Part shown: positions 1 to 41,316 of the stretch, piece by piece | Numbering within the stretch: position 1 is the first letter of the stretch | How the letters are laid out: each line of letters starts with the position of its first letter | Source of the DNA: Blastopirellula marina | GTDB taxonomy: Bacteria; Planctomycetota; Planctomycetia; Pirellulales; Thermoguttaceae | Direction: 5' to 3' | Assembly: GCA_020721965.1 (NCBI GenBank) | Contig: DYLS01000039.1 | Span: 1 to 41,316 of the forward strand | Length of the DNA stretch: 41,316 bases | The notes under the pieces: generated by a model | What the model saw: the letters and a program-made list of their open reading frames with translations, nothing else | Told to the model about the DNA's origin: nothing | The model's database searches: none | Translations under genes and position numbers: made by a program

Positions 1-60
1 AAGAATGTTATTCATGGAGCCCCCCACGCAACGGCCATCCGCCCAACGGGAGATGAAGGC

Positions 61-125
61 ATCCACGAAGGACACGAAGTCTCACAAACGGCTTTTCTTA
101 GTGGCCCTTCGTGCCCTTAGTGGAT
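61..125. repeat. Imperfect inverted repeat, possible dispersed element
   Basis: The left arm (61-78, core CCACGAAGGACACGAA) pairs imperfectly with the right arm (108-125, TTCGTGCCCTTAGTGGAT) across a 29-base centre. The element could fold into a long hairpin. No gene is seen around it. Similar CACGAAGGACACGAAG elements are familiar to me from many environmental bacterial genomes, but I cannot check copy number here. Confidence 0.5.
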
Positions 126-260
126 TCTTTTTCGAAGCCTCCATAGCGCGCTGGACCAACACCGGCAGCCGGCAACGGACGGTGCTCACAGGCCACTCCA
201 CGCGGCCGCCATTGTGTAACACGGCGGGATTACCGTACGTTCAGCACCACGATTTGCCGT

Positions 261-653
261 CTATTCGGAAACAGTGTCCGTAAGCGTGCCGTACCCCCTT
301 GCAGAAAGAGTCACTCGCTCTCCCGGCGCGATGACCCAGTTGTTAAGCTCCAGCCACCCGACCTCCACAGATTCGTGAGGCTTTATGGTGACCGCAAACA
401 CCTTCGGGCCGTAATGCTGCCCACTCGGCGCGGATATCTCGATCGTGCACTCGTGCAGGTACGAGTCTGACACGTTGGTGATAATCAGGACCTTGCCCTC
501 CCCAACCAGCGAGTCGCGCTGAACTACAGAAAAGGGTGGGGGCTAAACGTCCGAACCGGGTTCAGACTGAGAGCCCGAAAAGGGAGGGACTCTTTCGCAC
601 CCACACAGAAGCAAGCAACTGGCAAGCAGTGGCAGGAAGAAACCCTTAGACAT
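261..653 (-). pseudogene. Small lipoprotein gene interrupted by an in-frame TAG
   Basis: From ATG at 653, preceded by GAGGAT about 10 bases upstream, the frame encodes a clear lipoprotein signal: MSKGFF, a hydrophobic stretch, then the lipobox LLLCGC. About 37 codons in, a TAG at 543-545 ends it. The same frame then continues open for about 93 further codons to the TAG at 261-263, with normal protein composition (VLIITNVSDSYLHEC, HESVEVGWLELNNWVIAPGE). This looks like a beta-rich extracytoplasmic domain. Since the frame is identical on both sides, one C-to-T change of a CAG codon explains the break. Alternatives are a strain-level sequencing variant, readthrough, or a separate cytoplasmic product from the GTG at 473. 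The function is not recognised. Confidence 0.6.
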
Positions 654-671
654 TTTTACTGCCATCCTCAT

Positions 672-692
672 GTGTATTCATCTCGAATACAC
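672..692. promoter_or_regulatory. Perfect 8-bp inverted repeat upstream of the lipoprotein gene
   Basis: GTGTATTC (672-679) and GAATACAC (685-692) form a perfect 8+5+8 palindrome about 20 bases upstream of the lipoprotein start. It could be an operator or simply a small hairpin. No partner site was found. Confidence 0.25.
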
Positions 693-1482
693 CCAAACGA
701 CTCTCTCGCAAAATCGCCCGCCGGTGATCGGCAACCGATGACGCTCAGGAAGCACCCTACAGCACCGATGTGCCCGTTCCCCTCTGTTTTTCCTCCCTCC
801 GGCAGCGTAGCCCAAGCCAGAAGCCTTTGTCCAAAACGCAGGTCCTATTCTTATGACACGTGGCACGAAAAGCAAGATTTCGGCACGACCAGATTGCAAG
901 CAGTCTCTTAGCGGCGATTATCCCCGTCGCTGACAGCCATGTTCTCGCACAAACCTCATTCGCTGCGTACAAAGGCACAACTCGCCCGTCAGATTCATGT
1001 TCCGTCACATCGCGAGCAAGTAGCGAAAAGAAGGGCGAACGCGTATTTCGCAATCACGTGCAAGGAGCGGGCATTGCCAACCCGGCTCGTAACTGTTCAC
1101 GGCTGAGCTATAACGGAAAAGATTTGTAAAACAACGAGGGTTGTTCAGAGGTTTCTGAGATTTCTTGAGCGTGCAACGGAATGTCATTTCGACGAGCGTC
1201 AGCGAGGAGAAATCTTTACCCGGTCGAGAAGATTTCTCGCTTCGCTCGAAATGACAAGGGGACGAGCCGTTTGGCAGTCACGGGAACCCCTGGGAACGAC
1301 TACCCCGGCTCGAATCCTATCGTGCGGTGGTCGAGTGCTATCGGCCAGGGTTAAAATACCATGTTTGTGCCGCGACCGGGCGACGATTTGGCCCGGCAGA
1401 TGCGATCTTTTTGCCCCTGGGATGCAGGCGCGAGCGGCAATTTCCACTTCGCGCTTCGATGTTTCAACAGGAGGATTCCCGC
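693..1482. other. Non-coding stretch upstream of the fucosidase gene
   Basis: About 790 bases without a convincing gene. The short open frames here have no ribosome site and no protein-like composition. The only structure seen is one copy of a dispersed repeat (1086-1303). No promoter for the fucosidase could be picked out. Confidence 0.5.
1086..1303 (+). repeat. Dispersed repeat, copy 1, with a large imperfect palindrome
   Basis: This element matches a second copy at 35283-35620. The shared blocks, in the same order, are: GTTCACGGCTGAGC with GGAAAGAT and GTAAAACAACGAGG; a core starting TGTCATTTCGACGAGCG and ending CGCTCGAAATGACA; and a tail GAGCCGTTTGGCAGTCACG followed by GAACCCC. The core (1182-1256) is an imperfect palindrome with arms of about 30 bases. 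It has no open frame and no transposase, so it is a non-autonomous or structural repeat. Confidence 0.7.
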
Positions 1483-3006
1483 ATGACGGCTTTCACTCGG
1501 ACCACGGCCCGCTCGGCTTTCAGAAGTTCCCTGTGTTGGGCTGCGATTCTCTGGGCCTGCTTGCCGGCGGTTCTCGCGGCCTGCGTGGCTGCGATACCTT
1601 GCGGTGCTGCCGTCGCCGCCGATCCCCCCGAACCATACGGGCCGGCCCCCAGCCCCCGGCAGCTTCGCTGGCACGAGCTGGAGGTATACGGCTTTTTGCA
1701 CTTCGGCCCGAACACGTTCACCGACAAAGAGTGGGGCTACGGCGACAAACCCGAAACGATCTTCCATCCCACCGACCTCGATGCCGATCAGATCGTATCG
1801 GTGGCTAAGGCAGGCGGGCTGCGAGCCTTGATCCTCACGGCCAAGCACCACGATGGCTATTGCCTTTGGCCCAGCCGATTCACGGAGCACTCGATCAAAC
1901 ACAGCCGTTGGAGAGACGGCCAGGGGGACGTAGTCCAGGCCATCGCGGAAGCCTGCCGACGACATGGGATTCTTTTCGGCGTGTATCTCTCGCCGTGGGA
2001 CAGAAATCATAAGGACTACGGCTCGCCGGAGTATCTCACCTACTACCGCAATCAACTTCGCGAGCTGCTAACCAACTACGGCCCGATCTTCGAGGTCTGG
2101 TTCGATGGTGCCAATGGCGGGGATGGCTACTATGGCGGCGCAAGAACTACCCGCCGCATCGACAATCGCACCTACTACGACTGGGACAATACATGGAAGA
2201 TCGTGCGGGAGTTGCAGCCGGAAGCCTGCATGTTCAGCGACGCCGGGCCGGATGTCCGCTGGGTGGGAAATGAGGCGGGACAGGCGGGCGAGACGTGCTG
2301 GGCCACCGTCCGCAGGGGCGAGGCCGTCCCCGGGGCCGCGGATCCCAAGGTCCTCAACGTCGGCGTCCGGGATGGAAATGCGTGGATTCCCGCCGAGGTC
2401 GACGTCTCCATTCGCCCCGGCTGGTTCTATCACGCGTCGCAGGACAACGCTGTCAAAACGGTGGATCAACTCCTCGACATCTACTACGCCTCTGTGGGGC
2501 GGGGCTGTAACTTGCTCCTCAACATCCCGCCCGACCGACGTGGCCAGATTCATCCCGCGGACGCCTCAGCCTTGAAACAGTGGCGGGAGGTGCTGGACCG
2601 CACCTTCGCCGTGGATTTCGCCCGCGGGGCCACTGTCCAGGGACCCACTCGCGGTGGCGATAGCCGCTTTGCCCCAAACCACGTCGTGGACGGCGATCGC
2701 GAGACCTATTGGGCCACGGATGATGATGGCACCACCGCCGAACTGATTCTCGAACTGCCGCGCACCGCCACTTTCAACGTGGTCCGCGTTCGCGAATACC
2801 TGCCGCTAGGCCAACGGGTGGACGCCTTTGCCCTGGACTGGTGGGACGGAACGAAGTGGCAGGAATTCGCCTCGGCTACCAGCATCGGGCCGCAGCGGCT
2901 GTTGCGGACGGCGGCCGTCACCACATCACGGGTCCGGCTACGTGTTACCAAGGCGGCTGCTTGTCCGGCCATTTCGGAGGTAGGGCTGTTTCGTTCGCCT
3001 CGCTGA
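1483..3006 (+). CDS. Secreted alpha-L-fucosidase (GH29) with C-terminal F5/8-type carbohydrate-binding domain
   Basis: The product would hydrolyse terminal alpha-L-fucose from glycans or polysaccharides by a retaining mechanism. The start is ATG 1483, because CAGGAGG (1468-1474) lies 8 bases upstream and a signal peptide follows: a basic start, a hydrophobic Ala/Leu stretch to about residue 45, and cleavage near AVAA. The GH29 barrel shows HFG (73-75), KHHDGY (121-126) and VWFDGAN, whose Asp208 matches the family nucleophile. From about residue 380 a discoidin/F5-8C (CBM32-like) domain follows, with VVDGDRETYWATDDDG and a closing ISEVGLF. The 507 residues fit a GH29 plus CBM. It stands alone; neighbours are unrelated, so the substrate is unknown. 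The fucosidase call is strong, though some GH29 members prefer branched alpha-1,3/1,4-fucosides. Confidence 0.92.
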   Translation: MTAFTRTTARSAFRSSLCWAAILWACLPAVLAACVAAIPCGAAVAADPPEPYGPAPSPRQLRWHELEVYGFLHFGPNTFTDKEWGYGDKPETIFHPTDLDADQIVSVAKAGGLRALILTAKHHDGYCLWPSRFTEHSIKHSRWRDGQGDVVQAIAEACRRHGILFGVYLSPWDRNHKDYGSPEYLTYYRNQLRELLTNYGPIFEVWFDGANGGDGYYGGARTTRRIDNRTYYDWDNTWKIVRELQPEACMFSDAGPDVRWVGNEAGQAGETCWATVRRGEAVPGAADPKVLNVGVRDGNAWIPAEVDVSIRPGWFYHASQDNAVKTVDQLLDIYYASVGRGCNLLLNIPPDRRGQIHPADASALKQWREVLDRTFAVDFARGATVQGPTRGGDSRFAPNHVVDGDRETYWATDDDGTTAELILELPRTATFNVVRVREYLPLGQRVDAFALDWWDGTKWQEFASATSIGPQRLLRTAAVTTSRVRLRVTKAAACPAISEVGLFRSPR

Positions 3007-3569
3007 ACGACGGCCGCTTTCGCGGAATCTTTGATCTTATGTGCGTCCTAATGCCAATGTCACGAGACGGCTGACGCTGCGCGGCCTTGCACCGGATCGA
3101 ACGGCAGGCAGGCTTTCAGTAAGCAGACCGCCTGAGACCGCTGAAGAACGGCTCCAGATACTCTCCTAACAGCCAGATACTCTCATAAGACGTGGACCAG
3201 TTTCTGGGGAGCAGGCCAACTCCGACACGGAAGCAAGGGCGGGCGAGGCCCTTGGGTTGTCGGGTCTTTCGGCAGGGGCGGCAAATCGTGGCCCAGACCA
3301 TTTGCGAACACCGCAACGCAGTCGCAAAGCATTATATAGACGGAACTTGCGTCGCTTTACCTCGGCCTGGTGGTGATTGCGTGGCGGCCCCAAAGGTGAT
3401 ACAATTCGAGGTTTGCGGCGGGGTAGCAGTGCCGCCGTTTGGGCCGGGCGTCCCGGTCCGAAGCTTTTTTTGCAGCCTTGCCTTGAGAGAAGCTGTCGCA
3501 ACTTCGTACCCAGGAACCGTCCTGGGTGAAGTCTTTGTCTTCGGAGCTTTGCATTGAGAGGAACTGGCG
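3007..3569. other. Intergenic region upstream of gyrA with a short tandem duplication
   Basis: About 560 bases with no gene. A 19-base tandem duplication lies at 3154-3187 (two CCAGATACTCTC units starting at 3154 and 3173). A promoter candidate for gyrA lies at 3377-3405. Nothing else was recognised. Confidence 0.5.
3377..3405 (+). promoter_or_regulatory. Candidate sigma-70-type promoter of gyrA
   Basis: A -35-like TTGCGT (3377-3382) and a -10-like TACAAT (3400-3405) are separated by exactly 17 bases. Transcription would start near 3412, giving a leader of about 160 bases before the TTG start of gyrA. The -10 is one base from consensus; the -35 matches only at TTG. Confidence 0.4.
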
Positions 3570-6374
3570 TTGTCTGACGACGCGGAAAATCCCCCTATTT
3601 CGGAAACCGGGTCCCCATCGGGCGCGGGAGAGCCGTCGGGCGACTCTGGATCGGGTCGGATCGTCGCCCTGGCCATCGAAGATGAGCTGAGGAGCAGCTA
3701 TCTGACGTATGCCATGAGCGTAATCGTGGCCCGGGCCCTGCCGGATGTCCGCGACGGTCTGAAGCCGTCGCAGCGGCGCATTCTGGTGGCGATGAACGAC
3801 CTGAACCTCACGCCCGGCGCCGCCCGCGTCAAATGCGCTAAAATCTGCGGGGACACCAGCGGCAACTATCACCCGCACGGCGAGAGCGTCATCTATCCCA
3901 CCCTGGTACGCATGGCCCAGGAGTGGAACATGCGCTATGTGCTGGTGGATAAACAGGGGAACTTCGGCTCGATCGCCGGTCTTCCCGCGGCGGCCATGCG
4001 ATATACCGAATCTAGGCTCTCGCACTTCGCCGCGCTGATGCTGGAGGACCTCAAGCTCGATACCGTCGATTTCATTCCCACCTACGACGAGCGGCACACC
4101 GAGCCGACGGTCTTGCCCTCCAAGTTTCCGAACTTGCTGGTAAACGGGGGCACGGGCATCGCGGTCGGCATGTCCACCGACATCCCGCCCCACAACCTGG
4201 GCGAGATTTGCGATGCCTTGGTTCGGTTGATTGACGACCCCGAGGTCACCATCGACGAACTGCTGGAGATCGTTCCAGGGCCGGATTTCCCGACCGGTGG
4301 AATCATCTGCGGCAAGAGCGGGATTCGCCGCGCGTATCGGATGGGCCACGGCGGGATCACGATCCGGGCCAGGGCTGACATCGAAGAGTATCGTTCCGGT
4401 CGTTTTCGGATCATCGTCCGCGAAATCCCGTATCAAAAGCAGCGCGACGCCGTCGAGGAGAATCTGGCAAAGCTGGTCAACGAGGGGAAAATCCCCGGCA
4501 TTTCCAACATCCGCAATGAAAGCGACCTCAAGGAACCCGTCCGCCTGGTTCTGGAGTTGAAGCGCGACGCCGATCCGGAGATCGTGCTCAATCAGCTTTA
4601 CGAGTACTCCGAGCTGCAAACCCGCTATTCCATCAATCTGTTGGCTTTGGTGGATGGCAAGCCGCGCCTCTTGACGTTCAAGGAAATGTTGCAGGAGTTC
4701 TTGCGGCATCGGGTCACGGTCATCCGCCGCCGCACGCAATTCCTGCTGCAACGGTCCCGCCAGCGCAAGCACACCATCGAGGGCCTGCTCTTGGCCCTGG
4801 CCGATATCGACGAGGTCATTCGCGTGATCCGGACCTCGCAAACGCAGGCGGAGGCCAAACAGCGGCTGATGGAAATCGCTTGCCCGGCGGCCATGCTGGC
4901 CCGGGCCTTGGGCGAGGAGGGATTCCGCCAATTCCAGGAGGAGCGGGGCGAGGCCGAGAGCTACACCCTGACCCCCGTCCAGGCCGACGCCATCCTCCGC
5001 ATGACGCTGGGCCAATTGGTCAACCTGGAGCAGGAAAAGCTGGCGAATGAGCACCGCGGGCTGCTACAGGATATCAACGAGTATCTCCGCATCCTCTCCG
5101 ACGAGCGGAACATCCTCGCCATCATTCGCGAGGAACAACTCGATATCAAACGGCGTTTCGGCGATGAGCGACGCACGGAAATCATCGCCCAGGAAGCCGA
5201 CAAATTCGATATGGAAGACTTGATCCCGGACGAGACGATGGTGGTCTCCATCAGCTCGGCGGGATACATCAAGCGGACCCCCGTCACCGCCTATCGCTCG
5301 CAGCGACGTGGCGGGAAAGGGCTGAAAGGGGCACGGGCCGACGACGAGGACCCCATCGAACACCTCTTTCTGGCCAACACGCACGATCAATTGCTGTTTT
5401 TCACCAGCATCGGCAAGGTCCACTGGCGGAAGGTCTGGGAATTGCCCGAGTTGCCGCGGGACGCCAAGGGCCGGGCCATCGTCAACCTGTTGAACTTGCA
5501 GGAGGGCGAGCGGGTGGCCAGTTGCCGCCCCGTTCGCGACTTCCATCTGCCCGAGCATTACCTACTCATGGCCACCGCCCAAGGGGTGGTGAAAAAGACC
5601 GAACTTTCGGCCTACGGGCGGCCCATGAAGGGTGGCATCATCGCCCTCAAACTCCGCGAAGGGGATGAGTTAGTCGGCGCTGTCATCACCCGCCCCGGCG
5701 ATGAGATTGTGCTGTCCACGGCCAACGGCATGGCCATCCGCTTTCCCCAGTCCAACGTGCGCCCGATGGGCCGCAACGCCACCGGCGTCAAAGGGATCAC
5801 GCTGATCGGTGACGATCGAGTCGTCGGCGTGGTGGTCGCCGACCCCGAGGCAGCCCTGCTGACGGTCTGCGCCAAGGGCTACGGCAAGCGCACGCCGTTC
5901 GGCCCGAATGCGGAAGCAAGCGACGAAGGCGAGGTGCCCTCCGACGATCTTGGGGACGGAAATTCAACCGCCGATGCCGAGGGCGAGGCCGTGCCGTCCG
6001 ATTCGGCCGCCGATGCATCCTTGGAAGGGGAAACTGATGCATCGCCAGAAGGGGAAAACGGGAACGAGGGCGAGGACGAAGTCTCGTCGCAGTTTTATTA
6101 TCGAACCCAGCGCCGCGGGGGCAAGGGTATTCGAGATATCAAAACCGGGGAACGCAACGGGCCGGTGGTGGGCGTGGTCGCGGTGCATGAAAATGATCAG
6201 GTCCTGATGATGACCGCGCTGGGCAAGATTCAACGGATTCACGTGCACGAGATTCGCCTCAGCGGGCGCAACACCCTCGGCGTGCGATTGATGAACCTCG
6301 ACGAAAATGATGAATTGATCGCCGTCAAGCGAATCCCCGCCGACGAGGATGACGAGCCAGCTCCCGTAGAATAA
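3570..6374 (+). CDS. gyrA: DNA gyrase subunit A with an acidic insertion in the C-terminal domain
   Basis: Gyrase A forms A2B2 with GyrB and introduces negative supercoils by cutting and rejoining both strands. The start is TTG 3570, with GAGAGGA at 3556-3562. A disordered head of about 30 residues precedes the catalytic domain ([19 protein letters not shown]). The active-site tyrosine is Tyr145 in [11 protein letters not shown]. The C-terminal wheel has a canonical GyrA box QRRGGKG at 578-584, which marks gyrase rather than topoisomerase IV. A second QRRGGKG lies at 847-853. Between blades, residues about 778-843 are a Glu/Asp/Ser/Gly-rich low-complexity insertion. The quinolone-pocket Ser is kept (Ser106), but the position equivalent to E. 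coli Asp87 is Pro110. The length of 934 residues is longer than usual (about 820-880) because of the insert. No gyrB is nearby. Confidence 0.95.
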
Positions 6375-6472
6375 AGCAGCACGCGAAGGAGACGGCTTGC
6401 CGCTCCGCAGTCTGGGGTGTCGCAGGGGGTATCGCAGGCTGGGATTGCATCTGGAGGGAGAGGGATCGCCTT

Positions 6473-6640
6473 GCTGACGGTGTGCCGCCGGTGAAGCTTT
6501 CCATCGCTGACGGAGTGCCGTGGGTGAAGTTATCACCTCGCTGATGGGAACATCGCTGACGAAAGCATCGCTGACGAAAACGTCCTTGACGCAAACATTG
6601 CTGACGCAAACATTGCTGACGAAAACATTGCTGACGGAAA
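6473..6640. repeat. Composite tandem array: 34-base units, then seven 15-base units
   Basis: CTGAC recurs at 6473, 6507 and 6541 (period 34, units of the form CTGACGG.GTGCCG..GGTGAAG). It then recurs every 15 bases exactly at 6541, 6556, 6571, 6586, 6601, 6616 and 6631 (unit CTGACGAAAACATTG). The array fills much of the gap downstream of gyrA. Because 15 is divisible by three, an antisense frame reads through it as a repetitive but meaningless peptide. Confidence 0.85.
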
Positions 6641-6725
6641 CTGGGCGGTGCGGACACCAATATAACGATTCCAGCGCGGAGTCCGGCTGATCGCATGATC
6701 CGCGTGGCATAGATTGCGAGGCGTC

Positions 6726-6770
6726 ATGTCCGGTCACCACATGTCCCATCGTTACATGTCGCGTCACCTC
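6726..6770. repeat. Three 15-base tandem units
   Basis: ATGTC recurs at 6726, 6741 and 6756, with units resembling ATGTCCGGTCACCAC. It sits in the same gyrA-to-epimerase gap as the larger 15/34-base array but has a different unit sequence. Confidence 0.6.
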
Positions 6771-6816
6771 AAGATGTTTCGCCAGGCAAATAATCTTGCG
6801 ACGTAGCATCAACTAC

Positions 6817-6861
6817 TCGCGTTGAATCCGACCCGTCGCGTTGCATCCGACCCGGTCGCGT
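6817..6861. repeat. Tandem units of 19-20 bases before the epimerase gene
   Basis: TCGCGTTG.ATCCGACCCG occurs at 6817 and 6836, and a partial third unit starts at 6856. The array ends about 7 bases before the ribosome site of the downstream gene, so it lies within that gene's promoter or leader region. Confidence 0.65.
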
Positions 6862-6882
6862 GAAGCCAGGAGAGAATACCCG

Positions 6883-7848
6883 ATGCCGCGTCAAAGGGCA
6901 TTCATCACGGGAGCTGACGGCTTTGTGGGCGGATTCCTCCTGGAAGCCCTGGCAGGAACGGGTGCCGAACTGCTGGGAGCGGCCCCACGCCCCCTTTCAG
7001 CGACTGCCGAGGTATCGGATGTTTTGCGGCAGATCCCGCTGGTGACCTGGGATTTCGCCGGTCCGGTGTGCGACGATCGGTCCGTTCGCGAGGCGGTTTT
7101 GGAGTTTCGGCCCACTGCGGTCTATCACTTGGCGGCCATTTCCGTCCCCGAGGATTGCGGCGATGCCGCGATCCACCCGCTGGCGCAGGCCGTCAATGTG
7201 GAGGGCACGGCCCGCCTCTTGCGTCTGGCCGCTTCTTTGCCGCAGCCGCCGCGTGTGATGGTCGTCAGCAGTAGCTACGTCTATCCCGTCTCCCCCAGCG
7301 AGCCACAAACATTCGCGGAAGGCGTCTTCCTCCAGCCGCGGCGTGGCTACGGCCGTACCAAGCACCAAGCCGAGCTGCTGGCATTGGATGCCTGGCGGCG
7401 AGAGGGCCTGCCGGTGATCATCGCCAGGGCCTTTCCGCACACGGGACCTCGCCAGTCGCGGCGGATGATGCTGCCCGAATGGGCCGCACAATTCGCCGAC
7501 GGTGCCGATCCCGTCCGCGTTCACACGCTACAAGCCTGGATCGACTTGAGCGATGTCCGAGACGTGGTGCGAGCCTATCGGTTGCTGGTGGAGCATGGTA
7601 CCCCCGGGGAGGTGTACAATGTCGGCTCGGGTGTCGCGCGGCGAAGCGGTGACGTCTTCGACCTGCTGAGGCGGATCGCCGACCCTGAGCGCGGCGTCCA
7701 AGAGACCCGGCCGGGCCAAAAGTGCGATCCCATCGCCGAGATTGCCAAGATTCGCGAGGCCGTCGGCTGGCAACCCCAGATTCCCATCGAACAAACGGTC
7801 CGCGACACGTGGGAGTATTGGCGGAATCGTGCCAACAGAATCCCATGA
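6883..7848 (+). CDS. NAD(P)-dependent sugar-nucleotide reductase, GDP-4-keto-6-deoxymannose reductase-like
   Basis: This extended short-chain dehydrogenase probably reduces GDP-4-keto-6-deoxy-D-mannose to a 6-deoxyhexose such as GDP-D-rhamnose for surface glycans. ATG 6883 is chosen because AGGAGAG lies 8 bases upstream. The Rossmann motif GADGFVGG is at 10-17, the catalytic Ser lies in SSSYVY (129-134), and YGRTK gives Tyr156 and Lys160. RAFPHTGPRQS followed by LPEWAAQ resembles the RMD-type reductases (NHTGPGQ, VPDFARQ), which separates it from plain UDP-glucose epimerases. Length 321 is normal. No dehydratase partner lies in the window, so substrate identity is inferred. It converges with the kinase gene, and a hairpin separates them. 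Confidence 0.8.
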   Translation: MPRQRAFITGADGFVGGFLLEALAGTGAELLGAAPRPLSATAEVSDVLRQIPLVTWDFAGPVCDDRSVREAVLEFRPTAVYHLAAISVPEDCGDAAIHPLAQAVNVEGTARLLRLAASLPQPPRVMVVSSSYVYPVSPSEPQTFAEGVFLQPRRGYGRTKHQAELLALDAWRREGLPVIIARAFPHTGPRQSRRMMLPEWAAQFADGADPVRVHTLQAWIDLSDVRDVVRAYRLLVEHGTPGEVYNVGSGVARRSGDVFDLLRRIADPERGVQETRPGQKCDPIAEIAKIREAVGWQPQIPIEQTVRDTWEYWRNRANRIP

Positions 7849-7910
7849 ATACGAGGGCCATCGATTTTCCAGATTTCCCGCCAGCAGCACCCTGGGATCA
7901 CGGGACCTGC

Positions 7911-7938
7911 CGAGGCCCGGCCTCAAGGCCTGGCCTCG
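7911..7938. terminator. Strong hairpin between convergent genes, overlapping the kinase stop codon
   Basis: CGAGGCC-C-GGCC (7911-7921) pairs with GGCC-T-GGCCTCG (7927-7938), around a short loop TCAA and with one C/T mismatch. The kinase TGA (7925-7923) lies in the loop. A GC-rich stem at the junction of convergent genes suggests bidirectional termination or a 3'-end barrier, although there is no T-tract on either side. Confidence 0.5.
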
Positions 7939-10064
7939 ATCGCTTGCCGTTCCCCGGCTCCACGGAGATCGCTCGCCGCCGTGCTGCGTTCGGCATCTGC
8001 CGTGCTGCGTTTTGCGTCTTGGGAGAGTAGAGCCTGCCGTGCCCGCGATACCAAGTCGGATGCCCAAGGCTTTTCACCATACAGGGCAATCACCGCGCGA
8101 CGGATGGCGTCGGCCTGCGTCGGATTCTCCGCCTCCAGTTGGTCGGCCTCGTCCAAGCGTTTGGCGGTGAGGTCGATTTGAGTTTCGATCAGGTCGCGCA
8201 ATTCGGCGCGCATCCGCGCGAGACGTCGGCGGGCCAGCTCCAGACATTGCCCGGCCGTCCCCCCTTCCAGCAACCGCGGTTTTTTCTCGCCCGCTGGCTT
8301 GGCCTCAGTCGCTCCCTGAGCTTCCGCGGCGTCGCCAAGCGGGGAAATGTCCGAGCCGTAGAGCGTAATCAAGGCCTCGAGACGGCGCATTCCCTCCTCG
8401 GGGTCGAGCTGGGCGTATCGCACGGCTTCCAGGTAGCCGCGCTCGATGGGAATAGCGCCAGCCGCGTTGCCACGGCGCCGCGCATCGAACTCAAAGCGCC
8501 GTTCCAGCCGCTGCAATTCGATCTCCTGTTGAAATTCACGCACGGTCGCCGCGCGGTAATCGCCAGGGAACCGCGACAGGAACTCCTCGATCTCGCCCTC
8601 CGCTGCGGTCAGAAGATCCGGCGTCCCGCTTTCGGTACGGGCCATGATCCGCGCGTACAAGGCATCGGCGGTGGGCGGTTGCAGAAAGTACCAGATCCCG
8701 CCGCTCAGCAGGAGCAAGGCCCCGGCCAAGACCCAGGTCTGGATCGAAACCAAGGGCCGCGCAGGGGCTGGCGGCGGCTCGACCTGATCCAGTTCGTCGG
8801 GGGAGACTGTCACAAACCGGGCACTCTTGTTGGAAATCGTCCCGGCAGGGGGCGACTCGGGACGATCTGCACTGCCGGTGCCGGAGGTGAGAGCCGGCGA
8901 TCGCACGGGAACCGTTCCCTCGGCAGGCGCCGGTGAGGCGGCGGGGGCGGACTGGGCGAGCGGATAGCATTCGAAGGCATCCGTTTCTCGCGTCTCGTCC
9001 CACATGGATGGCGTTCCCAACGCGGCGGGGTGGGGGGCATCAATCGCGGGTTCCGGCCCCGCACCGCCTTTTTCCCTAGGGGCCGTCACGGTCGGTGAAG
9101 GTGGCGGCGTAGCGGGAGCGGCGTCGATGGCCCGCGTAGCCGCATCCGCCAAATGCGATGATGGGTCCTCCATCCCTTCCTCGCCGGGTACACCGAACGC
9201 CATCAAATCGGCGGGCACGGACGCGGCATTGGACTGCTCTTGCTTCGTCAAGGCATGCAGCATCGCCTGCAACCGCCGCCCCACCAGCGAGGCCGTGGCG
9301 ATCCGCCGGTCGGGATCCTTCGCCAGCAGCTCTTGGAGAATCCGATCGAGTCCGTCGGGCACCTGAGGGGCGTACAAGCGGACCGAATCCGGAGTAGCGT
9401 GACGATGCAGTTGCAAGATTTCCGCGAACGATCGCACCTTGAACGGTGGCCGTCCCGTCAAAAGCGCATACATCACTGCACCCAGGCTGTACAGGTCGGA
9501 CTTCGGTCCGACGGGCAAGGCCTCGGCCTGTTCCGGCGCCATATACTCGATGGTCCCCAACACACTCCCCGCCCCCGTCTGGCCCGCCATCCCAAAAAGC
9601 CGCGCTATGCCGAAATCGGAGAGCTTGACCGTTCCATCCTCCGTGATCAGGAGGTTGGCGGGTTTGAGGTCGCGGTGGATAATCCCGCGATCGTGAGCGT
9701 GCTTCAGCGCCCGGCAAACCTGGATGCCGATCTCCGTCGTCTCGCGCCAAGTAAACAGCCGCCCGCCGCGCAATTCGTCTTCGAGGCTCCGGCCGCGAAT
9801 CAATTCCATGACGTAAAAAAGCACGTCATCCTGTTCGCCAAACCCCAGCAGACGGACGATGTTGGGATGCCGCAGCTTGCGGAGGGCCTCGATCTCCAGC
9901 TCGAATCTTCCGCGAAAATCGCTCTCCTGGGCCAGGGTCAGGGAGAGGATTTTCACGGCGGCAGGCTCGCCCGTCTCCTCGTGGACCGCCTCGAAGACCA
10001 CGCCCATGCCACCACGGCCCAGACGCCGGATCACTCGATAGGGGCCAAGTTGCTGGATGTCCAT
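7923..10064 (-). CDS. Membrane-anchored Hanks-type Ser/Thr protein kinase
   Basis: The cytoplasmic kinase domain would phosphorylate Ser/Thr on proteins. The start is ATG 10064, with GGAGGAGG 6 bases upstream. Visible landmarks are the glycine loop LGRGGMG (15-21), Lys38 in AAVKIL, HRDLKPAN with catalytic Asp132, DFG at 150-152 and MAPEQ. The catalytic domain ends near residue 270. A Pro/Ala/Ser-rich linker of about 160 residues follows, then one membrane segment (about 444-461, WVLAGALLLLSGGIW), then an outside domain of about 250 residues, Arg/Glu-rich and probably helical. No PASTA or other sensor domain is recognised. The last residues contain two 21-base coding repeats (7978-8019, KRSTADAERSTAAS). 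Targets are unknown and the neighbours give no clue. Planctomycetes carry many such kinases. Confidence 0.92.
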   Translation of the reverse strand: MDIQQLGPYRVIRRLGRGGMGVVFEAVHEETGEPAAVKILSLTLAQESDFRGRFELEIEALRKLRHPNIVRLLGFGEQDDVLFYVMELIRGRSLEDELRGGRLFTWRETTEIGIQVCRALKHAHDRGIIHRDLKPANLLITEDGTVKLSDFGIARLFGMAGQTGAGSVLGTIEYMAPEQAEALPVGPKSDLYSLGAVMYALLTGRPPFKVRSFAEILQLHRHATPDSVRLYAPQVPDGLDRILQELLAKDPDRRIATASLVGRRLQAMLHALTKQEQSNAASVPADLMAFGVPGEEGMEDPSSHLADAATRAIDAAPATPPPSPTVTAPREKGGAGPEPAIDAPHPAALGTPSMWDETRETDAFECYPLAQSAPAASPAPAEGTVPVRSPALTSGTGSADRPESPPAGTISNKSARFVTVSPDELDQVEPPPAPARPLVSIQTWVLAGALLLLSGGIWYFLQPPTADALYARIMARTESGTPDLLTAAEGEIEEFLSRFPGDYRAATVREFQQEIELQRLERRFEFDARRRGNAAGAIPIERGYLEAVRYAQLDPEEGMRRLEALITLYGSDISPLGDAAEAQGATEAKPAGEKKPRLLEGGTAGQCLELARRRLARMRAELRDLIETQIDLTAKRLDEADQLEAENPTQADAIRRAVIALYGEKPWASDLVSRARQALLSQDAKRSTADAERSTAASDLRGAGERQAIEARP

Positions 10065-10501
10065 GGGCGACCTCCTCCGTAAAACACGTCGCCAAAATGA
10101 CAACACCCGATGCGGCGTCCCTGGTTGGCGATCCGCCCCCGGACCGATGCTCCGCCATCACTTGCCACTCACCCCGCCAGCCGTCCACCGAAAAGCGTGA
10201 CGATCGAGCACCTTTTACGCCGTCGTCCCGCAGCAAAATCGCCGATCCGACGCGCAACCTACCCGGCCAGCCCGGCCTAGCCCAGATTAAGCATTCGTGC
10301 GTTTTCCAGCCAAGTAAACCCCTATTCTAGGGGGGGATTCCATAGTGTCCCGACATGGATAGCCCCCATCCTACCCCTACAGCGCAAAATCCGCCGGATT
10401 GGATGATGTACCCAGCATATCTTGGGTGGCGACAGGTCTCACATCACCACAAATTATTGACCCAACCAAACGATCCTGCGCTGGAGTATGAAATGGAAGC
10501 G
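10065..10501. other. Intergenic region upstream of the kinase gene
   Basis: About 430 bases with no convincing gene. It should contain the kinase promoter, but none stands out. A small palindrome CCCCTA-TTC-TAGGGG lies at 10319-10332. Nothing else was seen. Confidence 0.4.
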
Positions 10502-10654
10502 TTACCCCTTTTTATGAGAAGCACGAGGGCGACCGAGCACGAAAGAGACCGCCTCGCGTGCCGACCGCGGACCATGCCCGAGCATCATGGCCAGAGCAAA
10601 CCCTGCCGCGAAGTTGAGCAGCCCCGTGATGACGAAAAACAAGAGCATTCCCAT
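10502..10654 (-). CDS. Small single-pass membrane protein, 50 residues
   Basis: The product starts MGMLLFFVITGLLNF, has one membrane segment (about 3-25) and ends in a basic tail SHKKG. Composition and layout look like a real small integral membrane protein, of a kind common in planctomycetes. The start is uncertain: ATG 10654 or ATG 10648 both fit, and an in-frame extension upstream runs into the 18-base repeat array. It follows the aldolase gene on the same strand by about 90 bases, so it may be cotranscribed. Function unknown. Confidence 0.5.
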   Translation of the reverse strand: MGMLLFFVITGLLNFAAGFALAMMLGHGPRSAREAVSFVLGRPRASHKKG

Positions 10655-10697
10655 CCTGGCGTCTCGCGTATCCCAACCCAAGCTCCGAGGCGATCGA

Positions 10698-10769
10698 CAT
10701 TCCTCGTTCAATCAACGTTCCTCGTTCAGTCAAGACTCCTCGTTTAATCAACATTCCTCATTCAAGATG
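10698..10769 (-). repeat. Four 18-base tandem units beginning in the last codons of the aldolase gene
   Basis: CCTCG/A recurs exactly at 10702, 10720, 10738 and 10756. Read on the minus strand, the units are AATGAGGAATGTTGA and variants. The first encodes the aldolase end Asn-Glu-Glu-Cys-stop. The next two keep the frame and again end in TGA, and the fourth opens into the frame of the small membrane protein. The stop codon has thus been duplicated with the array. Confidence 0.85.
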
Positions 10770-11722
10770 CGGTCGTAGAACTCGACGTAACGGAGTCGCG
10801 TCTCGGGATTGCCGCGTGCTTGGATCGCACTGCGGGGATGCAAATTCAACTGGCCCGTGATGTTGTACTGCACGAGCGGCCCCCACTCCACTTCGTTGCG
10901 GAGCGGCTCGATGTAGTCTTGCAGGAACCGGAAGATGGGCCGAATCTTGAACTTGGGATTGCGCAGAAAACCCAGGAGAAGCTCCATGGGGCAATTCCCG
11001 GCGCCACGTCCCAGCCCACCCATCGTGGCATCGACGCGGTTGGCGCCGTGGATAATCGCCTCGATGGTATTGGCGAACGCCAACTGTTGGTTATTATGGG
11101 CGTGGATGCCGACCTCTTTACCTCGCTCTTTCACGTAGCCGAGGTATTGTTTCACCAGTCGTTCCACCTGCTCTGCATACAGCGAGCCGAAACTATCGAC
11201 CACGACCACGGTTTGCGTGGGGGTCTCCGCGACGAGTTCCAATGCCTGGGCGATCTCCGTTTCCGTTGCCCGTGACACCGCCATCAGGTTGGCCGACACC
11301 TCATAGCCTTTGTCGGCGGCATCCTTGATCATGTCGCAGGCCTCGGCCGTCTGATGGACGTAGAACGCCACCCGCATCATGTCAAAGACGCTGCGATCCT
11401 TGGGCAAGACGTCGGTGCGCCAATCGGTCTTGCCCGCGTCGATCATGGCCGCGAGCTTCAGCGATGTGGGGTTGTCCCCGACCACGCGACGGACGTCGTC
11501 CTCGTCGCAAAACTTCCATGCCCCAAAGCGGTCTCGTTGAAAAACCTGCTTGGAGGCCTTATACCCTAGTTCCATGTAGTCCACGCCCGCTTCCAGGCAG
11601 GCGTGGTACGCCGCCCGGACGAACTCATCCGAAAAATGGTGGTCGTTGATGAGGCCGCCGTCGCGAATCGTGCAATCCAAGACCCTCAACTCTGGACGAT
11701 AGGTAATCCACGGTGCCGTCAC
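10748..11722 (-). CDS. HMG-CoA-lyase/DRE-TIM-type aldolase
   Basis: This is a divalent-metal TIM-barrel enzyme that would catalyse an aldol or Claisen-type carbon-carbon reaction on a 2-oxo acid or similar substrate. GTG 11722 is chosen because GGGAGG (11731-11736) lies 8 bases upstream, giving MTAPWITYRPEL and 324 residues. The signature LDCTIRDGG, the metal His pair in GIHAHNNQQ, and the glycine loop GGLGRGAGNCPMELLL are all present. It resembles the 4-hydroxy-2-oxovalerate aldolase branch seen near surface-polysaccharide genes in other phyla. The partner dehydrogenase of that catabolic pathway is absent here. It is divergent from a HAD phosphatase. The exact substrate is unknown. Confidence 0.8.
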   Translation of the reverse strand: MTAPWITYRPELRVLDCTIRDGGLINDHHFSDEFVRAAYHACLEAGVDYMELGYKASKQVFQRDRFGAWKFCDEDDVRRVVGDNPTSLKLAAMIDAGKTDWRTDVLPKDRSVFDMMRVAFYVHQTAEACDMIKDAADKGYEVSANLMAVSRATETEIAQALELVAETPTQTVVVVDSFGSLYAEQVERLVKQYLGYVKERGKEVGIHAHNNQQLAFANTIEAIIHGANRVDATMGGLGRGAGNCPMELLLGFLRNPKFKIRPIFRFLQDYIEPLRNEVEWGPLVQYNITGQLNLHPRSAIQARGNPETRLRYVEFYDRILNEEC

Positions 11723-12087
11723 GAATCCAACCTCCCGTAATGGCGTTTTGAATCCCTCGCAACGCAAGTGATGCAACAGGCCACCGCAATGCGATAACCA
11801 CGAGGGCGTTGGGACAGAAATTATGGGACAGAAATCAGACGATCGCGCCTGAAGAAGCCATTATTTTACCGCATTTCTCACGGCGTGCCCACTTCTCAGC
11901 GCCGCTCACTTAACCATATCTTATGGAATGGACTTCTTGCCTGGCCGTGGCCGCGATTCGTCGCTATGCTCAGGTCCGGACGTGCGGGTCCATCCTGTAA
12001 TACCCCTGGTAACCGATTCACCGATCGTGCCGACCGAGTGGCCTACCGCCGCAGATCCGTGCCATTCCCTATTCCCGGGAGATGCTA
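11723..12087. other. Divergent promoter region between aldolase and HAD genes
   Basis: About 365 bases between two divergent starts, so it must hold two promoters, though none is convincing. A 14-base direct repeat GGGACAGAAATTAT / GGGACAGAAATCAG lies at 11811-11838, about 90 bases upstream of the aldolase start, and could be a regulator site or another short tandem array. Confidence 0.4.
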
Positions 12088-12975
12088 ATGCCGCATGAAC
12101 ATGACGAACCCGACTTTCGCTCCCTGAGCGAAGCCCCCAGAATGACCCGATTCCTCCCCGGCACGGCCATCGAAGTCGTGCGGCCAACGATCCGACGGCA
12201 GGGGTTTGGCTACGCGCTCTTCGACTTCGACGGCACGCTGAGTCTGATTCGGGCAGGGTGGCAAGACGTGATGATCCCCATGATGGTGGAAGTTTTGGCC
12301 GAGAACGCACCTCACGAGCCGGCCGACCGTCTGCAAAGCCTGGTTCGCGACTTCGTCACGGAGTTGACGGGCAAGCAAACCATTTATCAAATGATCCGCC
12401 TTGCGGAAGAGGTGCGAAAACGGGGCGGCCGGCCGTTGGAACCACAAGCCTACAAGTCCGAGTATATTCGCCGCCTGATGCTGCGAATCGGCGATCGTCG
12501 CGAGGGATTGCGAACCGGCCGTTATCAGCCCACCGACTGGCTCGTCCCCGGTTCCCTGGACCTCTTGGACGCCCTGCGGCAGCGCGGGGTAGAACTGTAT
12601 CTGGCCAGCGGCACCGACCAGCCGGCCGTTCGCGAGGAAGCGGCCTTGCTAGGATTGGATCGCTACTTCGGCCCTCGCATCTTTGGGGCGCTCGAGGACT
12701 ACCGGCGTTTCTCCAAGGCCAAGGTCATTCAAGATGCCTTGCGGGAACACGGCGTCCCGGGCGAACGCCTACTCGGTTTCGGTGACGGGTACGTAGAAAT
12801 CATCAACGTCAAGGAGGTGGGTGGGACGGCTGTGGCCGTGGCCAGCGACGAGACTCGCCGGGACGGTCGGCCGGACGATTGGAAGCGGAACCGTCTCATC
12901 GCCGCCGGGGCCGATCTGGTGATACCCGATTACCACCAAGCCCGCGAGCTGATAGATTATCTGTGGGGTGAGTAA
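12088..12975 (+). CDS. HAD-superfamily hydrolase (phosphatase-like)
   Basis: The product is probably a small-molecule phosphatase. ATG 12088 is preferred over ATG 12082, since GGGAGA (12077-12082) is then 5 bases upstream; the product is 295 residues. Motif I is LFDFDGTL, with nucleophile Asp46 and acid/base Asp48. Motif II is LASGTD, the motif III Lys is in FSKAKVI, and motif IV is GFGDGYVEI. A helical cap of about 100 residues lies between motifs I and II, as in the beta-phosphoglucomutase/phosphoglycolate phosphatase group. Motif IV is slightly unusual (GDGxxE). It is divergent from the aldolase gene and leads into two plus-strand genes. Substrate unknown. Confidence 0.82.
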   Translation: MPHEHDEPDFRSLSEAPRMTRFLPGTAIEVVRPTIRRQGFGYALFDFDGTLSLIRAGWQDVMIPMMVEVLAENAPHEPADRLQSLVRDFVTELTGKQTIYQMIRLAEEVRKRGGRPLEPQAYKSEYIRRLMLRIGDRREGLRTGRYQPTDWLVPGSLDLLDALRQRGVELYLASGTDQPAVREEAALLGLDRYFGPRIFGALEDYRRFSKAKVIQDALREHGVPGERLLGFGDGYVEIINVKEVGGTAVAVASDETRRDGRPDDWKRNRLIAAGADLVIPDYHQARELIDYLWGE

Positions 12976-13118
12976 ACTTTCGCGAACATTAGAGGACTTG
13001 CTCGTCCCGGCCGTTCGTGCGCCGCGCTACGAGCCTCGCCGCGCGGGCCGTGCACGTATGTGCGGATGACGCAAACCGCCATTCATCCCGTTGCGCTATT
13101 AGAACGAACACGCGACCT

Positions 13119-14102
13119 ATGCCATTTTCCCGATTCGATCGCAGCCGATTGGAACTTCGCCCCTTGTCGGAGCGTGCTCACGACCTGGACCTCTCATGTC
13201 TGATCGATCCGCAGGCCCCGGCACCGGACTTTGCTCACCCCGCCATCCCGCTTTTGGCCCAACGAATCGTGGAGGCCCGCCGCCGGGATGCGGCAGTGAT
13301 CTTTTTCTGCGGGGCTCATGTCTTGCGGCAAGGCAACGGACTGCTGCTGATCGACCTGATGCGGCGAGGCTTGTTGACGCATCTGGCCCTGAACGGCGCG
13401 GGGGCCATCCACGACTTCGAGTTCTCCATGATTGGAGCCACCACGGAGAGCGTGGCACGCTACATCAAGGAAGGGCAGTTCGGGCTGTGGCGGGAAACCG
13501 GCCGCATCAACGAGGCCGCGCGGCAAGCCGCCCGCGACGACATCGGCCTGGGCGAGGCCATCGGCCGCATGATCGAAACCGAGGCCTTTCCCCATCGCCA
13601 CGTCAGCGTGCTCGCCGCCGGGTTTCGCCTCCGAGTTCCGGTTACGGTTCATGTAGCGATCGGGCAAGACATCATTCACGAACATCCTAATTTCGATGCG
13701 GCCGCGACCGGCAAGGCCACCGACAACGACTTCCTGGTGTTTTGCCATAGCGTGTCGCGGCTGGAGGGTGGGGTCTATCTCAACATCGGCTCGGCCGTCG
13801 CCGGCCCGGAGGTCTATCTCAAGGCCCTCAGCATGAACCGCAACGTCGCCCGACAAGAGCACCGCCAGATTCGCCACTTCACGACCGCCGTCTTTGATCT
13901 CATCCCGATCGAATCGGATACGTCTCGCGAGGCCCCCAAGTCCGATCCACGGTACTACTACCGACCGTATAAAACGGTTTTGGTCCGCACGGTGGCGGAT
14001 GGGGGTGAAAGCCACTACGTCCTGGGCGAGCATCGCCGCACGGTTCCCACGCTGTATCATGCCATCATCGCCGCGGCGGAGTCGACGGCAGCCAAAACGT
14101 GA
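13119..14102 (+). CDS. Conserved-looking protein, possibly deoxyhypusine-synthase-like fold
   Basis: I do not firmly recognise this 327-residue protein. It is soluble, with no signal or membrane segment. The stretch VIFFCGAHVLRQGNG followed by a helix and then LTHLALNGAGAIHDFE recalls the NAD-binding part of deoxyhypusine synthase relatives, where a VDxxVTTGAxxxHD pattern occurs. However, the catalytic-lysine region of that enzyme is not evident. Other patterns are IGATTESVARYI, IIHEHPNFD and GSAVAGPEVYLKAL. ATG 13119 is assumed without a clear ribosome site; GTG 13017 would add 34 residues of poor composition. It lies between the HAD and RNase HII-like genes, 143 and 88 bases away, so they may be cotranscribed. 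The fold is inference only. Confidence 0.6.
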   Translation: MPFSRFDRSRLELRPLSERAHDLDLSCLIDPQAPAPDFAHPAIPLLAQRIVEARRRDAAVIFFCGAHVLRQGNGLLLIDLMRRGLLTHLALNGAGAIHDFEFSMIGATTESVARYIKEGQFGLWRETGRINEAARQAARDDIGLGEAIGRMIETEAFPHRHVSVLAAGFRLRVPVTVHVAIGQDIIHEHPNFDAAATGKATDNDFLVFCHSVSRLEGGVYLNIGSAVAGPEVYLKALSMNRNVARQEHRQIRHFTTAVFDLIPIESDTSREAPKSDPRYYYRPYKTVLVRTVADGGESHYVLGEHRRTVPTLYHAIIAAAESTAAKT

Positions 14103-14190
14103 GCGATCCCCCCATCGAGCCACGGTAAACCGTGGGACGGCTTGCTTCCCCCTGTCGTGCGAAAGGGTGCGTTGGGCACGAGGGTATCGC

Positions 14191-15294
14191 ATGGCCACGG
14201 ACACCTGTTTGTTTATCGGAACCGACGAGGCAGGCTACGGCCCGACGATGGGACCGCTGGTCATTGTCGCCACGCTTTGGCAAGCCCCTTCCAACGCGCC
14301 ACCGGAGACCTGGTACACCCGACTAGCACCTGCCGTCTTGGCCCCGCACGACCCGGCCCTTAGCAAACTGCGAAAGCTAAGCGGCAAACGGCGAAAGCCA
14401 AGCGGCGACCACGCAGCCCGGCGGATGGAGGCAGCCGCTGGCGGGGATCGCACCGGCACGGATTTCGCGTCTGCCGCCCCGCCGTGCGTCATTGGCGATT
14501 CGAAGCAGGTCTATCGCTCGCATCGGGGATTCCCCGACCTCGAGCACGCCGCCATGACGTTGCTCCGCTGGTGCGGCGTCGAGACAGATACGTGGCGGGA
14601 GCTATTGCGTCGCCTCGACCCCGCCGCCTTTGCCGATTGCATCGGCTTGCCCTGGTTTGCCGACTTCCACGCCAAGTTACCGCTCTCGATAAACGAGGGC
14701 GTGACGGCTGATGCCGTCACCCGTTCGGCCCTGGCCGTGCGCCAGATCGGCGACACGTCGGGCGTCCGGCTTCTCGATCTCCGCTGCCGCTTCCTTTGCG
14801 AGCCGCGATTCAACGCGCTGGTCCGCGAGCACGAGTCCAAGGGCCGCCTCCTTTCGCTCCAGACCCTCGACCTCGTGTGCGACCTTTTGAACTGCCACGC
14901 GGACGGCCGCGAGGGATGGGTGTACTGCGACAAGCACGGCGGTCGGAATCGCTACAGCGAAGCCCTCTATACAAGCTTGGCGCCGGATTGGATCGAAATC
15001 TTGCACGAAGGCCAGGAAGAGAGCCGATACCGTCTCGGTCACCCGCGAGAGAAGTGGGAGATTCGCTTTACGGCTCGCGCGGACCAGCTCTTGCCCGTCG
15101 CCGCCTCATCCCTGATCGCAAAATATCTGCGGGAACTGGCGATGCGTGCGATGAACGCCTTTTGGACGGCCCGACTCCCTGGCCTGCCTCCCACCGCGGG
15201 CTACCCCCAGGACGCGGAGCGGATGCTGCAAAGCATCGCGGACCTGCGGGAGTCGCTCGGCATTCCGACGGATTGGGTCCGCCGCCTCAAATGA
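14191..15294 (+). CDS. Enlarged RNase HII-like protein
   Basis: The 367-residue product carries features of RNase HII in order. These are GTDEAGYGPTMGPLV (Asp12, Glu13; family DEAGRGPLAGP), DSKQVY (103-108, family DSK), an acidic beta strand YCDKHGG (Asp247), and ADQLLPVAASSLIAKYLREL (Asp298; family ASIxAKxxRD). It ends with a GLPPTAGYP motif like the family's GY-T segment. All four metal-binding carboxylates thus seem conserved, so cleavage at ribonucleotides in DNA or RNA-DNA hybrids is plausible. Normal RNase HII has about 200 residues; extra segments lie at about 40-100 and 110-240. It may be a planctomycete paralog with another nucleic-acid target. ATG 14191 has GAGG upstream. Its stop codon lies in a duplicated 36-base segment. 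Confidence 0.68.
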   Translation: MATDTCLFIGTDEAGYGPTMGPLVIVATLWQAPSNAPPETWYTRLAPAVLAPHDPALSKLRKLSGKRRKPSGDHAARRMEAAAGGDRTGTDFASAAPPCVIGDSKQVYRSHRGFPDLEHAAMTLLRWCGVETDTWRELLRRLDPAAFADCIGLPWFADFHAKLPLSINEGVTADAVTRSALAVRQIGDTSGVRLLDLRCRFLCEPRFNALVREHESKGRLLSLQTLDLVCDLLNCHADGREGWVYCDKHGGRNRYSEALYTSLAPDWIEILHEGQEESRYRLGHPREKWEIRFTARADQLLPVAASSLIAKYLRELAMRAMNAFWTARLPGLPPTAGYPQDAERMLQSIADLRESLGIPTDWVRRLK

Positions 15295-15397
15295 AGCTGA
15301 GACAGCAAGCGTAAGCCGACCGCCCGAGCGAGCGTCGCCCTGGGATTTGCCTTCTCGCCTACAAATGAAGCCGCCACGGCAAACGCAAGCCGATCGC
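15288..15397. repeat. 36-base segment duplicated 74 bases apart, spanning a stop codon
   Basis: The segment at 15288-15323 begins CAAATGAAGCTGAGACAG and includes the last codon and TGA of the RNase HII-like gene. It recurs at 15362-15397, beginning CAAATGAAGCCGCCACGG, with about 80 percent identity. Both copies continue with CAA.CG.AAGCCGA.CGC. The duplication has the same stop-codon placement as the shorter arrays in this window. Confidence 0.7.
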
Positions 15398-15424
15398 GAC
15401 TCGGCAAGGCATCCCGCCGCGAGG

Positions 15425-16396
15425 TCACGGAAGACCTTCCCGGGTGCTGAATTCGGCCCAAACAGGGAGATGATCGGCCACCTGGACCGCTTGTCCCGCG
15501 GAGATGTTGAATTGCCGCACCAGGTCCACCACACCGTGCTTACCCGAGTATTCCGTGGTGGCGCGGTGATCGAGGAACAGGCCGTCCAAGACTCCTGTAC
15601 CGTCGAGGGTGGTAGGAATCTGAAGCGAAACGGCGGCCACGTCGCTCAGGCCCGGCAGCCCTTGCCGCACGGTCGAAGGGTCCCCGAAATACCCGGCCAG
15701 AATGATGTCGTCCTCACCCCGGCCGTCGTCCCGAACCGCCCGAAAGACCTCGTCCAAAAGTTCCGTCTCCTCGGCCGCGCGCAGCGTATCCACCTGCACT
15801 CCGATGAGGGAAAAGGTGAAAGCCTCGTTGGAAGGCAAGCCGCGTGCCCGAAAGGCGGCCGTCAAGGGGAGGAACTGTAGCCGTTGCAACGGGTCGTCGA
15901 CCACGCGAACCGTCTGCCGATCGATCTCCACGCCCGCCAGGTCGAAGATGAAGACCACTCCTCGCAGCGTCGATACCCGCAGGGCCTCCGGAAGCGTGGC
16001 ATAGCTGAAGCTGGCCTGATCACGATTGACGTATTCCATCAATCGGGCCAGAACAGAGCGATCCCGCAGATCGACCCCTTGCAAGACCGTCACGTCGAAC
16101 TGGCGGATCACGGCGGCCAGCGCCGCAGCCACCCCCGGTTTGAGCAGCTTTTCCTCCGTCAGCGGCGTCACATTCCAGGTGCAGATTCGCAGCGTGGCCT
16201 GCGACCTGGGCGGCGGCAGGACGGGCACGGTGGGCAAGTCCGACAGCTCGTCCTGCTGATCAAATCCCGATACCGACCACGTCGGTTTCGGCAATACGCC
16301 TCGCGCAATCAGGCGGGGAATCAGCGCCCACGAGGCCGCAATCCCTCCCACCAGCAGCACCAGACCGTAGAGTGATCTCATGTTCCCCGCATTCAC
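15425..16396 (-). CDS. Membrane-anchored endonuclease/exonuclease/phosphatase-fold protein with degenerate active site
   Basis: A single N-terminal membrane segment (about 8-28) is followed by a DNase-I-like fold. It begins LRICTWNV and ends ADHLPVWAEF, the two framing motifs of the family. The expected catalytic Glu in LQE is a Gly (VTVLQGVD), and the GDFN-type loop reads AGYFGDPS. Two of the usual catalytic positions are therefore altered, although Asn of WN and the final Asp-His remain. It could be a pseudoenzyme or a diverged phosphodiesterase. The GTG start (16396) overlaps the stop of the upstream gene as GTGA, so translation is probably coupled; the ATG at 16381 is an alternative. Length 323 residues. 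Confidence 0.72.
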   Translation of the reverse strand: MNAGNMRSLYGLVLLVGGIAASWALIPRLIARGVLPKPTWSVSGFDQQDELSDLPTVPVLPPPRSQATLRICTWNVTPLTEEKLLKPGVAAALAAVIRQFDVTVLQGVDLRDRSVLARLMEYVNRDQASFSYATLPEALRVSTLRGVVFIFDLAGVEIDRQTVRVVDDPLQRLQFLPLTAAFRARGLPSNEAFTFSLIGVQVDTLRAAEETELLDEVFRAVRDDGRGEDDIILAGYFGDPSTVRQGLPGLSDVAAVSLQIPTTLDGTGVLDGLFLDHRATTEYSGKHGVVDLVRQFNISAGQAVQVADHLPVWAEFSTREGLP

Positions 16397-17076
16397 TCAC
16401 CCAGGGCGAAATCCTTCAAACGGCGAAGCAGGAGCGGCCTATTTCGCGGGGCACCAACGGAACCGGCTGGCGGGGGAACCGCTGGCTCGTGCGGATCGCA
16501 CCGCGTGGAAACGCCCGCAAAATTGGGAAGCTCTTCCCAAAGCGACGCCTGCTCCCCCCGCGGAAAAACACGCACGATAGCGCACTCCCGACCGAATCGC
16601 TCCACCAACAGCGGAATCTTTTCCGGTTCCACCAGGACGGGAAGCACCGTGCCAGCGAAGGGGCGCTGCACCAAGACCAGCTCGAAGCTTTCTCCCCGCG
16701 GAAAATCTCCTACCTCTGAGGAACCGAGGATCAGAAGGTGCTGCCTGGACGCCCACATTCGGCCGATCGCATCCCCAGTGGCCCACGCTTGCCGAATCGG
16801 AATCAAAATGTAGTCGCCCCGACTGTGCAGAAGCCCCAAACGCAGGGCCTCGAACCTGCCCCGAGGCTGCGATGGCGTGATCAAGCGGATTTGCGGGTAG
16901 CGCTGCGCGTACTCCTCCGCAATCTCCGCCGAGGCGTCGCGCGAGGCGTCATCCACCAGAATCAATTCCCAGTGCGGCGTCAGATCAGGCAACGTCTCGA
17001 TCAACTCGGGCAAACGCGAGCCCAGCACCCCCTGACAATTCCGAAATGCCAATAAAATCGATAGGGAAACGGACAA
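16393..17076 (-). CDS. Glycosyltransferase family 2-like protein, possibly non-catalytic
   Basis: The N-terminal half is a GT-A fold of the GT2 type: SVSLSILLAFRN, then WELILVDDASRDAS and a helix leading to GRFEALRLGLLHSRGDYIL. At the place where GT2 enzymes carry the metal-binding DxD (commonly DAD), this protein reads PIRQAW. Sugar transfer in the normal way is therefore doubtful. The C-terminal half is not recognised. TTG 17076 is taken as the start because AAGGAG lies 7 bases upstream. The product of 227 residues is short for GT2. It overlaps the next gene by 4 bases (GTGA), suggesting a two-gene operon of partly degenerate enzymes. Confidence 0.7.
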   Translation of the reverse strand: MSVSLSILLAFRNCQGVLGSRLPELIETLPDLTPHWELILVDDASRDASAEIAEEYAQRYPQIRLITPSQPRGRFEALRLGLLHSRGDYILIPIRQAWATGDAIGRMWASRQHLLILGSSEVGDFPRGESFELVLVQRPFAGTVLPVLVEPEKIPLLVERFGRECAIVRVFPRGEQASLWEELPNFAGVSTRCDPHEPAVPPPAGSVGAPRNRPLLLRRLKDFALGE

Positions 17077-17690
17077 CGGAAGGCTCCTTCTGATGCGGCA
17101 CGACGCCACGTCGTCGCGGCGGCCTTGCCCAACCAAACTGCACGGCTGCAATGAGAACGCTTCCCTACGTCAAGCTCTGCCGGACCGTACGACAGCTTCT
17201 CGTAAGGCTCTTCGTCGCCAATCTCGCCGAGAGTCTAGCAAAGTTCAGATGCATCGCTTGGTGCGGCTTGAGCGGCTAGCAATCGAGCGAACGGCTATGC
17301 CGCAAAGAAGGGTCTTGCTATTACCGCAGATTATTCATCGCGCATGACCGTGGGCATCGACCGAGCGTCAGGCTGACCGCAACGTCAGGCAACCCAAGCT
17401 CAAGAGCCGTGCCACGCCTCGCGGCCCGACCGCGGACGCACGACCCGTCCCCACATCCCCCGCCGGGCGAGGTGGAATAGGACGCAGACGCTTCCAACAG
17501 GGGAACCGTTCACGTATGGCCCCATGCGTAAAACGTGGTATTTTCACCATCCGTGTGACAACAACGCGGCGCTCGTACCCGCCGATTGCTCAAGAGAACC
17601 AATTGCACAAGAGAACCACAAGACGTTGTAGTCGAGGCGTCGCGACGCCACCAATCCTCCGTGAACGGTCACTAAATCCGTGAACGGCTA
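17077..17690. other. Intergenic region downstream of coxD
   Basis: About 610 bases without a convincing gene; an open frame of 84 codons at 17093-17347 has no ribosome site or protein-like pattern. A 17-base tandem duplication CAAGAGAACCAATTGCA lies at 17591-17617, and the coxD stop array lies at 17661-17699. A promoter for the glycosyltransferase gene must lie near 17080-17250, but none was identified. Confidence 0.45.
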
Positions 17691-17699
17691 CTAAACAGG
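17661..17699 (-). repeat. Two 19-base tandem units at the coxD stop codon
   Basis: GTGAACGG recurs at 17661 and 17680. On the minus strand the units read TTTAGTAGCCGTTCACGGA and TTTAGTGACCGTTCACGGA. The first contains the coxD TAG, and the second repeats it outside the gene. Confidence 0.75.
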
Positions 17700-18032
17700 A
17701 TTCTCCACGGCCGATTGAATCTCGGGTTGATACTGTCTGGTATCCAGCAGCGTTAAACCCAAAAACAGCGTCAGGAAGAGCAGGCCCACAACAAAGATCA
17801 GGGCATTGAAGGGATGGTCGTATCGAAGATGCATGAAATACAGGGCGACCAGCGTGGCCTTGACCGCAGCGATGCCCATGGCGATGAAAAGGTTGGCCGA
17901 ACCAAGATCGACCCAAGTCGCCGCGACCGTGATCACGGTCAGCGCGATGAGGGCGGCAAAGACCGCCACAAGCGTACCCAAGGGGACCACATGCCCAAAA
18001 CCCTCTTCGTGATGCGATTCCGCCGCGTTCAT
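17691..18032 (-). CDS. coxD: Cytochrome c oxidase subunit IV-type small membrane protein
   Basis: This 113-residue protein has three membrane segments: LGTLVAVFAALIALTVITVA, LFIAMGIAAVKATLVALYFM and ALIFVVGLLFLTLFLGLTLL. The second ends in MHLRYD, the usual signature of the prokaryotic oxidase subunit IV (COX4_pro). It would be a non-catalytic subunit of the caa3 oxidase. ATG 18032 starts MNAAESHHEEGFGHVVPLG; upstream codons lack subunit IV character. It is the last gene of the respiratory locus, 370 bases after coxC, with a long tandem array between. Confidence 0.88.
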   Translation of the reverse strand: MNAAESHHEEGFGHVVPLGTLVAVFAALIALTVITVAATWVDLGSANLFIAMGIAAVKATLVALYFMHLRYDHPFNALIFVVGLLFLTLFLGLTLLDTRQYQPEIQSAVENPV

Positions 18033-18255
18033 GCTTGTACCTGATTCGATCGATCCACGATTTACCAACCTGATGCTACAGCGCTGGGTTGTTATCAACA
18101 TTTTGTCGTGATAGGAAACAACGCATTGCAACGTATGGTGGCCGCATCATGCAGGTACACGGACCTTGCGCTGTAGGACTAAGTTGACCTGGCTGCCGCA
18201 TTCAGCCGCACATCTCCGTACCGCCGGACCGTTCTGCCTCGCGCTTTCCTCCGCC

Positions 18256-18415
18256 CCGACCTTTTACGAATCAAGCCGAAGGTTGATGAATCAAGCCGAA
18301 CTTTGATTGATCAACCCGAAGGTTCGTGCATCGACCCGAGCTTTCATGAATCGATCCGATCTGCAATAAATCAAAACGAGCTTCCATGAGTCCATCCGAA
18401 CTTTAATGAATCAAA
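18256..18415 (-). repeat. Eight degenerate 20-base tandem units beginning in the coxC stop codon
   Basis: On the minus strand the unit consensus is TTGATTCATGAAAGTTCGGG. The first unit, TTGATTCATTAAAGTTCGGA, encodes Leu-Ile-His-stop, the end of CoxC. Seven further units follow head to tail without spacers, to about 18256. Identity between units ranges from roughly 60 to 90 percent. The array fills nearly half of the coxC-coxD gap; no gene or other feature is seen in the rest (18033-18255). Confidence 0.9.
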
Positions 18416-19245
18416 TAGAGTAGCGGAAATAAGAAGATCCAGACCAAGTCCACCAGATGCCAATAGAGACCCACGTAATCGACGGGGCCGAAGTAGAACC
18501 GGTGGAAATCGCCGCGGACAGCGCGGACCAGAAGCCAGGTGATGGCCCCAATGCCACCGATGACATGGAGGGCGTGCAGCCCCGTCATGGCGAAATAGAT
18601 GCTGAAAAAGGCCCCCACCAGTCGGGGGGCATCCGCTGAGACCGCCTCGCTGGAGGTCACCTGCTGTAGGAGGTACGTGGGCGCCTGCTCCGGGGTAGAG
18701 GGCGTTGGCTCGCCGCCGATGCCCGATTCCACCCCGCCCGGCTCGACGGCCCCTTTCGGCCCCTCCGCCGGCTCGCCATGGTGGGCCGGGTGATAGCGTC
18801 CCGCCCACAACAGCCCGTGCTCCCACTTCTGACGATATTCGACGCACTTGACGCCCAAGAATACGAAGGCGCAAAGAAGCGTCACCCCCAGCAGGACAAT
18901 CAGCGCCCGGCGCTGCTCCAATTGGGCGGCGCGCACCGCCAGCGCCATGGTCAAACTGCTGAAAATCAAAACGGCCGTATTCAAGGCCCCCAGATTCTTG
19001 TCCAGAAAGTGATGGGCATAGACAAAGACCTCCGGGTGATTTCCCCGATATACCGCGTAAGCGCAGAACAACCCACTGAAAAACAGAATCTCTGTGAGCA
19101 AAAATACCCAGACCCCCAGCTTACCCGCGTCGAATTGTTGCTCGGCCGAATCGAAATGATGCGCCACATAAGCGGGGTGTTCGTGGTGCTCTCCCTCACT
19201 CTCGACAAGAGCGCTCGGGGTGACAAGGGCACTGGAATTGTTCAT
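18403..19245 (-). CDS. coxC: Cytochrome c oxidase subunit III with extended hydrophilic loop
   Basis: Subunit III stabilises the haem-copper oxidase core in the inner membrane. The 280-residue product shows the family stretch [17 protein letters not shown] with the conserved Glu, [12 protein letters not shown], and the late segments [19 protein letters not shown] and [22 protein letters not shown]. Start ATG 19245 (MNNSSAL). Residues about 151-208 form a Gly/Pro/Glu-rich hydrophilic insertion ([12 protein letters not shown] onward), not typical of the family, between the third and fourth segments. It lies 77 bases after coxA, so they are cotranscribed. Confidence 0.95.
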
Positions 19246-19322
19246 GGCCTGCCTACAATCCGAATCGGGGTCAACTGCTAATCGCATGAATTGGGAAGTC
19301 GTCGGCCTTTATCGGCCTCTTT

Positions 19323-21152
19323 TCACGCCAAACCTAGCGGTACGCCGTAGTAGGCGCCCGTCTTGTTGTCGTATTCCAAATCATCCAGGTAATAGGGATC
19401 GTATCCCTCGCTGAGCACGGGCGGTCGCAGGAAGTTTTCCTTGGGCGGTGGTGAGGAGGTTTGCCATTCCAGGGTGGCGGCGCCCCAGGGGTTCGCTGGC
19501 GCCGGGCGTCCTCGCCACAACGAGTGCGCGAGGCAAACGGCCACGGTCAGGAACCCGATCAAGGTCAAAAACGCCCCCGCCGTCGACAGCAGGTTCAATC
19601 CCGCGAACTCCGGGTGACGATCCAAAAGCAGCGAGTAATCGAAATAGCGGCGCGGCATACCGCGGCTTCCCAGCACGAACTGCGGGAAGAAGGTCAGATT
19701 CATGCCCAGGAAAACGGCCACGGCACCGAGCCGCCCCAGCGTATCGTTGAACATTTTTCCGGTCATCTTGGGCCACCAGTAATGCAGCCCTCCTAAAAAC
19801 GCCACCAACGTGCCGCCAAACATCACATAGTGGAAATGGGCGACGACGAAATAGGTGTCGTGCAGGTGCACGTCGGTGCTCAATGCCCCCAGGAAAAGCC
19901 CGGTCAGCCCGCCAATCCCGAATAGAAATAGAAACGCCAAGGCATAGCACATTGGCGTCTGGAGCGAGATCGAACCTTTATACATGGTGGCCAACCAATT
20001 GAAGACCTTGATGGCCGACGGTATGGATACGCTGAAGGTCAAGGCGCTGAAGATCATGCTGGCCAGCCGCGATTGGCCGCTAGTGAACATGTGATGCCCC
20101 CACACCAAAAAGCCCAGCAAGGCGATGGCCACGCTGGAGAAGGCAATGAAACGGTAGCCGAAAATATGCTTGCGACTGAACGTGGAGATCAGCTCGCTGA
20201 CTACGCCCATGCCCGGCAGAATCATGATGTAGACCGCGGGATGGGAATAGAACCAGAAGAAGTGCTGGAAGAGCACGGGGTCGCCCCCCAGCTTGGGATC
20301 GAAGATCCCCAACCCCAGCAGCTTTTCCGCTGCCACGAGCAGCAGGGTGATTCCGAGCACGGGGGTCGCCAAGACCTGAATCACGGCCGTGGCATACAGC
20401 GACCAGACGAAAAGGGGCATTTTGAACCAGCTCATGCCCCTCGCCCGAAGCATGTGCACCGTGGCGATGAAATTGACACCCGTGAAGATCGAACTGAAGC
20501 CAAGAATGAACGCGCCCAGAGCGGCCGTCACCACCCGGGTGTCGGTCGTCGTGCTGTAGGGCGTGTAGAACGTCCAGCCGGTATCCAGGCCGCCGGTCGC
20601 CAACACCGCCAGGAAAAAGATCGCACCGATGACCCAAAGGTGAAAGCTGGCCAGGTTCAGCCGCGGGAAGGCCACGTCCTTGGCACCCAGCATGAGCGGC
20701 AACACGAAATTCCCCAAGGCCGCCGGAATGCCCGGAATAATCACCAGGAAGATCATGATCGCCCCGTGCAGTGTGAATGCCTGGTTGTATTGACGCGGCG
20801 TCAAAAGATAGCGCTTTGGCGTTTCCTGGACCGCGCTGGCAGCGGTGGCCGCCTCGCTCTCGGCAGCCAAGGCCGCTACCGCATCTTGTCCCGCCGTCGC
20901 CTGCGGGGCCACAGTCGCCACCGGTTCTGGATTCGATGCCGTGGGCACCGCCGACGATCCCCCGTGCGTCAAGCCGGGAATCGCCAAATGCGTACGGATG
21001 GCCAGGGCAAACAGGCCGCCCAAAAAGAGCGAGGCCACAATCCCCACCAAATACATCACGCCGATCCGCTTGTGATCGAGCGTAAATATCCACGACCCAA
21101 TGCCGCGATCGGCATGCAAATAATCGACGGAGCCAGAAGCTGGACTATTCAT
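19323..21152 (-). CDS. coxA: Cytochrome c oxidase subunit I, A2-type haem-copper oxidase
   Basis: This catalytic subunit reduces oxygen to water and pumps protons. Ligands read from the sequence are His129 (low-spin haem), His304 of FYSHPAVY with the cross-linking Tyr308 (CuB), His353 and His354 in WGHHMF (CuB), and His439 and His441 in [11 protein letters not shown]. Where A1 oxidases have Glu in GHPEV, this protein has the Tyr-Ser pair Y302-S303, the mark of A2-type proton pumps such as Rhodothermus caa3. Residues about 61-112 are an Ala/Pro/Thr-rich insertion in the first outside loop. ATG 21152 begins [15 protein letters not shown]. Length 609. It sits between coxB and coxC. Confidence 0.97.
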
Positions 21153-21318
21153 AACACTCTCTACTACAATCTGCTCACAACGTTACGGCACGAATTTACG
21201 AATATGCAAACCACTACTTTTTGTCGAATAACACTGAACTCACAATCGTTCCACGGATCAGGTACGCGACGCTATTCGAGTCGTTCCATGTGTGCTGCCA
21301 TGAGTGTCGATCACAGCA

Positions 21319-22611
21319 TCACGGCGAACTGCCCGGCCTGCCAGCTGGGTTCGTTTCCGCAGCGGGGGCCGCAGCGTGGCCTTGGCTCGGCACGATTGAA
21401 GCGCCGCCGTCGTTTTGCCCATCGTTCCCCGGTGCTTGAGGTTTCTTTGCGGATTGCCGTTCCTCTGCGGCTTGCGGCTTCTCTACGGGTTGCGGTTTCT
21501 CTACGGGTTGCGGTTTCTCTGGGGCTTGCGGGGACGACGGGGCTGCCTTTTCGCCGCCCGGTTGCGACGGCTTTTCGCCGCCCGGCTGGGCCGCCTCATC
21601 CGCATGCTGATCACTCAAGGATTTTATAAAAGCGATCAGTGCGGCGACTTTATCTTCGTCGAGCAACCCCTGATACGGCGGCATCTGTGGCGGATAACCC
21701 GCCACGATCTTGGCATCTGGAACCAAGATAGATTCACGGAGGTAATTCTCATCCGCCAGCGCGGAGCTTCCGTCCGCGAATTGCACCTGCTCGCCGTATA
21801 CGTTCTTGAAACTGGGGCCGACCTTGCGGGTACCATCCAGCGAATGGCACTGGGCGCAGCCCTGCCGTTGATAAAGAATTCGCCCCGCCTCGACGGGCGT
21901 CAGGTTCTTCAAAAAGTTCGAAGCCTCTTCCAGCCACTTCTCGAATTGGCCCGGCTCGTGAACCACCACCTCCGCCAGCATGGCCGAATGGTTATCGCCA
22001 CAATACTCCGCGCAAAGCAGCGGATAAGTCCCCGGTTTGATCGCATGGAACCACGTACTGGTATACCGGCCGGGCACCAAGTCCATCTTCAACCGAAAGG
22101 CTGGAATGAATAGGCTGTGGATCACGTCCCGACTGCTCATTACCAACCGGACCGGCCGATCGACCGGGACATGCAGGTTTCCGTCCACACAGCCGGTGGG
22201 GTAGGTAAAGAACCATTTCCACTTTTGGCCCGTCACGCGGATCTCGTAGGCATCCGGCGGCGCGGTCCGCATCTCCATGTAACCGTTGAATCCGACCGCA
22301 AAGATATAAATCACAATGCACAGTGGAACAAACGTCCAGAATAACTCCAAGGCGGTGTTATGACTGGGGGCCTTCTCGGCGTGGATTCGTGTATCGCGAC
22401 GGCGATAGAGGATCAGAAAAACCGTCATCAAGACCACGATCAACCCGAAAAAGAAGGCCGAAATATAAAAGATGGCCTGGAAAAGATAGTCCGTATAATG
22501 AGCCGTCGTGGAAGCGGGATCGGGGAGCCAGAAGGTTCCTCCGGCCTGGGCCAGGGGTAGCCCCGCGATGGCCAAGGCCACTCGCGGCAGACCCTTTCTT
22601 GTTCTTCGCAT
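21319..22611 (-). CDS. coxB: Cytochrome c oxidase subunit II fused to cytochrome c (caa3 type)
   Basis: This subunit receives electrons through its own haem c and passes them by CuA to subunit I. After a signal-like start it has two membrane segments (about 42-68 and 90-108), then a cupredoxin domain. CuA ligands are His165 (DVIHSLF), Cys200 and Cys204, His208 and Met211 in CAEYCGDNHSAM. The aromatic GQKWKWFF entry patch is at 128-135. The fused cytochrome c has CAQCH (252-256). The last 90 residues are a Pro/Lys/Gln/Glu tail built from repeats (VEKPQP); five 18-base coding units lie at about 21443-21532. ATG 22611 is chosen for its signal sequence, but GGAGG lies only 1 base away, so the ATG at 22716 (+35 residues) remains possible. 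Confidence 0.95.
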   Translation of the reverse strand: MRRTRKGLPRVALAIAGLPLAQAGGTFWLPDPASTTAHYTDYLFQAIFYISAFFFGLIVVLMTVFLILYRRRDTRIHAEKAPSHNTALELFWTFVPLCIVIYIFAVGFNGYMEMRTAPPDAYEIRVTGQKWKWFFTYPTGCVDGNLHVPVDRPVRLVMSSRDVIHSLFIPAFRLKMDLVPGRYTSTWFHAIKPGTYPLLCAEYCGDNHSAMLAEVVVHEPGQFEKWLEEASNFLKNLTPVEAGRILYQRQGCAQCHSLDGTRKVGPSFKNVYGEQVQFADGSSALADENYLRESILVPDAKIVAGYPPQMPPYQGLLDEDKVAALIAFIKSLSDQHADEAAQPGGEKPSQPGGEKAAPSSPQAPEKPQPVEKPQPVEKPQAAEERQSAKKPQAPGNDGQNDGGASIVPSQGHAAAPAAETNPAGRPGSSP

Positions 22612-22821
22612 TCCTCCAGGCCGAGCAGTCGCAGCGCGCGAAGGGGTCCTGGAAGCAGCGGCTTCACTTGCCCTGTGCTTGCGGCAACCGGTTGTGAATC
22701 GTAAATCGCTGTTCATGGATGCTGCGAAAATCCTTCGCCCACGTATACTTCCATCCCTTTCCCGATGCCTCTGCCCGCCCTGCCTGCACTATTTTGCGGT
22801 TCGTCTCAATGGTGGTTTCCC

Positions 22822-23754
22822 TCAACGCGGATTGCGGTCAAGGGGCTGCGCCGAAGACGACTCTGACCCGCTTCTCGCGGCTGGCGCCGATTCTGATCCG
22901 TCCCCAGGGATATTCGTGCTGCCCGCCCCTCGGAGGCGGTCCCACGCCCACCACGTCCCCAGAACCACGCCAAAAACAGCCAGGGTCAGCGCTGCGCCAA
23001 TCTGCATGATCCGCCAGGCGGCCAGCGTGTAGCTGCCGCGTGTGGGATCAAAATGCATGCAGAACATCAAGATCCGGTCCACCGTGGTACCGATCTTGCC
23101 TTCCGCGGCTTCCAGCAAGGCGAGCCGCAACGTCTGGACCGGATAATCCACCCCGTACAGATAGCGTGAGACACGCCCGTCGGGCGTGCAGACCATGATC
23201 ACGGCCACATGCACGTACTGCTTTTCCTTGGGGTCATAGCGATAGAAAAAGCCCACCGTATTGGCCAGCTTCTTGATATTCTGCTCGCTTCCGGTCAAAA
23301 AGACCCAATGGTCCGCCCCCGGCACCCGATAGCTCTTCATGTATTTCGTCTTGGTGGCCGCCGCCCGAGCCACCGTCTCCTCGGGATTGATGCTGACCGT
23401 GACCACACGGTACTTTTCCCCCATCGGCCAGTCCAATCGCTCCAAGCCCTCGAACAAACCATTCAGTTGTAGGTGACAAAGCTTGGGGCAGTTCGAGTAG
23501 TTGAGCGTGAGGATGACCGGCAATTCGCCGTCGAAATAGTCTCTCAAACGAACGTTTTCGCCTTCGGCCGACACAAACGACAGATCGAGCGGCAGGGGGC
23601 GGTCGAGGTGTTCCTCCACGCCCACGCCTTCCATCGCATCGGGGGCGGTCTCGGCGATTTGGGCGGGCAGCCAGCGTCCGCAAGGGAGCGCAAACAGAGC
23701 CCCCAGCGCCGCCGCCAAGATCCCGAATCGCCTCTGCCGATATTTCGCGTTCAT
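22822..23754 (-). CDS. sco: SCO1/SenC-family copper chaperone for the oxidase CuA site
   Basis: This thioredoxin-fold copper protein delivers copper to, or reduces, the CuA site of CoxB. The copper ligands are Cys89 and Cys93 in NYSNCPKLCH and His182 in YVHVAVIMV. The signal anchor is at about 8-28, and a second membrane segment lies near 270-290 (IGAALTLAVFGVVLGTWWAW), so the domain would be tethered at both ends. Length 310 is longer than classical SCO (about 200), owing to the C-terminal segment and its Ser/Gly-rich tail. It lies between the ActF/small protein genes and coxB, as in other ACIII-caa3 loci. Confidence 0.92.
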   Translation of the reverse strand: MNAKYRQRRFGILAAALGALFALPCGRWLPAQIAETAPDAMEGVGVEEHLDRPLPLDLSFVSAEGENVRLRDYFDGELPVILTLNYSNCPKLCHLQLNGLFEGLERLDWPMGEKYRVVTVSINPEETVARAAATKTKYMKSYRVPGADHWVFLTGSEQNIKKLANTVGFFYRYDPKEKQYVHVAVIMVCTPDGRVSRYLYGVDYPVQTLRLALLEAAEGKIGTTVDRILMFCMHFDPTRGSYTLAAWRIMQIGAALTLAVFGVVLGTWWAWDRLRGAGSTNIPGDGSESAPAARSGSESSSAQPLDRNPR

Positions 23755-23894
23755 GGCCTCAACCTCGCTTTTCGTGCCCGGGATGGATCAACAGGCCCAG
23801 CCTCCGCTCGCGTGCCGGTCAAGCCAGCCATCGATCGCTTCCTAGCTTATTCTACGGCGTGCCCGACAAACGGAGCGATCTCCCAAATCCCCTT

Positions 23895-24323
23895 TCACGG
23901 TTGCTGCTTTTCTGAAGGCGGTTCCACCGGAGCTTGTGGCGATGGCGACTTGACGGTTGGCCCCGCCTCAGGCGTCCCACCCGCGGCGGAATTCGGGGGC
24001 GTGGGGCGACTCACCGGGCGACCGGACACTTCGCGGACCGGCTTTCCCGCTTGCAATTCCGCCACTACTCGCGCCATGGCCGTGGTGATCGGCAGGCTTC
24101 CCGGCTCCGTCCCCTGGGGCGGAACCGGCAGCTTCAGGCGTGCCTCTTGATCGGCCCGCACCCCCGTCCACTCCGCGGGTGGGACCTGCCGATCCCTCGC
24201 CTCCCGCGCCGACACCCAGCGGAGATACGCCACCTGCAACAAGATGATGATGGCAAAGACGATCAGCGTCCCGATGAAGCCGATCAGTGCCACCGTGGAT
24301 GTATTGATATCGCGTTCTGCCAT
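23895..24323 (-). CDS. Small single-pass membrane protein of the ACIII-oxidase locus
   Basis: The 142-residue product has one N-terminal membrane segment (VALIGFIGTLIVFAIIILLQ), then a Pro-rich hydrophilic domain containing PITTAMARVVAELQAGK and a Pro/Ser/Glu tail. No haem or metal motif is present. Its position, 67 bases after actF and upstream of sco, suggests an accessory or assembly protein of the complex III-oxidase supercomplex. I recognise no named family. ATG 24323 starts MAERDINTSTVAL. Confidence 0.72.
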   Translation of the reverse strand: MAERDINTSTVALIGFIGTLIVFAIIILLQVAYLRWVSAREARDRQVPPAEWTGVRADQEARLKLPVPPQGTEPGSLPITTAMARVVAELQAGKPVREVSGRPVSRPTPPNSAAGGTPEAGPTVKSPSPQAPVEPPSEKQQP

Positions 24324-24390
24324 GGGGGATTCGTCTCAAATAAAACGGTTCGGGCGTGCGTGTGGGGAAGCTGGGGCCTGGCCGTCTGGC

Positions 24391-25659
24391 TCACGTGTTT
24401 TCGAAATGCAAAGCCTCCGCAAGTCGCGGGTCGCGCAACGGCACAGGAGGGGCCGCCGCGACGCGATCGAGCACTGTCGCGGAAAATACCAACAGCCCAC
24501 CGGCTGCCGTCAACACATCGATCCCGTTGAAACCTAAAAAGCCCGGGTTCGCCTTCGGCATCACCATCCAATACATATCCAACCAATGAAACACCAACAG
24601 CCAGATGGACCAAAAGGCCAGGGTGAACGTGTTTCGTTTTGCCGCGCGGGACATCAGCCCCAGCATGGGCACGAACAAGTGCCCAAGGATCAGGGCAATC
24701 GAAACGCCCACCCAGCCAGCGGTCTGGCGCGGCACGTAGTATTGCGTTTCCTCGGGAATGTTGGCGTACCAAATCAGCATGTACTGCGAAAAGGCGATGT
24801 AGCCCCAGAAAACGACGAAGCCGAATAGCAGCTTTCCCAGATCGTGGAGGTGTTCGACCGTGACCAGATGGGTATCGATCTGCCCCGTACCGCGAAGCAA
24901 CAACAACAAGAGGATCAGGCCGGCCGTGCCGCCCACGATGGCACCCGAAAAATAGTACAAACCGTAGATGGTGCTGAACCATTGCGGCGTCAGCGACATC
25001 AACCAGTCGACGGCGGCTACGGTCACGGTCAAGGCATAAAGCAGCAAGGCCGGACCGCTCCAACGCTCCATAGTCCGCGTCAAATCCGGGTCGCCCGTAG
25101 CGTCCTGAAGCAACGACATTTTGCGGTAGAATCGTGCCAGCATCCACCACGCTGCCAGGCACAGGATGGCGCGAACGGTAAAGAAGGGGACGTTCAAATA
25201 GATCGCCTTGTGCCGCAGCAGCTCGTCCTCCATCACGGTTTGCCGATTGATCCAAGGATAGAGCGCATCGCTGCCGAGCAAGACGGGCAAGCCAATCGGC
25301 AGAAACAAAAGGATCAACAGGGGAAACGTGCCAGCCAGGGCCTCGGCCGATCGACGCACGGTGACGCTCCAGCCCGCCCGCGTCGCATGTTGCAAAATGA
25401 CGAAAAACAAAGCGCCCAGGGCGATACTCAGAATCCAAACGAATTGCGTGAGATAGGCGTGAAAGAAGTACCCGCGGCCTTGAGGCTGAAGGAATGCCAG
25501 GCCGAAGCCGGCAGCCAGGCAGACCACGCCCGCAATCCCCAGACGGCTGACCCAGGCCTTGATGGCCTGCGGCGGGGCCGCGACCACGCTCACCGTTTCA
25601 TGCCCGGCGTTGCTTCCCTGCCCGGCGCTTGCTGTTTCAGTCGAATTGATGTTGTCCAT
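24391..25659 (-). CDS. actF: Alternative complex III subunit ActF (membrane quinol:cytochrome c oxidoreductase subunit)
   Basis: A polytopic inner-membrane protein of 422 residues with about 10 hydrophobic segments, related to ActC/NrfD in fold. Recognisable stretches are PWINRQTVMEDELLRHKAIYLN, SGPALLLYALTVTVAAVDWLMSL and FSQYMLIWYANIPEET, which are typical of ActF. It would help form the quinone site or proton path. Its ATG (25659) lies inside the end of the actD-actE gene, with a 23-base overlap, so translation is coupled. The following small gene is 67 bases away. Confidence 0.93.
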   Translation of the reverse strand: MDNINSTETASAGQGSNAGHETVSVVAAPPQAIKAWVSRLGIAGVVCLAAGFGLAFLQPQGRGYFFHAYLTQFVWILSIALGALFFVILQHATRAGWSVTVRRSAEALAGTFPLLILLFLPIGLPVLLGSDALYPWINRQTVMEDELLRHKAIYLNVPFFTVRAILCLAAWWMLARFYRKMSLLQDATGDPDLTRTMERWSGPALLLYALTVTVAAVDWLMSLTPQWFSTIYGLYYFSGAIVGGTAGLILLLLLLRGTGQIDTHLVTVEHLHDLGKLLFGFVVFWGYIAFSQYMLIWYANIPEETQYYVPRQTAGWVGVSIALILGHLFVPMLGLMSRAAKRNTFTLAFWSIWLLVFHWLDMYWMVMPKANPGFLGFNGIDVLTAAGGLLVFSATVLDRVAAAPPVPLRDPRLAEALHFENT

Positions 25660-27070
25660 CGATCGTTCTATGCTCGTAGTTCGTTCCCTGATCGAATGAC
25701 TGCTTCGATTGCTCGTTCTGGCTAACCAGGCTCGCGTTCCCCTGCGGTGGTGCGGCCAAATCGTGCGTCGCGGCGCCGGCTGGCCCGGACAACGCGGCGG
25801 CCGCCGTGTCCGTCCCGAAATCTTCCGGCAAGGGCGCTCGGGCGCGCTGCAAGCTCAGAACATACAGCGCGATTGCCCATCGATCGCGGGGAGGAATTTG
25901 CACGGCGTAGGCAGGCATGGAATGCCGTCCCTCGCGTACCACCCCGTGCGTAATGGTGTCGAAGATCTTGCTGATCGGTTGTTCCCGCACGGATTGACCG
26001 GTCAGCGCCGCCGGTGGCACCCAAAGCGGTTTCCCCCTGGCCCGTGCCCGGCGAGCGGTCATGCCATCATACAATCCGCCTTCACCCGTCAGGCCGTGAC
26101 AGATCGCACAGTAGATGTTGTACCGCTCCTGCCCACGCCGCATCAGGTCCATGTCGACGGGGATGGGAAACTCGGTCACGAACTGATCCCCTACCCGACC
26201 CGTCTCCAAACGCCGCACGTCTTCCCAATCCGGCGGGGTGGGATTGTACGGTATCGTGCCCGCCACGGGAGGGCGCATTCCCAAACGATCGGGAAACAAC
26301 CGGGATACCTGCTGCGTCTTCAGCTTGGGCTGAACAACCATGTCCTTGATGATGCGGATGCGGGGTTTCTCTTGTGGCCACTCCAAGGTATGGCTGCGCG
26401 CTCGGGCGATAAACAGGGGTGGCAGCGTAGCCAAAATCGCGATCACCGCCAGCCCCCAATACACGGCGTGAGGAATCTGTGTCGAGCCTTCCGGAATTGG
26501 GCACAATTCTATCTCTGCCGCGCCCAACCCGCGCAAGAAGTCGCTCGTGCGGTGGGCATCGAACAAGGGATCGGCAGCATCAACGGTGATGAAAAAACCG
26601 TCCGCGGTCACTTGACGAAACGCCGCGGCCGTCGTTCCCGTATGAATCGCCCGCGGCAGGCCGTTGAGCAAGATCGATCCGAAAAACGCCGTCAATGCCG
26701 CGAACAAGACGGTCAGCTCGAAGATAACCGGGATGTTGGCCGGCAAACTGAACAGCGGCTTGCCACTGATTTGGAAAGGGTAGGCCACGGCGTTGGTCCA
26801 CCACTGCAAGAGCAGCGCCACCACCGCACCCGTCAAACCGGCGCCGAACACCAGCCAGGGGAGAACGGTAGGCCGAATTCCCATCGCCCGATCCAGGCCA
26901 TGGACCGGAAACGGAGAATGGCAATCCCAGCGACGAAAACCGGCCTCTTTGATGCGTTTGGCAGCGGCCAGCAATTCGGCCGGCCCCGTAAATCGGGCGG
27001 CAACCCCCAACCACCGGCCGCCAGAGTCCGGTCCGTCACTCGGGGAAATGGATACGGCTTCGCGATTCAT
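25637..27070 (-). CDS. actDE: Fused alternative complex III subunits ActD and ActE
   Basis: Residues 1-190 match ActD (DUF3341): PSDGPDSGGRWLGVAARFTG, two membrane segments at about 70-90 and 113-136, and FFITVDAADPLFDA. After a third segment (202-221) comes the ActE cytochrome c. Its haem site is YCAICHG (Cys321, Cys324, His325), and the Met385 ligand lies in GRHSMPAYAV. In many ACIII loci actD and actE are separate genes; here one 477-residue frame joins them, with no stop or start between. The gene starts ATG 27070; a 17-base duplication repeats the start region. It overlaps actF by 23 bases. Confidence 0.93.
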   Translation of the reverse strand: MNREAVSISPSDGPDSGGRWLGVAARFTGPAELLAAAKRIKEAGFRRWDCHSPFPVHGLDRAMGIRPTVLPWLVFGAGLTGAVVALLLQWWTNAVAYPFQISGKPLFSLPANIPVIFELTVLFAALTAFFGSILLNGLPRAIHTGTTAAAFRQVTADGFFITVDAADPLFDAHRTSDFLRGLGAAEIELCPIPEGSTQIPHAVYWGLAVIAILATLPPLFIARARSHTLEWPQEKPRIRIIKDMVVQPKLKTQQVSRLFPDRLGMRPPVAGTIPYNPTPPDWEDVRRLETGRVGDQFVTEFPIPVDMDLMRRGQERYNIYCAICHGLTGEGGLYDGMTARRARARGKPLWVPPAALTGQSVREQPISKIFDTITHGVVREGRHSMPAYAVQIPPRDRWAIALYVLSLQRARAPLPEDFGTDTAAAALSGPAGAATHDLAAPPQGNASLVSQNEQSKQSFDQGTNYEHRTIDGQHQFD

Positions 27071-27101
27071 GGTCCGTCACATCTCATGGTTCGTCAAATC
27101 G
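27068..27101 (-). repeat. 17-base tandem duplication containing the actDE start codon
   Basis: CATGG recurs at 27068 and 27085. On the minus strand the units are GATTTGACGAACCATGA and GATGTGACGGACCATGA, followed by the real start. The start context has been duplicated, leaving an out-of-frame decoy ATG 17 bases upstream. Confidence 0.65.
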
Positions 27102-27160
27102 TGCCTTGTCTCTCGCCCCAATCCCTTGCGGTGACGGCTTGCGATCCATCGCAGTTCCGC

Positions 27161-27220
27161 ACTTCAACGTTTTATTCAACCTTCTATTCCATATTCTATT
27201 TGATGTTTTACTCACTGGGC
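27161..27220. repeat. Five degenerate 12-base tandem units
   Basis: Units start at 27161, 27173, 27185, 27197 and 27209 (ACTTCAACGTTT, TATTCAACCTTC, TATTCCATATTC, TATTTGATGTTT, TACTCACTGGGC). They are related to the second 12-base array 165 bases further along in the same gap. Confidence 0.75.
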
Positions 27221-27384
27221 TTTTGCAAACTGGATTTACAAGCACCGCTCTCCCATCGCCACATTGAAGAGGGAGGGCAACTTACTGCGAAAGCGACCTT
27301 CCTTATTTTTCCCGACTCACCCAGAGCCTCGGTTTGCCGTCCTTTCTCAAAGGGAAAGCGAGCAGTTTGCAAAAGTCCAGTTAC

Positions 27385-27459
27385 TCAATGTTCAATGTGA
27401 TGTTCCATTCGATGTTCAGTTCGATGTTCTATTCAATGCTCCATTCGATGTTCACGGCG
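27385..27459. repeat. Six 12-base tandem units (ATGTTC.ATTCG)
   Basis: ATG occurs exactly at 27388, 27400, 27412, 27424, 27436 and 27448; the unit is ATGTTCAATTCG with substitutions. It lies in the 437-base gap between actC and actDE, shares TTCTATTC with the array at 27161-27220, and has no other explanation. Nothing else is seen in that gap. Confidence 0.88.
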
Positions 27460-27506
27460 GCCTTCCGTGCACAAAAACCACCCTGTTTCCCGAATGAATC
27501 GCAGTT

Positions 27507-27549
27507 GCTAATTCGTGGCGGCTAAATCCCCGGCGGCTAAATCCGTGGC
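27507..27549 (-). repeat. 15-base tandem units forming the actC C-terminus and stop
   Basis: GCTAAATCC occurs at 27521 and 27536, and GCTAATTC at 27507. On the minus strand, two in-frame units ACGGATTTAGCCGCC and GGGGATTTAGCCGCC encode Asp-Leu-Ala-Ala. The last unit has lost one T (ACGAATTAGC), which turns GAT-TTA-G into AAT-TAG and ends the protein. Confidence 0.75.
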
Positions 27550-28995
27550 AGCGGGGGCCGTTGCCTCTGTCGCGGTTGAGGCCGCAAAATCGTGGCCCGC
27601 GTGATGATGCACCCTCGCCGCGGGCAATACCCCTTTCACCTCGGCCATCGCCACCATCGGGAGATAGCGGCAAAACAGCAAAAAGAGCGTGAAAAATAGT
27701 CCAAAGCTTCCGGCCAACATGCAAAAGTCCACCCAGGTCGGCATGAACAGGCCCCAGCTCGATGGCAAGTAATCGCGCGTCAAGGAGGTGATGATGATCA
27801 CGAAGCGCTCGAACCACATACCCACGTTCACCAGCACCACAATGATCCACATCGCCCAAGGCGTGGTGCGAAAATACTTGAACCAAAGCAATTGCGGGAC
27901 GACGACGTTGCACGTGACCATCGTCCAATAGGCCCAGGCATACGGTCCCAGGGCCCGATTGACGAACGCGAACAGCTCGTAGCGGCTGCCGCTGTACCAG
28001 GCCGTAAAGAACTCTACGGCATAGGCGTATCCGACCATGCAGGAGGTTGCCAAGATGATCTTGTTCATGTTGTCGAGGTGCCGGATCGTCACCAATTCCT
28101 TCAAGCCGAAAAACGCGCGCGCCGGGACCATCAGCGTGACGACCATGGCGAAACCGCTGAAGATGGCACCTGCGACAAAGTACGGCGGAAAGATGGTGGT
28201 GTGCCAGCCCGGCACCTGCGACACCGCGAAGTCGAAACTCACCACCGAGTGCACGCTGAGCACCAGCGGCGTGGCCAAGGCCGCCAGAAACAAATAGGCC
28301 CGTTCGTAAACGTGCCAATTTCGGGCCGAACCGGTCCAGCCCAGCGAAAACAAACCGTACAACAATTTCCGCAGTGGCGTCACCGCCCGATCCCGCAAGG
28401 TCGCCAGGTCGGGGATCATACCCAGGTACCAGAACAGCACCGACACCGTGGCGTACGTGCTGACGGCGAAGACGTCCCACAACAATGGGCTGCGGAAATT
28501 GGGCCACATCCCCATCGGGTTCGGATACGGGAAAAGCCAATACACCAGCCACACGCGACCGACGTGAATGGCCGGAAAGATACCGGCACAGGCCACCGCA
28601 AACACGGTCATGGCCTCGGCGAAGCGATTGATGCTGGTCCGCCAATGCTGCCGGAAGAGGAACAAAATTGCGGAGATCAACGTCCCTGCGTGACCAATCC
28701 CGACCCAGAAGACGAAATTGACGATGGGGAATCCCCAGAAGACCGGGCTATTGTTCCCCCAAACGCCCACACCGGTGAGAAATAGATAGCCCACCAGGCC
28801 GAAAAAGATGAGCATCCACACGACGGCAATCGCGAAACCGACATACCATCCCAAGGGTGGTCGGGGTCTTTCCGCCAAGGCTGCCACACGGTCGGTAACA
28901 GCCTGAAAATCGGCGGCCGCTCCAAGTACCAGCGGGGCACGCCGGCGCGGATCGGCAAACGTGTTATCTTCCAGCGTAATGTTGGTTGCGCTCAT
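27508..28995 (-). CDS. actC: Alternative complex III subunit ActC (NrfD/PsrC-like quinol-binding membrane subunit)
   Basis: This 495-residue integral membrane protein with eight or more segments is the quinone-reacting NrfD-like subunit paired with ActB. Characteristic stretches are [92 protein letters not shown] and [19 protein letters not shown]. The C-terminus is an Ala/Thr/His-rich tail ending in tandem repeats ([13 protein letters not shown]). ATG 28995 begins [10 protein letters not shown]. It lies 192 bases after actB and 437 bases before actDE. Confidence 0.95.
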
Positions 28996-29187
28996 CGCGA
29001 CGCTTCAATTCCCCTACGAATCCCAACTCGTTTTGCAAGCATTTCCAGTTTCCCAACGCCACGTTCGCGTGCAGCCTCGCCGCGCCTGGCGTCGTGGCTG
29101 GTGACTGCCCTTTCCCTTCCCCCGGTTTGCCAGCCCCCCCTATTTGCCAGTCAAGGCCCACGCAATCGACCCGCGATTCCCGGCGGT

Positions 29188-32100
29188 TCACGCCTGTTCC
29201 CCGTGGCCGCTGGCACGCTCCTGGCCGGTATTGTCCTCCGCGGCCAAGAGCGGGTGCGGATTCCGCACTCGGGCCAAATACTTGGTTCGCGGCTTGACGT
29301 TCAACTCGGCCAGCATTCCGTACGCGCGCGGCGAGGCGTGCTCCCGCGTCACCGCCGCCTGATCGTCGGCCAGATCGCCAAAGACGATGGCCTGAGCCGG
29401 ACAGACCTGCTGGCAGGCCGTGCGAATTTCACCATCGGCAATCGGCCGCCCCTCATTCCGCGCGGTGATCTTGGCGTTCTGGATTCGCTGCACGCAATAC
29501 GTGCATTTCTCCATCACCCCCCGGCTCCGCACGGTGACCTCGGGATTGAACACCAATTTCAGCAGCTCGTTTTGCGGTTCCTCAACCCGCCGGTGATAGT
29601 AAAAGTGATTGAATCGCCGCACCTTGTAGGGACAGTTGTTGGCGCAATACCGCGTCCCCACGCAGCGGTTATACACCATGTCGTTCAGACCCTCTTTACT
29701 GTGCACCGTCGCTGCAACCGGGCACACCTGCTCGCAGGGGGCCATTTCGCACTGCTGGCACATCACCGGCTGATGGACCGATTGGGGGCTGTTCTCATCG
29801 CCGCGGAAATAGCGGTCCACGCGAATCCAGTGCATCTCCCGACTCTGGAGGACCCGCTCCTTGCCAACTACAGGGATGTTATTCTCGGCCTGGCAGGCCA
29901 CGACGCACGCCCCGCAGCCCACACACTTGGATAAATCCACAGCCAACCCCCAACGATGTCCATCGCGGCTAGGCTCCGTCCACAAAGACTCCAGAGGCGG
30001 ATAATGGACCTGGTGCTCGGCCGAATAATGGGCGGCCGGATCATTGAGCCGCCGCAGGGAGACCTCGCGTACCAATTCACCCAACCGTTCCGTGCGGGCC
30101 GCCAGCCCCACCGTGTCGATGAGGTAATGGTCCTGCACGCATGGTACGGGCACCTGCTTGCCCAATCTCTCCAAGGCCGCGCCCGATTGCGAGAACCAGC
30201 TTTGGGACGTGCGCAGCCGGTTCACGGCGACGCCGACCGGCGGGATGCCTTGATCCGTCAACCCGCCGACGTGACCGGCCGCCTCCCGGCCATAGCCCAA
30301 AAACACGACCGCCGTGCCCTCCGCCACGCCGGGCAGCACGCACACCGGTAGCTCGACCGATCGCCCACCGCACGACAACTTCACCAAGCTGCCATCTCGG
30401 CAGCCCAACCGGCGAGCCGTGGCCACCCCCAACACCAGCGGATTGCCCCAAGTCCACTGGGTCATGGGGTCGGGAAACTCTTGGAGCCATCCACTGTTGG
30501 CGAATCGACCGTCGTACACCGAGGCATCCCGGCGAAACAAGACGGTCAATCCGGCAGACAATCCAGCAGATTGCGACGGCTCGGCGGGCGTGGAACCAAT
30601 CATGCCCCCTAGCGCCGCCAAAGAGCCGCCGTTGGTCGCGTCCGCCTGAGCAGCATCGGAGATCGCGCGATCTTGGAGTGGTGGATGATAACCGCGTTGC
30701 ACGGTCGCCACCCACAGCGCCTCCCCGTCCGAGTTCAGCCCAGCCGTCCGCTGGGCAAACGTCTCCCGCACCCATTGCCGGGGCGAACCCTGCCATCCGA
30801 CCAAAGCCGCCAAAACCTCCACGGCCGATTTACCGTTCCGCAAGGGTGCAATCGCTGGCTGAACCACGGCATAGGTGCCGTCCCAGCTTTCCGTATCTCC
30901 CCAAGATTCGAGGAAATGGGCCTGCGGTACGTACCAGCCGCAGAGCCGCGAGGTCTCGTTTTCGTACGTGCTGAGATGGGCCGAAAACTCGAGGCCCGAC
31001 AAGGCCTCGGCGAACCCCACGTCGGCCGGGGCGTCAAACGCCGGATTTCCACCCAAAATCAGCAGCCCGCCAATCTCGCCTGATTCGATACCCTTGGCCA
31101 GCTCCCGGATCGCCTGCACGTGCGTCGGGCGGTCGGGGTCGCGATCGGGATAGTACAGCAGAGTGCCGCCACGGTTTTTCAACAGGTCGTTGATCCGCGC
31201 GACCGCGGCATGGACATCGGGCGGCAAGGGGACGCCGGCTAGCACCAGCCCCCGGGAGCCGGCTTCCCAAAGGTCCTTTGCAACCACGGCCAGGAATTGG
31301 AGCGGGTTCGCCTTTCCCACGCTTTCCGCCGGGTCGGGACCTTTCAACTCTGCCAGTTCTTCGCCCGCCGATTCGCCTGCCGACAGTCGCTTGAGGACCT
31401 CTTCCAATGCCTTCGCAAAGGCCACGACCTGATCCGGCGGCAACGGTAAGCGATGATCGGCCGAGGCCCCGGTAATGGTGTGGTTCGACTCCACCGCATA
31501 CAGCCGGCTCACGCGATCCGGATTTCCCTCGCGCGTGGCGGCGAAGTCGCGAGTCCAGCGCACGCTCCCCGGCATCCCGCCGAAAAGGTCCGCCTCCAAG
31601 GTCACGATGACGCGAGCCTGGTCCAACCGATAGAAGGGGCGCAGTGGCCTTCCGAATGCCGCTTGGGTACCCAATCGCGAGTTGTCCTCGCTCCACGGCT
31701 CGTATTCGAACCACCGCAGTTGGGGAAGTTTTTGAGCGAGGTCCTGCCGCAGGCGTGCCAGGGTGGGCGAAGAGCTTGCTTCGGATAGGATCGCGAGACC
31801 TTGGCCGCCCGGATGCGATGAAAGCAGCCCGACCAACCCCTCGACAAACTGCTCCCACGACGCGATTTCGGCTCGCTTGCGATCGCGGCGGATGACCTCC
31901 TGACCCCGATCCGGGTCGTAGAGTTCCAGTACCGCGGCCTGAGCGAAGACGTCGGTTCCACCCAAGCTCAGGGGATGCCCTGGGTTGCCCTCCAGCTTGA
32001 TCGGCCGCCCGTCCACGCACGTGGCCACCAGCCCGATGGGTGTGCCCGCCAAATCCATGGCCGTGGCGTAACGTTCCGTCTTTCCCGGCACGCGACCGAC

Positions 32101-32343
32101 GGGCCGGTGCACGAATGGGGCGATCTCTTGTTTTTCCCACCGGCAGCCATTCAATCCGGCCAGCGCTAGCGAGGCCCCCATCAGTTGCAACCAGCGGCGG
32201 CGCTGAATCCCCTCCAGTTCAATGCCGTGAGGAAACTCCTTCTCCAGCATCTCGCGAAATCGGGGTGTATCGGCCAGTTCCTCCAGCGTCCGCCAATAGG
32301 CACTGGCGTGCGGCCTGCGGGCAAGGTCGGTATGCGAATCCAT
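29188..32343 (-). CDS. actB: Alternative complex III subunit ActB (molybdopterin-oxidoreductase-like plus iron-sulphur domain)
   Basis: ActB is the large periplasmic electron-transfer subunit. The N-terminus carries a twin-arginine signal (QRRRWLQLMGASLALAG, 47-63) ending in a lipobox-like LNGC with Cys67, so it is exported folded and probably lipidated. Residues about 70-780 form the DMSO-reductase-like domain, which in this family binds no molybdenum. Residues about 800-1000 are a ferredoxin domain with four cysteine clusters: CVGCGACVVACQAE, CQQCEMAPCEQVC, CVGTRYCANNC and CTYCVQR, plus ACQQVCP. ATG 32343 follows the actA stop by 2 bases; ATG 32358 inside actA would add 5 residues. Length 1051. 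Confidence 0.95.
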   Translation of the reverse strand: MDSHTDLARRPHASAYWRTLEELADTPRFREMLEKEFPHGIELEGIQRRRWLQLMGASLALAGLNGCRWEKQEIAPFVHRPVGRVPGKTERYATAMDLAGTPIGLVATCVDGRPIKLEGNPGHPLSLGGTDVFAQAAVLELYDPDRGQEVIRRDRKRAEIASWEQFVEGLVGLLSSHPGGQGLAILSEASSSPTLARLRQDLAQKLPQLRWFEYEPWSEDNSRLGTQAAFGRPLRPFYRLDQARVIVTLEADLFGGMPGSVRWTRDFAATREGNPDRVSRLYAVESNHTITGASADHRLPLPPDQVVAFAKALEEVLKRLSAGESAGEELAELKGPDPAESVGKANPLQFLAVVAKDLWEAGSRGLVLAGVPLPPDVHAAVARINDLLKNRGGTLLYYPDRDPDRPTHVQAIRELAKGIESGEIGGLLILGGNPAFDAPADVGFAEALSGLEFSAHLSTYENETSRLCGWYVPQAHFLESWGDTESWDGTYAVVQPAIAPLRNGKSAVEVLAALVGWQGSPRQWVRETFAQRTAGLNSDGEALWVATVQRGYHPPLQDRAISDAAQADATNGGSLAALGGMIGSTPAEPSQSAGLSAGLTVLFRRDASVYDGRFANSGWLQEFPDPMTQWTWGNPLVLGVATARRLGCRDGSLVKLSCGGRSVELPVCVLPGVAEGTAVVFLGYGREAAGHVGGLTDQGIPPVGVAVNRLRTSQSWFSQSGAALERLGKQVPVPCVQDHYLIDTVGLAARTERLGELVREVSLRRLNDPAAHYSAEHQVHYPPLESLWTEPSRDGHRWGLAVDLSKCVGCGACVVACQAENNIPVVGKERVLQSREMHWIRVDRYFRGDENSPQSVHQPVMCQQCEMAPCEQVCPVAATVHSKEGLNDMVYNRCVGTRYCANNCPYKVRRFNHFYYHRRVEEPQNELLKLVFNPEVTVRSRGVMEKCTYCVQRIQNAKITARNEGRPIADGEIRTACQQVCPAQAIVFGDLADDQAAVTREHASPRAYGMLAELNVKPRTKYLARVRNPHPLLAAEDNTGQERASGHGEQA

Positions 32344-32345
32344 AT

Positions 32346-33002
32346 CTAGCGGTGACATGTGGAACAATCGGTGGACGGTTGGATCTGGTTGCGTTGACGA
32401 ATCTCTTGTCCGATGCGTAGCTGCTCTTCCGGGGAATCGGCCTGCCAAGCCAGATTGAAGACCTGATCCTGCGGGCGGAGATGGGGATCGGGGTTGCGGT
32501 GGCACTCCAAACACCAGCCCATGCGCAGCGTCTTGGCCTGAAACACGCGCTCCATGCGGTCAATCCGATCGTGGCATTCCACGCAACTTACGCCGCGGTT
32601 GACGTGGGCACTGTGATCGAAGTACACAAAATCCGGCAAATCGTGCACGCGGACCCAAGGAACCGGTTTGCCGCTTCCATAGCTTTCACGAATAGCAGCC
32701 AATTTCGGGCTTTCCGGCGCGATCGCCGTATGGCAGTTCATGCAGATCTGCGTGGACGGGATGGCGGCCTGAGCAGCCTTGTCTACCGTGGTGTGGCAGT
32801 AACGGCAGTCCAGCCCCAGTTCACCCGCGTGCAAGGCGTGAGAAAACGGAACGGGCTGAGTTGGAGCATAGCCAACGTCAATGGTTTGCGGGTCCGCCGC
32901 GAACCAGGCCACGCCCAACACGTAGATTGGCGTCAACAACAGCACGGCCCCGAAGATCGGGCGAGCCTGATCAACCCACGGTGGCAAGATTGGCTTTGGC
33001 AT
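32346..33002 (-). CDS. actA: Alternative complex III subunit ActA (pentahaem cytochrome c)
   Basis: ActA is a membrane-anchored multihaem cytochrome that takes electrons from the iron-sulphur domain of ActB. The 218-residue product has one membrane segment (about 15-34). Five haem sites follow: CRYCH (66-70), CMNCH (87-91), CVECH (140-144), CLECH (164-168) and CSTCH (213-217, one residue before the end). ATG 33002 (MPKPILPPW) is chosen; TTG 33014 would add four residues, and neither has a clear ribosome site. It is the first gene of the respiratory locus, with actB 2 bases downstream. Confidence 0.95.
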   Translation of the reverse strand: MPKPILPPWVDQARPIFGAVLLLTPIYVLGVAWFAADPQTIDVGYAPTQPVPFSHALHAGELGLDCRYCHTTVDKAAQAAIPSTQICMNCHTAIAPESPKLAAIRESYGSGKPVPWVRVHDLPDFVYFDHSAHVNRGVSCVECHDRIDRMERVFQAKTLRMGWCLECHRNPDPHLRPQDQVFNLAWQADSPEEQLRIGQEIRQRNQIQPSTDCSTCHR

Positions 33003-33258
33003 TTCTCGGGTCAAAGGGGTCGAAAGGTAACGAATCCGCGTGCGAAGGATGCCAACGAAACACCTGCCAAAAGATGGATCCTCACGTCAGCCGCAATGGG
33101 AGAGCACCGAATGATTGGCAAGAGCTGCGTTATCCCGGGTTCGGAAGCGTGCCAGATTTCCCTCCCAAGACTCAGCCGCCTCGGCCGCCCGACCCTGCTT
33201 GCTCCCCCACGTTCCTGGCATCCCAACGGGAGCGAAGGAGCGAAAGCTGAAAATTGAC

Positions 33259-33287
33259 ATTATCACCAGATTCTTATGCTTTTGCAA
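33259..33287 (-). promoter_or_regulatory. Candidate sigma-70-type promoter of the ACIII-caa3 locus
   Basis: Read on the minus strand, TTGCAA (33287-33282) and GATAAT (33264-33259) are separated by exactly 17 bases, each one to two bases from consensus. The start of transcription would be near 33252, giving a leader of about 250 bases before actA. This AT-rich patch stands out in GC-rich surroundings. Confidence 0.45.
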
Positions 33288-34042
33288 TTGTAGGGCCGGG
33301 CCAGAACCCAGCCCTCTTTGCCCTGCTCAACCCCAACGCCACAGCCCTATCCGGTACCGGTATCTCGAAATCCGAGCAGAAAGCGAAACTCCCTCCAAAA
33401 TTCGTCGCCGCAGCTCAATCTCTCTCACCGGGAGGGCGAATTCTTGTTCGGTCCGAGTCGCCAGAAAATGGAGGCAAAAAGACTCCTGCGAGTGGCGGAG
33501 AGAGTTTCTATCGGCCCACGGCAGGCGGCGGGACATTTTGGAAAGTCGTCACCTGTACCACCTGCACCCGCCATGACCCGCCGCCAACGGGAACAGCTCG
33601 CAACCCCGGGCAACCTACCCTGTGACACTCCCCGATTACGACGGCGCACTACTACAGCCCAGGATTGTTGGCTTGGCTCAACATCTTGCGCCAATGGGAC
33701 ATGCGTGTGGCAAGCTATGCCTGGCAGACCATGCAATCAAGCGGACTTTGCGCTGTACGACTGGAGTTCGCCTGCGATCGGCGACACGACCCGGCAACTG
33801 AGGAGGGGCGTGCGGTTTCCACGCAGCTTTTCCCCAACCATCCGCCCGACTCGCGTCCGCGGTTCCTTTTCCCGCTCGAAAATTGCGAAGGGGCGACGTG
33901 TCGGTTCGGGCCGACGCCTGAGGGACATCCCTGCGCGAGAACTACATGCAACCGTTGGACGATTCCCTAGAAGTTTGCCGGCAAGGGGGGCGGCCCGGCG
34001 ATTCAGCCCCGGTTCGCGACACAAATCATCGCCCTTGGGCAC

Positions 34043-34061
34043 GTTCCGTGTGAGACGGAAC
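34043..34061. terminator. Perfect 7-bp hairpin downstream of the aldo/keto reductase gene
   Basis: GTTCCGT (34043-34049), loop GTGAG, ACGGAAC (34055-34061). It lies 36 bases beyond the reductase stop on the minus strand. There is no T-tract, so termination is only a guess. Confidence 0.35.
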
Positions 34062-34096
34062 ACCGTTCCCGCGGCTGTTGCAGACCCGGGGATTGT

Positions 34097-34967
34097 CTAG
34101 ACCAAGGCCTCGGAAATCAGTTGCAGCGTTTCGTCGATCTGCTCGATCTTGCTGAACCCGATCGTAAAGCAGTCCACACAACCCAGCTTCAAGACCCACT
34201 TGAGCGACTGGAACCGTTGTTCGCGGGAATCAAGGCCGGTTTCGCCGTAGATTTTCATGCCGATGATGCCGCGGCCAGCGTCGTGCATCTTTTTGACCAC
34301 GGCGGCCACGTCTTCCGGTTTGCCGTCCATCTTCAGGCCGAAGGGATTGATCCGCACCAATTGCACGTCGCACCAGTCGGTCTCCGCCGCGGCCGCCAAT
34401 GGGTCCCAGCCGTGGCACGAAACACCGACGGCCTTGATCCGCCCCTTCTGCTTCTCCTCGTACAGAACGTCCATCACGGGGCGCATCTTGGTGGGCCAAT
34501 CGCCAGTCGTCATGCAGTGCATCAACACCGAGTCGAGATAATCTACCCGCAGTTCACGACGGAAGCGATCGATGTCGGCGCGGGCAACCTCGGCGCTTTG
34601 TGCGCGGGTCTTGGTCTGGATGAAGTACTGTTCTCGGGGCACGCCCTGAAGGGCCATTTGAACGAAGACGTGGGTATGGTAATTGTCCGCGGTGTCGATG
34701 TAACGCACACCCCGCTCCAATGCGGCGTGGACCATTGCCGTAAAGGCATCCGTCCCCATGTTCCGCTGTTCGCTACCACCTATCGTGCCGGCCCCGATGC
34801 CCAGCACCGAGGTCTTGATGCCCGACCGCCCCAGCGTCACAAGCTCCGTGCCGCTCTTCAAGGTGGGGGGATGGGGATGTGCCCAGGAATTGCCCTTCCA
34901 CCCCAAAACCGCCAAGCCGCTGGCTGCGGCTCCGGCCAAGAACGATCAGCGAGAAATGAAAGACATG
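34097..34967 (-). pseudogene. Aldo/keto reductase whose Tat signal is interrupted by an in-frame TGA
   Basis: The ATG at 34967 has GGGAGG 5 bases upstream and opens MSFISR, then TGA (34949-34947), then in the same frame SFLAGAAASGLAVLG. With Arg in place of the stop (CGA to TGA) this is a textbook Tat signal, SRRSFLAGAAASG. The rest is an intact aldo/keto reductase: Asp and Tyr in YIDTADNYH, Lys in IQTKTRA, and His in SVLMHCM form the full catalytic tetrad. The hydrophobic part of the signal is also intact. Either the gene is freshly inactivated, or it is a strain variant, or translation restarts at TTG 34939 to give a cytoplasmic or poorly exported 280-residue form. It stands alone. Confidence 0.75.
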
Positions 34968-35044
34968 AGGACCTCCCTTGCAAATTCGTGACCGTCTGCG
35001 AAACTTCGACCCCAACCTTATTCCCCATGACCGCCCGGTAGCCG

Positions 35045-35144
35045 CATTCCATTGTATCCGCCGGTACGCCATTGTATCGACGGGCCCGCGTTGTATCGAC
35101 CGGAATGCCCGTTGCACGAACCGGAATCCCCGTTGTACGGGTCG
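35045..35144. repeat. Five degenerate tandem units of 19-21 bases
   Basis: TTGTATC/TTGCAC/TTGTAC recurs at 35052, 35072, 35091, 35112 and 35133, in units resembling CCATTGTATCGACCGGAATG. The array lies 80-180 bases upstream of the aldo/keto reductase start, where its promoter should be. Confidence 0.75.
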
Positions 35145-35282
35145 CCCTCCGTACCCCCCCATGCGTGGCAATCGGGTAGTTATCTAAAGCGTTTGGCGGG
35201 AGTCGGCCTGGAGGCAAACCGCTCACGGCCGCCCACCCATGTTCCCCAAGATACCGTCTTTCCATGCCGCGACTTCCGATGC

Positions 35283-35620
35283 GTAACCGTTCACGGCTGA
35301 GCCGCAGCGGGAAAGATCTGTGAAACAACAAGGATTGTCCAGAGGCTCCAGACGATCGTTTAGACGCCTCACCAGGGGGGTGTTCAGTGACTCCTTCCAT
35401 CCGGAATGGACTGTCACATCGACGATCGCCATTAGCGTCATTTCGACGAGTATAAAACTGTCATTTTGACGAACATAAAACTGTCATTTCGACGAGCGCC
35501 AGCGAGGAGAAGTTTTACCCTGTCGAGAAGATTTCTCGCTTCGCTCGGAATGACAAAGGGGCAAGCCACCTACGTCTCGGCGAGCCGTTTTGCCGTGACG
35601 AGAACCCCTCTCAAAGCCTA
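35283..35620 (+). repeat. Dispersed repeat, copy 2, with an internal 23-base tandem expansion
   Basis: This copy matches the one at 1086-1303 in block order: GTTCACGGCTGAGCC, GGAAAGAT, TGAAACAACAAGG, the palindromic core 35482-35555 (TGTCATTTCGACGAGCG to CGCTCGGAATGACA) and the tail GAGCCGTTTTGCCGTGACG. Relative to copy 1 it carries about 100 extra bases before the core. GTCAC/GTCATT recurs there at 35413, 35437, 35460 and 35483, so the left arm of the palindrome has been amplified in steps of about 23 bases. Confidence 0.75.
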
Positions 35621-35705
35621 CCGTGCAACGCTGGGCCACGGCCTTTGTCCGGCGCCCACAGGGGCTGACGAAGGAGGGCATGCGCGGAGGGACCGCGGGG
35701 CAGGC

Positions 35706-35771
35706 TTCACCTCGCCGTTGCAGGGCTTTCACCTCCCCGCTGCAGGACCTTCATGTCCCCCTTGCAGGGCC
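35706..35771. repeat. Three 22-base tandem units
   Basis: TTCAC/TTCAT occurs at 35706, 35728 and 35750 in units of the form TTCACCTCCCCGCTGCAGGGC. The array lies about 110 bases beyond the panD stop codon. Confidence 0.7.
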
Positions 35772-35882
35772 ATTGCGTTCGCTGCCCGCGCGTCTGGAAT
35801 GCCGGTATCCCCGGCGATGAAGTCGCGCCAGAATTGCGTCGAGGATCACGAACCGCGACGAGAACCAGAGAATCTCGGAAAA

Positions 35883-36236
35883 TCAATGGGAGAGGAGTTG
35901 ATTTTTGGCGTCCACTCTCACGACCTTTGGGCGATAGGAGCGAGCCTCTTCCTCGGACATGGTGGCGTAAGAGAGGATAATCACGAGATCGCCCTTGCAG
36001 CCGAGCCGGGCGGCGGCCCCGTTCAGCATGACCGTGCCGGAGCCTGCCGGGGCCTCGATGACATAGGTCTCCAACCGGCTGCCATTATTGATATTGAGGA
36101 CGTGGACCTGCTCCCCCGGCAAAAGATCGGCGGCCTCCATCAGTCGCCGGTCGATGGCGATGCTGCCCTCGTAATCCAGCTCGGTGCCTGTCAGCACGGC
36201 CCGATGGATCTTCGACTTCAGCATGAACCGCTGCAC
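35883..36236 (-). CDS. panD: Aspartate 1-decarboxylase proenzyme
   Basis: PanD converts L-aspartate to beta-alanine for pantothenate and coenzyme A synthesis. It is a pyruvoyl enzyme that cuts itself between Gly24 and Ser25. GTG 36236 is chosen over TTG 36242: GAGGGAG then lies 7 bases upstream, and the cleavage site [11 protein letters not shown] places Ser25 exactly as in E. coli. Other family features are [12 protein letters not shown] at the start, [15 protein letters not shown], and the [20 protein letters not shown] core. Length 117 is normal. No other pan gene is nearby; it appears monocistronic. Confidence 0.95.
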
Positions 36237-36343
36237 GTTCAAACTCCCTCGCCGGAAATGTGTATTTCCGCACTAATCTGCCCTGGTCCAATCGCCCACC
36301 TCGGCTACTGCGACCGGCGAGCGAACAAGCGTCCCCGTCCGGA

Positions 36344-36367
36344 ATTCCATGATTCCGTGATTCCGTG
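36344..36367. repeat. Three 8-base tandem units
   Basis: ATTCCATG, ATTCCGTG, ATTCCGTG at 36344, 36352 and 36360, between panD and the PH-like gene. Confidence 0.55.
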
Positions 36368-36443
36368 CCAATCACTGCCTCTACCTTTATTCTACGCCCA
36401 AATACGCCTGGCCAGAAGGTCCTACAGACCGTAAGAAAGGCGA

Positions 36444-36908
36444 TCAGCCGCTGGACGCGTCCTGCTCCGCAGCTATTTTGTATTCAACCCATTGGCTCAC
36501 TTCCTCCGGATCGTCCGTCCCGATCCAATAGACACGCCGTTTGGTTACGATCCGCACGCAGCGATAGCCCCAAACGTTCATGATGATCCCCTTTCGCGGG
36601 TTGTAGTGAACCCCCCATCCGTCCACAAAGCGGGTTGCCGCCGGTTCCACCGAAAGGATGTCGCGGTAAGGAATTCTCCTACTAAAGATGGGGATCGGAC
36701 CAAACCGGACCTGCAAAGCGTCGCCGTCGTCCCGGATGGTCAACGAGCTGAACGACAAGATTGCTAAGGCTATGATGCCCGTGGCCGGAAGGGAACTCCA
36801 CCACGGCACGGGCGGCCCCGGGGCGACCATTTCCACGATTGCCATGATCAGGGCCGGCAAGGGGATCAAAAAATACCACTTCCCCCACTGGGTAAGTGAA
36901 AAGGCCAT
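36444..36908 (-). CDS. Small membrane protein with a bacterial PH-like domain
   Basis: The 154-residue product has two membrane segments (about 11-30 and 41-57), then a beta-rich domain (LTIRDDGDALQVRFGPI, IPYRDILSVEP, RRVYWIGTDDPEEVSQW). This arrangement is typical of bacterial PH-like membrane proteins of unknown role. ATG 36908 is chosen because GGAGGGAGG lies about 8 bases upstream; residues before it are not protein-like. It lies about 210 bases upstream of panD on the same strand. Function unknown. Confidence 0.72.
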   Translation of the reverse strand: MAFSLTQWGKWYFLIPLPALIMAIVEMVAPGPPVPWWSSLPATGIIALAILSFSSLTIRDDGDALQVRFGPIPIFSRRIPYRDILSVEPAATRFVDGWGVHYNPRKGIIMNVWGYRCVRIVTKRRVYWIGTDDPEEVSQWVEYKIAAEQDASSG

Positions 36909-37609
36909 AGCTATCGCCTCCCTCCGCGCTGCGTTCCGCAAGTCCGCCAGTCTTTCTCGTTCCCGAAAATCCGCTACTTGCCCTACGACTCCTACGCATA
37001 TCACGGCAGTTGCCGCCTAGTTAACCCATTTTGTGGGATGACAACGGGAGCCATCCCTGTTTCAATGAACCGATGGGTCGGTAATTGCCTTTTTGACGCA
37101 ATTGCCCGTGCTAACTCTCAGCCAATATCGCGATTAAAATGGAGATAAAGCTGAAAACTCAATTAGTGGCGTGGCGGCCTGGCGGTAAGCCAAGGCAGTG
37201 CGGGCACGGTTGATACTTGTACCGAACTGGTTTTGGTCTATTGGTCCTGGCTAATATGCGGACTTGCGGACACGTCGGGCAATGAATCGGCGTGCACGCA
37301 AACGCATGGAGATGCCAGCGCGGGCCACTGATGCTTTTCCGGGATTGCCGAAAATACGGCCGCCAACTGCCGTGCGGTACTTTCCGACATTGGGGAGCCG
37401 AATGAAGTATAAGGTTTGACGCGTCGCCAACGGCGGCGCGGGGACTTTCCGCAGTGATGTCAAGGGAGCCGCATCACGGAAACTTGATCTTTTCGACTTG
37501 TGGAACGGACCCGCAGTCTGGAAAGCCCCCCCATCATCTCTAACCGCTCAGACAAGAGGTCGCAGCGGCAGCGGCAGGCCAGCCCAGACAGGCCAGGATA
37601 ATCAATTCC
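36909..37609. other. Intergenic region upstream of the MMPL exporter
   Basis: About 700 bases with no convincing gene. It is the divergent control region of the PH-like gene and the exporter gene, but no promoter with acceptable spacing was found. An inverted pair GGTAATTGC/GCAATTGCC lies near 37080-37110. Nothing else was seen. Confidence 0.4.
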
Positions 37610-40228
37610 ATGTCGGACTTCCGCAACGACGAGTCGGCAAAGCCCGGTTTCTTTGCCCGATATGCCCTTCCGATCCTCTGCCTAGTCGCGTTCCTAATGC
37701 CCTTTATGTACTTGGGTACGGAACGCAGTTTGAAGAGCAACAAGAACGACGTCAAGTCGTGGTTGCCGTCGCAATACAAGGAGACGGCCACCTTCGAATG
37801 GTACCGGCAGCGATTCGAAAGCGACCTCTTCATTCTCGCGAGCTGGGAGGGCTGCACGCTGGACAGCCCCAAGCTGGAGCTGTTGAAGCGACGGTTGCAG
37901 CAGCCGGTGGACGACGCCCAGGATGATCCTTACCGCTTTTTCAAGAGCGTCATCAGCGGCGCGGACGTCATCCGCCAACTGGAAGAGACTCAGGGGCTGA
38001 CTCGGGAGCAGGCCATCGACCGGCTGCGGGGATTTTTGGTCGGATTGGACGGCCGCCAAACATGTCTGGTCATGACGATCGCCCCCCGGGCCGAAGAGCG
38101 GTGGGACCTCCACTTCCAGGGCAACCCAACCAAAAAGTTCATGCACGCCGTGATCGACCACATCCACGAGACGGCGCTGGCGGCATGTGACATCAAGCCA
38201 GAGGATCTGCACCTGGGTGGCCCGCCCGTCGACAACGTCGCCATCGACGTGGAAGGCCAGCGGTCCCTGGTCCGCCTGGCCGTTGTTTGCGGTGTGGTGG
38301 GTCTGGTCGTGTCGTGGTGGTGCCTGCGGAGCTGGATGCTCACGGCAATGGTATTCACCACTGGCATCTTCAGCGCGGGCCTGAGCATGGTGGCGGTCTG
38401 GCTCAGCGGCAACGACATGAACGCCATCCTGCTGACCATGCCCGCCTTGGTTTACGTGGCGGCGGTCTCCGGGGCCATTCACATGGCCAATTATTACCGG
38501 GACACGCTGCGCAGTCGCCTGGCAGCAGGCGCAGCCGATCCGGTGATCGGCGCCCCCGACGGCGCCGTCCGCGGGGCCTGGCTCCCGCTCTTCCTGGCCA
38601 CTGGCACCACGGCGTTCGGCCTGGCCTCGCTCTCCGTCAGCGAACTGGTGCCCGTCAAGCAATTCGGCATTTTCTCCGCGGTGGGCGTGGTATTGAGTTT
38701 CCTCTTCCTCTGCCTCTACCTCCCCTCGCTGTTGCAAGAGTTTCCCATCCGCTCGCTCATCAAACCGCGCAAGTCTTCCCTCTTCGATCCCGGACGATGG
38801 AAAGGCTGGAATTACGCCGGCAACTGGATCCTTTCCCACCACGGCTGGGTGATCGCCGGCTGCGTTCTCCTGTTTGGTGTTGGGGTCTATGGGGCTACAA
38901 AGATCCAGACCTCCGTCAAGTTGATGAAGCTGTTCTCCCCCGAGGCCGACATCATCCAGGATTACGCCTGGCTCGAAGATAACTTGGGACCACTGGTTCC
39001 CATGGAGGTTGTCCTCCGCGTCGGCAAGCAAGACTCCCGCCTGGACTTGCTCGAGCAAATGCGGCTGGTCCGCACGGTGCAGACCGCCATCGATCGTCTC
39101 CCGGATGTGGGTAGCGCCGTGGCCGTGCCGACGTTCGTGCGACCGATACCGAAGCGGCCGGGCCTGGTCGAGCGGCGGACCTGGATCGTCCAGCTCCAGC
39201 GGCACCGCGATGATCTCAAAGACTACTGGCAAACGGAAAATCACGAGGAATTGTGGCGCATCAGCGCCCGGGTAAAAGCCCTGACCGACCTGGACTACGG
39301 CGAGTTCGTGGCCGATATCCGCCACGTCGTGGAGCCGATCCTGAATCAATATCGTGCTCAGGGCGTGGCGTCGCTGCGAGCGGAGTACACCGGCCTGGTA
39401 CCCCTGGTGTACAAAGCCCAGCATTCGCTTCTCGACGGCCTGCTCACCGGTTTTGCGGGAGACCTGCTCCTCATCGGCGTGGCCATGATGCTGCTGATGC
39501 GGGACTGGTCCTCGGGACTACTCTTGATCTGCTCCAGCGTGTTCCCCATTGCCGTGGTCTTTGGAGCGATGGGCTGGTTCGGCGTGGTCGTGGACGTGGG
39601 GACCGTCATGACGCCGGCCGTGGCCCTGGGGGTCACCGTCGACGATGCCATTCATTTCATGTTATGGTGCCGTCACGGGCAGGAGCGGGGACTGAATCGC
39701 CGACAATCCATTATGTTCGCGTACCAGGACTGCGCTCAGGCGATTTATCAAAGCTGGGGCGTGATCGGTCTAGGGCTGTCGGCCTTCGCCCTCAGTTCCT
39801 TCGTCCCCACGCAACGCTTCGGTTATTTGATGTTCTTCATGTTAAGCGCCTCGTCCTTCGCCAATCTGGTATTGCTCCCCGCCCTCTTGGCCAGCCCATT
39901 GGCAAACCTCTTCTGGCGAAGTGGCGATAAGGTCGCTGCGAAAAAACGGGGCGACCGCCAAACCGAATCCAGCTCCGACAAGACGACGCGGCTGGAGCCG
40001 ACACGGGAGACCGTGGACGGATTCGAGACGGTCCCCGGCTTGGCCGAGGTCCCCTCCGCCTTCGAGGACGAATTATCGAGCGAGGAGGTACCGGTGGGGG
40101 CGGGCGTCGAAGAGCACTCCGGTCCGCATCTGAAATTGGCCAAGTTGGAGCGGAAAAAGGGATATCTGCTCCGCCCCGATCCGCCGCACAGCAAGCGGAA
40201 GGGCAAGCGACCGCGCCGACCGCGCTGA
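37610..40228 (+). CDS. MMPL/RND-superfamily membrane transporter
   Basis: The 872-residue inner-membrane protein shows the RND/MMPL plan: one segment near 15-35, a large outside domain, five or six segments (about 225-385), another segment near 415, a second outside domain, and five segments to about 780. The TM4-type motif LGVTVDDAIHFMLW (Asp678-Asp679) marks proton-coupled members of the group with sterol-sensing-like domains. It may export lipids or hopanoid-like molecules; cargo is unknown. The tail of about 100 residues is charged and ends in a Lys/Arg-rich stretch (SKRKGKRPRRPR). ATG 37610 has a weak ribosome site (AGGA about 14 bases upstream). The stop codon starts a tandem array. Confidence 0.88.
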   Translation: MSDFRNDESAKPGFFARYALPILCLVAFLMPFMYLGTERSLKSNKNDVKSWLPSQYKETATFEWYRQRFESDLFILASWEGCTLDSPKLELLKRRLQQPVDDAQDDPYRFFKSVISGADVIRQLEETQGLTREQAIDRLRGFLVGLDGRQTCLVMTIAPRAEERWDLHFQGNPTKKFMHAVIDHIHETALAACDIKPEDLHLGGPPVDNVAIDVEGQRSLVRLAVVCGVVGLVVSWWCLRSWMLTAMVFTTGIFSAGLSMVAVWLSGNDMNAILLTMPALVYVAAVSGAIHMANYYRDTLRSRLAAGAADPVIGAPDGAVRGAWLPLFLATGTTAFGLASLSVSELVPVKQFGIFSAVGVVLSFLFLCLYLPSLLQEFPIRSLIKPRKSSLFDPGRWKGWNYAGNWILSHHGWVIAGCVLLFGVGVYGATKIQTSVKLMKLFSPEADIIQDYAWLEDNLGPLVPMEVVLRVGKQDSRLDLLEQMRLVRTVQTAIDRLPDVGSAVAVPTFVRPIPKRPGLVERRTWIVQLQRHRDDLKDYWQTENHEELWRISARVKALTDLDYGEFVADIRHVVEPILNQYRAQGVASLRAEYTGLVPLVYKAQHSLLDGLLTGFAGDLLLIGVAMMLLMRDWSSGLLLICSSVFPIAVVFGAMGWFGVVVDVGTVMTPAVALGVTVDDAIHFMLWCRHGQERGLNRRQSIMFAYQDCAQAIYQSWGVIGLGLSAFALSSFVPTQRFGYLMFFMLSASSFANLVLLPALLASPLANLFWRSGDKVAAKKRGDRQTESSSDKTTRLEPTRETVDGFETVPGLAEVPSAFEDELSSEEVPVGAGVEEHSGPHLKLAKLERKKGYLLRPDPPHSKRKGKRPRRPR

Positions 40229-40300
40229 GAACCCGACCGCGCTGAGAACCCGCTGCATTGAGAGCCGGACCGCATTGAGGGACCGACCACGTTGAGGGCA
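40211..40300 (+). repeat. Five tandem units of 16-17 bases beginning in the exporter stop codon
   Basis: Units of the form CCGACCGCGCTGAGAAC each contain TGA, at 40226 (the real stop), 40243, 40259, 40276 and 40293. The array starts within the last codons and runs 70 bases beyond the gene. Spacing of 17, 16, 17 and 17 puts the repeated TGA codons in different frames. Confidence 0.88.
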
Positions 40301-40498
40301 AGAAGATATGCGCGATGCGAACCGCGAGCCGTGAAGTAAGCGCTCAAGGAACATGCGGCGCGTCGCGCTGCCTTGACCGCTACATCTTGTGCCCCCGCGA
40401 GCGATTGGCAGCTACGAGCAGAGCGTTTTTGCCACACGGCTCGTGCAAATACGCCGGTTTCCGCTTCACCCCTCGGTAAACCGTTACGTCATCAATCT

Positions 40499-41272
40499 TC
40501 ACCATTCCAGCCACGCAGCAGCATCCACATCGGTTCGCTCGTCGTGTCCCCGGGCAAGATTCTTGGGCTGCGGCGCGGCGCTGTCCGCTACGCCGTCGCA
40601 CGAGTCGAACAGATCGTCCAATAGCCGCAGGTATTCTTGCCGTTGCAGACGCGTCAATTCGTGATGCATGCGGATCGCGATCAATCGCCCGGAGTAGCGG
40701 CAGCATTCCTGGCGAATGCGTTCCACTTCTGCCCTCAGCGTGGCCGCCGCGAGCTGCGACGCGAGTCGAGATCCAGACACCAGCTTCACCAGGCACCGCT
40801 CCAAACGCGGTGAATTGTGCACGGCGACCCGCAAGGCACGAAAGATCTCGCTATCGCTGGCCACTCTTGTCGGCGGAGTCGTTGGCATTTCGGCAAGACG
40901 AGCGAGGCAGGCAATCAAAAGTTGGCGAGAGCGCAGCGCTCGCCGGGTGAGGCGCCGCCATTCCTCCGCCCGCCATGCCGGCTTGCCCGCCCATTTCAGG
41001 TCAGACCATAAGTCGTATCCCAGGCTGCCGTCCAGGTATTCGGGATCGTAGGCCGCCCGCAAGGCACTGGCCAGCAGGAATCGCGGCAGCAAGAATCGGT
41101 CCAGCATCCGCCGTCCCTGTTCGCGATTGCCGAAGACGCGCTCCAGCACCCGGCGCCGCTGCGTGAGAAGGGCCACTTTGGCCTCCCAGCCCCACTGGTC
41201 GAGCCAGGCATCGTCTTCCTCACCTGGCCAAAGGAGGGCCTGCACGTTGAAATAATCGGTATCGGTGAGCAT
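40499..41272 (-). CDS. Hypothetical protein, helical and Arg/Leu-rich
   Basis: I do not recognise this 257-residue protein. It is soluble, rich in Leu, Arg, Ala and Glu, and probably all-helical. Notable stretches are MLTDTDYFNVQALLWPGEEDDAW, RRMLDRFLLPRFLLASALRAAYDPEYLDG, RLAEMPTTPPTRVASDSEIFRAL and ECCRYSGRLIAIRMHHELTRLQRQEYLRLLDD. No signal, membrane segment or catalytic motif is evident. Codon pattern and composition are like the neighbours, so it is probably real. ATG 41272 has no obvious ribosome site. Its upstream region ends at the window edge. The 270 bases between it and the exporter hold only the stop-codon array. Confidence 0.6.
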   Translation of the reverse strand: MLTDTDYFNVQALLWPGEEDDAWLDQWGWEAKVALLTQRRRVLERVFGNREQGRRMLDRFLLPRFLLASALRAAYDPEYLDGSLGYDLWSDLKWAGKPAWRAEEWRRLTRRALRSRQLLIACLARLAEMPTTPPTRVASDSEIFRALRVAVHNSPRLERCLVKLVSGSRLASQLAAATLRAEVERIRQECCRYSGRLIAIRMHHELTRLQRQEYLRLLDDLFDSCDGVADSAAPQPKNLARGHDERTDVDAAAWLEW

Positions 41273-41316
41273 TCACGGGGGTCTGTAGAGCGACCACAGA
41301 ACACCACAATATAGAC

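Follow-up and report, generated by a model that had tools for sequence, protein, structure and literature searches.

The gene at positions 14191–15294 (+ strand) of the window, i.e., of the whole 41,316-nucleotide stretch of Blastopirellula marina DNA analyzed here, probably encodes the form that RNase HII takes in planctomycetes, a separate lineage of type 2 RNases H that performs the job of RNase HII; we assign this reading a probability of roughly 0.75. The open reading frame starts with ATG and comprises 367 codons, and its product is matched in two stretches by PF01351 (Pfam RNase_HII) at 37.7 bits, above the gathering cut-off of 25.8. The original prediction, an RNase HII-like enzyme of nearly twice the normal size, agrees with this match and with the lengths, which are 367 aa for the window protein, 198 aa for E. 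coli rnhB and 215 aa for L031, an ordinary RNase HII of the phylum (a ratio of about 1.7–1.85). The proposed mechanism of the enlarged family is ordinary, and what is unusual is its form and its distribution, because it occurs phylum-wide in the place of RNase HII.

The catalytic carboxylates that had been predicted, DE, D247 and D298 in the order of RNase HII, are in register with those of ordinary RNase HII, as are the DSK loop, K311, R314 and Y338. The segment DEAGYGP (residues 12–18; 14224..14244, this and all following features of the protein being on the + strand) carries the first two catalytic acids, D12 and E13, together with the putative G-x-G motif for the 2′-OH, in which Tyr replaces Arg. 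It is followed by the DSK loop (residues 103–105; 14497..14505), by the third catalytic acid, D247, within DKHGGR (14929..14931), and by the fourth, D298 (15082..15084), which stands in the context RADQ..VAASSLIAKYLRE, the fuller stretch carrying it being RADQLLPVAASSLIAKYLRE. The segment from K311 to R314 (15121..15132) is RNase HII-like, in contrast to RNase HIII, and GYP (residues 337–339; 15199..15207), within TAGYP, contains the putative junction-sensing Y338. The acids were assigned by alignment, and the roles of the G-x-G motif, the DSK loop and the tyrosine follow passages of a structural study of the Thermotoga enzyme (PMC3025331).

The spacing of these elements had been described as much larger than normal, and this holds for each interval: DEAG to DSK, DSK to the third Asp, and the third Asp to the fourth acid are separated by 91, 144 and 51 residues in the window protein vs. 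33, 65 and 31 in L031. The additional length lies in three inserts, which adjoin the DSK loop and the fourth acid. Insert 1 (residues 34–97; 14290..14481) is 64 aa long and partly disordered in the predicted structure, in which segments with pLDDT below 50 lie between residues 67 and 88; insert 2 (residues 106–192; 14506..14766) is helical, and insert 3 (residues 274–294; 15010..15072) is a beta hairpin. In an alignment of the window protein with 27 relatives (A1; 28 rows, representing 28 of the 30 loci of the homology search, with L017 and L025 left out), the median lengths of the three inserts are 25, 84 and 21 aa. Total length over the same 28 rows is 306–376 aa with a median of 320, which the window protein exceeds mainly by about 40 residues before DSK, in insert 1.

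The AlphaFold2 model of the window protein, for which 28 window and locus sequences served as input, has a pLDDT of 90.3 and a pTM of 0.90. A predicted structure without an RNase H fold had been named in advance as the refuting outcome; the model instead shows an RNase H fold in which the type 2 active site is complete. Type 2 RNases H top the list in a Foldseek search, and superposition by VIA-align gives RNase HII 1eke as the best match (Z 19.1, 2.5 Å over 203 residues) and a Z of 17.3 for Thermococcus RNase HII 1io2. The first 25 PDB entries by VIA-align are type 2 RNases H throughout, and the next entry is an Argonaute at 5.8. Profile comparison by hhalign likewise relates the enlarged family to the ordinary RNase HII of the phylum (98.9%, E 2.4e-17). 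A search of Pfam, NCBIfam and PHROGs for known domains in the extra parts yielded only RNase HII/HIII models, apart from a sub-threshold phage zinc-binding match (E 0.3). For insert 2, the main insert, folded alone (pLDDT 86.4), the best PDB entry is at E 3.2 and does not count as a match, a result that does not establish a new fold. There was no match at E ≤ 0.001 among the viral structures searched, none of 43 pattern-matching stretches of viral contigs encodes a relative, and the plasmids searched for relatives gave no match.

Some of these comparisons also accommodate a general RNA/DNA hybrid nuclease of the RNase HIII kind rather than a junction enzyme, an alternative that we regard as unlikely. 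Thermovibrio RNase H3, with a Z of 18.2, comes second among the fold matches, less than 1 below the best; the hhalign probability for RNase HIII (98.6%) nearly equals that for RNase HII, and the fourth acid is Glu, as in RNase HIII, in 22 of the 28 A1 rows and Asp in the other six. The window protein, however, has GYGP rather than the GKGD of RNase HIII, contains Y338, and has its catalytic DE already at residues 12–13, which leaves no space for the N-terminal substrate-binding domain of RNase HIII, given as about 80 aa in passages of a review (PMC9719913).

The same distinction emerges from the tree of type 2 enzymes (35 rows, 195 columns, unrooted), which comprises 14 of the 28 enlarged proteins, 10 RNase HII rows including E. 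coli, and 11 of the 42 RNase HIII rows of alignment A3. It resolves three clades, namely the enlarged family (support 100/99), RNase HII (97/90) with E. coli RNase HII as a long branch, and RNase HIII (100/99), so that in this unrooted tree the enlarged family falls outside the RNase HII clade; its stem is long, at 1.58 changes per column. At the K311, R314 and Y338 columns the RNase HII-type state is found in 14/14 enlarged and 10/10 RNase HII rows, whereas in the 11 RNase HIII rows the first is Arg or Ser, the second Phe, and the third is never Tyr, which speaks against an RNase HIII-like enzyme. Among the 14 enlarged rows of the tree the fourth acid is Glu in 10, and the Arg of GRG has become Tyr in 13 and Leu in one.

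The family thus shares with RNase HII/RNase H2A (rnhB; PF01351; TIGR00729, PRK00015) the common RNase H fold, the D-E-D-D/E acids, the DSK loop, the lysine and arginine of the long helix and the tyrosine in the GYP loop, and differs from it in length (306–376 vs. 198–215 aa), in the three inserts, in GYG for GRG, in a fourth acid that is mostly Glu, and in forming a separate clade. With RNase HIII (rnhC, TIGR00716) it has in common the type 2 fold and, in most members, the Glu, and it differs in the tyrosine, in the RNase HII-type K and R, and in having neither GKGD nor the N-terminal domain. The window protein is not filed as RNase HII proper, because it stays below the NCBIfam equivalog cut-offs for RNase HII (24.6 vs. 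167 and 22.3 vs. 123.3 bits), has no GRG arginine and is placed outside the RNase HII clade.

Conservation across the family is strict at the active site. D12, E13, D103, S104, K105, D247, K311 and R314 are invariant in the 28 A1 rows; both glycines of GRG are present in 28/28, with Tyr (26/28) or Leu (2/28) at the position of the Arg, and the Y338 column has Tyr in 27/28 and Ser in L024. All 28 rows match PF01351 at E ≤ 0.01 and NF000595 at E ≤ 0.001 (best 7.5e-10). It is therefore very improbable that the gene is a pseudogene or encodes a relative without catalytic activity. Nothing was found in favor of such a reading, and it is opposed by the catalytic columns in 28/28 rows (the fourth place being Asp or Glu), by listed matches that have no internal stop, and by the presence of the protein in 131 of the 134 genomes that are at least 90% complete and at most 5% contaminated. 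The inserts have invariant residues of their own, E118, W155 and P164 in insert 2 and S278 and Y280 in insert 3, each in 28/28 rows. In the best 80 of at least 564 loci, picked by the motif DEAGYGPxL, the junction tyrosine is present in 80/80, Glu is the fourth acid in 77 loci and Asp in three, and the insert residues are kept in 80 (E118), 67 (W155), 79 (P164), 80 (S278) and 80 (Y280). The inserts are probably structural or provide an extended surface for a substrate or partner; the substrate recognition that the original prediction suggested for the added part is plausible. R365 was considered as a second arginine that steadies the GRG motif; this was not borne out, and its column has Arg in 1/10 RNase HII rows.

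The profile search for orthologs, which had been proposed along with the original prediction, places the enlarged protein in most of the phylum. The window protein as query found it in 219 of the 246 genomes of the phylum sample, its own genome included, and the A1 profile matched 228 of them at E ≤ 0.001. Seven of the 228, all carriers of ordinary RNase HII, have E-values from 7e-4 to 7e-6 and are counted as cross-hits, because ordinary RNase HII reaches 29–38 bits with A1 (9/9 rows) and the best 15 of 42 RNase HIII rows reach 25–32 bits. Their removal leaves 221/246 genomes, and in two of these the match is weak or partial (G104, E 1.5e-15; G189, E 1.1e-10). A scan of a genome collection, which used the motif DEAGYGPxL and whose counts at that motif are biased accordingly, gave at least 564 relatives. 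Of the best 80 of these, 78 have planctomycete titles, including Blastopirellula marina and Bythopirellula, where we take the genus names in the titles to be planctomycete; the other two are entitled ‘bacterium’ (L056) and ‘Nealsonbacteria’ (L068). These titles suggest Planctomycetota as the phylum of the genome sample.

Ordinary type 2 enzymes in the same 246 genomes were sought with PF01351, which matched 193 genomes at E ≤ 0.001. The 85 matches that were read (the best per genome below E 1e-18, the second of G026 and five of family f42) comprise 71 RNase HIII (DE.GKGD), nine ordinary RNase HII and five DETGTGE proteins. Each of the 42 RNase HIII rows placed in A3 is matched by rnhC TIGR00716 at E ≤ 0.001, and L031, the one ordinary RNase HII checked, reaches 221.5 bits with the NCBIfam RNase HII model (cut-off 123.3). 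Weaker matches, listed to E of about 5e-5, cover short terminal portions of the profile, lie in frames of at least about 300 aa, and are assumed to be the enlarged protein. The five DETGTGE proteins (L192–L196, in G085, G045, G066, G135 and G103) read DETGTGE where RNase HII has DEAGRGP, and their open frames span about 500–670 aa. They resemble the enlarged family in matching PF01351 and in coming from the same phylum sample, and differ in the motif and in that they co-occur with the enlarged protein instead of replacing it, since the five genomes, all of one family, carry both.

The enlarged protein and ordinary RNase HII are found in 221 and nine of the 246 genomes, respectively, both in none and neither in 16, of which 14 are less than 90% complete. 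This exclusivity has a chance probability of 2.6e-10 if the genomes are assumed to be independent, which they are not. The presence of a normal rnhB elsewhere in the genome had been suggested as a check; in the genome of the window (97% complete) and in a single-contig genome of the same genus, there is no PF01351 match at E ≤ 0.001, i.e., no ordinary RNase HII or RNase HIII, and RNase HI is present in both. The PF01351 search was positive in 14/14 control genomes and is blind to divergent forms, including the enlarged proteins of these two genomes; the null result therefore concerns the ordinary forms only. Rather than accompanying a normal rnhB as an additional enzyme, the enlarged form is present instead of it in most sampled genomes.

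Among the 221 genomes with the enlarged protein, 131 have RNase HI only, 50 RNase HIII only, 14 both and 26 neither, so that RNase HI and RNase HIII mostly alternate while the enlarged protein persists. RNase HI or RNase HIII is already alongside it in 195/221 genomes, which further argues against a general hybrid nuclease of the RNase HIII kind. Because 26/221 genomes have neither, the division of labor is not universal or genes were missed. Missed or divergent RNases H may be hidden in these 26 genomes.

A tree of RpoB from 29 genomes (19 with the enlarged protein, eight with RNase HII and two with neither; a 198-aa fragment of G037 was dropped) indicates at least three changes between the enlarged and the ordinary state over its 27 labeled rows. 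This bears on whether the family has switched its substrate, for instance to a structured RNA or to an intermediate of DNA, for which the inserts would form a new recognition surface, ribonucleotide repair being carried out otherwise. The long stem, the three inserts with their own invariant residues, and the change from GRG to GYG are in keeping with such a switch, which we nevertheless judge improbable, somewhat more so than an RNase HIII-like activity: the absence of ordinary RNase HII from all 221 genomes, over at least three changes of state, argues for the same role, and the glycines and tyrosine that read the 2′-OH are retained.

RNase HII carries out the first step in removing ribonucleotides from DNA, and an RNase HII-like working of the enlarged protein is the best-supported interpretation. 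Most likely, the enzyme would act on duplex DNA at RNA-DNA junctions, cutting 5′ of the ribonucleotide with two-metal catalysis by D12, E13, D247 and D298. The 2′-OH would be sensed by Y338, through its hydroxyl, and by the backbone of the GYG glycines, and K105, K311 and R314 would hold the phosphates and the motif. Such a junction cut would initiate ribonucleotide excision repair and also take away the final ribonucleotide of primers. Bulk RNA/DNA hybrids would presumably fall to RNase HI, or to RNase HIII elsewhere in the phylum.

In the Thermotoga structure, according to the passages of that report drawn on here, the 2′-OH at the junction is read by the GRG backbone and Y163, the Y163F mutation has a severe effect, and type 3 enzymes have no such tyrosine (PMC3025331). 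The retention of the tyrosine therefore points to junction cleavage. The GYG and Glu deviations appear compatible with activity, because, in the same passages, R22A keeps activity on most substrates with a small loss on a single ribonucleotide (PMC3025331), and because RNase H3, as described in part of a further study, is strict only for the glycines of the motif and has Glu206 as its fourth acid (PMC4132731). More tentatively, the family may constitute a third type 2 class beside RNase HII and RNase HIII, which replaces ordinary RNase HII in most of the phylum, reads junctions by GYG and uses phylum-specific inserts to bind the substrate or a partner from replication or transcription; we consider this possible, though less likely than not.

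An enlarged form in place of the ordinary enzyme may explain reports of planctomycetes that have no RNase HII. In the sections consulted of a 2007 survey, the sole planctomycete genome is placed, by elimination, in Group E, with RNase HI only (PMC1950709), and those of a 2025 paper on digester planctomycetes describe Planctomycetota, from KEGG annotation, as largely devoid of rnhB (PMC11929135). No word starting with ‘planctomycet’ occurs in the 2022 review of RNase H diversity (PMC9719913), and a literature search that covered a minority of subscription journals found no paper describing the enlarged family. The family can fill the rnhB gap of the phylum and presents a well-defined target for annotation. 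As an experiment of nature, it could also show which elements of the junction reader, built from GRG and the tyrosine, are indispensable.

The neighbors of the window gene had been described as not being DNA-repair genes, and none of the four that were searched has a repair-gene match above cut-off. A HAD hydrolase and a GSU2086-family protein lie upstream, the protein downstream on the opposite strand matches an endonuclease/exonuclease/phosphatase model below threshold (E 0.035), and an aldolase-like protein is also among the four. Across 80 loci (the best 80 of at least 564; flanks of 5 kb, some incomplete, with neighbor names assigned by eye), the commonest neighbors are a SufS-like protein downstream (19/80), a histidine-phosphatase-like protein downstream (15/80) and a large protein mostly upstream (15/80). 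No repair gene was recognized in the 14 neighbor clusters listed for these loci, and genomic context says little on function, because none of the 14 contains a neighbor from the window. The GSU2086-family protein, encoded directly upstream at 13107–14099 (+), reaches 392 bits with NF052581 against a cut-off of 250, and a frame at 7923–10106 (-) of the window was recognized by eye as serine/threonine protein kinase-like.
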